Positions 1-39,706 of a DNA stretch of 39,706 bases are shown piece after piece. Below the pieces are notes generated by a model. It saw only the letters and a program-made list of their open reading frames with translations, was not told the origin of the DNA and searched no databases. Position numbers and translations under genes: made by a program. Source of the DNA: a virus; the IMG/VR virus record IMGVR_UViG_3300025087_000179, positions 1 through 39,706 of that record, one strand, 5' to 3'. The number at the start of each line of letters is the position of its first letter. The stretch's first letter is position 1.

Positions 1-78
1 AGTGCAGTGGCTGGGGCAGTGGCTGGGGCAGTGGCAGTGGCTGGGGCAATGTCAGTGGCGAGGGCAGTGGATGAGAAC
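1..78. repeat. G-rich 12-bp tandem repeat at left end
   Basis: Irregular tandem copies of GCAGTGGCTGGG, some shortened to GCAGTG. The array runs up to a short ATG-bearing segment at 80 that resembles the start of the gene at 376. It may be a decayed or expanded copy of the G-rich array at 261-370, although the unit sequence differs. It begins at the first base, so it may continue beyond the window. Confidence 0.8.
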
Positions 79-79
79 C

Positions 80-121
80 ATGAAAATCAGCGCTGACGTT
101 ATTAAGAGAAAGAGCGCATAG
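80..121 (+). pseudogene. Partial duplicate of the start of the gene at 376
   Basis: The first seven codons here (MKISADV) match the first seven codons of the gene at 376 (MKIGADV) at 19 of 21 bases. In both places a G-rich array lies just upstream. After codon seven the sequences diverge and the frame stops at 119-121. I read this as a broken duplicate of the repeat-plus-start block rather than a functional peptide. Confidence 0.5.
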
Positions 122-260
122 AATGATGTGGAAATTAATTCGAGGACATGAACCGGAAGATTGTGTTTTGCATAAATAAATGTGTTAATCTTGAGCATTT
201 ATTTTCTGGATCAAAATTGGATAATTCAGGGGTAAAAATATGGGAACAATAATCGGTTAT
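122..260. other. AT-rich spacer, no gene seen
   Basis: AT-rich spacer between the two G-rich arrays. TTGAGC at 191 and GATAAT at 220 resemble promoter boxes, but the 23-bp spacing is too long for a confident promoter. No coding signal was seen. Confidence 0.4.
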
Positions 261-370
261 TCGGACGGGTACGGGTCAGGGTCAGGGTTTGGGTACGGGT
301 ACGGGGCAGGGTACGGGGCAGGGGACGGGTCAGGGGCAGGGTACGGGGACGGGTCAAGGAACGGGACCGG
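261..370 (+). repeat. G-rich hexamer array, G-quadruplex candidate
   Basis: About 110 bp of GGGTAC, GGGTCA, GGGGCA and GGGACG-type hexamers. Many runs of three or four G are separated by two or three bases, which is the pattern for parallel G-quadruplexes on the plus strand. It can be translated as a Gly-Thr/Gly-Gln repeat in frame with the gene at 376 from a TTG at 289, but no ribosome-binding site supports that start. Confidence 0.75.
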
Positions 371-375
371 ATAGA

Positions 376-606
376 ATGAAAATTGGCGCTGACGTTGTCC
401 TGATATGGGTTTTTATTCTGGCCATCTGCCTCATAGCTCTGTTTGGGTGCGTCCCGCCAAGTGAGTGCCGGAGGATGATGCAAGCGGCCTACGATCAGGG
501 AAGAGCAGATACGGGGGTTGAGTGCCAGAGATCTCAAAAACTGATGTATCAATATTATCAAAATAATTACCGTAAATTAACACCACATGAAATTCAAAGG
601 AAATAA
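376..606 (+). CDS. Small lipoprotein-like membrane protein
   Basis: A 76-residue protein. A hydrophobic stretch (about residues 8-24) ends in ALFGC, a plausible lipobox with Cys25 as the lipidated residue, followed by a short hydrophilic tail of about 50 residues with two further cysteines. I chose ATG 376 over the upstream TTG at 289 because the extra 29 residues are only the translated G-rich array. No strong Shine-Dalgarno sequence is present; AAGGA lies 15 bases upstream. Candidate roles are an outer-spanin-like lysis lipoprotein or an early envelope protein (superinfection exclusion), but neither is shown by motif. It lies upstream of the promoter at 614, separate from the replication operon, and its own promoter was not identified. 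Confidence 0.5.
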   Translation: MKIGADVVLIWVFILAICLIALFGCVPPSECRRMMQAAYDQGRADTGVECQRSQKLMYQYYQNNYRKLTPHEIQRK

Positions 607-613
607 TTTAATA

Positions 614-651
614 AATTATTGGTGTTCGTATCAATTTACTTGATATATAAT
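614..651 (+). promoter_or_regulatory. Phage promoter P1 for the left (replication) operon
   Basis: AATTATTGGTGTT (614-626), then TTTACTTGA, then TATAAT at 646-651 with TG at 641-642. TTGGTG and TATAAT are 21 bp apart. The same layout recurs on the minus strand at 37993-38030 and 38686-38722. Predicted transcription start near 658, giving a leader of about 16 bases to the ATG at 674. Confidence 0.75.
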
Positions 652-673
652 TATTATGAAAAGGCGGTGCGAC

Positions 674-874
674 ATGTTACCATGCTCAATAACTATTAAT
701 CAGGTATTTCAAAAACATAAAAACACCTGGTCTGACTTTGAGAAAAGGTTAGTGCATGAAAAGTTAAACCAGCATGGGATCACTGATGGAATTGACCATC
801 AAGATCAAGCCATTGCAGAGGTGATGATGATGATCTACACTGATGGCATCAGAAAAGGAAGTGAGCTACGATGA
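674..874 (+). CDS. Hypothetical early protein, 66 aa
   Basis: First gene of the left operon. It is not recognised: a mostly charged, helical-looking protein with a methionine-rich stretch (EVMMMIY) near the C-terminus and no clear motif. ATG 674 is preferred over the in-frame ATG 656 because AAAAGGCGG lies just upstream of 674, and because 656 falls about at the predicted transcription start of the promoter at 614. The stop overlaps the next start as ATGA, so the two genes are translationally coupled. Confidence 0.65.
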   Translation: MLPCSITINQVFQKHKNTWSDFEKRLVHEKLNQHGITDGIDHQDQAIAEVMMMIYTDGIRKGSELR

Positions 875-1380
875 CTTATCATAGAATCTTTGAAACGCAT
901 TCATATGCGCCTAAAGAATTGTCAAAATTTAAGGAAGAAAATTATACCCCCGTAACTGAAGACAGAATACGTTGTCAGCATTGTCATGGTTTTTATTGGA
1001 GACTATGGTTTGATGTTGCTCAATGTCTTGCTTGTCAGCATTATGCTGTACTTCAAGTGGGTAAACCTGTGAATAAGGATCAACTTACATTTAACTTCGT
1101 TGAGCTGCAAGATAACTTGTTACGTGTTGAATGGATTAGAGCACAACTTACGTCTAAAGAGACGGGTGAATATACCAAGGAACGTGTCAAAGATCCATTG
1201 ACTGGTCGTACAGAGTTTATCATCTTTGCTGATAGATTGCGGTGCAGGGTGACTGGTAATGAGACACTCATCACGCCACAGATTACAGCATTTTGGCTAC
1301 TTGACTCGATTCCAAAAGTAAAAGGAAAAGTATTAACAGCTCAGGAGGCATTACAAATAGTTAAACAAAAGGAGGCCTGA
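871..1380 (+). CDS. Zinc-ribbon hypothetical protein, 169 aa
   Basis: Not recognised as a named family. Residues about 35-56 carry two CxxC pairs (RCQHCHG and QCLACQH), a zinc-ribbon-like arrangement, followed by a mixed alpha/beta region with no catalytic motif that I can see. Its position at the head of a replication operon fits a DNA- or RNA-binding accessory or regulatory protein, which is inference only. It overlaps the previous gene by ATGA and is followed after one base by a GTG-started gene, with AGGAGG near its own 3' end serving that next start. Confidence 0.75.
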   Translation: MTYHRIFETHSYAPKELSKFKEENYTPVTEDRIRCQHCHGFYWRLWFDVAQCLACQHYAVLQVGKPVNKDQLTFNFVELQDNLLRVEWIRAQLTSKETGEYTKERVKDPLTGRTEFIIFADRLRCRVTGNETLITPQITAFWLLDSIPKVKGKVLTAQEALQIVKQKEA

Positions 1381-1381
1381 C

Positions 1382-1633
1382 GTGGAACTTATAGATGAAC
1401 AAGTTCAACCTGCGTTACAGCCAGCTAGAAAAACAGTTGTTGGTATCGTACGGTCATTCTTACAACACCATTATGAGGAAGGTACAATAGATGCGTTAAA
1501 CTTTCAAGACATAGACGCAGAGGTTAGAAAGCATTTTCCAGAGAGCAAGTTTAACCCATATCACCTAGCACACTATAAGCACAAGTTTCTTGTGAAGCTT
1601 GATTATGTGAAGATGTATAAGGGCCATCGATGA
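1382..1633 (+). CDS. Hypothetical protein, 83 aa
   Basis: GTG start directly after the preceding stop, with AGGAGG seven bases upstream. The protein is basic and helical-looking, rich in His, Lys and Tyr toward the C-terminus. It could be a small winged-helix or other DNA-binding protein, but no motif proves this. The stop overlaps the helicase start by ATGA, so it is probably coupled to helicase synthesis. Confidence 0.7.
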   Translation: MELIDEQVQPALQPARKTVVGIVRSFLQHHYEEGTIDALNFQDIDAEVRKHFPESKFNPYHLAHYKHKFLVKLDYVKMYKGHR

Positions 1634-3330
1634 TCACCATAACGTTAAATCAAGATAAAACTAAACTAGCTGTTCGACCGCAAGGTTATAATCCTGAGGT
1701 AAACAGGCTCATGCAACTTGTGCAAGGAAAACGATGGTACAAACCCTATGGTTGTTGGCTCTGTACATTTAGCAGGGAGTCACTAGATCATTTAAGGACC
1801 TTGTTGAGTCAAGCAACTGATGTGATAATTTACAAAGAAGTTGAAGAGATTTTAACTAGACAAGATGATAGAGCACAAAGCATTATTGAGATCAAGACGC
1901 AAACTAGTACTAAGGTTAAGTTACCAGCAGATTTTCAATTTGTCACAGAACCATTCCAACATCAAAAGATAGCCATAAGCCTTGGCCTTAAAAATAAAGC
2001 TTTTGCATACTTCATGGAGATGGGCACCGGGAAGACGAAGGTGATCCTCGATATGCTGGGTTACTATCAACCTAAGACCCGTGAGCTGCATAGACCTTCA
2101 TTAGTAGTATGCCCAGTCTCAGTGATATACAACTGGGCACGACAGGTCAAGATCCATCAACCAAAGTTAAAAGTGCAGATACTATCTGGTTACTCCTGTG
2201 AAGAAAAAGCTTTAAAGTTACTAATTGCAGCAGATGTCTACATTATCAACTACGAGTCAGCATGGAGGATATATGATGCACTTTCTAAGATCAAATGGGG
2301 CTTCATGGTGCTTGATGAGTCGACAAGAGTTAAGAACAGAGCTACTAAGCAAGCAAAGGCCTTACTCAAGCTTGGAAATCTTGCCTCTCGACGCTATATC
2401 CTTACTGGTACCCCGTCTCCGAACTCGCCTCTTGAACTCTTTAACCAGATCAGGTTCCTCGACCCAAATATTTTCGGAGACAATTGGTACTTTTTTCGTG
2501 ATAGATATTGTCTTATGGGCGGATATGGTGGTTATCAGGTGCTTGGATTTAAAAACCTTGAGGAACTTTCTAAGAAAATCTCGGGCATTTCATACCGAGT
2601 ACTTAAAGCAGAATGCCTTGACCTCCCAGACAAGATCTACAAGCAATACAGACTTCCAATGTCAGAAGACCAAAAAAGAGTCTATAAAGAGCTTAGCGAA
2701 GAGATGGTCTCGATTGTGCAAGATACCGAGATCCGCACTGAAGTGGTCTTAGCCAAACTTACCAAGCTCCGACAAATAGCAAGCGGGTTTGTCTATCTTC
2801 CAAACGGAAAGACCCATAGGTTTGAGAACAATAAACTAGAGAAGTTAAAGGAGCTGCTGCTAGAACACTCAAAGACCCATAAGTTCGTCATCTGGACCTC
2901 ATTCAGAGAAGAAATGGAGTTGCTCCAAGATGAGGTAGGCAAGATGGGTATTAAGTTTTGTACCTTAGATGGTTCAACTCCAGTTAAGGATAGAGCTTAC
3001 AGGATAACAGCATTCCAGGAGGATCCAGATGTCAGATGTTTTATTGCTAATCAACGTAGTGGTGGCCTTGGGATCGATTTGTATGCTGCCGATTACTGTG
3101 TATTCTTCAGCAATGATTATTCACCAGAGACTAGATTACAGGCTGAAGATCGCTTACATCGTATTGGTCAGCACAATCACGTTACTTATGTGGATCTTAT
3201 CAGTAAAGCTAGTATAGACTCAACAATCTTAAGGATGTTAATTCGAAAACAAGACCTATCGAGCCAGATCATGTCAGGTAAGATAAGGTTTAAGGAGGCA
3301 GTATATGGAGATGATAGCGAAGACTTCTGA
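1630..3330 (+). CDS. SNF2-family DNA helicase/translocase
   Basis: A 566-residue superfamily 2 ATPase of the SWI2/SNF2 group. Motif I is MGTGKT (G132-T136), motif II is DEST (229-232), motif III is LTGTPSPNS, and the C-terminal RecA-like lobe has GGLGIDLYAAD (motif V) and QAEDRLHRIGQ (504-514, motif VI). The first 60 or so residues look like the small HARP-type substrate domain found before SMARCAL1-like ATPases (a Trp-rich stretch around KRWYKPYGCWLC). SNF2 proteins translocate on double-stranded DNA; phage members are thought to help fork remodelling, recombination or displacement of bound proteins. The start overlaps the upstream gene by ATGA, and the 3' end overlaps the next gene by 26 bases. 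Confidence 0.93.
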   Translation: MITITLNQDKTKLAVRPQGYNPEVNRLMQLVQGKRWYKPYGCWLCTFSRESLDHLRTLLSQATDVIIYKEVEEILTRQDDRAQSIIEIKTQTSTKVKLPADFQFVTEPFQHQKIAISLGLKNKAFAYFMEMGTGKTKVILDMLGYYQPKTRELHRPSLVVCPVSVIYNWARQVKIHQPKLKVQILSGYSCEEKALKLLIAADVYIINYESAWRIYDALSKIKWGFMVLDESTRVKNRATKQAKALLKLGNLASRRYILTGTPSPNSPLELFNQIRFLDPNIFGDNWYFFRDRYCLMGGYGGYQVLGFKNLEELSKKISGISYRVLKAECLDLPDKIYKQYRLPMSEDQKRVYKELSEEMVSIVQDTEIRTEVVLAKLTKLRQIASGFVYLPNGKTHRFENNKLEKLKELLLEHSKTHKFVIWTSFREEMELLQDEVGKMGIKFCTLDGSTPVKDRAYRITAFQEDPDVRCFIANQRSGGLGIDLYAADYCVFFSNDYSPETRLQAEDRLHRIGQHNHVTYVDLISKASIDSTILRMLIRKQDLSSQIMSGKIRFKEAVYGDDSEDF

Positions 3331-3739
3331 TTCACGCTCCACAATCCTTGCAAAAAGGATGTATGAGCTACGTACTCAGAAGCTTGAACTAGAGACACAA
3401 ATCAATGGTCTAGATGCAGAGTTGGACCAAATCAGAACTGAGCTTACAGAAGTTATGAGTGAGCTTGGGATTCAAAAGTTCGCACTAGATGGTATTGGTA
3501 CCTTCTATCTTGCAACTAGCATCTACCCTAAGATCAGTGACATTGATGGGATGATTGGGTGGTTAGACGCCAACGGTGTAGGTAATATTGCACCTCGCAA
3601 GATCCATGTTCCAAGCTTAAAAGAGATGATTGAGACACGGATGGCAGAAGATAAGCCAGTACCTTCAGCAGACCTAATTGAGATGACCTCAGAAACCTCA
3701 GTTAGATTACGAATGTCAAAGAAAGGAGAGATAAAATGA
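3305..3739 (+). CDS. Conserved phage coiled-coil protein beside the SSB-like gene
   Basis: A 144-residue protein. Residues about 20-60 form a heptad-like coiled coil, followed by a compact domain containing LDGIGTFYLAT and a WLDANG segment. This resembles a widespread small phage protein encoded next to ssDNA-binding or recombination genes; I recall the pattern but no assigned function. ATG 3305 is supported by AAGGAGG about 9 bases upstream. It overlaps the helicase gene end and its own stop overlaps the next start (ATGA), placing it in the same translation-coupled replication operon. Confidence 0.75.
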   Translation: MEMIAKTSDSRSTILAKRMYELRTQKLELETQINGLDAELDQIRTELTEVMSELGIQKFALDGIGTFYLATSIYPKISDIDGMIGWLDANGVGNIAPRKIHVPSLKEMIETRMAEDKPVPSADLIEMTSETSVRLRMSKKGEIK

Positions 3740-4512
3740 CAACGGAGAAAAAGAATGAACTTCAAAAAAAGACTTCCTCGGAAATTAGCGCGGAACTCTC
3801 GGTATCTAAAGCTGACCTTGAGCAAATGTACGGTGGCATGGGACAAGAAGATGTTACAGTGCCTCGTGTCGTTATCCTACAGGGGCTGTCTCCTGAAGTT
3901 ACTGAGGGTAAAGGTACCCCTGGACAATTCTACATTAAAGGCTTTGAACGTAATCTTAGTAAAGGGCCTGTAGAATTTATCGTCATCATGCGGAATAAGT
4001 CTAGGATCAGATGGCGAGACCTTAAGTTAGGTGGTGGGATCTTATGCACCTCTACGGATGCAAAGATTGGTCAAGGAGACCCAGGTGGAGAGTGTGAGAA
4101 GTGCGCTCACAATACCTGGACCTCAACTGATGGGAAACCAACCTGCGACTTGTATCAGAATGTGATCCTAGTACTACGACAAGATGAGGACTGGGTACCA
4201 ATGGCCTTGTCAGGCAATCGAACAAAGCTTAAGGCAATCAAAAATCTCAACAGCCTATTAATGCTTGAGATGTCTAAAGGACGTCCGCTATGCGCTAAAT
4301 CATATCTGCTTGAATCTATGCAACGGCAGAATCCTCAAGGTCTGCAGTACTTTACGTATAGGATAAGCCCTGGGAATAATAATGTGAGTCTACCAATTGA
4401 AGAGCAAAGACGCGCGCTTGCATTGTATAATAGTCTAAGAGGCAAGAAGCTTAATATCATTGAAGACACTGATGACATCAACCCTACCCCACAAAGCACT
4501 GATAACTTCTAA
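3736..4512 (+). CDS. ssDNA-binding-like replication/recombination protein
   Basis: A 258-residue protein. The sequence passes from PRVVILQGLSPEV through an aromatic/basic segment (FIVIMRNKSRIRW) to a cysteine-containing loop with CEKCAHNTW and a later TCDLYQN, likely a metal site. The C-terminal tail is acidic (IIEDTDDINP) and ends in Phe, as is common in phage ssDNA-binding proteins such as T7 gp2.5, where the tail contacts polymerase and primase. I infer an ssDNA-binding or annealing role from this tail and from position between the SNF2 helicase and primase-helicase; the family itself is only known to me as a common phage replication-module protein. Confidence 0.6.
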   Translation: MTTEKKNELQKKTSSEISAELSVSKADLEQMYGGMGQEDVTVPRVVILQGLSPEVTEGKGTPGQFYIKGFERNLSKGPVEFIVIMRNKSRIRWRDLKLGGGILCTSTDAKIGQGDPGGECEKCAHNTWTSTDGKPTCDLYQNVILVLRQDEDWVPMALSGNRTKLKAIKNLNSLLMLEMSKGRPLCAKSYLLESMQRQNPQGLQYFTYRISPGNNNVSLPIEEQRRALALYNSLRGKKLNIIEDTDDINPTPQSTDNF

Positions 4513-4542
4513 GTTATTAGTACTTAAAAGGCGGCATTACAA

Positions 4543-7305
4543 GTGGCTCAAGATTATATATGCTTGTATTCTGACCTTGGGGTCAGGATCTCGCAAGAAC
4601 AAGGTGATGAGGCAATTGGATTCTGTTGTGTTCATAAGGATGTAGATAAGGCAAGTTTTTCATTCAACAAAGTAACTGGGTTATATAAGTGCTTTGTTCC
4701 CACCTGTAAAGCTTTTAGTGGTGGGGCGTTTGAAAAATTTCATAGGCTTGTTACAGGAAATGAGCATCCAGATGTACCATTTGCTGAGATAGAAAAGCAC
4801 CATCAAGCTCTTCTCAAAAACCATAGTGTTTTAAAGTGGTTACGCGAGGTAAGAGGGATCACAGAAGAAACAGTTAAACAGTTTCTTTTGGGTTATGATG
4901 GTGAGCGGCTATGGATTCCAATATCCGTTGGTGGCCGATGGGTCAATGTGAGAAAACATAGCCCAAACAAAAAATCACAAGTTAAGACCCTCTCATACCG
5001 GTCTGGCTTTGGTACCGTGAAATTATGGCCTGATACAGTCCTCAAAGGCGTTGATCATATCCTCCTCTGTGAAGGTGAGCTAGACTGCATCCTAGCTAAC
5101 CAGTTAGGTTTTCCAGCAATGACAGTCACTGGTGGTGCTGGGACCTGGAAGGATGAGTTCACAGAGATGATCAAGCACCTGAAGGAAGTAGATGCCGTAT
5201 ATGACATTGATCTTGCTGGCAGAGCTGGTGCAGCATTAGTGTTGAAGAAATTAAGTAAATTTATTGGTGTGCTTAAAGATGTACGGCTGCCAATAACAAG
5301 CCCAGCAAATGGAGACTTGACTGATTACATTGTTACCTATGGAGCGACAGCTGAAGACCTAAAGACACTTATCAAGGAGACACTACAGTATGTGGAAACG
5401 ACTGAAGAGCTTGTTAAAAAACCTCAAAAAGCTACAATGCAAGATATCAGCCATGTCAACAGACCAGAGCTGCTGGGACAAAGAATCCAGATTAAAGCAA
5501 CTATATCTGGAATTGATGCAAGCCCCTATGTTTCACCAAAAGAAGTGCTGTTCACATGCAAAACAGCAGGGAGCTATAAATATTGTAACCTGTGTCCATT
5601 GTTCCATAACGGAGGAAAGATGCAAATAACGATCCCTGAGTACAGTCAAGATGTGCTGCGTTCTATTGATGTCAATGAAGATCAGCAAAAGACATTCTTG
5701 CGCAAGATAACAGCCATCTATCCGGCTTGTCCTAGGTGGGAGTATACTATCCAAAGTTGTTACATGTTGTATGATGTCAGGTTAACGCCAGAGATCTCAT
5801 ATTCTAGCTCACTTGAGCAAGAATATACGATGGTTCAAGCATTTGCAATGGGGCATCACTTACGCGCCAATCATACATATTACTTTGAAGGGACCCCGTA
5901 CCCAAACCCAAAGAACCAGTACATGACACTGTTGCTTGATAAAGCTATTGCTGTTAAAGATAACTTAGCTGATTTTAAGTTAACCCCAGAACAGATTGAA
6001 GCTCTAACCATCTTTCAGTTGAAAGATAAACAAGTAGCAAAAAAAATCTTTGAGATTGCCAACGACCTTTCAATAAACATCACCAACATCTATAGTCGTG
6101 AGAACCTAGTTGTAGCATGCATCCTTGCATACCACTCGGCTTTAAACTTCTTCTTTCAGGGTAAGATGTTACAAAAGGGACGTGTTGATGTCATAGTGAT
6201 AGGTGATACAAGATGCGGGAAGAGTGAAACTTTTATCTCACTAATCAATCACTTTAGAGCTGGGGAGCTAATAACAGGTGAAAATACCAGCTATGCCGGT
6301 CTTGTTGGTGGGACTCAACAGATGGGCAGCAGGTGGATCACAACCTGGGGCAAGCTGCCTATGAATGATCGAAGGCTTTTAATCCTTGATGAAGTATCTG
6401 GGATGGAGGTTGAAGATATAGGGAAGATGTCAGGGGTTAGGAGCAGTGGTATCGCAGAGATAGTCAAGATTCAAAGTGAAAAGATCTTTGCTAGGTCACG
6501 AGCAATTTGGTCCGGGAACCCTAGGTCAAACAAAAGCCTATCTGGATTTGACACTGGCGTCCAAGCACTTATGGAACTCATTGGTCGACCTGAGGACATA
6601 GCTAGGTTTGATCTTGCTATTGGATTGATGTCAGGTGAAGTAGCCTTAGACAAGATCAATATTCTAAATAAACCACAAGTGCCTCATCAATATACTAGTG
6701 AATTGTGCCATCTACTAGTCATGTGGGCCTGGAGTCGTAGGCCAGAGCAAATAGTCATCACACGAGGAGCTGAGGAGTTATGTTTGCAACTTGCTACAAC
6801 TATGAGCCAACGGTACTCATCTACAATTCCATTGGTTGAGGGTGCAGAGCAACGAATCAAGTTAATACGACTCGCAACAGCGTGTGCCATCAGCTTGTTT
6901 AGCACTGAGGATGGTGAGACTGTGGTTGTTGAGCCAGAGCATGTGCAATTTGTGCATGATTTTCTTGAGGAGCAGTATTCAGGACAAGCCTTAAACTATC
7001 TTGCATACTCTAAGATAAAGATCGCGGAACAACAACTAGGTGATGAAAGCGAGGTCAAGGGGTTAGTCCTTGCTCATCGCTCGTTGATCGACGGGTTATT
7101 AGATCATCAATATATACGTCTAACCGACCTAGAAGATATTTTAAACATGGATAAAAAGGAGGTGAAACCCATCATCTCGCAACTTCTTAAGAATAAGGCA
7201 ATAAAGCACTATGGTTCTCTATACACGAAGACACCTGCTTTCATCACGTTGCTACGAAAGCTACAGGTTGAGCTTCAAGATCAAAAAGTTGAGGTGGAAT
7301 TCTAA
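4543..7305 (+). CDS. Primase fused to MCM-like replicative helicase
   Basis: A 920-residue fusion. The N-terminus has a CHC2-type zinc site (C28/C29, H31, C50, C55) and a TOPRIM-like domain (E177 in LLCEGELD, D221 and D223 in YDIDLAG), as in DnaG-type primases. A middle segment (about 305-360) resembles the MCM N-terminal OB fold with C339, C348 and C351. The C-terminal half is an AAA+ ATPase with MCM features: Walker A GDTRCGKS (554-561), Walker B LILDEVSGM (D616, E617), sensor-1 SGNPR (N659), an arginine-finger-like RFDL (R688), and a winged-helix-like tail. It should unwind DNA and prime the lagging strand. GTG start 4543 follows AAAAGGCGG. The fusion of a bacterial-type primase with an MCM-like motor is unusual. 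An SF3 or other AAA+ helicase is the main alternative for the motor. Confidence 0.85.
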   Translation: MAQDYICLYSDLGVRISQEQGDEAIGFCCVHKDVDKASFSFNKVTGLYKCFVPTCKAFSGGAFEKFHRLVTGNEHPDVPFAEIEKHHQALLKNHSVLKWLREVRGITEETVKQFLLGYDGERLWIPISVGGRWVNVRKHSPNKKSQVKTLSYRSGFGTVKLWPDTVLKGVDHILLCEGELDCILANQLGFPAMTVTGGAGTWKDEFTEMIKHLKEVDAVYDIDLAGRAGAALVLKKLSKFIGVLKDVRLPITSPANGDLTDYIVTYGATAEDLKTLIKETLQYVETTEELVKKPQKATMQDISHVNRPELLGQRIQIKATISGIDASPYVSPKEVLFTCKTAGSYKYCNLCPLFHNGGKMQITIPEYSQDVLRSIDVNEDQQKTFLRKITAIYPACPRWEYTIQSCYMLYDVRLTPEISYSSSLEQEYTMVQAFAMGHHLRANHTYYFEGTPYPNPKNQYMTLLLDKAIAVKDNLADFKLTPEQIEALTIFQLKDKQVAKKIFEIANDLSINITNIYSRENLVVACILAYHSALNFFFQGKMLQKGRVDVIVIGDTRCGKSETFISLINHFRAGELITGENTSYAGLVGGTQQMGSRWITTWGKLPMNDRRLLILDEVSGMEVEDIGKMSGVRSSGIAEIVKIQSEKIFARSRAIWSGNPRSNKSLSGFDTGVQALMELIGRPEDIARFDLAIGLMSGEVALDKINILNKPQVPHQYTSELCHLLVMWAWSRRPEQIVITRGAEELCLQLATTMSQRYSSTIPLVEGAEQRIKLIRLATACAISLFSTEDGETVVVEPEHVQFVHDFLEEQYSGQALNYLAYSKIKIAEQQLGDESEVKGLVLAHRSLIDGLLDHQYIRLTDLEDILNMDKKEVKPIISQLLKNKAIKHYGSLYTKTPAFITLLRKLQVELQDQKVEVEF

Positions 7306-7829
7306 TGGCTGGTGTAAATGATGTTGTAAACATGCAAAAAATTTTGCATGAATTTGATAATTGCAAATGTGATTCTCACAAAGATCAAAATGGTATAATA
7401 ACAAGACGGACTGATGATGAGGTACATGATCTTCCAGGTGAGAAGGTACAATCAAAGGATATGTTTGAAGGCATCTTTGAGCTTCAACAGAGGCTCATGG
7501 ATAAGCTTGGGATCCCAGCTATTGATATCCGTGGTCGAGAGATTAAGCTAGATATAACTGACTTTATTAGAATGCTTACATGTTTCAGTCAAACGTGCAC
7601 CACTGCATTAAGTTGTGAGATCACTGAACTTCTTGATGCTTTGCCATGGAAACCGTGGAAAAAAAGTTACAAGGAGGTTGACCTTAACAATATCCATATT
7701 GAGATAGTTGATATGTTGCACTTCGTGGTTGAACTTGCCATAATCTGGGGCATGGATGCTGGCAAAGTATTTGATCTTTATAGGAAAAAGATGCAGGAGA
7801 ATATTGACAGACAAAACAAAGGTTATTAG
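7305..7829 (+). CDS. Dimeric all-alpha dUTPase/dCTPase
   Basis: A 174-residue protein of the all-alpha dimeric dUTPase family (MazG-related; T4 gp56 is a dCTPase/dUTPase of this group). Visible signatures are FELQQRLMDKLG, a CEITELLDALPWKPWKK metal-binding segment, EIVDMLHFVVELA (second metal site) and the C-terminal KMQENIDRQNKGY. The enzyme hydrolyses dUTP and possibly dCTP to the monophosphate plus pyrophosphate. The first 50 residues carry a DNCKCDSH stretch that is not part of the usual core. Its TAATG overlap with the primase-helicase gene shows coupling. With the TS homologue at 9987 it may feed a modified-pyrimidine pathway. Confidence 0.85.
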   Translation: MAGVNDVVNMQKILHEFDNCKCDSHKDQNGIITRRTDDEVHDLPGEKVQSKDMFEGIFELQQRLMDKLGIPAIDIRGREIKLDITDFIRMLTCFSQTCTTALSCEITELLDALPWKPWKKSYKEVDLNNIHIEIVDMLHFVVELAIIWGMDAGKVFDLYRKKMQENIDRQNKGY

Positions 7830-7837
7830 GAGGAGCT

Positions 7838-8005
7838 ATGCCATATAAGTCAGATGCACAACGCCGGTACTTTCACTATGCAGAAAAAGCTGGGAAGATC
7901 TCAAAAAAGACAGTTAAAGAGTTTGATAGAGCTAGTAAGGGGAAAAAACTTCCTGAACGAGCTAAAAGATCAGCAAAGAAACAATCTAGAAAAAATGCAA
8001 TATAA
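7838..8005 (+). CDS. Small conserved basic phage protein, 55 aa
   Basis: ATG 7838 lies behind AGGAGG. The 55-residue lysine-rich product begins MPYKSDAQRRYFHYAEK and continues with VKEFDRASKGKKLPERAK, a pattern I recognise from many short phage proteins, often located beside replication or portal genes, with unknown role. It is basic and likely binds nucleic acid. A longer ORF in another frame (from 7854) overlaps it and is discarded as a start artefact. The stop overlaps the start of the next small gene by 11 bases. Confidence 0.8.
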   Translation: MPYKSDAQRRYFHYAEKAGKISKKTVKEFDRASKGKKLPERAKRSAKKQSRKNAI

Positions 8006-8150
8006 AAATTGCGAATTTATCAATTGCACAGCAAAAACAAAATCTGTAAAACAAACAGAATTTTGGAGATTATGTAAAAAGCATTATATAATTGTTAAAT
8101 ATCCACATAAAATTGATGAATTAAAATGGAGGAAATTTAAAAAAGTATGA
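7995..8150 (+). CDS. Small zinc-binding-like protein, 51 aa
   Basis: ATG 7995 gives 51 residues. Cys6, Cys11, Cys27 and His30 could form one small zinc site; the rest is basic and aromatic. I prefer this start to the in-frame upstream one at 7854, because the upstream part lies entirely over the conserved gene at 7838. GAAAAA precedes the start, so it is probably read by coupling with the upstream stop. The stop overlaps the methyltransferase start (ATGA). Function unknown. Confidence 0.55.
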   Translation: MQYKNCEFINCTAKTKSVKQTEFWRLCKKHYIIVKYPHKIDELKWRKFKKV

Positions 8151-8869
8151 CTGAATATAACAAGACCCATCTTCCCATGGACATTGCAGAGGAGAGGATG
8201 ATACAACATCGTGATTATATCGCTCATTGCTTGAGGTGGACACATGTACTTAAACACGCTAAAATTGGTCAGAAGATTCTTGATCTGGGTTGTGCTGATA
8301 TGCCTCTCTGTATGGCATTTTATACTAACAAGTTTCGTCCAGCTAGCTACACTGGCGTGGAGATTAGGCAATCAATGCTTGATCATGCAAGAGAGAAGTT
8401 GGCAAAAGCGCCATTTCCTATTTTCTATATTTTGGCTGATTTGTGCAAAGATTTTGAGAAGGTGCCTAAAGATGATTATGATATCATTACTTCGTTTGAG
8501 TTTATCGAGCATGTTCCTGGTGAGATGGTTGAGCCGTTCTTGGTTAACGTCAAATCACGAATGCATATTGAGACCTTATTTTTCCTTTCAACACCTTGCT
8601 ATGACGGCAAGAATATGGCTGCGAATCATATAAAGGAGTGGACCTATGAAGAGCTCAAAGCATTGTTGCAAAAGCATTTTCAAATTGAAAAAGTATTCGG
8701 TACTTTTATCAATCAAAGTGCCATCAAACAAAGTGAAAGCGGACCTGTTCTCGAGGTGTTTTGGAAGCTTAGCGAGTACTATGATTCCAACTACCTCGCA
8801 ACTATTCTTGCACCTCTCTTTCCCGAAAAAGCGAGGAACTGCATCTGGCGACTTAGGAGGTTACCATGA
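8147..8869 (+). CDS. Class I SAM-dependent methyltransferase
   Basis: A 240-residue Rossmann-fold methyltransferase. Motif I is ILDLGCADM (about residues 44-52), motif II contains YTGVEI with the acidic residue that binds the ribose of SAM, and YDIITSFEFIEHV is the post-motif strand with EHV typical of small-molecule, lipid or sugar methyltransferases. No DPPY or other DNA amino-methyltransferase motif is present, so I do not call it a DNA MTase. The substrate is unknown. Its place between dUTPase and dNMP kinase genes leaves room for a role in nucleotide or base modification, but this is inference. Confidence 0.85.
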   Translation: MTEYNKTHLPMDIAEERMIQHRDYIAHCLRWTHVLKHAKIGQKILDLGCADMPLCMAFYTNKFRPASYTGVEIRQSMLDHAREKLAKAPFPIFYILADLCKDFEKVPKDDYDIITSFEFIEHVPGEMVEPFLVNVKSRMHIETLFFLSTPCYDGKNMAANHIKEWTYEELKALLQKHFQIEKVFGTFINQSAIKQSESGPVLEVFWKLSEYYDSNYLATILAPLFPEKARNCIWRLRRLP

Positions 8870-9159
8870 CAGAGGATAAAGATGAAAAATTAAGTCAGTT
8901 GATCATTGCGATTATTGACGCGCCATTGCCATGGGGAGAGCAACAAAAATTAGTAGATCTATTCATGGAGTTAATGGAAAGGATAGGAAGAGAGCACAAA
9001 GAGCATGTTGAAAGACTTGAGTGTATAACTAAAAATCAATTTGCTACAATTGCATTGTTAAAAAATCTAAAGGGGTGTCATCTCTATGTTGATTATCTTA
9101 GAAGGTGCAGACAAGGCAGGCAAGACCGTGCTTGCAAACAAGCTAAAAGAAAAACTTAA
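8866..9159 (+). CDS. Hypothetical helical protein, 97 aa
   Basis: Starts in an ATGA overlap with the methyltransferase. Residues 1-65 are helical and acidic; the last 25 residues are strongly basic and overlap the next gene in another frame by 74 bases, so that tail is probably constrained by the kinase coding sequence. No motif recognised. The long overlap suggests either a genuine nested gene end or loss of an earlier stop codon. Confidence 0.6.
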   Translation: MTEDKDEKLSQLIIAIIDAPLPWGEQQKLVDLFMELMERIGREHKEHVERLECITKNQFATIALLKNLKGCHLYVDYLRRCRQGRQDRACKQAKRKT

Positions 9160-10018
9160 TTGGCCAATCGTTCACTTCAGTAAACCTGGACCTGACCCGG
9201 CACTTGAGTATGGAAGTTTCTTTAAAGGTCTAGGTAACATCATCTGTGATAGATTCTACATTGGTGAATTAGTCTACGGACCTCTTCTTCGTGGAAAACA
9301 AACTATGTCACAGTTACAAATGACAGTGATTGAAAGACTTTGTAGACTGCATGCTGGTATCTTGATCCATGTCAACCCACCATACACAGTCATTGCACCT
9401 AGGCTAGAAGAGCTCGGTGATGATGCAATAACAAGTAAACAAAACTTACAGGCGTATAAAATATTCCAAGCAATATGTCCCTTGTGTAAAGTGTTGCACC
9501 TATTTGAATGGGATGGTACCTCCATAGAACATGCTACAGAAACAATAACAACATTCGTTAAGGAATTAATAATAGATGCTGGGATAGGTATCAGTATGTG
9601 CACTGGAATTGGTACTATCATCGGGCCTAAATATGTTTTTGTTGGTGAAGCTTTAAACCATACGACAACTTGGTTAGGCCACCCATTTGATGGAGGTCCA
9701 TGCGCCGAGTATCTTCAACGCGCAATGCAACTATCAGGTATCGATGAGCGTAAAGTTTATGTTTGTAATGCTAATACATTCACTAAACAAGAGGTCGTAT
9801 TCTTAATAAGCACTGGTGAGACTAAATTTATAGCTTTAGGTAATGTAGCCTATGACAAGTTGAAAAAGTTAGGAGTCAACAGCATTAAGATCGCCCATCC
9901 ACAATATTTTAAACGTTTTAAGTACCATCTTGTTTCAGATTACGCAAATGATATCTTTAAAGCTACCAAGGAGGCACCTATCTACAATGTATACTCTTCA
10001 ATCAAACAATATTGCTAG
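9086..10018 (+). CDS. dNMP kinase fused to UDG-like domain
   Basis: A 310-residue two-domain protein. Residues 1-165 are a thymidylate-kinase-like P-loop kinase: GADKAGKT (7-14) and a DRF motif (D55-F57) at the place of the TMK DRY/DRF signature. Residues about 178-285 resemble the uracil-DNA-glycosylase superfamily: VGEALN (186-191), HPFDGGPC (199-206), VCNAN (226-230), ALGNVAYDKL (250-259) and HPQYFKRF (271-278), the last matching the HPxx motif II. The glycosylase polar residue pattern of motif I (GEAPG) is altered to GEALN, so activity is uncertain. AAAGGGG precedes the ATG. In T4, gp1 phosphorylates hmdCMP; a similar role is plausible here beside the TS homologue. Confidence 0.75.
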   Translation: MLIILEGADKAGKTVLANKLKEKLNWPIVHFSKPGPDPALEYGSFFKGLGNIICDRFYIGELVYGPLLRGKQTMSQLQMTVIERLCRLHAGILIHVNPPYTVIAPRLEELGDDAITSKQNLQAYKIFQAICPLCKVLHLFEWDGTSIEHATETITTFVKELIIDAGIGISMCTGIGTIIGPKYVFVGEALNHTTTWLGHPFDGGPCAEYLQRAMQLSGIDERKVYVCNANTFTKQEVVFLISTGETKFIALGNVAYDKLKKLGVNSIKIAHPQYFKRFKYHLVSDYANDIFKATKEAPIYNVYSSIKQYC

Positions 10019-10751
10019 TTTATATTATGAAGCATTAAACCTCATCATGTATGAAGGTACAGAGACTCACCCACGTGGGTTTGATTGCCTTGAACTTTCA
10101 CCTATAAGCATGACTTTAACAGAGCCTTGGAAGAACATCTTGCTTAACCCAAATAGGAAATTAAATGTGGCTTATGCTGCTGCAGAATTTTTATGGATTA
10201 TCTACGGGAGAGATGATGTTGACTATATCTCACGGTTCAACTCAAAGATAGCAGACTATTCTGATGACGGCAAGACCTTCTTTGGGGCATACGGGATCCC
10301 TTATGCCCAACAAGAGGAATATGTTTTAAAGACGCTCAAAGAAGATCCCTGGTCTAGGCAAGCTATCATGACAATCTGGAGGCCAAACCCACCAAAAACA
10401 AAAGATATCCCATGCACTATTGCCTTGCACTTTATCCGGCGGCCGCTTGATAAACTTAATCTGATCGTCTACATGAGGTCAAATGATATCTGGCTTGGGC
10501 TTCCATACGACATACATACCTTTACCTGCATTCAGATGTACATAGCTGATCAACTTAACATAGATATTGGTACCTACACGCAGGTAGATGGCAGCTTACA
10601 TGCATATTCAAATGACTTTTTAAAGCTCCGGAAATATCTACACAGCGGTGTTAATATAAAACCTGACTATCAAGAGTCTGAGATTGGTTGTTTACTAGAA
10701 CAAAAAGAACATATTTGTGCTGAATATCTAAGGAGAAAAAATGTACTATAA
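9987..10751 (+). CDS. Thymidylate-synthase-family enzyme, likely dCMP-type
   Basis: A 254-residue TS/dCMP-hydroxymethylase homologue. Catalytic Cys143 lies in DIPCT; R164, S165 and D167 in MRSND, G171, and the LHAYSND segment match E. coli TS Cys146, R166, S167, D169, G173 and H207/Y209. The Asn at E. coli position 177 is replaced by Asp175 (GLPYDI), the change that marks dCMP-using enzymes such as T4 gp42 and that excludes dUMP. His147 is Thr here. It therefore may methylate or hydroxymethylate dCMP rather than make dTMP. ATG 9987 is chosen over 9930 because AAGGAGG lies 13 bases before it and the longer form overlaps the kinase domain. It overlaps the polymerase gene by 11 bases. Confidence 0.8.
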   Translation: MYTLQSNNIASLYYEALNLIMYEGTETHPRGFDCLELSPISMTLTEPWKNILLNPNRKLNVAYAAAEFLWIIYGRDDVDYISRFNSKIADYSDDGKTFFGAYGIPYAQQEEYVLKTLKEDPWSRQAIMTIWRPNPPKTKDIPCTIALHFIRRPLDKLNLIVYMRSNDIWLGLPYDIHTFTCIQMYIADQLNIDIGTYTQVDGSLHAYSNDFLKLRKYLHSGVNIKPDYQESEIGCLLEQKEHICAEYLRRKNVL

Positions 10752-12507
10752 CATAAAGACATCTGATGAATTAACCCACGTGCAACAAATCTTGATCAAC
10801 TCGTCAAAGATCGCGTATGACACCGAGACCACAGGGCTTAAATGGTATAGGTCCAAGGTCTTCTTACATTCATTCTCAAACGGCGAGGATAACTTCGTGA
10901 TAAGGGTAGCAAATTTCAATAAATCTGTGCTTGAAAATTTTCTCCGATCTATCCTAGAGGATAAGAACAAGTTGATCATCGGGCAAAACATCAAATTTGA
11001 CAGACATCATCTACGGCATACTCATGGGATCGAGATCCTTGGGCAAATATGTGACACCATGTTGATGAGTCATTTGATGGATGAAAACACAACCACCTCA
11101 CTAAAACCTAGGTGCAAGGCCGTGTTAGGCATTGCCATGGACGAGAAGGAGGCAGTGGATGGTTGGTTAAAAGAAAACATTGGTGCTAACAAAGAGAAGT
11201 GGGATTTTTCTCTTGTGCCAGAGCATATCATGGACCCGTACGCGGGTAATGACCCATGGTTATGCATCAAGCTATATGATCACTACTTGCCTTCAATCGA
11301 GAAGCACTTTAGACAACTCTATGAGACTGACATGAAGGTCTTTGATATCCTCTACAAGATGGAGAAGAATGGTCTACCTGTTGACCTTCCTTACCTTAAG
11401 AGCTTTCAAGCCATCTTAGAAGAACGGATCGAGAAAAATAAGAAAGAAAATATCTTCTTTAACTTTGGTGCTGAGTTTGATGTTGACTCACCAATGGAGG
11501 TTGCAGAGGTGCTGTATAAAAAGATGAAGTTTCCAGTACCTAAGCTGACAGATAAGGGTGTCAACTCAACAGATGATGAAGCTTTAGGTCAGATAGATCA
11601 TCCAGTTCCTAAAGGGATCCAGCAACATAGGTCAATGTCTAAGCTGCTAACAACCTATGTCATATCACTGCAAGAACAGGCGGTTAATGGGTTAGTGCAC
11701 CCAGATTACAGTCTCACTAGGACCAGGACTGGAAGACTTAGTTGCTCTGATCCTAACGCGCAAAATCTAGCTAAAAATGATGAGCTTCGGCGTGCCTTCA
11801 CAGTAGATCCTGGTGAAGAGATGTGGTTCTGGGACCAGTCACAGATAGAGATGGTTGGGTTTGCCATGTACAGTAAAGATTCCAAGATGATTAATGCTAT
11901 CAAGACAGGTGTTGACCTTCACGCTATGACTGCTGCTGAGGTACTTAATAAACCAGTAGATCAGATCACCAAAGAAGAACGTGCCATGGGAAAAGGTACC
12001 AACTTCGCTATGATCTATGGTGTTGGTAAAGCTAAACTAGCTAGGTACCTATCTGAATATGTAGGTAGGAAGATAGAAGATACTGAAGCCGCTGGGTTCA
12101 AGGGTAAATATCTAAATGCATTCCCAATGGTCTATGCCTTTCAACGGCAGGTGATGAGCGTCATACAAATGTACCGAGAACCATGGGGTCATTTTGTAAA
12201 GAATAAGTTTGGTAGGGTGCGTCGTATTGAGTCACAGAAAGCTTATACCGGTGTGAATCACTTGATACAAGGTTGGGCAGCTGACATGATGAAAGCAGCT
12301 ATGGTTAAGATCGAGGAAAAATTCCATCCTAAATGGGTTCAAAATATTCACGACGCTATAAGACTCGATCTACCAGTAAATACAACCGTTGAAATAGCTA
12401 GAGATATTGGTAAGTTACTCACTGATTTTCCTGAGGTTGAGTTACCTATTAAATATACCATGGAACGAAGCCAAACAAACTGGGCCGAGGTTAAGGAGGT
12501 AAGATGA
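10741..12507 (+). CDS. Family A DNA polymerase with 3'-5' exonuclease
   Basis: A 588-residue replicative polymerase. The exonuclease domain has D27/E29 (YDTETTG), D87 (IKFDRHH) and Y167/D171 (YAGND). The polymerase domain has motif A DQSQIEM (D365), motif B R414-K418 in RAMGKGTNF continuing to YGVG, and motif C IHDA (D538). In most family A enzymes motif C is HDE; the Glu is Ala539 here, while the metal-binding Asp is kept. No 5'-nuclease domain is present. It is shorter than T7 gp5 (704 aa). AGGAGA precedes ATG 10741. It should copy the genome with the primase-MCM fusion upstream. Confidence 0.95.
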   Translation: MYYNIKTSDELTHVQQILINSSKIAYDTETTGLKWYRSKVFLHSFSNGEDNFVIRVANFNKSVLENFLRSILEDKNKLIIGQNIKFDRHHLRHTHGIEILGQICDTMLMSHLMDENTTTSLKPRCKAVLGIAMDEKEAVDGWLKENIGANKEKWDFSLVPEHIMDPYAGNDPWLCIKLYDHYLPSIEKHFRQLYETDMKVFDILYKMEKNGLPVDLPYLKSFQAILEERIEKNKKENIFFNFGAEFDVDSPMEVAEVLYKKMKFPVPKLTDKGVNSTDDEALGQIDHPVPKGIQQHRSMSKLLTTYVISLQEQAVNGLVHPDYSLTRTRTGRLSCSDPNAQNLAKNDELRRAFTVDPGEEMWFWDQSQIEMVGFAMYSKDSKMINAIKTGVDLHAMTAAEVLNKPVDQITKEERAMGKGTNFAMIYGVGKAKLARYLSEYVGRKIEDTEAAGFKGKYLNAFPMVYAFQRQVMSVIQMYREPWGHFVKNKFGRVRRIESQKAYTGVNHLIQGWAADMMKAAMVKIEEKFHPKWVQNIHDAIRLDLPVNTTVEIARDIGKLLTDFPEVELPIKYTMERSQTNWAEVKEVR

Positions 12508-12890
12508 AAGAAACAGAATGGAGGAGTAAACTAGTAAGGCTGTTTAAGTTGTATCATCCTAACGATTTTATCTGGGCCATGGACGCTAAGTTTAAGGCAG
12601 GGTTTCCTGATCTATACATTATCTTCAATAAAAACCCTTATCATATAGAGCTTAAGGTTGTAGATAAGTTTCCAATAAACAAATCAACTGAAGATCTACT
12701 ACAACTTTTTGCACCGTTACAGTTATCTGTAATGAGGTCTATTAATAAGGCAGGTACAAAAGCCAATGGTCTTGTCCTAGATAAATCATGTGGTGACGTT
12801 TGGTTGTACTATATGAATTCATCATACTGGTCACAAATGATTCCTGAAAAATTTAAAAGCGCATGGTGCGAAGGTTGGTTGTTTATTTAA
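12504..12890 (+). CDS. VRR-NUC nuclease
   Basis: A 128-residue small nuclease of the VRR-NUC type (PD-(D/E)XK fold). The catalytic block is visible as GFPDLYIIFN (Asp) followed by YHIELKV (E-x-K), with an N-terminal helix containing E4/R7 and a QL-rich helix after the active site. Phage members are thought to act as structure-specific endonucleases or Holliday junction resolvases in replication and packaging. It overlaps the polymerase stop by ATGA and is the last gene of the left operon. Its stop overlaps the end of the opposite-strand gene by 8 bases. Confidence 0.85.
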   Translation: MKETEWRSKLVRLFKLYHPNDFIWAMDAKFKAGFPDLYIIFNKNPYHIELKVVDKFPINKSTEDLLQLFAPLQLSVMRSINKAGTKANGLVLDKSCGDVWLYYMNSSYWSQMIPEKFKSAWCEGWLFI

Positions 12891-13458
12891 ATTTTCCTCC
12901 AGTCCATAAGGTTTCTACTTTGCATTGATCCGGGTTCTCTAAGGCGTAATCAAGCAGATCCCACGGCGCGGTGTCATAGTCAACGTACTTCGATACCTTT
13001 ACCTTTTGAGTTCCAAATATTTGAACGACATTTTCCGAACAGAAATCGTTTTTCTTTGATTGGTGGAACCACTTAAATCCGAATCTTAAAAACGCCTTCC
13101 AGTCATAATCAGGAAGTGAAATCCCTAATTTCGGCTTGGATGAATCCAGATAAGCCGCCTTCTTCAACGGTTCCAACTGATCCATGCGAATGTATTTGTA
13201 GGAAATAACGTCGATGCGCCGGTTGCTAAGAAATTCGGCGGTTATTTCTTGGACGCATTTAAACTTCCCCACATTCAGGAACAGCCCTTTCTCTATGTAA
13301 AAGGCGGCATGATAGGCCGGGGGTTTGTACTGATGCTTGTAAATTTTGTTCCCGAACCACTCCGTTATCTTAGTTCCCCCGTAGAAGAGGAGCGTGGAAC
13401 AATCGGGCGCGTCTTTCAATTCTATTGCTGGAAATATCGGAAGCGGCTTTGTTTTCAT
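12883..13458 (-). CDS. Permuted papain-like (C92/YiiX-type) hydrolase
   Basis: A 191-residue protein. His50 in AYHAAFYIEKG and Cys140 in DFCSENVVQIF have the order and spacing of the circularly permuted NlpC/P60 (peptidase C92, YiiX-like) fold, where His precedes Cys. Such enzymes cleave amide or ester bonds in peptidoglycan stems or lipids. It is the last gene of the late operon, directly after the holin-like gene (ATGA overlap) and endolysin, so a second cell-wall or membrane lysis enzyme is the likely role. No signal peptide or membrane helix is present. The region is more GC-rich than the rest of the genome. Confidence 0.7.
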   Translation of the reverse strand: MKTKPLPIFPAIELKDAPDCSTLLFYGGTKITEWFGNKIYKHQYKPPAYHAAFYIEKGLFLNVGKFKCVQEITAEFLSNRRIDVISYKYIRMDQLEPLKKAAYLDSSKPKLGISLPDYDWKAFLRFGFKWFHQSKKNDFCSENVVQIFGTQKVKVSKYVDYDTAPWDLLDYALENPDQCKVETLWTGGKFK

Positions 13459-13748
13459 TTAATGTTCTCCGTGATTATTTTCTTAACAAATTCAAATACG
13501 TCAACCAGCCATAACAGCGTAACAGCGGACAAAATCCACATGAGAAGTTTGTATGGTCTTGTTAAGGTGCTGACGGATTCTGTTAATGTGTCTATTCTCA
13601 TCAGTGTCTTTTCACGCCAATCGCTTGCCTTTTCTTCGTTCGATGTATACCTGTATTCAAAATCTTTGGCCCATTGTTCCTGCTTAATAACAAGCTCGCA
13701 ATGCCGTCTCCGATCCCCTTCCCTTGTCTCGCAATCTTCGTCAGACAT
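13455..13748 (-). CDS. Holin-like protein, one C-terminal membrane segment
   Basis: A 97-residue protein. The first 65 residues are charged and helical; then MWILSAVTLLWLVDVF forms one transmembrane segment close to the C-terminus, followed by a short basic end. This is the topology of XhlA-type hemolysin/holin proteins. ATG 13748 is preferred over the longer form because an AGGAG sits upstream of it, and because it overlaps the end of the endolysin gene by 8 bases. It lies between the M23 endolysin and the C92-like enzyme, which supports a holin role. Confidence 0.65.
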   Translation of the reverse strand: MSDEDCETREGDRRRHCELVIKQEQWAKDFEYRYTSNEEKASDWREKTLMRIDTLTESVSTLTRPYKLLMWILSAVTLLWLVDVFEFVKKIITENIK

Positions 13749-14196
13749 CTTTTGGTTGCTCCTTTTTATTCGCATCCTCAAATTCCATATCTAAGTAAGT
13801 CGGTGTATCGTCTGCCTTCATCCCAATGTGGAGATGCGGCCCCGATGACGATCCCGTCTGTCCCGATTTTCCTATGGGAGAATGCTGGCCCATAAAATCG
13901 CCCTCCTGCACAAGCGTTTCTGAAAGATGGGCGTAAACAACGAGGAAATATTCTTCTTTAATGATGACTTCCTGCCAGACCCGCAACCCAAAACCCTGTT
14001 TGTGGTTTCCTTCGTTTTCATAACCCACTCTTTTGATTGTTCCGTCTAAGACTGCCCTTACCTCAGTTCCCTCTGGACAAGCGAAATCAATCCCGTTGTG
14101 GAATTTCTCCGCTTTCGTTATAGGATGAATCCTCATCCCGAAATCGCTGGAAATCGGGAACTCCTTTGGCACCGGTCTTGCGACGAGAGGTTTCAT
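13741..14196 (-). CDS. M23 peptidase endolysin
   Basis: A 151-residue zinc metallopeptidase of the M23 (LytM-like) family. The metal site is HNGID (H33, D37) and HLH (H121, H123), with H90 as the likely catalytic histidine; SSDFGMRIHP near the start is the typical N-terminal M23 motif. It should cut peptide cross-links in peptidoglycan at lysis. There is no signal peptide, so release through the neighbouring holin is expected. No cell-wall-binding domain is present. It starts at an ATGA overlap with the upstream fibre gene and has no clear Shine-Dalgarno sequence. Confidence 0.92.
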   Translation of the reverse strand: MKPLVARPVPKEFPISSDFGMRIHPITKAEKFHNGIDFACPEGTEVRAVLDGTIKRVGYENEGNHKQGFGLRVWQEVIIKEEYFLVVYAHLSETLVQEGDFMGQHSPIGKSGQTGSSSGPHLHIGMKADDTPTYLDMEFEDANKKEQPKDV

Positions 14197-15443
14197 TGTG
14201 CCACCACTACGCGCCGTCTTTGATGCTCAACTGTTGCTGGGGGAGCTCCACCCAAATCCCCAGCTTCAAAATCTTTACGAAGCCATCCACCGTACGAAAA
14301 GCCACATAACCCAGCCCTCGTATTGCCTGTTATTGATGTGTCCGTCACAGATAGAAATTCAGCTCCATCTTCGTAGTAAGTCAGATCGCTCCCATCGGCC
14401 TCAAACTTATGTGTCTTACTATAATCCAGTGTCCCGCCGTCTGACGTTAATGCGGTTTCTGTGCTAGCAACGGATTTCTTTATGTAGCTTTGTGTGGGGG
14501 CTGTATCCCCCGCAAAGTAAAATGTTCGGGTTGAAGAATCATCTTTCCTAAGAAGGTACCCTTGGTTCGACGCAGATGCGTAGATGCCAGTTTGGATATA
14601 CATATCGTCTGAAGACAAATCGGAATCGGCACGGATATAATTCTTCGGATTGCTCTGATATTTAATCCATCCGGCCCCATCGCATACCCAATCTCCAAGT
14701 AATTCTGTCCAAGTTAGATCACCTTCAAAAGCCGAACAAGCTGCGGTCGGGAAGGTGTCCGTGATAGTGGTATTGTGATTCAGGGGCGACTCACTTAGCG
14801 GCCAATTGTCCGGCCTGATTTCTGTCCACACAACTTTGTACTTTTCACAATAAGCCTGTAGAATACGCCTGTGATAATCACGGTCGACCTGACGTGTAAT
14901 AGGGTCTACCATCTTTCCGTCTAGGGCCGCCTGTCTTGCCTTCCACAGGTCAATTAAAATCCTCGCCTTTATTTTATTGGTATGAAAATCACCCCATGTG
15001 AAGTTCTCACTTCTTACAATTGGATGTTTACCAAGCCTCAAATTCAGCTTCCCCTTGCTCGTCGGGATGAGTGGCTTCGGAGCCGTGATACCCATCGCAT
15101 CAGATCCATCCGTCAATTGATCCCATAAGAGATCAGAGAGCCTTTGACCCCTGGGAAGATACCCCATGATATTTAGCCATCGAATCCTGTCTGCCAAATT
15201 AACGTCAATGGTTTGAATATCGCCTTCACCAAATGAAGTGTATCCGCTTCCAAGTTCAATCTCAGACGCAATGAAAGCCACATTGGGAATATCCCGGCAA
15301 CTCAAATCAATAAGTCCTTTTGTCCCTGCCGGGGCTACCCTTGAACTCTCGTAAACTTCAAATGGGCCAAGATAATAATAGTAGGCGTTGGATATCCCTG
15401 TAAGGAACATGACAACCGACGCTATGAATAAGAATTTTCTCAT
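14193..15443 (-). CDS. Tail/host-interaction protein with signal peptide
   Basis: A 416-residue protein. A basic start and hydrophobic core lead to SNA before YYYYLG, a cleavable Sec signal with a cut after about residue 20. The middle region is unrecognised; the last 200 residues include WVCDGAGWIKYQ, YYEDGAEFLSV and GWLRKDFEAGDLGG, which look like a concanavalin/LamG-type beta-sandwich for glycan binding. The basic C-terminal tail RRRVVVAQ resembles ends of phage fibre proteins. It is coupled to the upstream fibre by ATGA and has no clear Shine-Dalgarno sequence. A receptor-binding role is likely but not proven. GC content is higher than average. Confidence 0.65.
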   Translation of the reverse strand: MRKFLFIASVVMFLTGISNAYYYYLGPFEVYESSRVAPAGTKGLIDLSCRDIPNVAFIASEIELGSGYTSFGEGDIQTIDVNLADRIRWLNIMGYLPRGQRLSDLLWDQLTDGSDAMGITAPKPLIPTSKGKLNLRLGKHPIVRSENFTWGDFHTNKIKARILIDLWKARQAALDGKMVDPITRQVDRDYHRRILQAYCEKYKVVWTEIRPDNWPLSESPLNHNTTITDTFPTAACSAFEGDLTWTELLGDWVCDGAGWIKYQSNPKNYIRADSDLSSDDMYIQTGIYASASNQGYLLRKDDSSTRTFYFAGDTAPTQSYIKKSVASTETALTSDGGTLDYSKTHKFEADGSDLTYYEDGAEFLSVTDTSITGNTRAGLCGFSYGGWLRKDFEAGDLGGAPPATVEHQRRRVVVAQ

Positions 15444-16675
15444 TGTCTTTTATAATACACCGTCAGAATAACGCCCTTCGCCACCGCGCCCGTCGCCGCC
15501 TGGTCCGTGTCCCAAACCAAATAAGCTCCCGCCGCAATCCCGGGATTCGTGAATCCAGATGTCGTATAGAGACAACCCGTAGTATTGGCTGTTGCTTCCG
15601 CAACCGTGAAAACGTCCGTCCCTGCAGAGTTAAGGGAATTAAACGCACGTTCCTCTAAATTGAACGTGACGGAGGATGCGGAAGCGGAGAATGCCGTGGC
15701 GGTTATGGATGTAATCGTGATGGCGTAATCTCTGGGGGCTTGCCAGACCGGGAAGGTATCACCCGCCCAATTCGATGAGGCGTACCATGTCGATAGGACG
15801 ACAGAGAAGTGTTCCACGTTGTTTGATATAACCAACCCGGACACATGAATCGTTGTCGAGATGTCCAGCTCTCCATTCGTTGCATCTGGAGCAATATCAA
15901 ACACCTTTCCACTCACGGAACTGTCAAACCTTAACCTTCCGTCCCATGATGCATTATGATCCCTCAATAACAATGTCGGGCCTGTGTTTGTTGGATCAAA
16001 ATACAGCCCTGATTTATTGGCGGAACTGACGATCACTTCAGATATGATCGTTCCTCCGTCAAATGTTATCGGATCAGTATGCCCAATCTCTAGACGATCG
16101 CTTCCAAGGATAAATTTCATCCGTGGGACGAAACCCGCCCCCCCCGTAGAACCCTGAACGGCAAAATATCCGTCTACCGTTGAATTTAAAAAATTGAAAT
16201 CGTCAAGCATGAAATAACTTGAATATGGGGCGCCTGAGAATGTTCCAAAACCCCACCTACCCATACCAGTAAAATCACTCCCATTCCTAATCGACAACGG
16301 CCAATCAAGGCCATACAAAGGGTCTACCGTAGTAGAATCATAATCAAGCGAATTGCTCCCCGATCTAAGATGGAATGTGCCTGTGGATGACAAGTGATTC
16401 AAAACCTTATCCCATGTTAAATTGGAATCACCGCCCAAAGAACCGCCGTCGTTGAATTGAATCTGAGTGTCGGAACCCCCCCCAGTTGCAGTAATAATAA
16501 CTCCAGTTGTAGTAGTAGTAATAGTCACTCCAGCACCTGCTTCAATGCTAATTGTAGAAAGTGCAGTAATATAATCTAACTTCCCCGTAAATGGGTTATA
16601 TTTAAGCTTTGTCTGCTCAGCTTGTAAAACAGAACCAAAACATAAAAAACTTAATAGCAATAATAATTTTTTCAT
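15440..16675 (-). CDS. Tail fibre-like protein with signal peptide
   Basis: A 411-residue protein. Residues 1-19 are a clear Sec signal (MKKLLLLLSFLCFGSVLQA, cut before EQ). A Thr/Ile-rich low-complexity stretch follows, then TQIQFNDGGSLGGDSNLTWD, a motif common in phage fibres and spikes, then a beta-rich body. The base composition changes sharply near 16480: codons 1-60 are AT-rich and the rest is GC-rich, which suggests recombination that swapped the fibre body. No Shine-Dalgarno sequence is seen before the ATG. It precedes the second signal-bearing fibre gene by ATGA overlap. Confidence 0.7.
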   Translation of the reverse strand: MKKLLLLLSFLCFGSVLQAEQTKLKYNPFTGKLDYITALSTISIEAGAGVTITTTTTGVIITATGGGSDTQIQFNDGGSLGGDSNLTWDKVLNHLSSTGTFHLRSGSNSLDYDSTTVDPLYGLDWPLSIRNGSDFTGMGRWGFGTFSGAPYSSYFMLDDFNFLNSTVDGYFAVQGSTGGAGFVPRMKFILGSDRLEIGHTDPITFDGGTIISEVIVSSANKSGLYFDPTNTGPTLLLRDHNASWDGRLRFDSSVSGKVFDIAPDATNGELDISTTIHVSGLVISNNVEHFSVVLSTWYASSNWAGDTFPVWQAPRDYAITITSITATAFSASASSVTFNLEERAFNSLNSAGTDVFTVAEATANTTGCLYTTSGFTNPGIAAGAYLVWDTDQAATGAVAKGVILTVYYKRQ

Positions 16676-16678
16676 AAA

Positions 16679-16924
16679 TTAAGAGTATGACAATGAAGCA
16701 CGATCATCCCAGACGTTATCAAAGTCATCATTACCATCAGCCCAATCAATCTGTGTTACGTTAGACCCATCATACGTGAGCTTCTTAATCCGCCACCTAG
16801 CAACTGATGTAGCATACCCAGGATAAGCTTCTCCTATATACTCCGGGTTCCCATCTGCAGTATAGGCAATCCGTTGCTTGAACGGAGAACCAAAGTCAAT
16901 TGATTTAGTTGCAAAACTAGCCAT
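16679..16924 (-). CDS. Small conserved tail-region protein, 81 aa
   Basis: A short beta-rich protein with a conserved look: EYIGEAYPG, VARWRIKKLTYDG, WADGNDDFDNVWDDRASLSY. I recognise the pattern from small genes beside ejection and fibre genes in other podovirus-like genomes, where the function is unassigned. GGAGG lies ten bases before the ATG. No signal peptide is present, unlike the fibre genes that follow it. Confidence 0.75.
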   Translation of the reverse strand: MASFATKSIDFGSPFKQRIAYTADGNPEYIGEAYPGYATSVARWRIKKLTYDGSNVTQIDWADGNDDFDNVWDDRASLSYS

Positions 16925-16925
16925 A

Positions 16926-19900
16926 TCATTCCTCCATCTGATGCGCTAAAACACGACCTAAAAGTGGTATCTTCTTCGTTGCAGTCTTAAATAGAGGCTC
17001 TAGATCTTGTGCTCGTATAGAGGTGCCAATAGCACCAGCAACCTCAAAGACATTCTTAAGCGCAATGGGTGTAACAAATGAGGTTAATCTGTCACCACCT
17101 TGCATTGCTAAAAAGAACAAGTCAACAGCAGGTCCAAACGCAGTAGCATTAGCTAGCACCTGGATAGCGATATCTATGTCCTCGTCACCAGTGATCTCAA
17201 CATCATTCTCACCAACCATCGCATCGCGGATAGTCTTGATGACATACCCAGTAGCTGGAAGACCAATCGCCATCTCGCCTAAACGCGTAAAATTCCCTGT
17301 CTGAAATCCACGCTTGATCAAGGACGCATTCTGCTTGCCTATCACATAGGAGAAGTTCTTAAACTGAAACATCAACTTACCCTGCCAGGTGGTCCAGAAC
17401 TCAGGCAACCTGGTAACATCAGGTGCTCCCTGTGTCATGTCAGCAAACCTCTTGGCACCAACATTAAGCTCTAGATCATTCAACCCCTTTTGAGCTATGA
17501 TCTTATTGGTGTCGTAACCTAGATGCTGTAACTCAACAAGAGCTGTCTTGTCACCATGGTTACGTAGCAACTTATTTACAAGTGATGGGATGTAGTCCTT
17601 ACCAACAAGCGATGAGTACTTACGGAAAAAATGATCCATCCTTGCAAATCCAGTCATGCTCATCATCTTATCAGCAAACTTTCCTGCAAACCCGTAACCA
17701 CCACCATAGGCTTCCTTCATGTAATCAGTAGCAGCTGTAGTGAAGACCTGCCCTGCACGTTTAGCCTCTGCCTCACCAAGTGAGGTAAAGGTCTTTGCAA
17801 AACCTTTGACCGCTCGTATAAATCCAGCTTCATAGGCAGGCATCATGGCTTGACCAAGTTGAAGAGCAGTAGACTGTGCCTGGATGAGCATCCCAGCAGC
17901 AAGATTACGAAGTCCCTGAGCCCCACGAAGATAGACCTGATCACGCGGTTCAATACGAGTAAATCGCTCAAAGATGGTCCTTGCCAGCTTGTCATCGAAC
18001 CCCGTCTCGGCTATTCCCTTGATCATCTCCAAGGCTCGTTCACCCTCGAGGCCGAATTGACGAACCTCCTCAATCCTATGCAAAGCGCTATTCATGTACT
18101 CAGGGATCACCCTCATAGCATTACGGTCATAATATTCAGGCGGTAGGTCCATCTCACGGGCTCGTTCAAGATGACCATACTTCTGAGAACCAAGCTTATT
18201 ACGCATGAACTTGACCCGTTCAAACGCAATAGGATAGCTAGGTGCTTGCCTATTAGCTACCATCCTCTCAGCCATCTCTCGCATCACCTTGTTGTCACCT
18301 GCAATAAGCTTGTCAAAGATCTCAGGCCGCAACATCCGTGGGAAGTAGTTCTCACGAGGGGCAAATGGTAACGTCTCTCCCACTTGGTTACGAACCTCAA
18401 GCTTAACTCCTGCAGCCTCATCAGCAATGACTCGAAGCTTCTGTTGCACGAACTCAAGAAGACCTTTTGGTAGCCCTCTTCCTTTAGCCCTACCTTCTAA
18501 CGCATCAGCCAACAAGGTGGTTACCTTACGTGCCTGCTTCTTGCTCATCCCCTTAAAAAAGTCATCAAATTCAGCAGAAAATTCACCATAGCGAACTGCT
18601 GGAACATCACGAACTGTCCTGATCCCATTAGCAAGCTGCCTACCAAAGTCGCCCATGCCAGAGACTGCATCCTCTGCAGCAACACCGATCCGGTTCCAAG
18701 CATCCTGCATCCAGCTACGGCTGCCTGCCACCACGCCTTCCTTGATCACAGGCACCTCTCCACTACCTTGCAATAATGGGCTTGAGTCTACTATCCTTGC
18801 ATCAAGCCCAAGCTCCTTAACAACAGGAGAGTTCTTGGTAGTCTGGGCAGAAGCAGTCTCAACATCAGAAGCAACATGCTTCTCAAACATGGGATCATTA
18901 GCAAGTTTAAAGGCAGCCCTTCCAGTCTCAGGGTCTCTGAAGATCTTAAGCCGTGTTGGTTCCCCAGAGAACTGTGCACGGCTTTCATCCACCAGCTCTG
19001 TAACAGCTGGGTTCATCCTATCAGCTGGGGCTACCTTCTCAGGGATGGTATCAAAAGAAGATACATCAGTTGGAAATCTTTCTACCAGACCAACACCTTT
19101 ACCACTGAATTGTCTACTGAGGCGTGATTCAATTTCCAAATCAACAAGCTTTCCAATATCATCTTTAGAAATGACATATTGATTATAAGCTTTAGAACCT
19201 AAACCGCCCTTTACACGTTGAACCCAAACACTGATATCATTAATTTTTGCAGTAGCATATTCATGTAATTGTTTTCCTAATAATTCTTTATTTAATGAAG
19301 TCCCAAAATGTTTTTCAATGAGTCTTGTAATTTCAAAATCTCCTTCCATACCGGTATCCGGTGAAGAAATTAACCAAACCATATCGTCAGGATTTTGTTT
19401 AAATCTAGCTGGTAAATACTTGAACATGTCTCGTATTTCTATTTCATCATTATCATACATTACATCAGCTAAAGTATAATGTTCAGTTCGTTCTTTAATG
19501 GAATTTAGAGTATCAAGAGGAACATCATCACCTTGTGTAGGTATAGATAGTCTTTGCCCTTGGATCTTAGCTAGATCAGGTGCTTCACTCATTACAAAAC
19601 CTTCGCCTTCAACTTGCTTTGATGCCCCTAACAACAAGGGTTTCTCAACCTTGGGACCAAGCTCAATAGCAGTCTCACCACCTTTGAGTAGTGTAGTAGG
19701 AACCTCAGTTTGTCTACCTAGCTCAGGTTGATAGGTCAGCTGAGGTCTTTCCCGCATCAGGATCTTATCTAACATCGCAGCCTCCGCACGTGCATTACCT
19801 GCTGCTCTAATAGCAGCGATACCCTCGATAGAGAAAGCAATATCAGGAGCCCTAGCCACTATAGTACCTGCAGCAGCAGAGATGTACGGGTTAACACCAG

Positions 19901-20315
19901 CAGCAGCCAGATGCTCTGCTACCACCTCACCACCTTTATCAAACATACCTTGGATAGTGTTAGCTGTAACTATACCAAGCTTCGTAGCAGGATCTAAGGT
20001 TTGCATCGCAGGGTTATTGACAACACCCTCGGTAGCTGAAAACAACTGCTTGCCAAACTCCTCAGCGACCGGTTCAACGCCAGGTATATCTGCTATACCA
20101 GCAAGACCAGGGTAAGTAGTCTTGAGCGCTTGACCAACCAGGTCCATCCCAGATGGTTCAGTGCCAACCTCAGCAGTAGGTTCAACAACTTCAGCCCCTA
20201 GCTCTTTAAGCAGGTCAGAAGATACCTCTTTTTGAGGTTCAGTAGATTGATTAGGGGTCTCCTCGACAGGTTCTGCCCCTAGTTCCTCTAATAATTTAGG
20301 GTCGACGGAAGCCAT
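16926..20315 (-). CDS. Large internal virion (ejection) protein, 1129 aa
   Basis: The largest gene of the window. The N-terminus contains two near-repeats of EELGAEPVEE and KELGAEVVEP, followed by low-complexity segments and long amphipathic helices; hydrophobic patches occur around IAGIADIPG, AAAGTIVARAP and near the C-terminus (ATAFGPAVDLFFLAMQGG). This matches large ejection proteins of podoviruses (T7 gp16-like position) that form the channel during DNA entry. No lytic transglycosylase catalytic motif was spotted. ATG 20315 is used instead of the TTG two codons upstream. It overlaps the previous gene by 20 bases. Confidence 0.7.
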   Translation of the reverse strand: MASVDPKLLEELGAEPVEETPNQSTEPQKEVSSDLLKELGAEVVEPTAEVGTEPSGMDLVGQALKTTYPGLAGIADIPGVEPVAEEFGKQLFSATEGVVNNPAMQTLDPATKLGIVTANTIQGMFDKGGEVVAEHLAAAGVNPYISAAAGTIVARAPDIAFSIEGIAAIRAAGNARAEAAMLDKILMRERPQLTYQPELGRQTEVPTTLLKGGETAIELGPKVEKPLLLGASKQVEGEGFVMSEAPDLAKIQGQRLSIPTQGDDVPLDTLNSIKERTEHYTLADVMYDNDEIEIRDMFKYLPARFKQNPDDMVWLISSPDTGMEGDFEITRLIEKHFGTSLNKELLGKQLHEYATAKINDISVWVQRVKGGLGSKAYNQYVISKDDIGKLVDLEIESRLSRQFSGKGVGLVERFPTDVSSFDTIPEKVAPADRMNPAVTELVDESRAQFSGEPTRLKIFRDPETGRAAFKLANDPMFEKHVASDVETASAQTTKNSPVVKELGLDARIVDSSPLLQGSGEVPVIKEGVVAGSRSWMQDAWNRIGVAAEDAVSGMGDFGRQLANGIRTVRDVPAVRYGEFSAEFDDFFKGMSKKQARKVTTLLADALEGRAKGRGLPKGLLEFVQQKLRVIADEAAGVKLEVRNQVGETLPFAPRENYFPRMLRPEIFDKLIAGDNKVMREMAERMVANRQAPSYPIAFERVKFMRNKLGSQKYGHLERAREMDLPPEYYDRNAMRVIPEYMNSALHRIEEVRQFGLEGERALEMIKGIAETGFDDKLARTIFERFTRIEPRDQVYLRGAQGLRNLAAGMLIQAQSTALQLGQAMMPAYEAGFIRAVKGFAKTFTSLGEAEAKRAGQVFTTAATDYMKEAYGGGYGFAGKFADKMMSMTGFARMDHFFRKYSSLVGKDYIPSLVNKLLRNHGDKTALVELQHLGYDTNKIIAQKGLNDLELNVGAKRFADMTQGAPDVTRLPEFWTTWQGKLMFQFKNFSYVIGKQNASLIKRGFQTGNFTRLGEMAIGLPATGYVIKTIRDAMVGENDVEITGDEDIDIAIQVLANATAFGPAVDLFFLAMQGGDRLTSFVTPIALKNVFEVAGAIGTSIRAQDLEPLFKTATKKIPLLGRVLAHQMEE

Positions 20316-21222
20316 TTTCAAGCGCCTTTTTTACTTTTTCAGGTGTATTTTCAATGCTATATTTTTTACCATCAGTACCAATCAATATGATCTTAGTAGC
20401 AGCTGCACCTGTAGGTTTAGGTTTTTCTACAGCTAACAGCTGATCAATCGTATTCAGCACTTCTGGATCTATCTCAGTAGGTTGCAATCCACGATTAGCC
20501 TCAACCTTTTGCAGGTTTGTATAATTACTTCGAAGCCTAGTTGCTAGAGAACGTAGGGTAGCCAACTTAGCCTTCTCCTTATCACTATAGCCAGGAATGA
20601 TACCTTCGGACGGTATACCTTTTCGCCCCTTGCCGTCAAGCAAGGTGAGCAACGTCTTTTCATCCTGTCTGACGATATTTTGAAGGGTAAACGGGTTTAA
20701 AACACCACCTGTTTTAGACGTGTCCTTTTGATCGGGTGAAAATTTCTCGCCACCTTTCGTAAGCTTACGAAGTTGTCGTGTCTTCGGATCATATTCAGCC
20801 GTAAAAACCTGATCACCTTCTTGGACCTCAAGGGTTTGTGGTTGATTCATCTTATACATCGCTGTACCAGATGAAAGTAAACCAGAATAAACATCTGCCC
20901 GCATCTTATACCCATCCGGGATCTCATTCCAGGACGGGTCACCGGTAACCTCTGCTGCACCTTTCTTCAGGGTCGGGGTCATGGTAAGAAATTGAGACTC
21001 AATCTCCGCCTGCTGACGTTCAGAGGCGCCCTGCTCTGAGATTTGCTGGCGTTGATTAGCCCCGTGTATCTGCATCGCGGAGTTGATAACCTCATCAACG
21101 GTCTTTGACCTGCGTGCATCGGCGGCTATGCGTTCTTGCATTGCTCGTTCTGAGATACCACTTTCTGTTTGAGCAGCCCCTTGAAATAGAGCAGCTGCTG
21201 GACTTAACAATGAACCTGCCAT
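20296..21222 (-). CDS. Internal virion protein, 308 aa
   Basis: A mostly helical, Gln/Glu-rich protein with an Ala-rich N-terminus (GSLLSPAAALFQGAAQ). There is no enzymatic motif. It sits between two other probable ejection proteins and behind AGGAGG, so it is read as the middle component of the internal core, comparable in position with the T7 gp14-gp15-gp16 trio. The C-terminal GTDGKKYSIENTPEKVKKAL is a short beta/helix unit. The role is inferred from position and composition only. Confidence 0.6.
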   Translation of the reverse strand: MAGSLLSPAAALFQGAAQTESGISERAMQERIAADARRSKTVDEVINSAMQIHGANQRQQISEQGASERQQAEIESQFLTMTPTLKKGAAEVTGDPSWNEIPDGYKMRADVYSGLLSSGTAMYKMNQPQTLEVQEGDQVFTAEYDPKTRQLRKLTKGGEKFSPDQKDTSKTGGVLNPFTLQNIVRQDEKTLLTLLDGKGRKGIPSEGIIPGYSDKEKAKLATLRSLATRLRSNYTNLQKVEANRGLQPTEIDPEVLNTIDQLLAVEKPKPTGAAATKIILIGTDGKKYSIENTPEKVKKALENGFRRP

Positions 21223-21231
21223 AAATCCTCC

Positions 21232-22233
21232 TTACGTAATCGCCATATCAGATGTAACATTTGTACCAGGTTGCACATTATACGTTCCACCACCTATAAA
21301 ATTAGATCTCGGTTGACGCTGCTGCATCATCATTAGGGCCAACAAGGCAGACGACGGGTCACTTCCTGCATCACCATAAACCGAGCCACCTAATGAACTA
21401 CCTAAAGTGCTACCTAGGGCAGCTCCCATCGGTACAGACATACCACCAATAGGAAGCGCTAAAAGAGCACCTCCAACCGCGCCAACACTAGTACCAATCA
21501 ACCTTGCAATTCCAGCTTGTTTAGCCTTTTTAGCGGCAGATTCGCGTGCGTTGATGGCCTCCTCAACAGCAGTCTCCTGAGCAGAGATGCCACGAAGATA
21601 GATCGGTAGCTCACTTAGAGTTTGTGATTCATCGAGGGCCGCGGCTGATTGTTGGCCTGCTATCCCTGCCTGACGTTGCAACGAACCAGCGGATAGCCCG
21701 TATTGTTGCATTAATAGCTGAGTCAACCTTGTGCGTTCATCCATCCCGGTCTGGAGGCCAGTTGTAAGAACGTTCTCCTTGAACTTTCGTTCATTCTCAG
21801 CAAGGGCATTCATCTCAGTTGAAGAACCACCAAGCCCACGACGGCCAGCAGCACCCTGTAGACGGGCACCACTTTCTAAGGTTGACTGGGTCAACGGGGC
21901 AAGATATTGCTGTACCTGATTTTCATCAAGGGCCCCAAATAACTTAACAGGACCTTCTAGGTTGCCCTCAAGATCAGCCGTACGCTTCTCAGTTTCTGAG
22001 AAAAATCCTCGTTCATCCGCGATCACCTGATTGAGGGGATCATTCTGCTTGCGTTCCTGTTGCAAACGTACCGTCCGAACATAGTTGGCAACAGAACCAA
22101 AGACCTTAGCGGTACTATCACCTCTAGCGGTGCCAATTGAAAGAAGTTGATCAACCTCCTCTTTTGAGGGGGTATATCCAAAAGATTTAAAAGCTTGTGT
22201 GATAGCGTTTCGTGATTCATTTATACTAGGCAT
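21232..22233 (-). CDS. Internal virion protein with Gly/Ala-rich membrane-like segment
   Basis: A 333-residue protein. The first 240 residues are helical and Gln/Glu-rich; residues about 243-285 are Gly/Ala/Leu-rich (GTSVGAVGGALLALPIGG, MGAALGSTLGSSLGGS), like a membrane-inserting glycine-zipper segment. Phage ejection proteins of the gp14 type have such regions and enter the host outer membrane. AAGGAGG precedes the ATG. It lies directly behind the collar fibre gene. Confidence 0.65.
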   Translation of the reverse strand: MPSINESRNAITQAFKSFGYTPSKEEVDQLLSIGTARGDSTAKVFGSVANYVRTVRLQQERKQNDPLNQVIADERGFFSETEKRTADLEGNLEGPVKLFGALDENQVQQYLAPLTQSTLESGARLQGAAGRRGLGGSSTEMNALAENERKFKENVLTTGLQTGMDERTRLTQLLMQQYGLSAGSLQRQAGIAGQQSAAALDESQTLSELPIYLRGISAQETAVEEAINARESAAKKAKQAGIARLIGTSVGAVGGALLALPIGGMSVPMGAALGSTLGSSLGGSVYGDAGSDPSSALLALMMMQQRQPRSNFIGGGTYNVQPGTNVTSDMAIT

Positions 22234-22244
22234 TAGATCCTCCT

Positions 22245-22919
22245 TTAATACCGTATGATATAGTTGACATAAATATTTATTGGGCGTGTTTCTACATCAC
22301 CACCACCTATCGTGTGTGTATGCGCCCCGCCATCATTATCTGTCTCATTCGTATAAATAGTATTATTTCCATCTGATTTTTCTGGAACGTTGTTAGCAGC
22401 AGTACCTATCCCAGAGAATTGGTAAGTATGTGAATGATCCCCTGGATCACTAGTTGTAAAAGCTGATGTTGGTAGTTTTGTCATCTGCCCTTGAATAGAA
22501 CCTACATTATCGCCAGTAGCACCACCTGTAGCCATTGCAGTTCTAGTTGTGTCATTGGGATCACGCCCTGCAGAACCATCACGCCCGCGTAAAAATCTTC
22601 CACGAAAATCAGGCAAGGTAAATGTTGTTGTATTATCACCTTGGCCAAATCTCTCGCCTATAACGGCAAAAAGAGCAGCATAAGTAGTCCTACTAACAGA
22701 AGAACCGTCACAAATAAACCAACCAGTAGGTGCCGTATCCCCGCTGTAAATTTTTATCTCCCCGATGATATTACCAACTGAATCATTACCAGTAACTTGA
22801 TCAAGAGTCTTATACAGCTCCTGAAACTCCCGTTGAATTTCATTATCCTTATGCTGGTAAATAGGACCAGCGGCATACAAATTACCAGCTAGGAAAATCA
22901 ACCAGATAAATTTTTTCAT
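22245..22919 (-). CDS. Tail-collar-domain fibre with signal peptide
   Basis: A 224-residue protein. Residues 1-16 form a Sec signal (MKKFIWLIFLAGNLYA, cut before AGP). The body from residue 50 is a phage tail-collar domain: GEIKIYSGDTAPTGWFICDG, then FTLPDFRGRFLRG and HSHTY and HTHTIGG histidine pairs, ending in NIYVNYIIRY. Such domains occur at fibre tips and bind receptors with metal ions. It overlaps the nozzle gene by ATGA. A secreted version of a collar fibre is unusual. Confidence 0.85.
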   Translation of the reverse strand: MKKFIWLIFLAGNLYAAGPIYQHKDNEIQREFQELYKTLDQVTGNDSVGNIIGEIKIYSGDTAPTGWFICDGSSVSRTTYAALFAVIGERFGQGDNTTTFTLPDFRGRFLRGRDGSAGRDPNDTTRTAMATGGATGDNVGSIQGQMTKLPTSAFTTSDPGDHSHTYQFSGIGTAANNVPEKSDGNNTIYTNETDNDGGAHTHTIGGGDVETRPINIYVNYIIRY

Positions 22920-25711
22920 TGAATAGGTCTCATCTTATAGATTAAATTGCCGCCATACAATCGCATGGGCGCATTAAGTTCATCATTTTGAAATTTAAAT
23001 GCTATTGAACGGCCAAAGACCTGATGATCAGCATCAAACGGGAACGGCAATTTTAGGCTGATAAATCCAACTTGTTCATTCGCAAGCACGGAACTCAAAG
23101 AATACTCAGTGCTTTCTCGGTCAAGATAGTAGGTGGTGTTAATGTTATAGGCACCTAACGCATCAGCAAGCAGCCAAAATTCCTTATACAACTTATCATT
23201 CATCACACCATCTAACGCGTAATCTTTTGTCTTGACGAAGGCATTAATCGCTGCACCAGCATCACTATACCCCTGGTTATCAAGATACACCCTGCCGCTA
23301 GGATACGCATCGGCGTGATAAAGCTCATCCTTATAGATGATAAACGCCCCGGCACCGATGTTAAACTCGGTCCAATTAAGCTTGTTATTAGCCGCGCCCT
23401 TTGACAGTACAAAGGTTGCATCATTGTTATTACTAAGGCTATTCGTTGCCAACGATACCCAGTACCGATCCTTATAGATTACACTTGTCATCCGTGGTCG
23501 CCTGGTACCCTCGTTCCACTTGACTGTGGTATTGTACAAAATTGGTGCTTGGGTCGCCGCGGTAATTGTAAAGGTTGCCCTGTACTGGATATACGCCTTC
23601 GGTGTTGCTGTAATTTGTGCATTTACCGTCTGAACGGTACAGGTACTTTTAGTAAAGGCAGCAAAGGTAGAGACACAAACTGCAAAATTTATACTACCAC
23701 TTCCAAGATCAAAGGTGGCATCAAATGAACCAAACGAAGCAATGCCAGAACCTATATTATAGATAGGTGAAATATAGGTACCATACGGTCTTCGTTTCTC
23801 GCTCATTGAGATTGTCACATCATTTAACGTTGGTGTTTTTGTAATGGTATCAGTTGTAGTTAAAGTTGCCTTGTATCGTAAATATCGTTTTACTGTAGAA
23901 GATACATTACCACCACTAGCAAATGTACTAGTTAAAGTTGTCCAAGTTGTTGCAGGACTAGCACTTGATGTTTGAGTCTGATAAATAATGTTAGTTCCTG
24001 CTGGTTTTGACGCACCACCTGTTAATGCACCCCAAGACCAAAGCCAAGAAGCTGTTGTAATGCCCACGTCAAACGTACGAGAAAGAATTGTTCCAGTAGA
24101 ATAATAAAATGTGGCAGAGGTAAAATCAACCCTGAATCGTAAATCATCAGCTGCACATGCAGCCCCGTCATACCAAGCATATCCTCCAGCATATGGATTT
24201 CCTGTTACTGAATCAAATATAGTACAATGATCAGGATCACCTGGCATATAAATCCAGTAAGTTGCTCCAGGTGTAGCATAGTATGGTGTACTCAAATGCG
24301 CTTCTTTCCATCCTGTACCATTCGCTATAGAACCAGATGCAAGATTAGCCCCTCCAACAGTTGACCTAATGGCGAATCCTAATGAAGCTCCAGGTGCGCT
24401 GTTTAAATAAACAGAAATTGAATGTATGTAGCATGGTGTTGATGGTGCTACAAAACTTTGTGCTACAGGTAATCCTTCCCATGGTGCATCATTACAATTT
24501 TCAAAATTACAATCATACGGAGGACCACCTGTATCTTGAGTAATATCTGTAGGAATAGTTGCCCATGTTTTTAACGTAAGACTGTTCGCTGTTGTAATCG
24601 TGCTAAGATTAACCAACGTACCGGCACTAAAATTAGCAGATGAGGTGTCAACAAAATCTGCATGAGCGGCATCTGTGCCTAAAACTACCGTACCTGGGCT
24701 AATTGTAGTTGAGGTCCATCCTGTCGGTGTGCCGCTGCCATCATTAAACTCATCCTCACTTGTTAAGGTCCATGATTTTTGGCTAAAGGAAGAATATAAA
24801 GCTGGTTGAAGCCTATTAAGGATCTTCTTCGACACAGGGTTCCAACTGACCCCGTCGAATAAATCAAACCCACGTTTACTGAGACATAAAATTCCACCAG
24901 CAAACGGTTGAATTGTACCAGCATCAATACAGCCATATTCTGAGGTTAAAACCCTGACTTGAAAGTCATCCTGGTCAAACCCGTATAAGGCATGCATCGA
25001 ATCTTTCTTAGGAATATAAATAGCATCATTCAACCCGGAAAATAATCCAGTGATCCCATCAGATTTATCGGTCAACCCAACAATATAGGTAACTGGATCA
25101 GTCGCCAATGAACCAGTCGCCCAGTTGGTAGCATCAAGATACTCAGATGAGGAAAGTTCATTTTGATTAGGATGCGCTTTACCTGCTACCCAAAGTCTAC
25201 CTTTAAACTCGGTGATCAACTCACCTAAAGGTGATCCTGTTAAAAAGACCGCTGGTTTAGCAGTTTGAGTCCCGTCCCAAGAATAAACTCCTTGCACAAG
25301 GTCAACAAAATAGATCTTGCCGAAAGCATTAACAGCACCAACTAAACTAGTTGCTGGTGCAGGTACAGTTGCAATCTTAACTGTAAAAACACCAGTTCCT
25401 TTCGAGGCCCTAATAGCATCAGAAGACAGGACAACGATCCAGTTATTATTGCTTGAGTCAGTGTACTTCCAACCATTGGTAAACCTAAAGGTCCCTGTAG
25501 TTCCATAGGTAGTGTAACCATTCCGTTTGACAAGAGAGTTGTCCTCATCAAACCACATATTTAATACATCTTGCACCTCATCATCAGCGATGGTTAATGA
25601 TGAATAATTAGAGTTCAACCCACCAGTAAAATTAGTGAATATAAAAGGCTTCTCACCTTCAGCATAAGCAAGAGAGCCTGCTAAGACAATAGCATATAGC
25701 AGCTTTTTCAT
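22916..25711 (-). CDS. Tail nozzle/stabilisation protein with signal peptide
   Basis: A 931-residue protein. MKKLLYAIVLAGSLAYA is a classic Sec signal with cleavage before EGE. The mature start FTNFTGGLNSNYSSLTIADDE and the following VQDVLNMWFDEDNSLVKRNG match the opening of podovirus nozzle or P22 gp10-like packaged-DNA stabilisation proteins, which are beta-propellers. The middle (about 340-650) is Thr/Ser-rich and beta-like with jelly-roll-like inserts, probably extra binding domains. In known phages this protein assembles in the cytoplasm without a signal. It overlaps both neighbours by ATGA. Confidence 0.78.
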   Translation of the reverse strand: MKKLLYAIVLAGSLAYAEGEKPFIFTNFTGGLNSNYSSLTIADDEVQDVLNMWFDEDNSLVKRNGYTTYGTTGTFRFTNGWKYTDSSNNNWIVVLSSDAIRASKGTGVFTVKIATVPAPATSLVGAVNAFGKIYFVDLVQGVYSWDGTQTAKPAVFLTGSPLGELITEFKGRLWVAGKAHPNQNELSSSEYLDATNWATGSLATDPVTYIVGLTDKSDGITGLFSGLNDAIYIPKKDSMHALYGFDQDDFQVRVLTSEYGCIDAGTIQPFAGGILCLSKRGFDLFDGVSWNPVSKKILNRLQPALYSSFSQKSWTLTSEDEFNDGSGTPTGWTSTTISPGTVVLGTDAAHADFVDTSSANFSAGTLVNLSTITTANSLTLKTWATIPTDITQDTGGPPYDCNFENCNDAPWEGLPVAQSFVAPSTPCYIHSISVYLNSAPGASLGFAIRSTVGGANLASGSIANGTGWKEAHLSTPYYATPGATYWIYMPGDPDHCTIFDSVTGNPYAGGYAWYDGAACAADDLRFRVDFTSATFYYSTGTILSRTFDVGITTASWLWSWGALTGGASKPAGTNIIYQTQTSSASPATTWTTLTSTFASGGNVSSTVKRYLRYKATLTTTDTITKTPTLNDVTISMSEKRRPYGTYISPIYNIGSGIASFGSFDATFDLGSGSINFAVCVSTFAAFTKSTCTVQTVNAQITATPKAYIQYRATFTITAATQAPILYNTTVKWNEGTRRPRMTSVIYKDRYWVSLATNSLSNNNDATFVLSKGAANNKLNWTEFNIGAGAFIIYKDELYHADAYPSGRVYLDNQGYSDAGAAINAFVKTKDYALDGVMNDKLYKEFWLLADALGAYNINTTYYLDRESTEYSLSSVLANEQVGFISLKLPFPFDADHQVFGRSIAFKFQNDELNAPMRLYGGNLIYKMRPIQ

Positions 25712-26424
25712 TCACGTTTACCAGTAAACCCAGGGTTAAAATCAGGCATTGAATAGATACCTTTACGCATCATCTCAATTGAGGTAGCCCATTCTTGATA
25801 ATACATGTTGGCTAGATCATTTTCTTCGAGAGCACGAAAAGCTCGATATGTCACATAATAGACAAGAGCGCTATGATAAGGAGTTAAAGTATTCCAACCA
25901 TTCCAAGGGGTCTCAGTAGTTGCAGTAATCTCAACGGGTTGTTTTATATAATAAACAACCACAGAGGTAACAGTTGGGCTAGTAGGTTTTGGATGAAAAC
26001 CCATCAACGTGTAAGTTGAACGATAGAGATAATACTTTTGAGGTGTTGCTCCAGTAGCTGCTAACCATCCCTTAGAATCAGCATCAAGCTGATCTAAACT
26101 AGTTTGTTCTAGCTTAAGATTATTATGCAACACACGACTAGTAGACAAGAAGTCAGCAGGAAGGTTATATTCTCTGGTACCAGACACCAGAGTAATGGTA
26201 TAGATATCTTGTAATAACCACGCTAAGACATTAGCTTCACGTTGACCATCATTGAGATACTGAATTAATGAGGTGTCATTAAATTGCTGTCTATCTGTAG
26301 CAACAGATTGATCTTTAAGATTAACACGAACTCTGCTTAAGATCTCAGCAACCGTCATCCCGTAAGAAGGGGATGCCAGTAAAAAAACTAGGATAACAAA
26401 ATAATGTTTCAACCTACTTTTCAT
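25708..26424 (-). CDS. Head-tail adaptor (connector) with signal peptide
   Basis: A 238-residue protein. The first 22 or so residues are a basic then hydrophobic Sec-like signal ending in SPSYG, directly before MTVAEILSRVRVNLKD, which looks like the ordinary start of podovirus head-tail adaptors. Further family features are IQYLNDGQREANVLAW, REYNLPADFL, a YLYRSTYTLMGFHPKP hairpin and a C-terminal helix with YYQEWATSIEMMRKG. Adaptors bind the portal ring in the cytoplasm, so a signal is unexpected. ATG 26424 follows a G-rich Shine-Dalgarno sequence; the GTG two codons earlier is less likely. A 12-codon ORF overlaps its start. Confidence 0.78.
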   Translation of the reverse strand: MKSRLKHYFVILVFLLASPSYGMTVAEILSRVRVNLKDQSVATDRQQFNDTSLIQYLNDGQREANVLAWLLQDIYTITLVSGTREYNLPADFLSTSRVLHNNLKLEQTSLDQLDADSKGWLAATGATPQKYYLYRSTYTLMGFHPKPTSPTVTSVVVYYIKQPVEITATTETPWNGWNTLTPYHSALVYYVTYRAFRALEENDLANMYYQEWATSIEMMRKGIYSMPDFNPGFTGKRE

Positions 26425-26459
26425 AGGCACCCCCCTCTTTTTGGAATTAGAAGGCTCAT
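26421..26459 (-). CDS. Possible 12-aa leader peptide before the adaptor gene
   Basis: ATG 26459 has AGGAGG six bases upstream and opens a 12-codon frame (MSLLIPKRGGCL) whose TGA overlaps the adaptor ATG as ATGA. It fills the gap between two genes and could couple adaptor translation to upstream traffic. It could also be chance, since the Shine-Dalgarno may be a relic. Confidence 0.3.
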   Translation of the reverse strand: MSLLIPKRGGCL

Positions 26460-26471
26460 AAGAACCTCCTC

Positions 26472-27140
26472 TTAGCGCAATTTAATAAGTATCAGTCCAC
26501 CAGCCGTAGTTGCCCTTGCTGACATAGCTACGCCAACATCGGCTCCAGTCGTAGGAGTGATGTCAGTCATCAAATAACCCCGTGAAACGGTACTATTAAC
26601 CAACGTTCCACCTGCAGTTATAGCTCCAGTAGCTAATGCTAAAACAAACCCATCAGTATACATACCCACTATAGAACCAGTTGAAGCAGCCGCAGAAGCA
26701 ATACCTAACCAGCCTGTTTTATCTGCAGCAATATTGCATACTGCAACAGTAACACCATTATTGGTGCTAGCTGGAGTTGTAGATACAAGAAGAGAACCTT
26801 CAATAGCAGCCTGTGTACCTTTCAAATACACATATACAATGGTCCCACGACTAGTACCAGATGTAGTAGCAGTACTAATAGAAGCACTTGAACTACCCCA
26901 GTATATATTATCACCAGTTGAACCAAGGATATTTAGATCATCAGTAACAGTGAGATCATCACTAACAGTAATATCGGGAGCAGTTAAAGTACCTGCTATC
27001 TCAACACTACCATCTGACAAGATCCTAAAAATACTTGATCCACTGACTTGATAATCTAGATATGTATATGTAGCAAACAACAACATGGGAGCCATCAATG
27101 CAAAAACAAGAATGTTCCATTTTCTAATGAATTTCTTCAT
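26472..27140 (-). CDS. Capsid decoration-like protein with signal peptide
   Basis: A 222-residue protein. The basic N-terminus and hydrophobic segment (ILVFALMAPMLLFA, cut before TYT) form a signal or signal anchor. Residues about 115-222 alternate Gly/Ala/Thr-rich beta strands (GWLGIASAAASTGSIVGMYT, GTLVNSTVSRGYLMT, GVAMSARATTAGGLILI), resembling DUF2190-like capsid decoration proteins. It lies just downstream of the capsid and a helical protein, where decoration genes often are. AGGAGG precedes the ATG. Confidence 0.55.
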   Translation of the reverse strand: MKKFIRKWNILVFALMAPMLLFATYTYLDYQVSGSSIFRILSDGSVEIAGTLTAPDITVSDDLTVTDDLNILGSTGDNIYWGSSSASISTATTSGTSRGTIVYVYLKGTQAAIEGSLLVSTTPASTNNGVTVAVCNIAADKTGWLGIASAAASTGSIVGMYTDGFVLALATGAITAGGTLVNSTVSRGYLMTDITPTTGADVGVAMSARATTAGGLILIKLR

Positions 27141-27149
27141 CTTAACCTC

Positions 27150-27602
27150 CTACAGTTTGGGTCGTATTGTCTCAATACTTTGCGCCCAAGGATCATCCGG
27201 TTCAAGTCGTTTAGCAAGAATCTGCCACTCACGAACTAAGGTTGCGTATTTACGTGTAAACCTTAGATTTTTTTGAACAGCTCTATCGGACTCTTCAGTA
27301 CCAGCCTTGGCCCACATCTCATTATGCGTCGGCATCTCTGGGACTATAATCCTTTCGATCTCTTTTTTCCGGGCAGCCATACGATCTTTTTCACCAGATA
27401 CAGCCCGTAGCTGATCATCTCTTTCAAGAAGATCACGCTTCTTAGCAATATCTGTTTGCATCTCACTGATGGCATTTTGGCCAGCAGCTTCAAGATTCTC
27501 AGGATTTTTTAACTGTTCCTCCTGAGTTTCAACCTGTTGTTTCAGAGCATCCCGTTGAGAAACAGAAAGCTTTTCCAATTTTGTTACATCAATAGCAGCC
27601 AT
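27150..27602 (-). CDS. Coiled-coil structural-region protein, 150 aa
   Basis: A charged, helical protein with long Gln/Glu/Lys heptads (KQQVETQEEQLKNPENLEA) and no signal peptide. It is not recognised. ATG 27602 is used because GGAGG lies 10 bases before it; the longer form starts from a TTG overlapping that Shine-Dalgarno. It sits directly after the major capsid gene, so it may be a head assembly or completion factor. Confidence 0.65.
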   Translation of the reverse strand: MAAIDVTKLEKLSVSQRDALKQQVETQEEQLKNPENLEAAGQNAISEMQTDIAKKRDLLERDDQLRAVSGEKDRMAARKKEIERIIVPEMPTHNEMWAKAGTEESDRAVQKNLRFTRKYATLVREWQILAKRLEPDDPWAQSIETIRPKL

Positions 27603-27619
27603 AATATCCTCCAATGATA

Positions 27620-28510
27620 TTACGAGTTAGAACCGTAGATCCATCTCCAATCAGACCATCCGAAAGAATAATATGCATAACCAGCATATTTAGCTTGCAG
27701 AGTATCAAAGTCTCGATCTTTGAAGAACTGTACCGGTTCACGGTCAAACCATAACAGAAACATCTTCATCAACTCAGAGTCAACCATCCACCAATCAGTT
27801 GACGAGGTCAGATAGTTAGGCCACACAACAAGCTTATACTTCCCTTGATGGAAGTTAGCATTATTCTGGGCAGTATCTACCTTACCCTTAGAGTTAATAA
27901 GCTCAAATGCTTTCTCTTCAAGTTGAAGAGGAACAATGAGCATGTCAGGTTTAACAGTGATGATGTTATCACGATTTGACTTGAATGCTGTCATAGCCTG
28001 TCTAACTGTTTCAACAGCAGTAGGTGAAAATGCATCTGTACCAACGTTAGACTGATTAGCGCCACCAACTTTTGAGGTGTGCGCAGAATTACAAAGGCAC
28101 AATGAATCACCACCAACAATGGCTGTATTAAACGAGTTATTAAACACGCTAGCGCCATCGGCCTCACGTCGCCGATACGCAGCCAAACCAAGAGCTTGAG
28201 GTCTCCGGTTAATTACAGAATACTGATCATTCAAGACGAGACGTCTTTCAATCTTAATACCACGAGCATATTCAAGATGCGTATAATCAGTCTTGTAACC
28301 TTCACCGGTGTCATCATATGGGATTGAACCTTCAAAAGGCTCAAAATCCGAGATATCACCCATCTCAAGATCATGTTCCACGGCTTTGCTAGATTCTTGC
28401 ATGCTAAACAATATGGGTAACATCGACTCTTGCCGATTAAAAACATCTGCAAAAACTTTACGAAGTCCAGGTTCAAGCAGATTCGGCCAGTTTTCTTGTA
28501 TCATCGTCAT
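27620..28510 (-). CDS. Major capsid protein
   Basis: A 296-residue protein resembling the HK97-fold major head subunits of the Mu gpT-like group. The N-terminus has LLEPGLRKVFADVFNRQES, the E-loop-like part runs through GDISDFEPFEGSIPYDDTG and KIERRLVLNDQY, and the core includes PDMLIVPLQLEEKAFEL and KLVVWPNYL, with a final segment rich in Trp and Tyr. It follows a scaffold-like protein, as expected. CTTATCCTCC before the start reads as a good Shine-Dalgarno on the minus strand. Confidence 0.85.
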   Translation of the reverse strand: MTMIQENWPNLLEPGLRKVFADVFNRQESMLPILFSMQESSKAVEHDLEMGDISDFEPFEGSIPYDDTGEGYKTDYTHLEYARGIKIERRLVLNDQYSVINRRPQALGLAAYRRREADGASVFNNSFNTAIVGGDSLCLCNSAHTSKVGGANQSNVGTDAFSPTAVETVRQAMTAFKSNRDNIITVKPDMLIVPLQLEEKAFELINSKGKVDTAQNNANFHQGKYKLVVWPNYLTSSTDWWMVDSELMKMFLLWFDREPVQFFKDRDFDTLQAKYAGYAYYSFGWSDWRWIYGSNS

Positions 28511-28527
28511 TTTACTTATCCTCCTTA

Positions 28528-29244
28528 TTAACCGTTAATACCAAAAGCATGATCAGTGAACAAAATGTCCGTAAAGATCTTGCAATCAGTGTAGGTTATA
28601 CCAGAATGTTTAGTTGGATCAAGCTTCTGCCGAGGCACACCAGCTGCTTGAATGTAATTCTCAATGACACGAGCTTTACCAGTACCAACAGCGGCTGCAT
28701 TTTGAAGCTTCTCAGCAGTTGTTTTAAGCGTCAATAAGGCATGAAACAATGGCAAGATTTTAGTAGCAGTGTCAGCGGCATCCCAACCATGAGCAGACTT
28801 TGTAGTAGCAGATCCAGCGGCAGACGCTGTCAAATACTGCAACATACCATCAGACCCAAGGATCCAACCACCATCAATGTTATCCTCAAGGTTCGTGATA
28901 ACCACATTCGTAGTGGCACTAGCAGCATCAATAGCAAGACTACCAGGATAATTTTCAGCCAAAAAGACAGCAAACGGGTTTATAAGTACCTTACGGTAAG
29001 TAATAACCGTGCCATCTTGCTTAGAATCATCACCTGCAGCACCAGGATCAGCATGTACTTCTGCAAGCACACCTAGAACACTAGCAAGAGACGCAGCAGT
29101 CGCAATGACACCGAAACCTTGATCAGTACCAGCAGTAGCACCTTTCATGATAGTAGCACCTTCAAGTAGACCAGAACCAGCCCCATAGATAGGGATGTCT
29201 TTGATAATCTGTTGACAACCAGATAAGTCGTAGTGAAATTTCAT
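28528..29244 (-). CDS. Head-associated structural protein, 238 aa
   Basis: Ala/Gly/Thr-rich protein with alternating beta strands (FGVIATAASLASVLGVLAEV, TVITYRKVLINPF) and no signal peptide. It is encoded between the scaffold/zinc-ribbon genes and the capsid gene. A decoration or capsid-vertex role is reasonable but not shown by motif. AAGGAG precedes the ATG. The small gap downstream (28511-28527) holds only the capsid Shine-Dalgarno sequence. Confidence 0.6.
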   Translation of the reverse strand: MKFHYDLSGCQQIIKDIPIYGAGSGLLEGATIMKGATAGTDQGFGVIATAASLASVLGVLAEVHADPGAAGDDSKQDGTVITYRKVLINPFAVFLAENYPGSLAIDAASATTNVVITNLEDNIDGGWILGSDGMLQYLTASAAGSATTKSAHGWDAADTATKILPLFHALLTLKTTAEKLQNAAAVGTGKARVIENYIQAAGVPRQKLDPTKHSGITYTDCKIFTDILFTDHAFGING

Positions 29245-29312
29245 TGAATTTCTCCTTAATTTTTTTTATGGTAAACAACAAGGTTGGCAAAAATGGTAGG
29301 TCTGCAAGTTAA
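29245..29312 (-). promoter_or_regulatory. Spacer before the head-associated protein gene
   Basis: A 68-bp gap in an otherwise packed operon. Read on the minus strand it contains A-rich tracts and the Shine-Dalgarno AAGGAG of the next gene. It holds no copy of the 21-bp-spacer promoter and no convincing hairpin. Its length suggests a minor regulatory site, but I see none clearly. Confidence 0.25.
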
Positions 29313-29690
29313 CTAACGACCTGACATGTCTTTATGAAATGTATCAAATTCTCGGCTTTCTTTTCCTTTTGGGTTATAAGTGCCACAAAACCTGCACCCA
29401 GAACTAACTGTTACTCCTGTAATAGTTCGTGACACAGCTGTAAAAGCAGTTAACCCCTTTAAATGTATTGGGACCTTATCTTGATCATTATCGATGGTTA
29501 CGACCTCATTAGCCTGCGCTAGACCAGGACTATCCTGTGAATCACCAGAAACATCAACATCAGTTCTAAATGGAAATCCGCATTGTGCACACCTAATACG
29601 TTTATCTTTTAATGCACCAGGTTTATCAGTGGCAAACTTACGTAGCCACTTCCCATCACCAGCGGTTTCTGTTGGATGAACATTGATCAT
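29313..29690 (-). CDS. Zinc-ribbon structural-region protein, 125 aa
   Basis: Two CxxC pairs (CAQCGFPF at about 34-41 and CRFCGTYN near residue 100) flank a beta-rich centre, forming a probable zinc ribbon. Function unknown; it starts in an ATGA overlap with the scaffold-like gene, so it belongs to the head assembly operon. A role as a small head protein or as a chaperone is possible. Confidence 0.65.
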   Translation of the reverse strand: MINVHPTETAGDGKWLRKFATDKPGALKDKRIRCAQCGFPFRTDVDVSGDSQDSPGLAQANEVVTIDNDQDKVPIHLKGLTAFTAVSRTITGVTVSSGCRFCGTYNPKGKESREFDTFHKDMSGR

Positions 29691-30397
29691 TTAGACCCTT
29701 TTAACTGACTAATAATTTTAGTAGTCTTAGATTTAGCATAGTCATCTTCAGTTACACCCATCTTCTTAGCAACAATCTTCTCATCATCAGATAGGTCATT
29801 GGTCTTACCAGCAGGTTTAGCCCCCCCATCTAGTCCTGAAGCCGACCCAGGTGTATTATCCACAATTTTCCTCCCTACAATGTTATCAGCATTATTGACA
29901 TCAGTTTTGTTATTTGGATCAGCTTTTTTAGCCTTCTCAATCTTTTCTGCCATGATCCCCTTAGCAAGATAAAATACCTTTTTAATGAGCACCTTATCAC
30001 CACGGAGTTCAGGTTCATACTGGCTTAATTCTTCCTTCATAATCTTTTCTAGACCAGAATCCAATCTTCCACCCACCTCATCTTTGAACTCAGCCCAAGC
30101 CACTTTTTCCTGAAGTTCAGCTACTTTTTTAGAGCTAATAGTAGTAGACGCAGCTTGCATTTGTTCAACTACATCAAGTTGAGCGTCTGTAAATCCAGTC
30201 TTATCCTTTAACATGTCTCTAATTTGCTGTCGACTAGGTGCTGGTCGATCAGATTTAGTTAATGCTTCTTTAACCTCTTTAATAGCAGAAACTACATCTG
30301 CGTTAGAAGTTTGTTTTTCTTCAACTTTTTCTTTCTCCTGCTCAACCTTCTCTTCTACTTTTTCATCGTTTTCAAGCTCTTTAACTGGATCAGACAT
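29687..30397 (-). CDS. Scaffold-like protein
   Basis: A 236-residue, highly charged protein. The N-terminal 30 residues are almost all Glu, Lys and Val; the middle is helical and the C-terminus is basic with KMGVTEDDYAKSK. There are no cysteines and no enzymatic motif. Its composition and location between portal and capsid genes match podovirus scaffolding proteins, which fill the procapsid and leave. AAGGAG precedes ATG 30397. It overlaps the upstream gene by 8 bases. Confidence 0.7.
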   Translation of the reverse strand: MSDPVKELENDEKVEEKVEQEKEKVEEKQTSNADVVSAIKEVKEALTKSDRPAPSRQQIRDMLKDKTGFTDAQLDVVEQMQAASTTISSKKVAELQEKVAWAEFKDEVGGRLDSGLEKIMKEELSQYEPELRGDKVLIKKVFYLAKGIMAEKIEKAKKADPNNKTDVNNADNIVGRKIVDNTPGSASGLDGGAKPAGKTNDLSDDEKIVAKKMGVTEDDYAKSKTTKIISQLKGSK

Positions 30398-30770
30398 TTG
30401 AGTTCTCCTTTTCTTGTTCCTTCAATTTTGCTAGATCTTCTCTGGCAATTTCAGCATTTTGAACTATTAAAGAGGGATAATTGATAGCCTCTTCAATTTG
30501 TTCCTTTCGAATCTGATGCTGTGACATGACTTCTACTAAACGCATCTTTTTGAAAAATGAACTTGTCAACGAATACACCCTTAAAAATCCTAAGATCTCA
30601 TCCTGGTGTAACTTAACAAGATTCTTAAGATCAGTAAGAACATCCTGGAAGTCTTTATTTGCTAAAAGACGCTCATATCTGGCCGATGCTTTAATGATCT
30701 CTTCTTGATAAGCTCTCTTTACGGCCAGCTGTTCTTGTTTCTTTGCGTGTAATGTTAGCTCAGTTTGCAT
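30390..30770 (-). CDS. Helical portal-downstream protein, 126 aa
   Basis: A charged helical protein with a coiled-coil-like N-terminal half (HAKKQEQLAVKRAYQEEI) and no recognised motif. It sits between portal and scaffold genes. TAGGAGATTAAC before the ATG is a good ribosome-binding site. It may help procapsid initiation, which is inference from place only. Confidence 0.65.
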   Translation of the reverse strand: MQTELTLHAKKQEQLAVKRAYQEEIIKASARYERLLANKDFQDVLTDLKNLVKLHQDEILGFLRVYSLTSSFFKKMRLVEVMSQHQIRKEQIEEAINYPSLIVQNAEIAREDLAKLKEQEKENSNV

Positions 30771-30779
30771 GTTAATCTC

Positions 30780-32891
30780 CTATGATTGTACTTGTTTAGT
30801 TGAATTACTTGTGTCAAATGGTCGTTTGCGTGCTATACCACCCTCGCTCTTTTGTTGCTTGCCCTGAGTACCTGCCAATGTTCTCCCTAACATCTGATGT
30901 GTTTCAGGTGCAAGAGGGCTTAACATCTGTTCTTGCTGTTGTAACTCTTGGAGCATCTGTTCCATCGTTGGGATCAACTTATAGATATTACGTTGCCGCA
31001 TAGCTGTTAGGACCCGTACTATCAACTCTCGTCGCCTGATCATATTTGTTCCAATCAATGGTTCATTAGACAAAAGTTGATATAATGTTAACTCTCGTTG
31101 AAATAATTGGTCAGGATTATCATTGATGGAGGTCCTAGCCACCTCAAGATATAGGTCTCGAGCGCGTAACTTCTGTCTGGCTATCTGATTCTGAATAAAC
31201 TTACCAGTATTAGGGTCCTTGCTTGAATACACAATAGTCTCTGGTGCATACTGATAATAAAGTTCTAAGATCTGGATCCCAACTTCAGCAGTTCCAATGC
31301 GAAGTTCTCGCATATGATCGTCAACTCTGATATCACTTTGAGCAAGTTGTAATTGGATCTTCTTTCCTGATGCACGAGGATCACGAGAAGCCTCTCTACC
31401 TGATCGAAGTGACGAAGCACCAGTACGAAGTTCTGCAAGATACATCAAATTCTGCTCTTCTTGTAAACTTTGACCTAAATCGGTCTGTTTTATCTCAAAT
31501 TGCTTTATCTGATTCATATTTGAGACTTTAAAAGTACATCCTGGGAAAAATCTTTGGTCTTTTCGAGTAGGATTGAACTCAAAATTATCAACCTTTAAGA
31601 AGGAAGGCACTGTTGAAATTGTACGGCTATCAATACGTTGATTATGCTGTGTGTCTATCTCTTCGTTTATATCACCTAGCTGTTCGTAGATAGATTGACC
31701 TAACAATCGTTTAGGTCTTTTCTTAAACCGCCAAGGGATATATTTAACTCGATTATGCAGATAAGGATAACACTCAAATCGAAGGATAGTTTTACTGTCA
31801 GGGTTAAACCAAACTAAGTATCTTTTCTCAGGTTCCATATCATCAGGATCCACTAAAGCACCAATATTAATATTTATAACACCTTGCATACTCCAATATT
31901 CATCTGGTTTTGTGATTCTTTGACGAGAAATGCCTTCAATATTATCTTGTGCTTGTGATCCTTCATCAGGAGCACCTGTTAATCCAGGTTTTTGGAGCAT
32001 CTTTTTGACCTCTTCCTTGTCAAACCACTCTTGTTTAACCATCTTCTTATAATAATCTGCCCGTTCTAGAAACATGTCACCTACAAACAACGCATACTCA
32101 AGAGTTGGTGAAGTAGTAGGCACTATAACTAAATTTTTCAACTCAACCTGTCTTAACTTAGGTCCTCTATAGATAGCAATATACTCTTCAACCTTAAGTT
32201 GTACCTCACCTGTCATCACTATCTCTTCAATTATGCCATTATATTTCTCAAACGAAATACCAGCGCTTTCTGGTGTAGGAAAAGCTTCAATAAAACTCTC
32301 TGGTGTCATAAATCGTAAGATGTCATATTGAGTACTATATTCTTCAACCCAATCTAAATCACCAAAGGCTGTTCCATCACGATATGCATTCCAATAGATA
32401 TCAGATAGCGTTGAGTCAATCTTAAGTTCAAGCTTTGAAACTGAGTTTAGAAATGACTCAATCTCGCTGTCAAGACCTTCTGGAACATCATCACGTTTAA
32501 TCCGTACATACCAAATAGGATCATTATCTAACATTGTTGAAGAGACCACAGAATGCAAGATTGTGATATGTATCTCTATGATTGGCACATGAAGATTACT
32601 ACAACCTTCCCATGGAAAGTCTTTAGCATCCTTAATACCTTCCATAAGGTCATTTGCCTTGCGTAACTTATTTCTAAGCAACGATGTATTGGCTTGCCAC
32701 TCTCGGTAAATATTACTAAGAACCTCTCGGAGCTTGTCTTTTTGCTCAACAGTTAATGGTTCTTGGCGTCTGTAAAAATGAGCAGATTTTTTAAGCTTTT
32801 TTACAGTCGTTTGAGGCGATAAAGGTACCTCACCTTGTGGAGGTGGGGTAACTCCTAACAATATAGCTTGCTCACGAGAGACAGTCAACAT
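30780..32891 (-). CDS. Portal protein
   Basis: A 703-residue portal of the podovirus/P22-like type. It includes the early segment DLMEGIKDAKDFPWEGCSN and NLHVPIIEIHITILHS, the helix-rich stem with DSTLSDIYWNAYRDGTAFGDL, the loop region around YIPWRFKKRPKRLLGQSIYE and QHNQRIDSRT, and a long C-terminal coiled-coil barrel (LIPTMEQMLQELQQQEQML). It forms the dodecameric vertex through which DNA is pumped. It follows the terminase large subunit and four small genes. Confidence 0.88.
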   Translation of the reverse strand: MLTVSREQAILLGVTPPPQGEVPLSPQTTVKKLKKSAHFYRRQEPLTVEQKDKLREVLSNIYREWQANTSLLRNKLRKANDLMEGIKDAKDFPWEGCSNLHVPIIEIHITILHSVVSSTMLDNDPIWYVRIKRDDVPEGLDSEIESFLNSVSKLELKIDSTLSDIYWNAYRDGTAFGDLDWVEEYSTQYDILRFMTPESFIEAFPTPESAGISFEKYNGIIEEIVMTGEVQLKVEEYIAIYRGPKLRQVELKNLVIVPTTSPTLEYALFVGDMFLERADYYKKMVKQEWFDKEEVKKMLQKPGLTGAPDEGSQAQDNIEGISRQRITKPDEYWSMQGVININIGALVDPDDMEPEKRYLVWFNPDSKTILRFECYPYLHNRVKYIPWRFKKRPKRLLGQSIYEQLGDINEEIDTQHNQRIDSRTISTVPSFLKVDNFEFNPTRKDQRFFPGCTFKVSNMNQIKQFEIKQTDLGQSLQEEQNLMYLAELRTGASSLRSGREASRDPRASGKKIQLQLAQSDIRVDDHMRELRIGTAEVGIQILELYYQYAPETIVYSSKDPNTGKFIQNQIARQKLRARDLYLEVARTSINDNPDQLFQRELTLYQLLSNEPLIGTNMIRRRELIVRVLTAMRQRNIYKLIPTMEQMLQELQQQEQMLSPLAPETHQMLGRTLAGTQGKQQKSEGGIARKRPFDTSNSTKQVQS

Positions 32892-32896
32892 GGGTC

Positions 32897-33112
32897 TTAG
32901 ATGCTACCTTTCTTGATGGTTGAATTACGAAGATCTTGGAAGTTTTTTTCTGAGACACCACCAGAATCTAACGGTTGATGACTAGGAAGTTTAGACAGGA
33001 TAGCACCTGTCTTAAAGGTTCCTGATTTAGGTGATACATCTTTACCTTTAACACGTTCTTGCTTAGGTCCATCAGGCCAAACTCCTGCATTTTGTTTTTG
33101 TAATTGACTCAT
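32897..33112 (-). CDS. Hypothetical small protein, 71 aa
   Basis: A Ser/Gly/Lys-rich, probably disordered protein with no recognisable motif. AGGAGG upstream supports ATG 33112, which overlaps the previous stop by ATGA. It precedes the portal gene. Confidence 0.6.
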   Translation of the reverse strand: MSQLQKQNAGVWPDGPKQERVKGKDVSPKSGTFKTGAILSKLPSHQPLDSGGVSEKNFQDLRNSTIKKGSI

Positions 33113-33330
33113 TTCATCATCCTCCTTTTCATCTGTTTCATTTGCTTTTTAGCCATCATACTGCCATTACCCTGTTTTAATTTAGCCAAAGTCTTGTCTG
33201 CTAAATTTTCTTTGACGTCTGTCAATGGTCTAGACAACTTATTCTGCTCACCATCAGAAAAATCCATACCTAAAAAATTTGAACTTTTAGATTTAATCTT
33301 TCGTTTCTTCATCCTACTGATCTTTGCCAT
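33109..33330 (-). CDS. Very basic small protein, 73 aa
   Basis: Lys/Arg/Met-rich at both ends (MAKISRMKKRKIKSKSS and QMKQMKRRMMK). The composition suggests nucleic-acid binding. ATG 33330 is supported by AAGGAGG; a longer in-frame start is discarded because it lies mostly over the neighbouring gene. Function unknown; it sits in the terminase-portal interval. Confidence 0.6.
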   Translation of the reverse strand: MAKISRMKKRKIKSKSSNFLGMDFSDGEQNKLSRPLTDVKENLADKTLAKLKQGNGSMMAKKQMKQMKRRMMK

Positions 33331-33508
33331 ATTCCCTCCTTTGAGTACTTGCCAACTTATTGAGCGACAAATCCGCATCATTTTCAACGAAGATACACCC
33401 AAGACGATTTTTTATCCTCTTCTTTCTGTAATAAAAATCATCATCCTCGTTGAAAGAAGACTCATCATCTAGCTGGTCACTTGATGTTTGTTTATCTTTA
33501 TCTAACAT
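33314..33508 (-). CDS. Hypothetical acidic small protein, 64 aa
   Basis: An Asp/Glu/Ser-rich N-terminus (SSDQLDDESSFNEDDDF) followed by a basic segment and a QRR end. Start overlaps the previous stop as TAATG. No motif recognised. Confidence 0.5.
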   Translation of the reverse strand: MLDKDKQTSSDQLDDESSFNEDDDFYYRKKRIKNRLGCIFVENDADLSLNKLASTQRREYGKDQ

Positions 33509-33780
33509 TAATTTGGCCTGCGCACTTCCATCTTAGGTACAACAATTCCTTTGGCTAACGCCTTATCTTTGGCATATTTCATCTCTTTAGCCATTATAAA
33601 TCTAGAAACAAGCTCTTTAGCCCACTCTAGGGTCCCAAAGGCACCTACTCTTGTCTCAACAAACATATCATCCTTAATGTTGAGATCAATTATGATCTTC
33701 AAGAACCCGTCATCACCAAGAAAAACTTGTGATGCCCCTGGTTTAGATTCTAACTTCTCTATTTTGTCATCAAACGTCAT
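33508..33780 (-). CDS. Hypothetical protein, 90 aa
   Basis: A mixed alpha/beta small protein with a SQVFLGDDGFLKIIIDL strand pair and a basic C-terminal MEVRRPN. AAGGAGG lies eight bases upstream of ATG 33780. It is coupled to the next gene by TAATG and follows the terminase. Function unknown. Confidence 0.65.
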   Translation of the reverse strand: MTFDDKIEKLESKPGASQVFLGDDGFLKIIIDLNIKDDMFVETRVGAFGTLEWAKELVSRFIMAKEMKYAKDKALAKGIVVPKMEVRRPN

Positions 33781-33792
33781 AACTCCTCCTTG

Positions 33793-35499
33793 TTAACCGT
33801 ACCCTGTTTTAGTCCTAAGATGGTATCTAGGTTGCTCATCTACGTCTGCCCGCTGATATTCTGGTAGCTCTTTAGCATAATGCATTGCAATACAAAGCGC
33901 GATCACTCTATCATCATTAAACCCACCAGCACCACCATATCTAGGTATACCACTTTCTCTTTCTTCTAGAACAGAATAGTGCTTTATCTCAGACAAGGTC
34001 GCTTGGTCGTGGATTATAACAGAAGCCTCACGCAAGGCTTCTTTTAAGTCTGAAAGGATGACAGATTTTGTCTTAGTATTAGTAACCCACCCAATATCTT
34101 CACCTTCCTCATAGTTCCCGTTATCAACCATGGTAAGTTTCATCCGTTTGCAGATATTTGGATAACCAAGGTTGGCCAATGCACGTAATGTCACGATCCC
34201 ATGGAAGTTTGACTCAGGCGCAACTAACGCGTAATTAAAGTAACGGCCTAAAATAGCACATTTTGTACCTAAAATCTCAGGATCAATGGATCCATGCAAC
34301 ACAGCTACCTGTTCCCATGTGGTCCTATCAATCACCTGGGCGCATGAGTAATCATTCCCAATGCTACCTTCTGATGAGTCAACACCAATAGTATACATAT
34401 GCCCGCGTTGTGGCATGCGAAAAAACATCACGTCCCCCAGATCATCTGGGATGAAGATGGGTACCCCATTAACAAGCTCAACATTTCCACGAAAACGTGG
34501 TTTCACGATGTTTCGCTCTTGAGGTTTTGTCATGAACTCTTTAAAGACCCTCTTACCAGACGTGATGAAAGCTTCTTCTGCAGTTAACGGGTATTCTTGC
34601 TTAAACTTAGTCTCATCACCGCCACATTTGTTGACTAGGCTATGGCGCCGCCAGTTCATCTGCTCATGCGTGAGCTTGTGTTCCTCCATGATCTCGCGCT
34701 CTTTCTTGCTCAAGGAGCTTATAAATTGATTCTGATCAGCTATATTCTTAAATGGGCGGCTATATTCTTTATGATCTTTCCACGACAAGAATAACGGCAC
34801 CCAGTCACACGTATCTGGATCTGCATTCCATAATTGAACTATACGATTCCAGAAATTACAAAATGCATTCTCACCATTAGCAGTTGTCTCAAGCAAGCAG
34901 AAAGTTTCAGGACGATCAGGTATCGATTGCATCAATGAAAGAAGACTTTGATCAAAATCTTTAAATCTGGCAACTTCTGACAGATGAGCTGCATGGAAAG
35001 TGTACTTTCTACCGGCATCCACATTTTTAGCTGTGTCAATAATCACCTGTGAGAGCATTCCAGCAAATTCTAACTTTTTCTCATTAGACACCTTCTTTTC
35101 CGGTGCTAAGTGATGATACTCTCTAGCTAACTCATCGTGGTAAAGCTTACACATCTCAAAAAGGTAGTTTGCCCCATCTTCATTGTCAGCCATGATTAAG
35201 GAATTGATGTATGGACGTTGTGAAGCGAGTGCAAAGATGATTGCCTCTGACATCGTGCTGATCCCAAACTGTCTTCCTTTGAGGATGCAAATCCTAACAG
35301 GTTTTTTTAAGATCCTTTGCTTCTTGATCACCTCAAGGAGTTGAAGTTGGACCTCATTTAGCTGAAACGGGACTAGCTTTTGGTCCTTGTTCTTAATCTT
35401 CAAGTAACCCAACTTGAGCAAGATCATTGGGTCAAGATAACAAGCTCTACGCTCGTCAGCAAATACCTGTTCTGGCCGTTGAGTTAGCTCTGTTTCCAT
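33793..35499 (-). CDS. Terminase large subunit
   Basis: A 568-residue packaging motor. The ATPase domain has a Walker A variant KGRQFGIST (residues 74-82) and a Walker B-like LLETTANGE; the nuclease domain has VDSSEG with a following NDYS, and a late NDDRVIAL carrying the final metal-binding Asp. It translocates DNA into the procapsid and cuts it. ATG 35499 is chosen because it forms a TGATG overlap with the upstream gene; an in-frame ATG 35529 (10 residues longer) lies inside that gene and has no Shine-Dalgarno. It is separated from the small subunit by five genes, which is uncommon. Confidence 0.93.
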   Translation of the reverse strand: METELTQRPEQVFADERRACYLDPMILLKLGYLKIKNKDQKLVPFQLNEVQLQLLEVIKKQRILKKPVRICILKGRQFGISTMSEAIIFALASQRPYINSLIMADNEDGANYLFEMCKLYHDELAREYHHLAPEKKVSNEKKLEFAGMLSQVIIDTAKNVDAGRKYTFHAAHLSEVARFKDFDQSLLSLMQSIPDRPETFCLLETTANGENAFCNFWNRIVQLWNADPDTCDWVPLFLSWKDHKEYSRPFKNIADQNQFISSLSKKEREIMEEHKLTHEQMNWRRHSLVNKCGGDETKFKQEYPLTAEEAFITSGKRVFKEFMTKPQERNIVKPRFRGNVELVNGVPIFIPDDLGDVMFFRMPQRGHMYTIGVDSSEGSIGNDYSCAQVIDRTTWEQVAVLHGSIDPEILGTKCAILGRYFNYALVAPESNFHGIVTLRALANLGYPNICKRMKLTMVDNGNYEEGEDIGWVTNTKTKSVILSDLKEALREASVIIHDQATLSEIKHYSVLEERESGIPRYGGAGGFNDDRVIALCIAMHYAKELPEYQRADVDEQPRYHLRTKTGYG

Positions 35500-35711
35500 C
35501 AGTTTAAGTGGATAAAACACATAGGACAAATATTTTTTATCGGTTTCATGTCAATAATCACAATGTTTAACCCGCAATAGATGCACCTAAACTCAGTTAA
35601 CGTCGCCCCATTTTCTTTTAGGTCATCAACAACATCTTCAAACCTATCATTAGTAAAAACTTCAACATGCATCTTACTCAACGGGTTAGTCCGTTCATAC
35701 TTCAATAACAT
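35499..35711 (-). CDS. Zinc-ribbon hypothetical protein, 70 aa
   Basis: Ends with CIYCG and CPMCF, two CxxC pairs about 19 residues apart, a likely zinc ribbon. The start is uncertain: ATG 35711 overlaps the NFACT-R gene by 17 bases, while 35672 is a possible shorter start, and a longer form to 35861 lies inside the NFACT-R frame and is rejected. Its TGA overlaps the terminase ATG, so it may tune terminase expression. Function unknown. Confidence 0.55.
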   Translation of the reverse strand: MLLKYERTNPLSKMHVEVFTNDRFEDVVDDLKENGATLTEFRCIYCGLNIVIIDMKPIKNICPMCFIHLN

Positions 35712-36102
35712 GGTCTTTTTTATAGGTTTTCCAAGCACCACTAACCCCTTCAATTGGTTTAAAAACATCTTGTAACTCGGCCCAGATGATCTTTTTGTTC
35801 TTCTCGCGCTCAGCAGAGAACCAAAGTGCAAGGTCCATAGCACGTCGAAACACCGTCTCATTTACTGGACCTTCAACATCATCTCTGCAGATGATAACAT
35901 GCGAACCTTTAGCCTGGAACACATGCACCCAGATACATTTTTTATGGAGAACTTTGTGCTCTGTGACTAACCTATCATTCGAGAGCGCGTTACGTCCAAC
36001 ATAGATCTTGTAACCCAAGAAGTCCAACACCTGGATTCGTCGGTCATCTTTTTCAGGATAGTTAATCTTTTCGGTAGAAGATTGTAATTGTGATATTTCC
36101 AT
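35695..36102 (-). CDS. NFACT-R (DUF814) domain protein
   Basis: A 135-residue protein made almost wholly of an NFACT-R-like domain, the RNA-binding module of Rqc2/RqcH/FbpA proteins. Matches are YKIYVGRNALSNDRL (31-45), CIWVHVFQAKGSHVIICRDD (56-75), an AMDLALWFS helix (88-96) and a final KTYKKDHVIEV strand. Stand-alone NFACT-R proteins exist in bacteria and bind structured RNA or stalled-ribosome parts, but they are not expected in a phage late operon. The start overlaps the upstream gene by 41 bases and has no strong Shine-Dalgarno. Confidence 0.78.
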   Translation of the reverse strand: MEISQLQSSTEKINYPEKDDRRIQVLDFLGYKIYVGRNALSNDRLVTEHKVLHKKCIWVHVFQAKGSHVIICRDDVEGPVNETVFRRAMDLALWFSAEREKNKKIIWAELQDVFKPIEGVSGAWKTYKKDHVIEV

Positions 36103-36259
36103 CTGATTCAGATTGCGCGTGTGATAGAATGGTCTTTGCTCCTAGACCCATGAACCACCTATTAACATCCAGATAAAGAGAGTGAGGTGACCGCCGAATA
36201 ACAGCCATATAGACATTGTTTTCATTAGGACCGACCTCTATTTGTTTTTCAAGTACCAT
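36062..36259 (-). CDS. Hypothetical protein between GroES-like and NFACT-R genes, 65 aa
   Basis: GGGAGG lies eight bases before ATG 36259. A compact alpha/beta protein with VYMAVIRRSPHSLYLDVNRW and NITITIFYRKD, no known motif. A longer frame upstream lies over the GroES-like gene and is discarded. Confidence 0.65.
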   Translation of the reverse strand: MVLEKQIEVGPNENNVYMAVIRRSPHSLYLDVNRWFMGLGAKTILSHAQSESDGNITITIFYRKD

Positions 36260-36260
36260 G

Positions 36261-36581
36261 TTAGCCTCCCACCAAGTCAAGAACCGCGATGATCTCATCA
36301 GCTTCAATGATGCGATAAATAAATCCCTTATCAGCTTCTTCAATGAGCCCTGGGTCAAGCCACTTACCCGCGTGGCCAGCAATAAGCACCACCTCACCAA
36401 CTTCAACATCTTTAACACCATCATGTTTCGCTAAGATCTCGGCTTTGACTGTCTCTTCTTGCCACTGCTCATCTTTTTTCACTATCTTGAGACCAGATTT
36501 TGTCTCATCGCTCTGGCTTGCTAGCTTTACTAACAGCTTATTAGCCGTTGGTTTGATCACTACCTTCAAGTTATCTACCAT
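36261..36581 (-). CDS. GroES-like co-chaperonin
   Basis: A 106-residue Cpn10-fold protein. Visible family parts are VVIKPTANKLLVKLASQSDE (first strand and mobile-loop entry), SGLKIV, TVKAEILAKHDG, DVEVGEVVLIAGHAGKWL and the C-terminal YRIIEADEIIAVL. Like T4 gp31 and RB49 CocO it may replace host GroES so that host GroEL folds the major capsid protein. The mobile loop is short. AAGGAAGG precedes the ATG. It lies early in the late operon, so it would be made before capsid protein. Confidence 0.88.
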   Translation of the reverse strand: MVDNLKVVIKPTANKLLVKLASQSDETKSGLKIVKKDEQWQEETVKAEILAKHDGVKDVEVGEVVLIAGHAGKWLDPGLIEEADKGFIYRIIEADEIIAVLDLVGG

Positions 36582-36602
36582 GATAACACCTTCCTTGTTA
36601 AT

Positions 36603-37178
36603 TTAATCTTCCCCTTTATATTTAAGCTCCACATAAACAGTAATAGCAGCTGCACCAGCCCTCATATATAGCACCAAATCACCAGCTGCCACTCGTACAT
36701 TTGTACCTAATGCTGAGGGGATCGTGGTGCTGGATTGATACAGTGAGGATGCAGAAATTGTATCATTAGAAAAGATATATGGTGTTACCCCACCTTTAAC
36801 ACGGAGATTATAGACAACCTCATTCCCAAGGCCCATCCTAACCTCATTATTGGTGTTCGAGACATTTTTTGTGTTCTCGAGGCTTAAAAAATATGAGGCA
36901 TTTCCTTGAGTTGCACTACTAAACGTCACTACACCAAGTTTCACGGTGCAGGTTGAAGTCGCAGCCTTATCAACACCTACACGAACATCATATAGATGAA
37001 GCTCTTTTGAAGGGTCGTGGTTCCAATTAGTGGTATTTGAAAGATCAATAATGACAGTAGCTGTAGCAACATGCGCAGCAATTGCTTGCCTATAGCGCAA
37101 GGTCTGCACGTCATATTGAGCCGCTTGTGCAAAACCTACAAAAACTAGTAACCCTGCAAGACCAAGTAACCTTTTCAT
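36603..37178 (-). CDS. Secreted beta-rich late protein, 191 aa
   Basis: MKRLLGLAGLLVFVGFAQA is a clear Sec signal with an AQA cut before AQYDV. The mature part is beta-rich and Thr/Ser/Val-rich (LHLYDVRVGVDKAATSTCTV, VAAGDLVLYMRAGAAAI), with one Cys, and no known motif. It may be a decoration-like or tail accessory protein, but could also be a periplasmic effector. GGAGG precedes the ATG. It sits between the terminase small subunit block and the GroES-like gene, which is not a usual place for a tail gene. Confidence 0.6.
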   Translation of the reverse strand: MKRLLGLAGLLVFVGFAQAAQYDVQTLRYRQAIAAHVATATVIIDLSNTTNWNHDPSKELHLYDVRVGVDKAATSTCTVKLGVVTFSSATQGNASYFLSLENTKNVSNTNNEVRMGLGNEVVYNLRVKGGVTPYIFSNDTISASSLYQSSTTIPSALGTNVRVAAGDLVLYMRAGAAAITVYVELKYKGED

Positions 37179-37188
37179 GCTTCCTCCA

Positions 37189-37332
37189 TTAAATCAGCCG
37201 TATGACAAGGTACAACACCCCACCGGTGAGCTTGTTGATGATCCTCAAGATCTCCTTCACCTGCGCGATGCTGACCTCTTGTTTACCTGACTCTTCAATC
37301 GTGACGTTTCTTGCGAACTCATTGATGTTCAT
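37189..37332 (-). CDS. Small conserved phage protein, 47 aa
   Basis: ATG 37332 gives 47 residues, starting directly after the terminase-small stop. It begins MNINEFARNVTIEE and has IAQVKEILRIINKLTGG and LYLVIRLI, a pattern I recognise from very short genes beside terminase genes in many phages; function unassigned. GAGGACATG lies upstream. It was too short for a length-filtered ORF list but has phage-like start context and conserved-looking content. Confidence 0.75.
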   Translation of the reverse strand: MNINEFARNVTIEESGKQEVSIAQVKEILRIINKLTGGVLYLVIRLI

Positions 37333-37836
37333 CTACATGTCCTCCATCATTTGTAATGGGTCCACGGGCTGTGGAGCCTGGACCATCTCTTTTGATTCTT
37401 CCATCATCACTAAAGCTGGTTGTGACCTGACCTCATCTTCCAGAACCTCTGAAGCCGTCGCCAGGACCTCAACATCAATGGCATTAGCCAGGTTCATCCG
37501 CCGCTTCTCGCTTTCTTCCCTCGAGATCTTATGCTCATACGTGATCGTAGTTTTTGGGTTATAAAGATCTCCCCTATACGCTCGCATGATCGCCATCCGG
37601 TCCATGAAGTTTGAAGGTCGATTCGAGAAAACAAACATGTTTTTTTCAACAGTATCAACTGACGCTTCACGGATCAGGTCTAAGTCTTCCCGGAACCTAC
37701 CATCTACCATAAGATGGTTCTTGAGGGTCCCTCTGCTTATCCCAACCATCTCGCACACAGCTGCTAGGTTAGGCCACAGGTCTTTTGCTATGTCGATGAA
37801 CTTCTTCTTGCGCCTAGCATCAAACTGGTTCGACAT
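37333..37836 (-). CDS. Terminase small subunit-like HTH protein
   Basis: A helix-turn-helix (AAVCEMVGISRGTLKNHL) follows a basic start, and a long C-terminal helical part has an acidic tail, as in terminase small subunits that bind the packaging site. The stop is certain; the start is not. An in-frame GTG at 37986 would add 50 residues, but those lie on the transcription start and intrinsic terminator hairpin (37910-37948), so ATG 37836 is preferred (167 aa). No good Shine-Dalgarno sequence precedes either start. It heads the late operon. Confidence 0.75.
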   Translation of the reverse strand: MSNQFDARRKKKFIDIAKDLWPNLAAVCEMVGISRGTLKNHLMVDGRFREDLDLIREASVDTVEKNMFVFSNRPSNFMDRMAIMRAYRGDLYNPKTTITYEHKISREESEKRRMNLANAIDVEVLATASEVLEDEVRSQPALVMMEESKEMVQAPQPVDPLQMMEDM

Positions 37837-37909
37837 ATTGCCAACCCCAGATGGGGACAGGTACCCCGTGGTTGGGTCCTTGACCAAGGTTGAGTTGAAC
37901 TTACCCGAC

Positions 37910-37948
37910 AAAAAATGCCCCTGGGAGCGAGAGCGACTCCCAGGAGCA
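37910..37948 (-). terminator. Intrinsic terminator between late promoter and late genes
   Basis: On the minus strand the 12-bp stem TGCTCCTGGGAG (37948-37937) pairs with CTCCCAGGGGCA (37927-37916) with one G-U pair and a 9-base loop, followed directly by six U residues (37915-37910). This is a textbook factor-independent terminator. It lies about 40-75 bases after the predicted start of promoter P3 and before the terminase ATG, so it would end late transcripts unless overridden. Confidence 0.85.
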
Positions 37949-37992
37949 TCAAGGGCCCCGAGTTTTGAAAGTATATGATCACCCACGTGTTA

Positions 37993-38030
37993 ATTATATC
38001 ACGTAATCAGGGAAATAAACACCAATAATT
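37993..38030 (-). promoter_or_regulatory. Phage promoter P3 for the late operon
   Basis: On the minus strand: AATTATTGGTGTT (38030-38018), a spacer ending in ACGTGA, then TATAAT at 37998-37993. TTGGTG and TATAAT are 21 bp apart and TGA gives a perfect extended -10 (TGATATAAT). CCAATAATTGG and, just upstream at 38040-38052, CCAATAACATTGG are near-palindromes that may bind a dimeric regulator. Predicted start near 37986. Confidence 0.72.
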
Positions 38031-38052
38031 GGCGTTAGACCAATAACATTGG

Positions 38053-38667
38053 CTATTTACCTGTTAACCTAGCAATTGTCTCCTGCTCTACCTTCCGCTG
38101 CATCTCATATACACATGGGTCACAATACTCTACTGTCGCATCCGGGACCTCACTTTTCTTACATCGGATACAGAGGTGAGTCTCTTTTGGAGGTATCATA
38201 GAACCTGAAACAGGCTCTGTGTTAACTGCAATTGGTTCCGGTTGTGGCATCGCCTGCAACTCTGCTACAGAAAGCCCTAGGCTAAAGGCTGTCTTAGCAA
38301 ACTTCACCCGGCAATAACTAGAACAATACTGACTCTTTGGCCGCGTGGCCATGTACGTCTTCCGACAACTAGTACACTCGCGCGCCACGGGGGTTGGACT
38401 CACAAACTGTGTCTTCTTACGCATCGTCTTTACCTTACAATAACACCCATAAGAACAGTATACTTTGTTCTTAGATCTTGTTTTAGGCATAAACTTCGTC
38501 TGACACAAGGCACATACCTTCTCCTTGATACCTGCCTTACGTTCCATCTTCATGTAGAGATTATGCTGATCATGCCTACATTGATCACTGCAATAGATCT
38601 TCCTCCGGCTTAATTGAACATCATCCTGCTCAAATTCTCCCTTACAATAGTTACATATGCTGATCAT
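38053..38667 (-). CDS. Four-zinc-finger regulatory-type protein
   Basis: A 204-residue protein with four C-x2-C units: CNYC/YCSDQC, CALC/YCSYGC, CTSC/YCSSYC and CIRC/YCDPC. The spacing C-x2-C ... YC-x2-C in each resembles treble-clef/TRASH-like fingers. A basic linker and a Pro/Glu-rich linker separate fingers three and four. ATG 38667 is used because AGGAGGA lies just upstream and the earlier in-frame start is on the promoter. It is monocistronic with promoter P2, directly upstream of P3, so an early regulator (for example an antiterminator of the late operon) is a fair but unproven idea. Confidence 0.78.
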   Translation of the reverse strand: MISICNYCKGEFEQDDVQLSRRKIYCSDQCRHDQHNLYMKMERKAGIKEKVCALCQTKFMPKTRSKNKVYCSYGCYCKVKTMRKKTQFVSPTPVARECTSCRKTYMATRPKSQYCSSYCRVKFAKTAFSLGLSVAELQAMPQPEPIAVNTEPVSGSMIPPKETHLCIRCKKSEVPDATVEYCDPCVYEMQRKVEQETIARLTGK

Positions 38668-38685
38668 AATTCCTCCTATAAGATG

Positions 38686-38722
38686 ATTATATATCAAGTA
38701 AAACACAGATAACACCAATAAT
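38686..38722 (-). promoter_or_regulatory. Phage promoter P2 for the zinc-finger gene
   Basis: On the minus strand: AATTATTGGTGTT (38722-38710), a spacer ending in TTTACTTGATA, then TATAAT at 38691-38686. The 21-bp spacing and the ACTTGATATATAAT block match promoter P1 almost exactly. The start would be near 38679, 12 bases before ATG 38667. Confidence 0.75.
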
Positions 38723-38728
38723 TCTGAT

Positions 38729-38821
38729 CCATGAGCCTCTTCGTTTATTGGAGGGAGGAGCTTGACCTATAGGGGTAAGGGGATCATCCCATCTACGCCA
38801 ATTCGTGATTCTTTCATCACA
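38729..38821 (-). repeat. Right-end inverted repeat, copy 1
   Basis: A 93-bp element whose reverse complement recurs at 39061-39151. The 21-bp core GCCTCTTCGTTTATTGGAGGG (38735-38755, shown here as GCCTCTTCGTTTATTGGAGG plus G) and CATCTACGCCA are identical. Read on the minus strand it can form a GGGA/TCCC hairpin and a CCTC/GAGG hairpin with loop CAATAAACGAA. Confidence 0.8.
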
Positions 38822-39060
38822 AATTCTCTGTATCTCCAGTTTTATCAAAAATTCCCCATTTTATTGGTAATATTCTATTATTCTAATATATGATACTCCT
38901 GTACGGCCCTATCTTAGAGATTAAAAGCCAATGAAGTATTATTATATCATTTCTTTTTCTTTATTATTTACTAGATGGATAGAATCACGTTATAGGGCGA
39001 TTGAAATAACACCTATAATCTCATAATATTGTATGAATAATGAAAATCTAATGATGTTTG
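38822..39060. other. AT-rich spacer between the inverted repeats
   Basis: About 240 bp, very AT-rich, with no gene. A degenerate promoter-like stretch is seen on the minus strand near 38975-39020 (GGTGTT then AACGTGATTCTAT) and a weaker one on the plus strand near 38881 (TTATTGGT then TATGAT). Together they would fire outward through both repeat copies. This is weak evidence. Confidence 0.45.
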
Positions 39061-39151
39061 TGTGAAAAGAATCATGGCCTGGCGTAGATGGAAGGATTCC
39101 CTAGCCCTATATAGGGAGGTCCTCCCCTCCAATAAACGAAGAGGCCCATGG
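39061..39151 (+). repeat. Right-end inverted repeat, copy 2
   Basis: A 91-bp inverted copy of 38729-38821. On the plus strand it has a GGAA/TTCC hairpin at the position where copy 1 has GGGA/TCCC, a compensatory pair change, then a perfect CCCTATATAGGG palindrome and the shared CCTC/GAGG hairpin. This suggests conservation of folded RNA or of a DNA cruciform. Confidence 0.8.
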
Positions 39152-39326
39152 TATAGGGTTGAATAATGATCCACTGGAAACGGAAAAGTTTGCATTGGCG
39201 GACCCTTTTGCTCTGTGGAGTAAATTCTGCAGCCCAGATCATGATAATGGATATTGGGATTGGGGTTTTTAGATTGTGGATTGTGGATCGGGATTTTTGG
39301 ATCATGAATCTTGGCTCATGGTCCTT
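39152..39326. other. Non-coding stretch, no gene seen
   Basis: Contains irregular GGATTG/GGATTTTTGG repeats (39245-39305) but no supported gene. Short frames here have no ribosome-binding site or recognisable product. Confidence 0.5.
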
Positions 39327-39376
39327 GTTACAAGATCGTTACAACTTTGTTACATGAACCAAAATCCACTTGTAAC
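39327..39376. repeat. GTTACAA iterons, 11-bp spacing
   Basis: GTTACAA-type units start at 39327, 39338 and 39349, exactly 11 bp apart, so one helical turn each; an inverted copy (CTTGTAAC) is at 39369-39376. Such phased repeats are typical of initiator or regulator binding sites. A further copy occurs at 39693. Confidence 0.65.
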
Positions 39377-39429
39377 GAACTTATAACAAAAAATATTTCC
39401 TCAAAATTTCAAAAACTAAACCCTGAAGT

Positions 39430-39578
39430 ATATTCTTATATTCTCATATTCTTATATTCTCATATTCTTATATTCTCATATTCTTATATTCTCATATTCT
39501 TATATTCTCATATTCTTATATTCTTATATTCTTATATTCTCATATTCTTATATTCTTATATTCTTATATTCTCATATT
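39430..39578. repeat. 8-bp AT-rich tandem array (TTATATTC/TCATATTC)
   Basis: Around 18 units of TTATATTC or TCATATTC, often alternating to give a 16-bp period. The array is translatable in one frame as an Ile/Tyr/Ser repeat, but this is a by-product. It ends at GGAATATAAGG, the inverse of the unit. Could be a DNA-unwinding element or a collapsed assembly repeat. Confidence 0.9.
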
Positions 39579-39610
39579 GGAATATAAGGTAATTAATATT
39601 TATTATATCC

Positions 39611-39690
39611 TTCTCCTCTGTAAATCGTCCTTCTCCTCTGTAAATCGTCCTTCTCCTCTGTAAATCGTCCTTCTCCTCTGTAAATCGTCC
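39611..39690. repeat. Four perfect 20-bp tandem repeats
   Basis: TTCTCCTCTGTAAATCGTCC occurs four times in a row at 39611, 39631, 39651 and 39671, with no spacer between copies. No CRISPR-like structure. It ends in TCC and runs into a GTTACAA unit at 39693. Confidence 0.95.
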
Positions 39691-39706
39691 TTGTTACAAC
39701 TTGTTA
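39687..39706. repeat. Truncated copy of the iteron region at window end
   Basis: GTCCTTGTTACAA (39687-39699) is an exact copy of 39321-39333, after which the window ends within another GTTA. The genome or contig therefore stops inside a repeat. Confidence 0.6.

Follow-up and report, generated by a model that had tools for sequence, protein, structure and literature searches.

The 238-aa product of one late gene in the window (the whole stretch of DNA analysed, a 39,706-base virus record with early genes on the + strand and late genes on the - strand) is a podovirus head-tail adaptor preceded by a predicted Sec-type signal peptide. The first-pass annotation had singled out this leader; its observation is confirmed and is larger than stated there, leaders being found on six more late genes (Table 1). 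Seven of the 41 genes called score as encoding signal peptides, and all seven are on the late strand and none is a head, packaging or ejection gene. We put at about 0.6 the probability that the leaders function as cleavable signal peptides of the Sec pathway and that external tail parts are exported, trimmed and joined to filled heads at or after the opening of the inner membrane. The assembly of tailed phages is taken to be cytoplasmic, and leaders on tail proteins without leaders on head proteins imply that the two sets of parts arise on different sides of a membrane.

Table 1. Features of the window discussed in the text; all signal peptides are predicted
Feature	Position	Strand	Evidence
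Head-tail adaptor precursor, 238 aa, SU10_adaptor family	25708..26424	-	PF24175, phrog_399, Foldseek
Adaptor signal peptide, 22 codons, MKSRLKHYFVILVFLLASPSYG	26359..26424	-	SP score 9.0; 0/500 shuffles
Adaptor core, begins at internal Met (MTVAEILSRV...)	25711..26358	-	Pfam match 25-221
Probable tail nozzle, 931 aa, signal peptide MKKLLYAIVLAGSLAYA (25661-25711)	22916..25711	-	Gene order, weak phrog_511 match in relatives, weak fold hits
Tail collar fibre protein, signal peptide MKKFIWLIFLAGNLYA (22872-22919)	22245..22919	-	PF07484 Collar 1.1e-24
222-aa protein directly upstream of adaptor, signal peptide about 27069-27140	26472..27140	-	SP score 8.9
191-aa protein near terminase genes, signal peptide MKRLLGLAGLLVFVGFAQA (37122-37178)	36603..37178	-	SP score 9.8
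411-aa tail-fibre-like protein, signal peptide MKKLLLLLSFLCFGSVLQA (16619-16675)	15440..16675	-	phrog_9942 tail fibre 4.5e-5; SP score 8.3
416-aa protein, probably tail fibre or spike by position, signal peptide MRKFLFIASVVMFLTGISNA (15384-15443)	14193..15443	-	SP score 8.9
Major capsid protein, no signal peptide	27620..28510	-	phrog_4523 1e-18, phrog_371
Portal protein, no signal peptide	30780..32891	-	phrog_1216 6.7e-17
M23 peptidase, probable endolysin, no signal peptide	13741..14196	-	PF01551 1.4e-21

The adaptor and its leader

From MTVAEILSRV onward the protein is an ordinary member of its family, as had been proposed. It matches Pfam SU10_adaptor (PF24175) at 1.1e-29 and 104.7 bits (cut-off 27), and phrog_399 at 5.9e-24, both matches starting at residue 25. 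The PF24175 cut-off is also passed by four of five other adaptors tested from the clade described below, L010 falling under it. Foldseek searches with the adaptor model, which is of low confidence (pLDDT 53) and gives low TM-scores, returned 19 hits with E<=0.001, every one a phage tail, neck or portal complex; the best was GP4 8jov_2 (1.2e-6) and the other top hits were KHP30, SU10, N4 and crAss001, all solved podophage complexes. The same GP4 virion protein is found by the adaptor profile among PDB sequences (8e-8), and its residue 4 aligns to profile position 23, directly past the leader. Within the late operon the gene comes after that of the capsid protein, and the order portal, scaffold-like, capsid, adaptor, nozzle-like is the same in the window and its relatives. 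In L042 (3833-7000) and L043 (7433-10600), an ORF of 1055 aa gives about five consecutive matches to the adaptor profile, apparently because adaptor-like domains have been fused in tandem.

Leaders were scored with a home-made rule for n-, h- and c-regions; nine well-known signal peptides of the E. coli type, put through it as a check, all passed. The 22-residue basic and hydrophobic leader seen in the first-pass annotation scores 9.0, equalled by none of 500 residue shuffles. Most leaders score 8.2-10.9, against 6.7-10.2 for the known controls, and the leaders follow the type I Sec plan of a basic n-region, a hydrophobic h-region and small residues at -3/-1. No lipobox (lipoprotein signal) or Tat motif was seen by eye in the leaders. 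Cleavage of the window adaptor would fall between SYG and M (residue 22) or between TVA and E (residue 26); the scorer favours a cut four residues inside the core for this adaptor and that of L045, which leaves two candidate sites.

The upstream ATG stands about 5 bases from a G-rich Shine-Dalgarno-like stretch (AAGAGGGGGGTGCCT-ATG), and an alternative GTG two codons further upstream is also a possible start. Ahead of the internal ATG (26358) the window sequence reads CATCCCCTTCTTACGGG, in which no clear Shine-Dalgarno-like stretch is seen.

Leaders on other late genes

The 931-aa protein encoded next to the adaptor is probably the tail nozzle, judging from gene order and from weak profile and fold matches. 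The comparison was with podovirus nozzles such as P22 gp10, T7 gp12 and those of the SU10 type. The protein has no Pfam match; a relative matches phrog_511 at 3.8e-8, the P22 tail and GP4 are weak fold hits, and the structural model (pLDDT 35) is too poor for use. The leader is present in the nine relatives having this gene. The L045 copy is stop-interrupted: at about 4195-4215 it reads GTG AAG TAA CTG..., where the third codon is a stop in frame with a leader that otherwise resembles a signal peptide; this stop is either a sequencing error or a real change.

The gene past the nozzle also has a leader in L006, L008, L010 and L014, and in L045 by eye, that of L053 being below threshold. A leader occurs on the gene at the position of the 222-aa protein in L006, L008, L010, L032, L045 and L053. 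Comparable to the 191-aa protein of the window is the product of an L008 gene (309-1034) that lies ahead of the large terminase and has a predicted signal peptide; in L006 (3176-4006) a similar hydrophobic stretch lies behind a long N-terminal part. The 416-aa protein has no family match in the Pfam and PHROG profiles. Outside the clade, Pelagibacter phage HTVC023P (L026) has two adjacent genes that score as encoding signal peptides, at 15448-16104 (MRIFVILLLTMGVSFA...) and 16138-17523 (MRSIVLISLLTILILTTSIKS...), between its capsid and adaptor genes; its adaptor itself has no signal peptide. They may point to export being used in a related way by marine podoviruses.

Besides the leaderless capsid, portal and M23 proteins in Table 1, the scorer found no signal peptide in the terminase, a 238-aa decoration-like protein or three probable ejection proteins. 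Since the M23 peptidase has none, lysis presumably needs a holin. The profile search gave no holin family match in the window; a 108-aa protein (13455-13781) has a hydrophobic C-terminal stretch.

Further features of the window are a GroES-like co-chaperonin gene beside the packaging genes (36261-36581, - strand; Cpn10 E 0.0019, just below the cut-off), GroES being encoded near the capsid gene in several outgroup phages, and tandem repeats near both ends (39429-39692, with 8/16-base and 20-base units, and 4-365, with G-rich units of 6-30 bases). Neither tRNA genes nor an exact terminal repeat (15-200 bases) were found in the window.

Three pairs of nozzle cysteines (259/290, 679/691 and 855/914) are gained or lost together and might be disulfides made outside the cytoplasm. 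As a control, His columns pair as often as Cys columns (6 of 28 against 5 of 36). Each of the six full-length nozzles listed has an odd total of cysteines in its mature part, so this protein does not show the even-cysteine signature of periplasmic proteins.

Distribution of the leader

Relatives were collected with portal, capsid, adaptor and nozzle profiles. The clade, which is known from metagenomic contigs only, comprises ten distinct adaptors (the window, L006, L008, L010, L011, L014, L032, L035, L045 and L053), and two fragments (L005 and L004) give identical protein matches. L053 was placed by profile and tree and lies outside the identity alignment; the aligned adaptors are 38-50 % identical to that of the window.

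A signal-peptide-like leader precedes the core in 10/10 clade adaptors. The leaders of L006 score low, at 6.3 for the adaptor (78 of 500 shuffles as good) and 6.8 for the nozzle. A chance hydrophobic leader is ruled out by the shuffles together with the conservation in all ten. Set against 37-50 % identity of the proteins to that of the window, the leader sequences are not conserved, but share a plan of one to several K/R, then a hydrophobic stretch, then A-x-A-like residues, with ASA, VHA, AQA, SWA, CWG, AHA or SQA directly ahead of the core. Turnover of the sequence with retention of the plan would be expected under selection for a signal peptide. At the core boundary there is no ATG, GTG or TTG in nine members, the window being the sole exception, so translation in these nine must begin within the leader. 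An internal start as the rule for the family is thereby ruled out.

The same adaptor profile retrieved 73 wider relatives with 22-31 % identity, and none of these adaptors has a signal peptide (0/73; one, L121, is badly aligned). They begin, for example, MATITVASIL..., MPAEEFSY... or MAITAQSII..., mostly 0-7 residues before the core. A few have longer upstream open frames plus a second start at the core, and these too fall short of a signal-peptide score. The outgroup, eight adaptors taken from phage records and contigs, also lacks signal peptides (0/8), its proteins beginning MATSGT... or similar. Leaders of this type are rare among outgroup genes generally (6/302, and 3/654 in a second set), and none was found among 202 genes lying up to four genes downstream of outgroup adaptors. 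In outgroup L103, the nozzle-profile gene next past the adaptor has no leader.

A family-wide leader is ruled out by the leaderless outgroup adaptors, and a leader added ahead of a normal adaptor gene, as first suggested, is supported by the data. Translation from the internal Met and a leader shared by family members of cytoplasm-assembling phages had each been named in the first-pass annotation as a refutation, and neither was borne out: the nine relatives speak against the one, and the wider relatives and outgroups against the other. In a maximum-likelihood tree of sequences without leaders, the clade with signal peptides forms one side of a branch with support 100/99. This fits a single origin of the trait, on a tree whose root and long branches are uncertain. 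The one genome hit that might have pointed to a host by way of a prophage, the Rhodospirillales MAG contig L021, is uninformative, since its downstream genes belong to a different type of phage and include no adaptor match.

Alternative explanations

The leaders could be uncleaved signal anchors, the tails then forming as membrane-bound complexes at which heads dock. Every leader does have a hydrophobic stretch behind basic residues, and a membrane site would aid the meeting of head and tail; but short h-regions with small-x-small sites adjoining the core typify cleavable signal peptides, and a retained hydrophobic tail of 20 residues per adaptor copy is hard to fit beside the portal. We consider this unlikely, though not negligible. 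Restriction of the trait to one clade, which could track one host group, would suit real export that serves an unusual host cell plan, such as large internal membrane compartments in which the virion is completed. The head proteins have no leaders, however, and heads and tails would still lie across a membrane from one another, which makes this explanation quite improbable. Podophage tails interact with membranes at entry, which would suit a Sec-independent, membrane-active pro-peptide of the virion, for example one for DNA entry. Such a pro-peptide would have to account for leaders on at least five unrelated proteins, including an adaptor buried beside the portal, each with an A-x-A-like site, and we rate it as distinctly improbable.

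Two readings concern the start codon. The internal ATG at the core boundary of the window gene would allow two products, with the full-length protein exported to do something else and a shorter, cytoplasmic one entering virions, but the lack of a clear ribosome-binding stretch at this ATG, and of any start codon there in nine relatives, makes such a division of labour very hard to accept. Finally, the data are from metagenomes only and alternative starts exist, so that a wrong start or non-functional upstream translation might be suspected; as ten distinct contigs retain, in frame with the core, the architecture of a signal peptide, and in nine the core has no start of its own, an artefact is scarcely credible.

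Proposed export and assembly

If the leaders are working Sec signal peptides, as we favour, the adaptor, probable nozzle, collar fibre and other fibres, all external parts of the tail, would be made as precursors and exported by Sec across the inner membrane of a host that presumably has two membranes. Signal peptidase I would cut these precursors, and the adaptor would be left with nearly the same N-terminus that its relatives get by direct initiation. The capsid, portal, terminase and ejection proteins would stay in the cytoplasm, where heads would be filled, and tail and head would come together upon membrane opening, either at the inner membrane or while the cell lyses. We infer export and cleavage of the tail proteins from the gene sequences; the place and time of head-tail joining are conjecture. 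Joining at or after membrane opening is favoured because the probable endolysin lacks an export signal of its own and is presumably holin-dependent. For the broader proposal, that this lineage builds its tail outside the cytoplasm by Sec export, with periplasmic trimming and folding (perhaps with disulfides) and with heads joined across the inner membrane or after its loss, we would give roughly even odds.

In P22- and T7-like phages, tail parts are joined to filled heads in the cytoplasm, which counts against export. The conflict between the leader and cytoplasmic assembly, raised in the first-pass annotation, is real if the leaders work. No reports of signal peptides on adaptor or nozzle proteins of tailed phages were found in the open-access literature and, as far as found there and in general knowledge, a periplasmic route of tail building is not described for Caudoviricetes. 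The leaders offer a sequence mark for spotting further phages that may assemble via the periplasm.

Comparison with known systems

Among virion proteins, Sec signals are known from the coat proteins pIII and pVIII of M13, which are established Sec precursors, with the virion assembled from the membrane. Filamentous phages extrude without lysis, and both their proteins and their virion are unrelated to those of the window, which represents a tailed phage encoding a capsid, a portal, a terminase and a probable endolysin. Export signals are also known from lysis proteins of phages, such as SAR endolysins and spanins. The esterase gp40 of Xanthomonas phage PBR31 has an N-terminal export signal and resembles tail-associated hydrolases (PMC10975493). 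The N-terminal export signals of these proteins are like those predicted for the tail proteins of the window; however, these are lysis or envelope proteins, whereas the window leaders are on structural parts of the head-tail junction and tail.

The closest counterparts of the adaptor are the SU10-type adaptors (PF24175, phrog_399), solved in SU10, Ralstonia phage GP4, N4 and crAss001. They have the core family and fold in common with the window adaptor, and their gene is likewise placed past the capsid genes and ahead of the probable nozzle gene. Nearly all others seen begin 0-7 residues from the core, whereas the window clade adds a predicted signal peptide of 20-32 residues.
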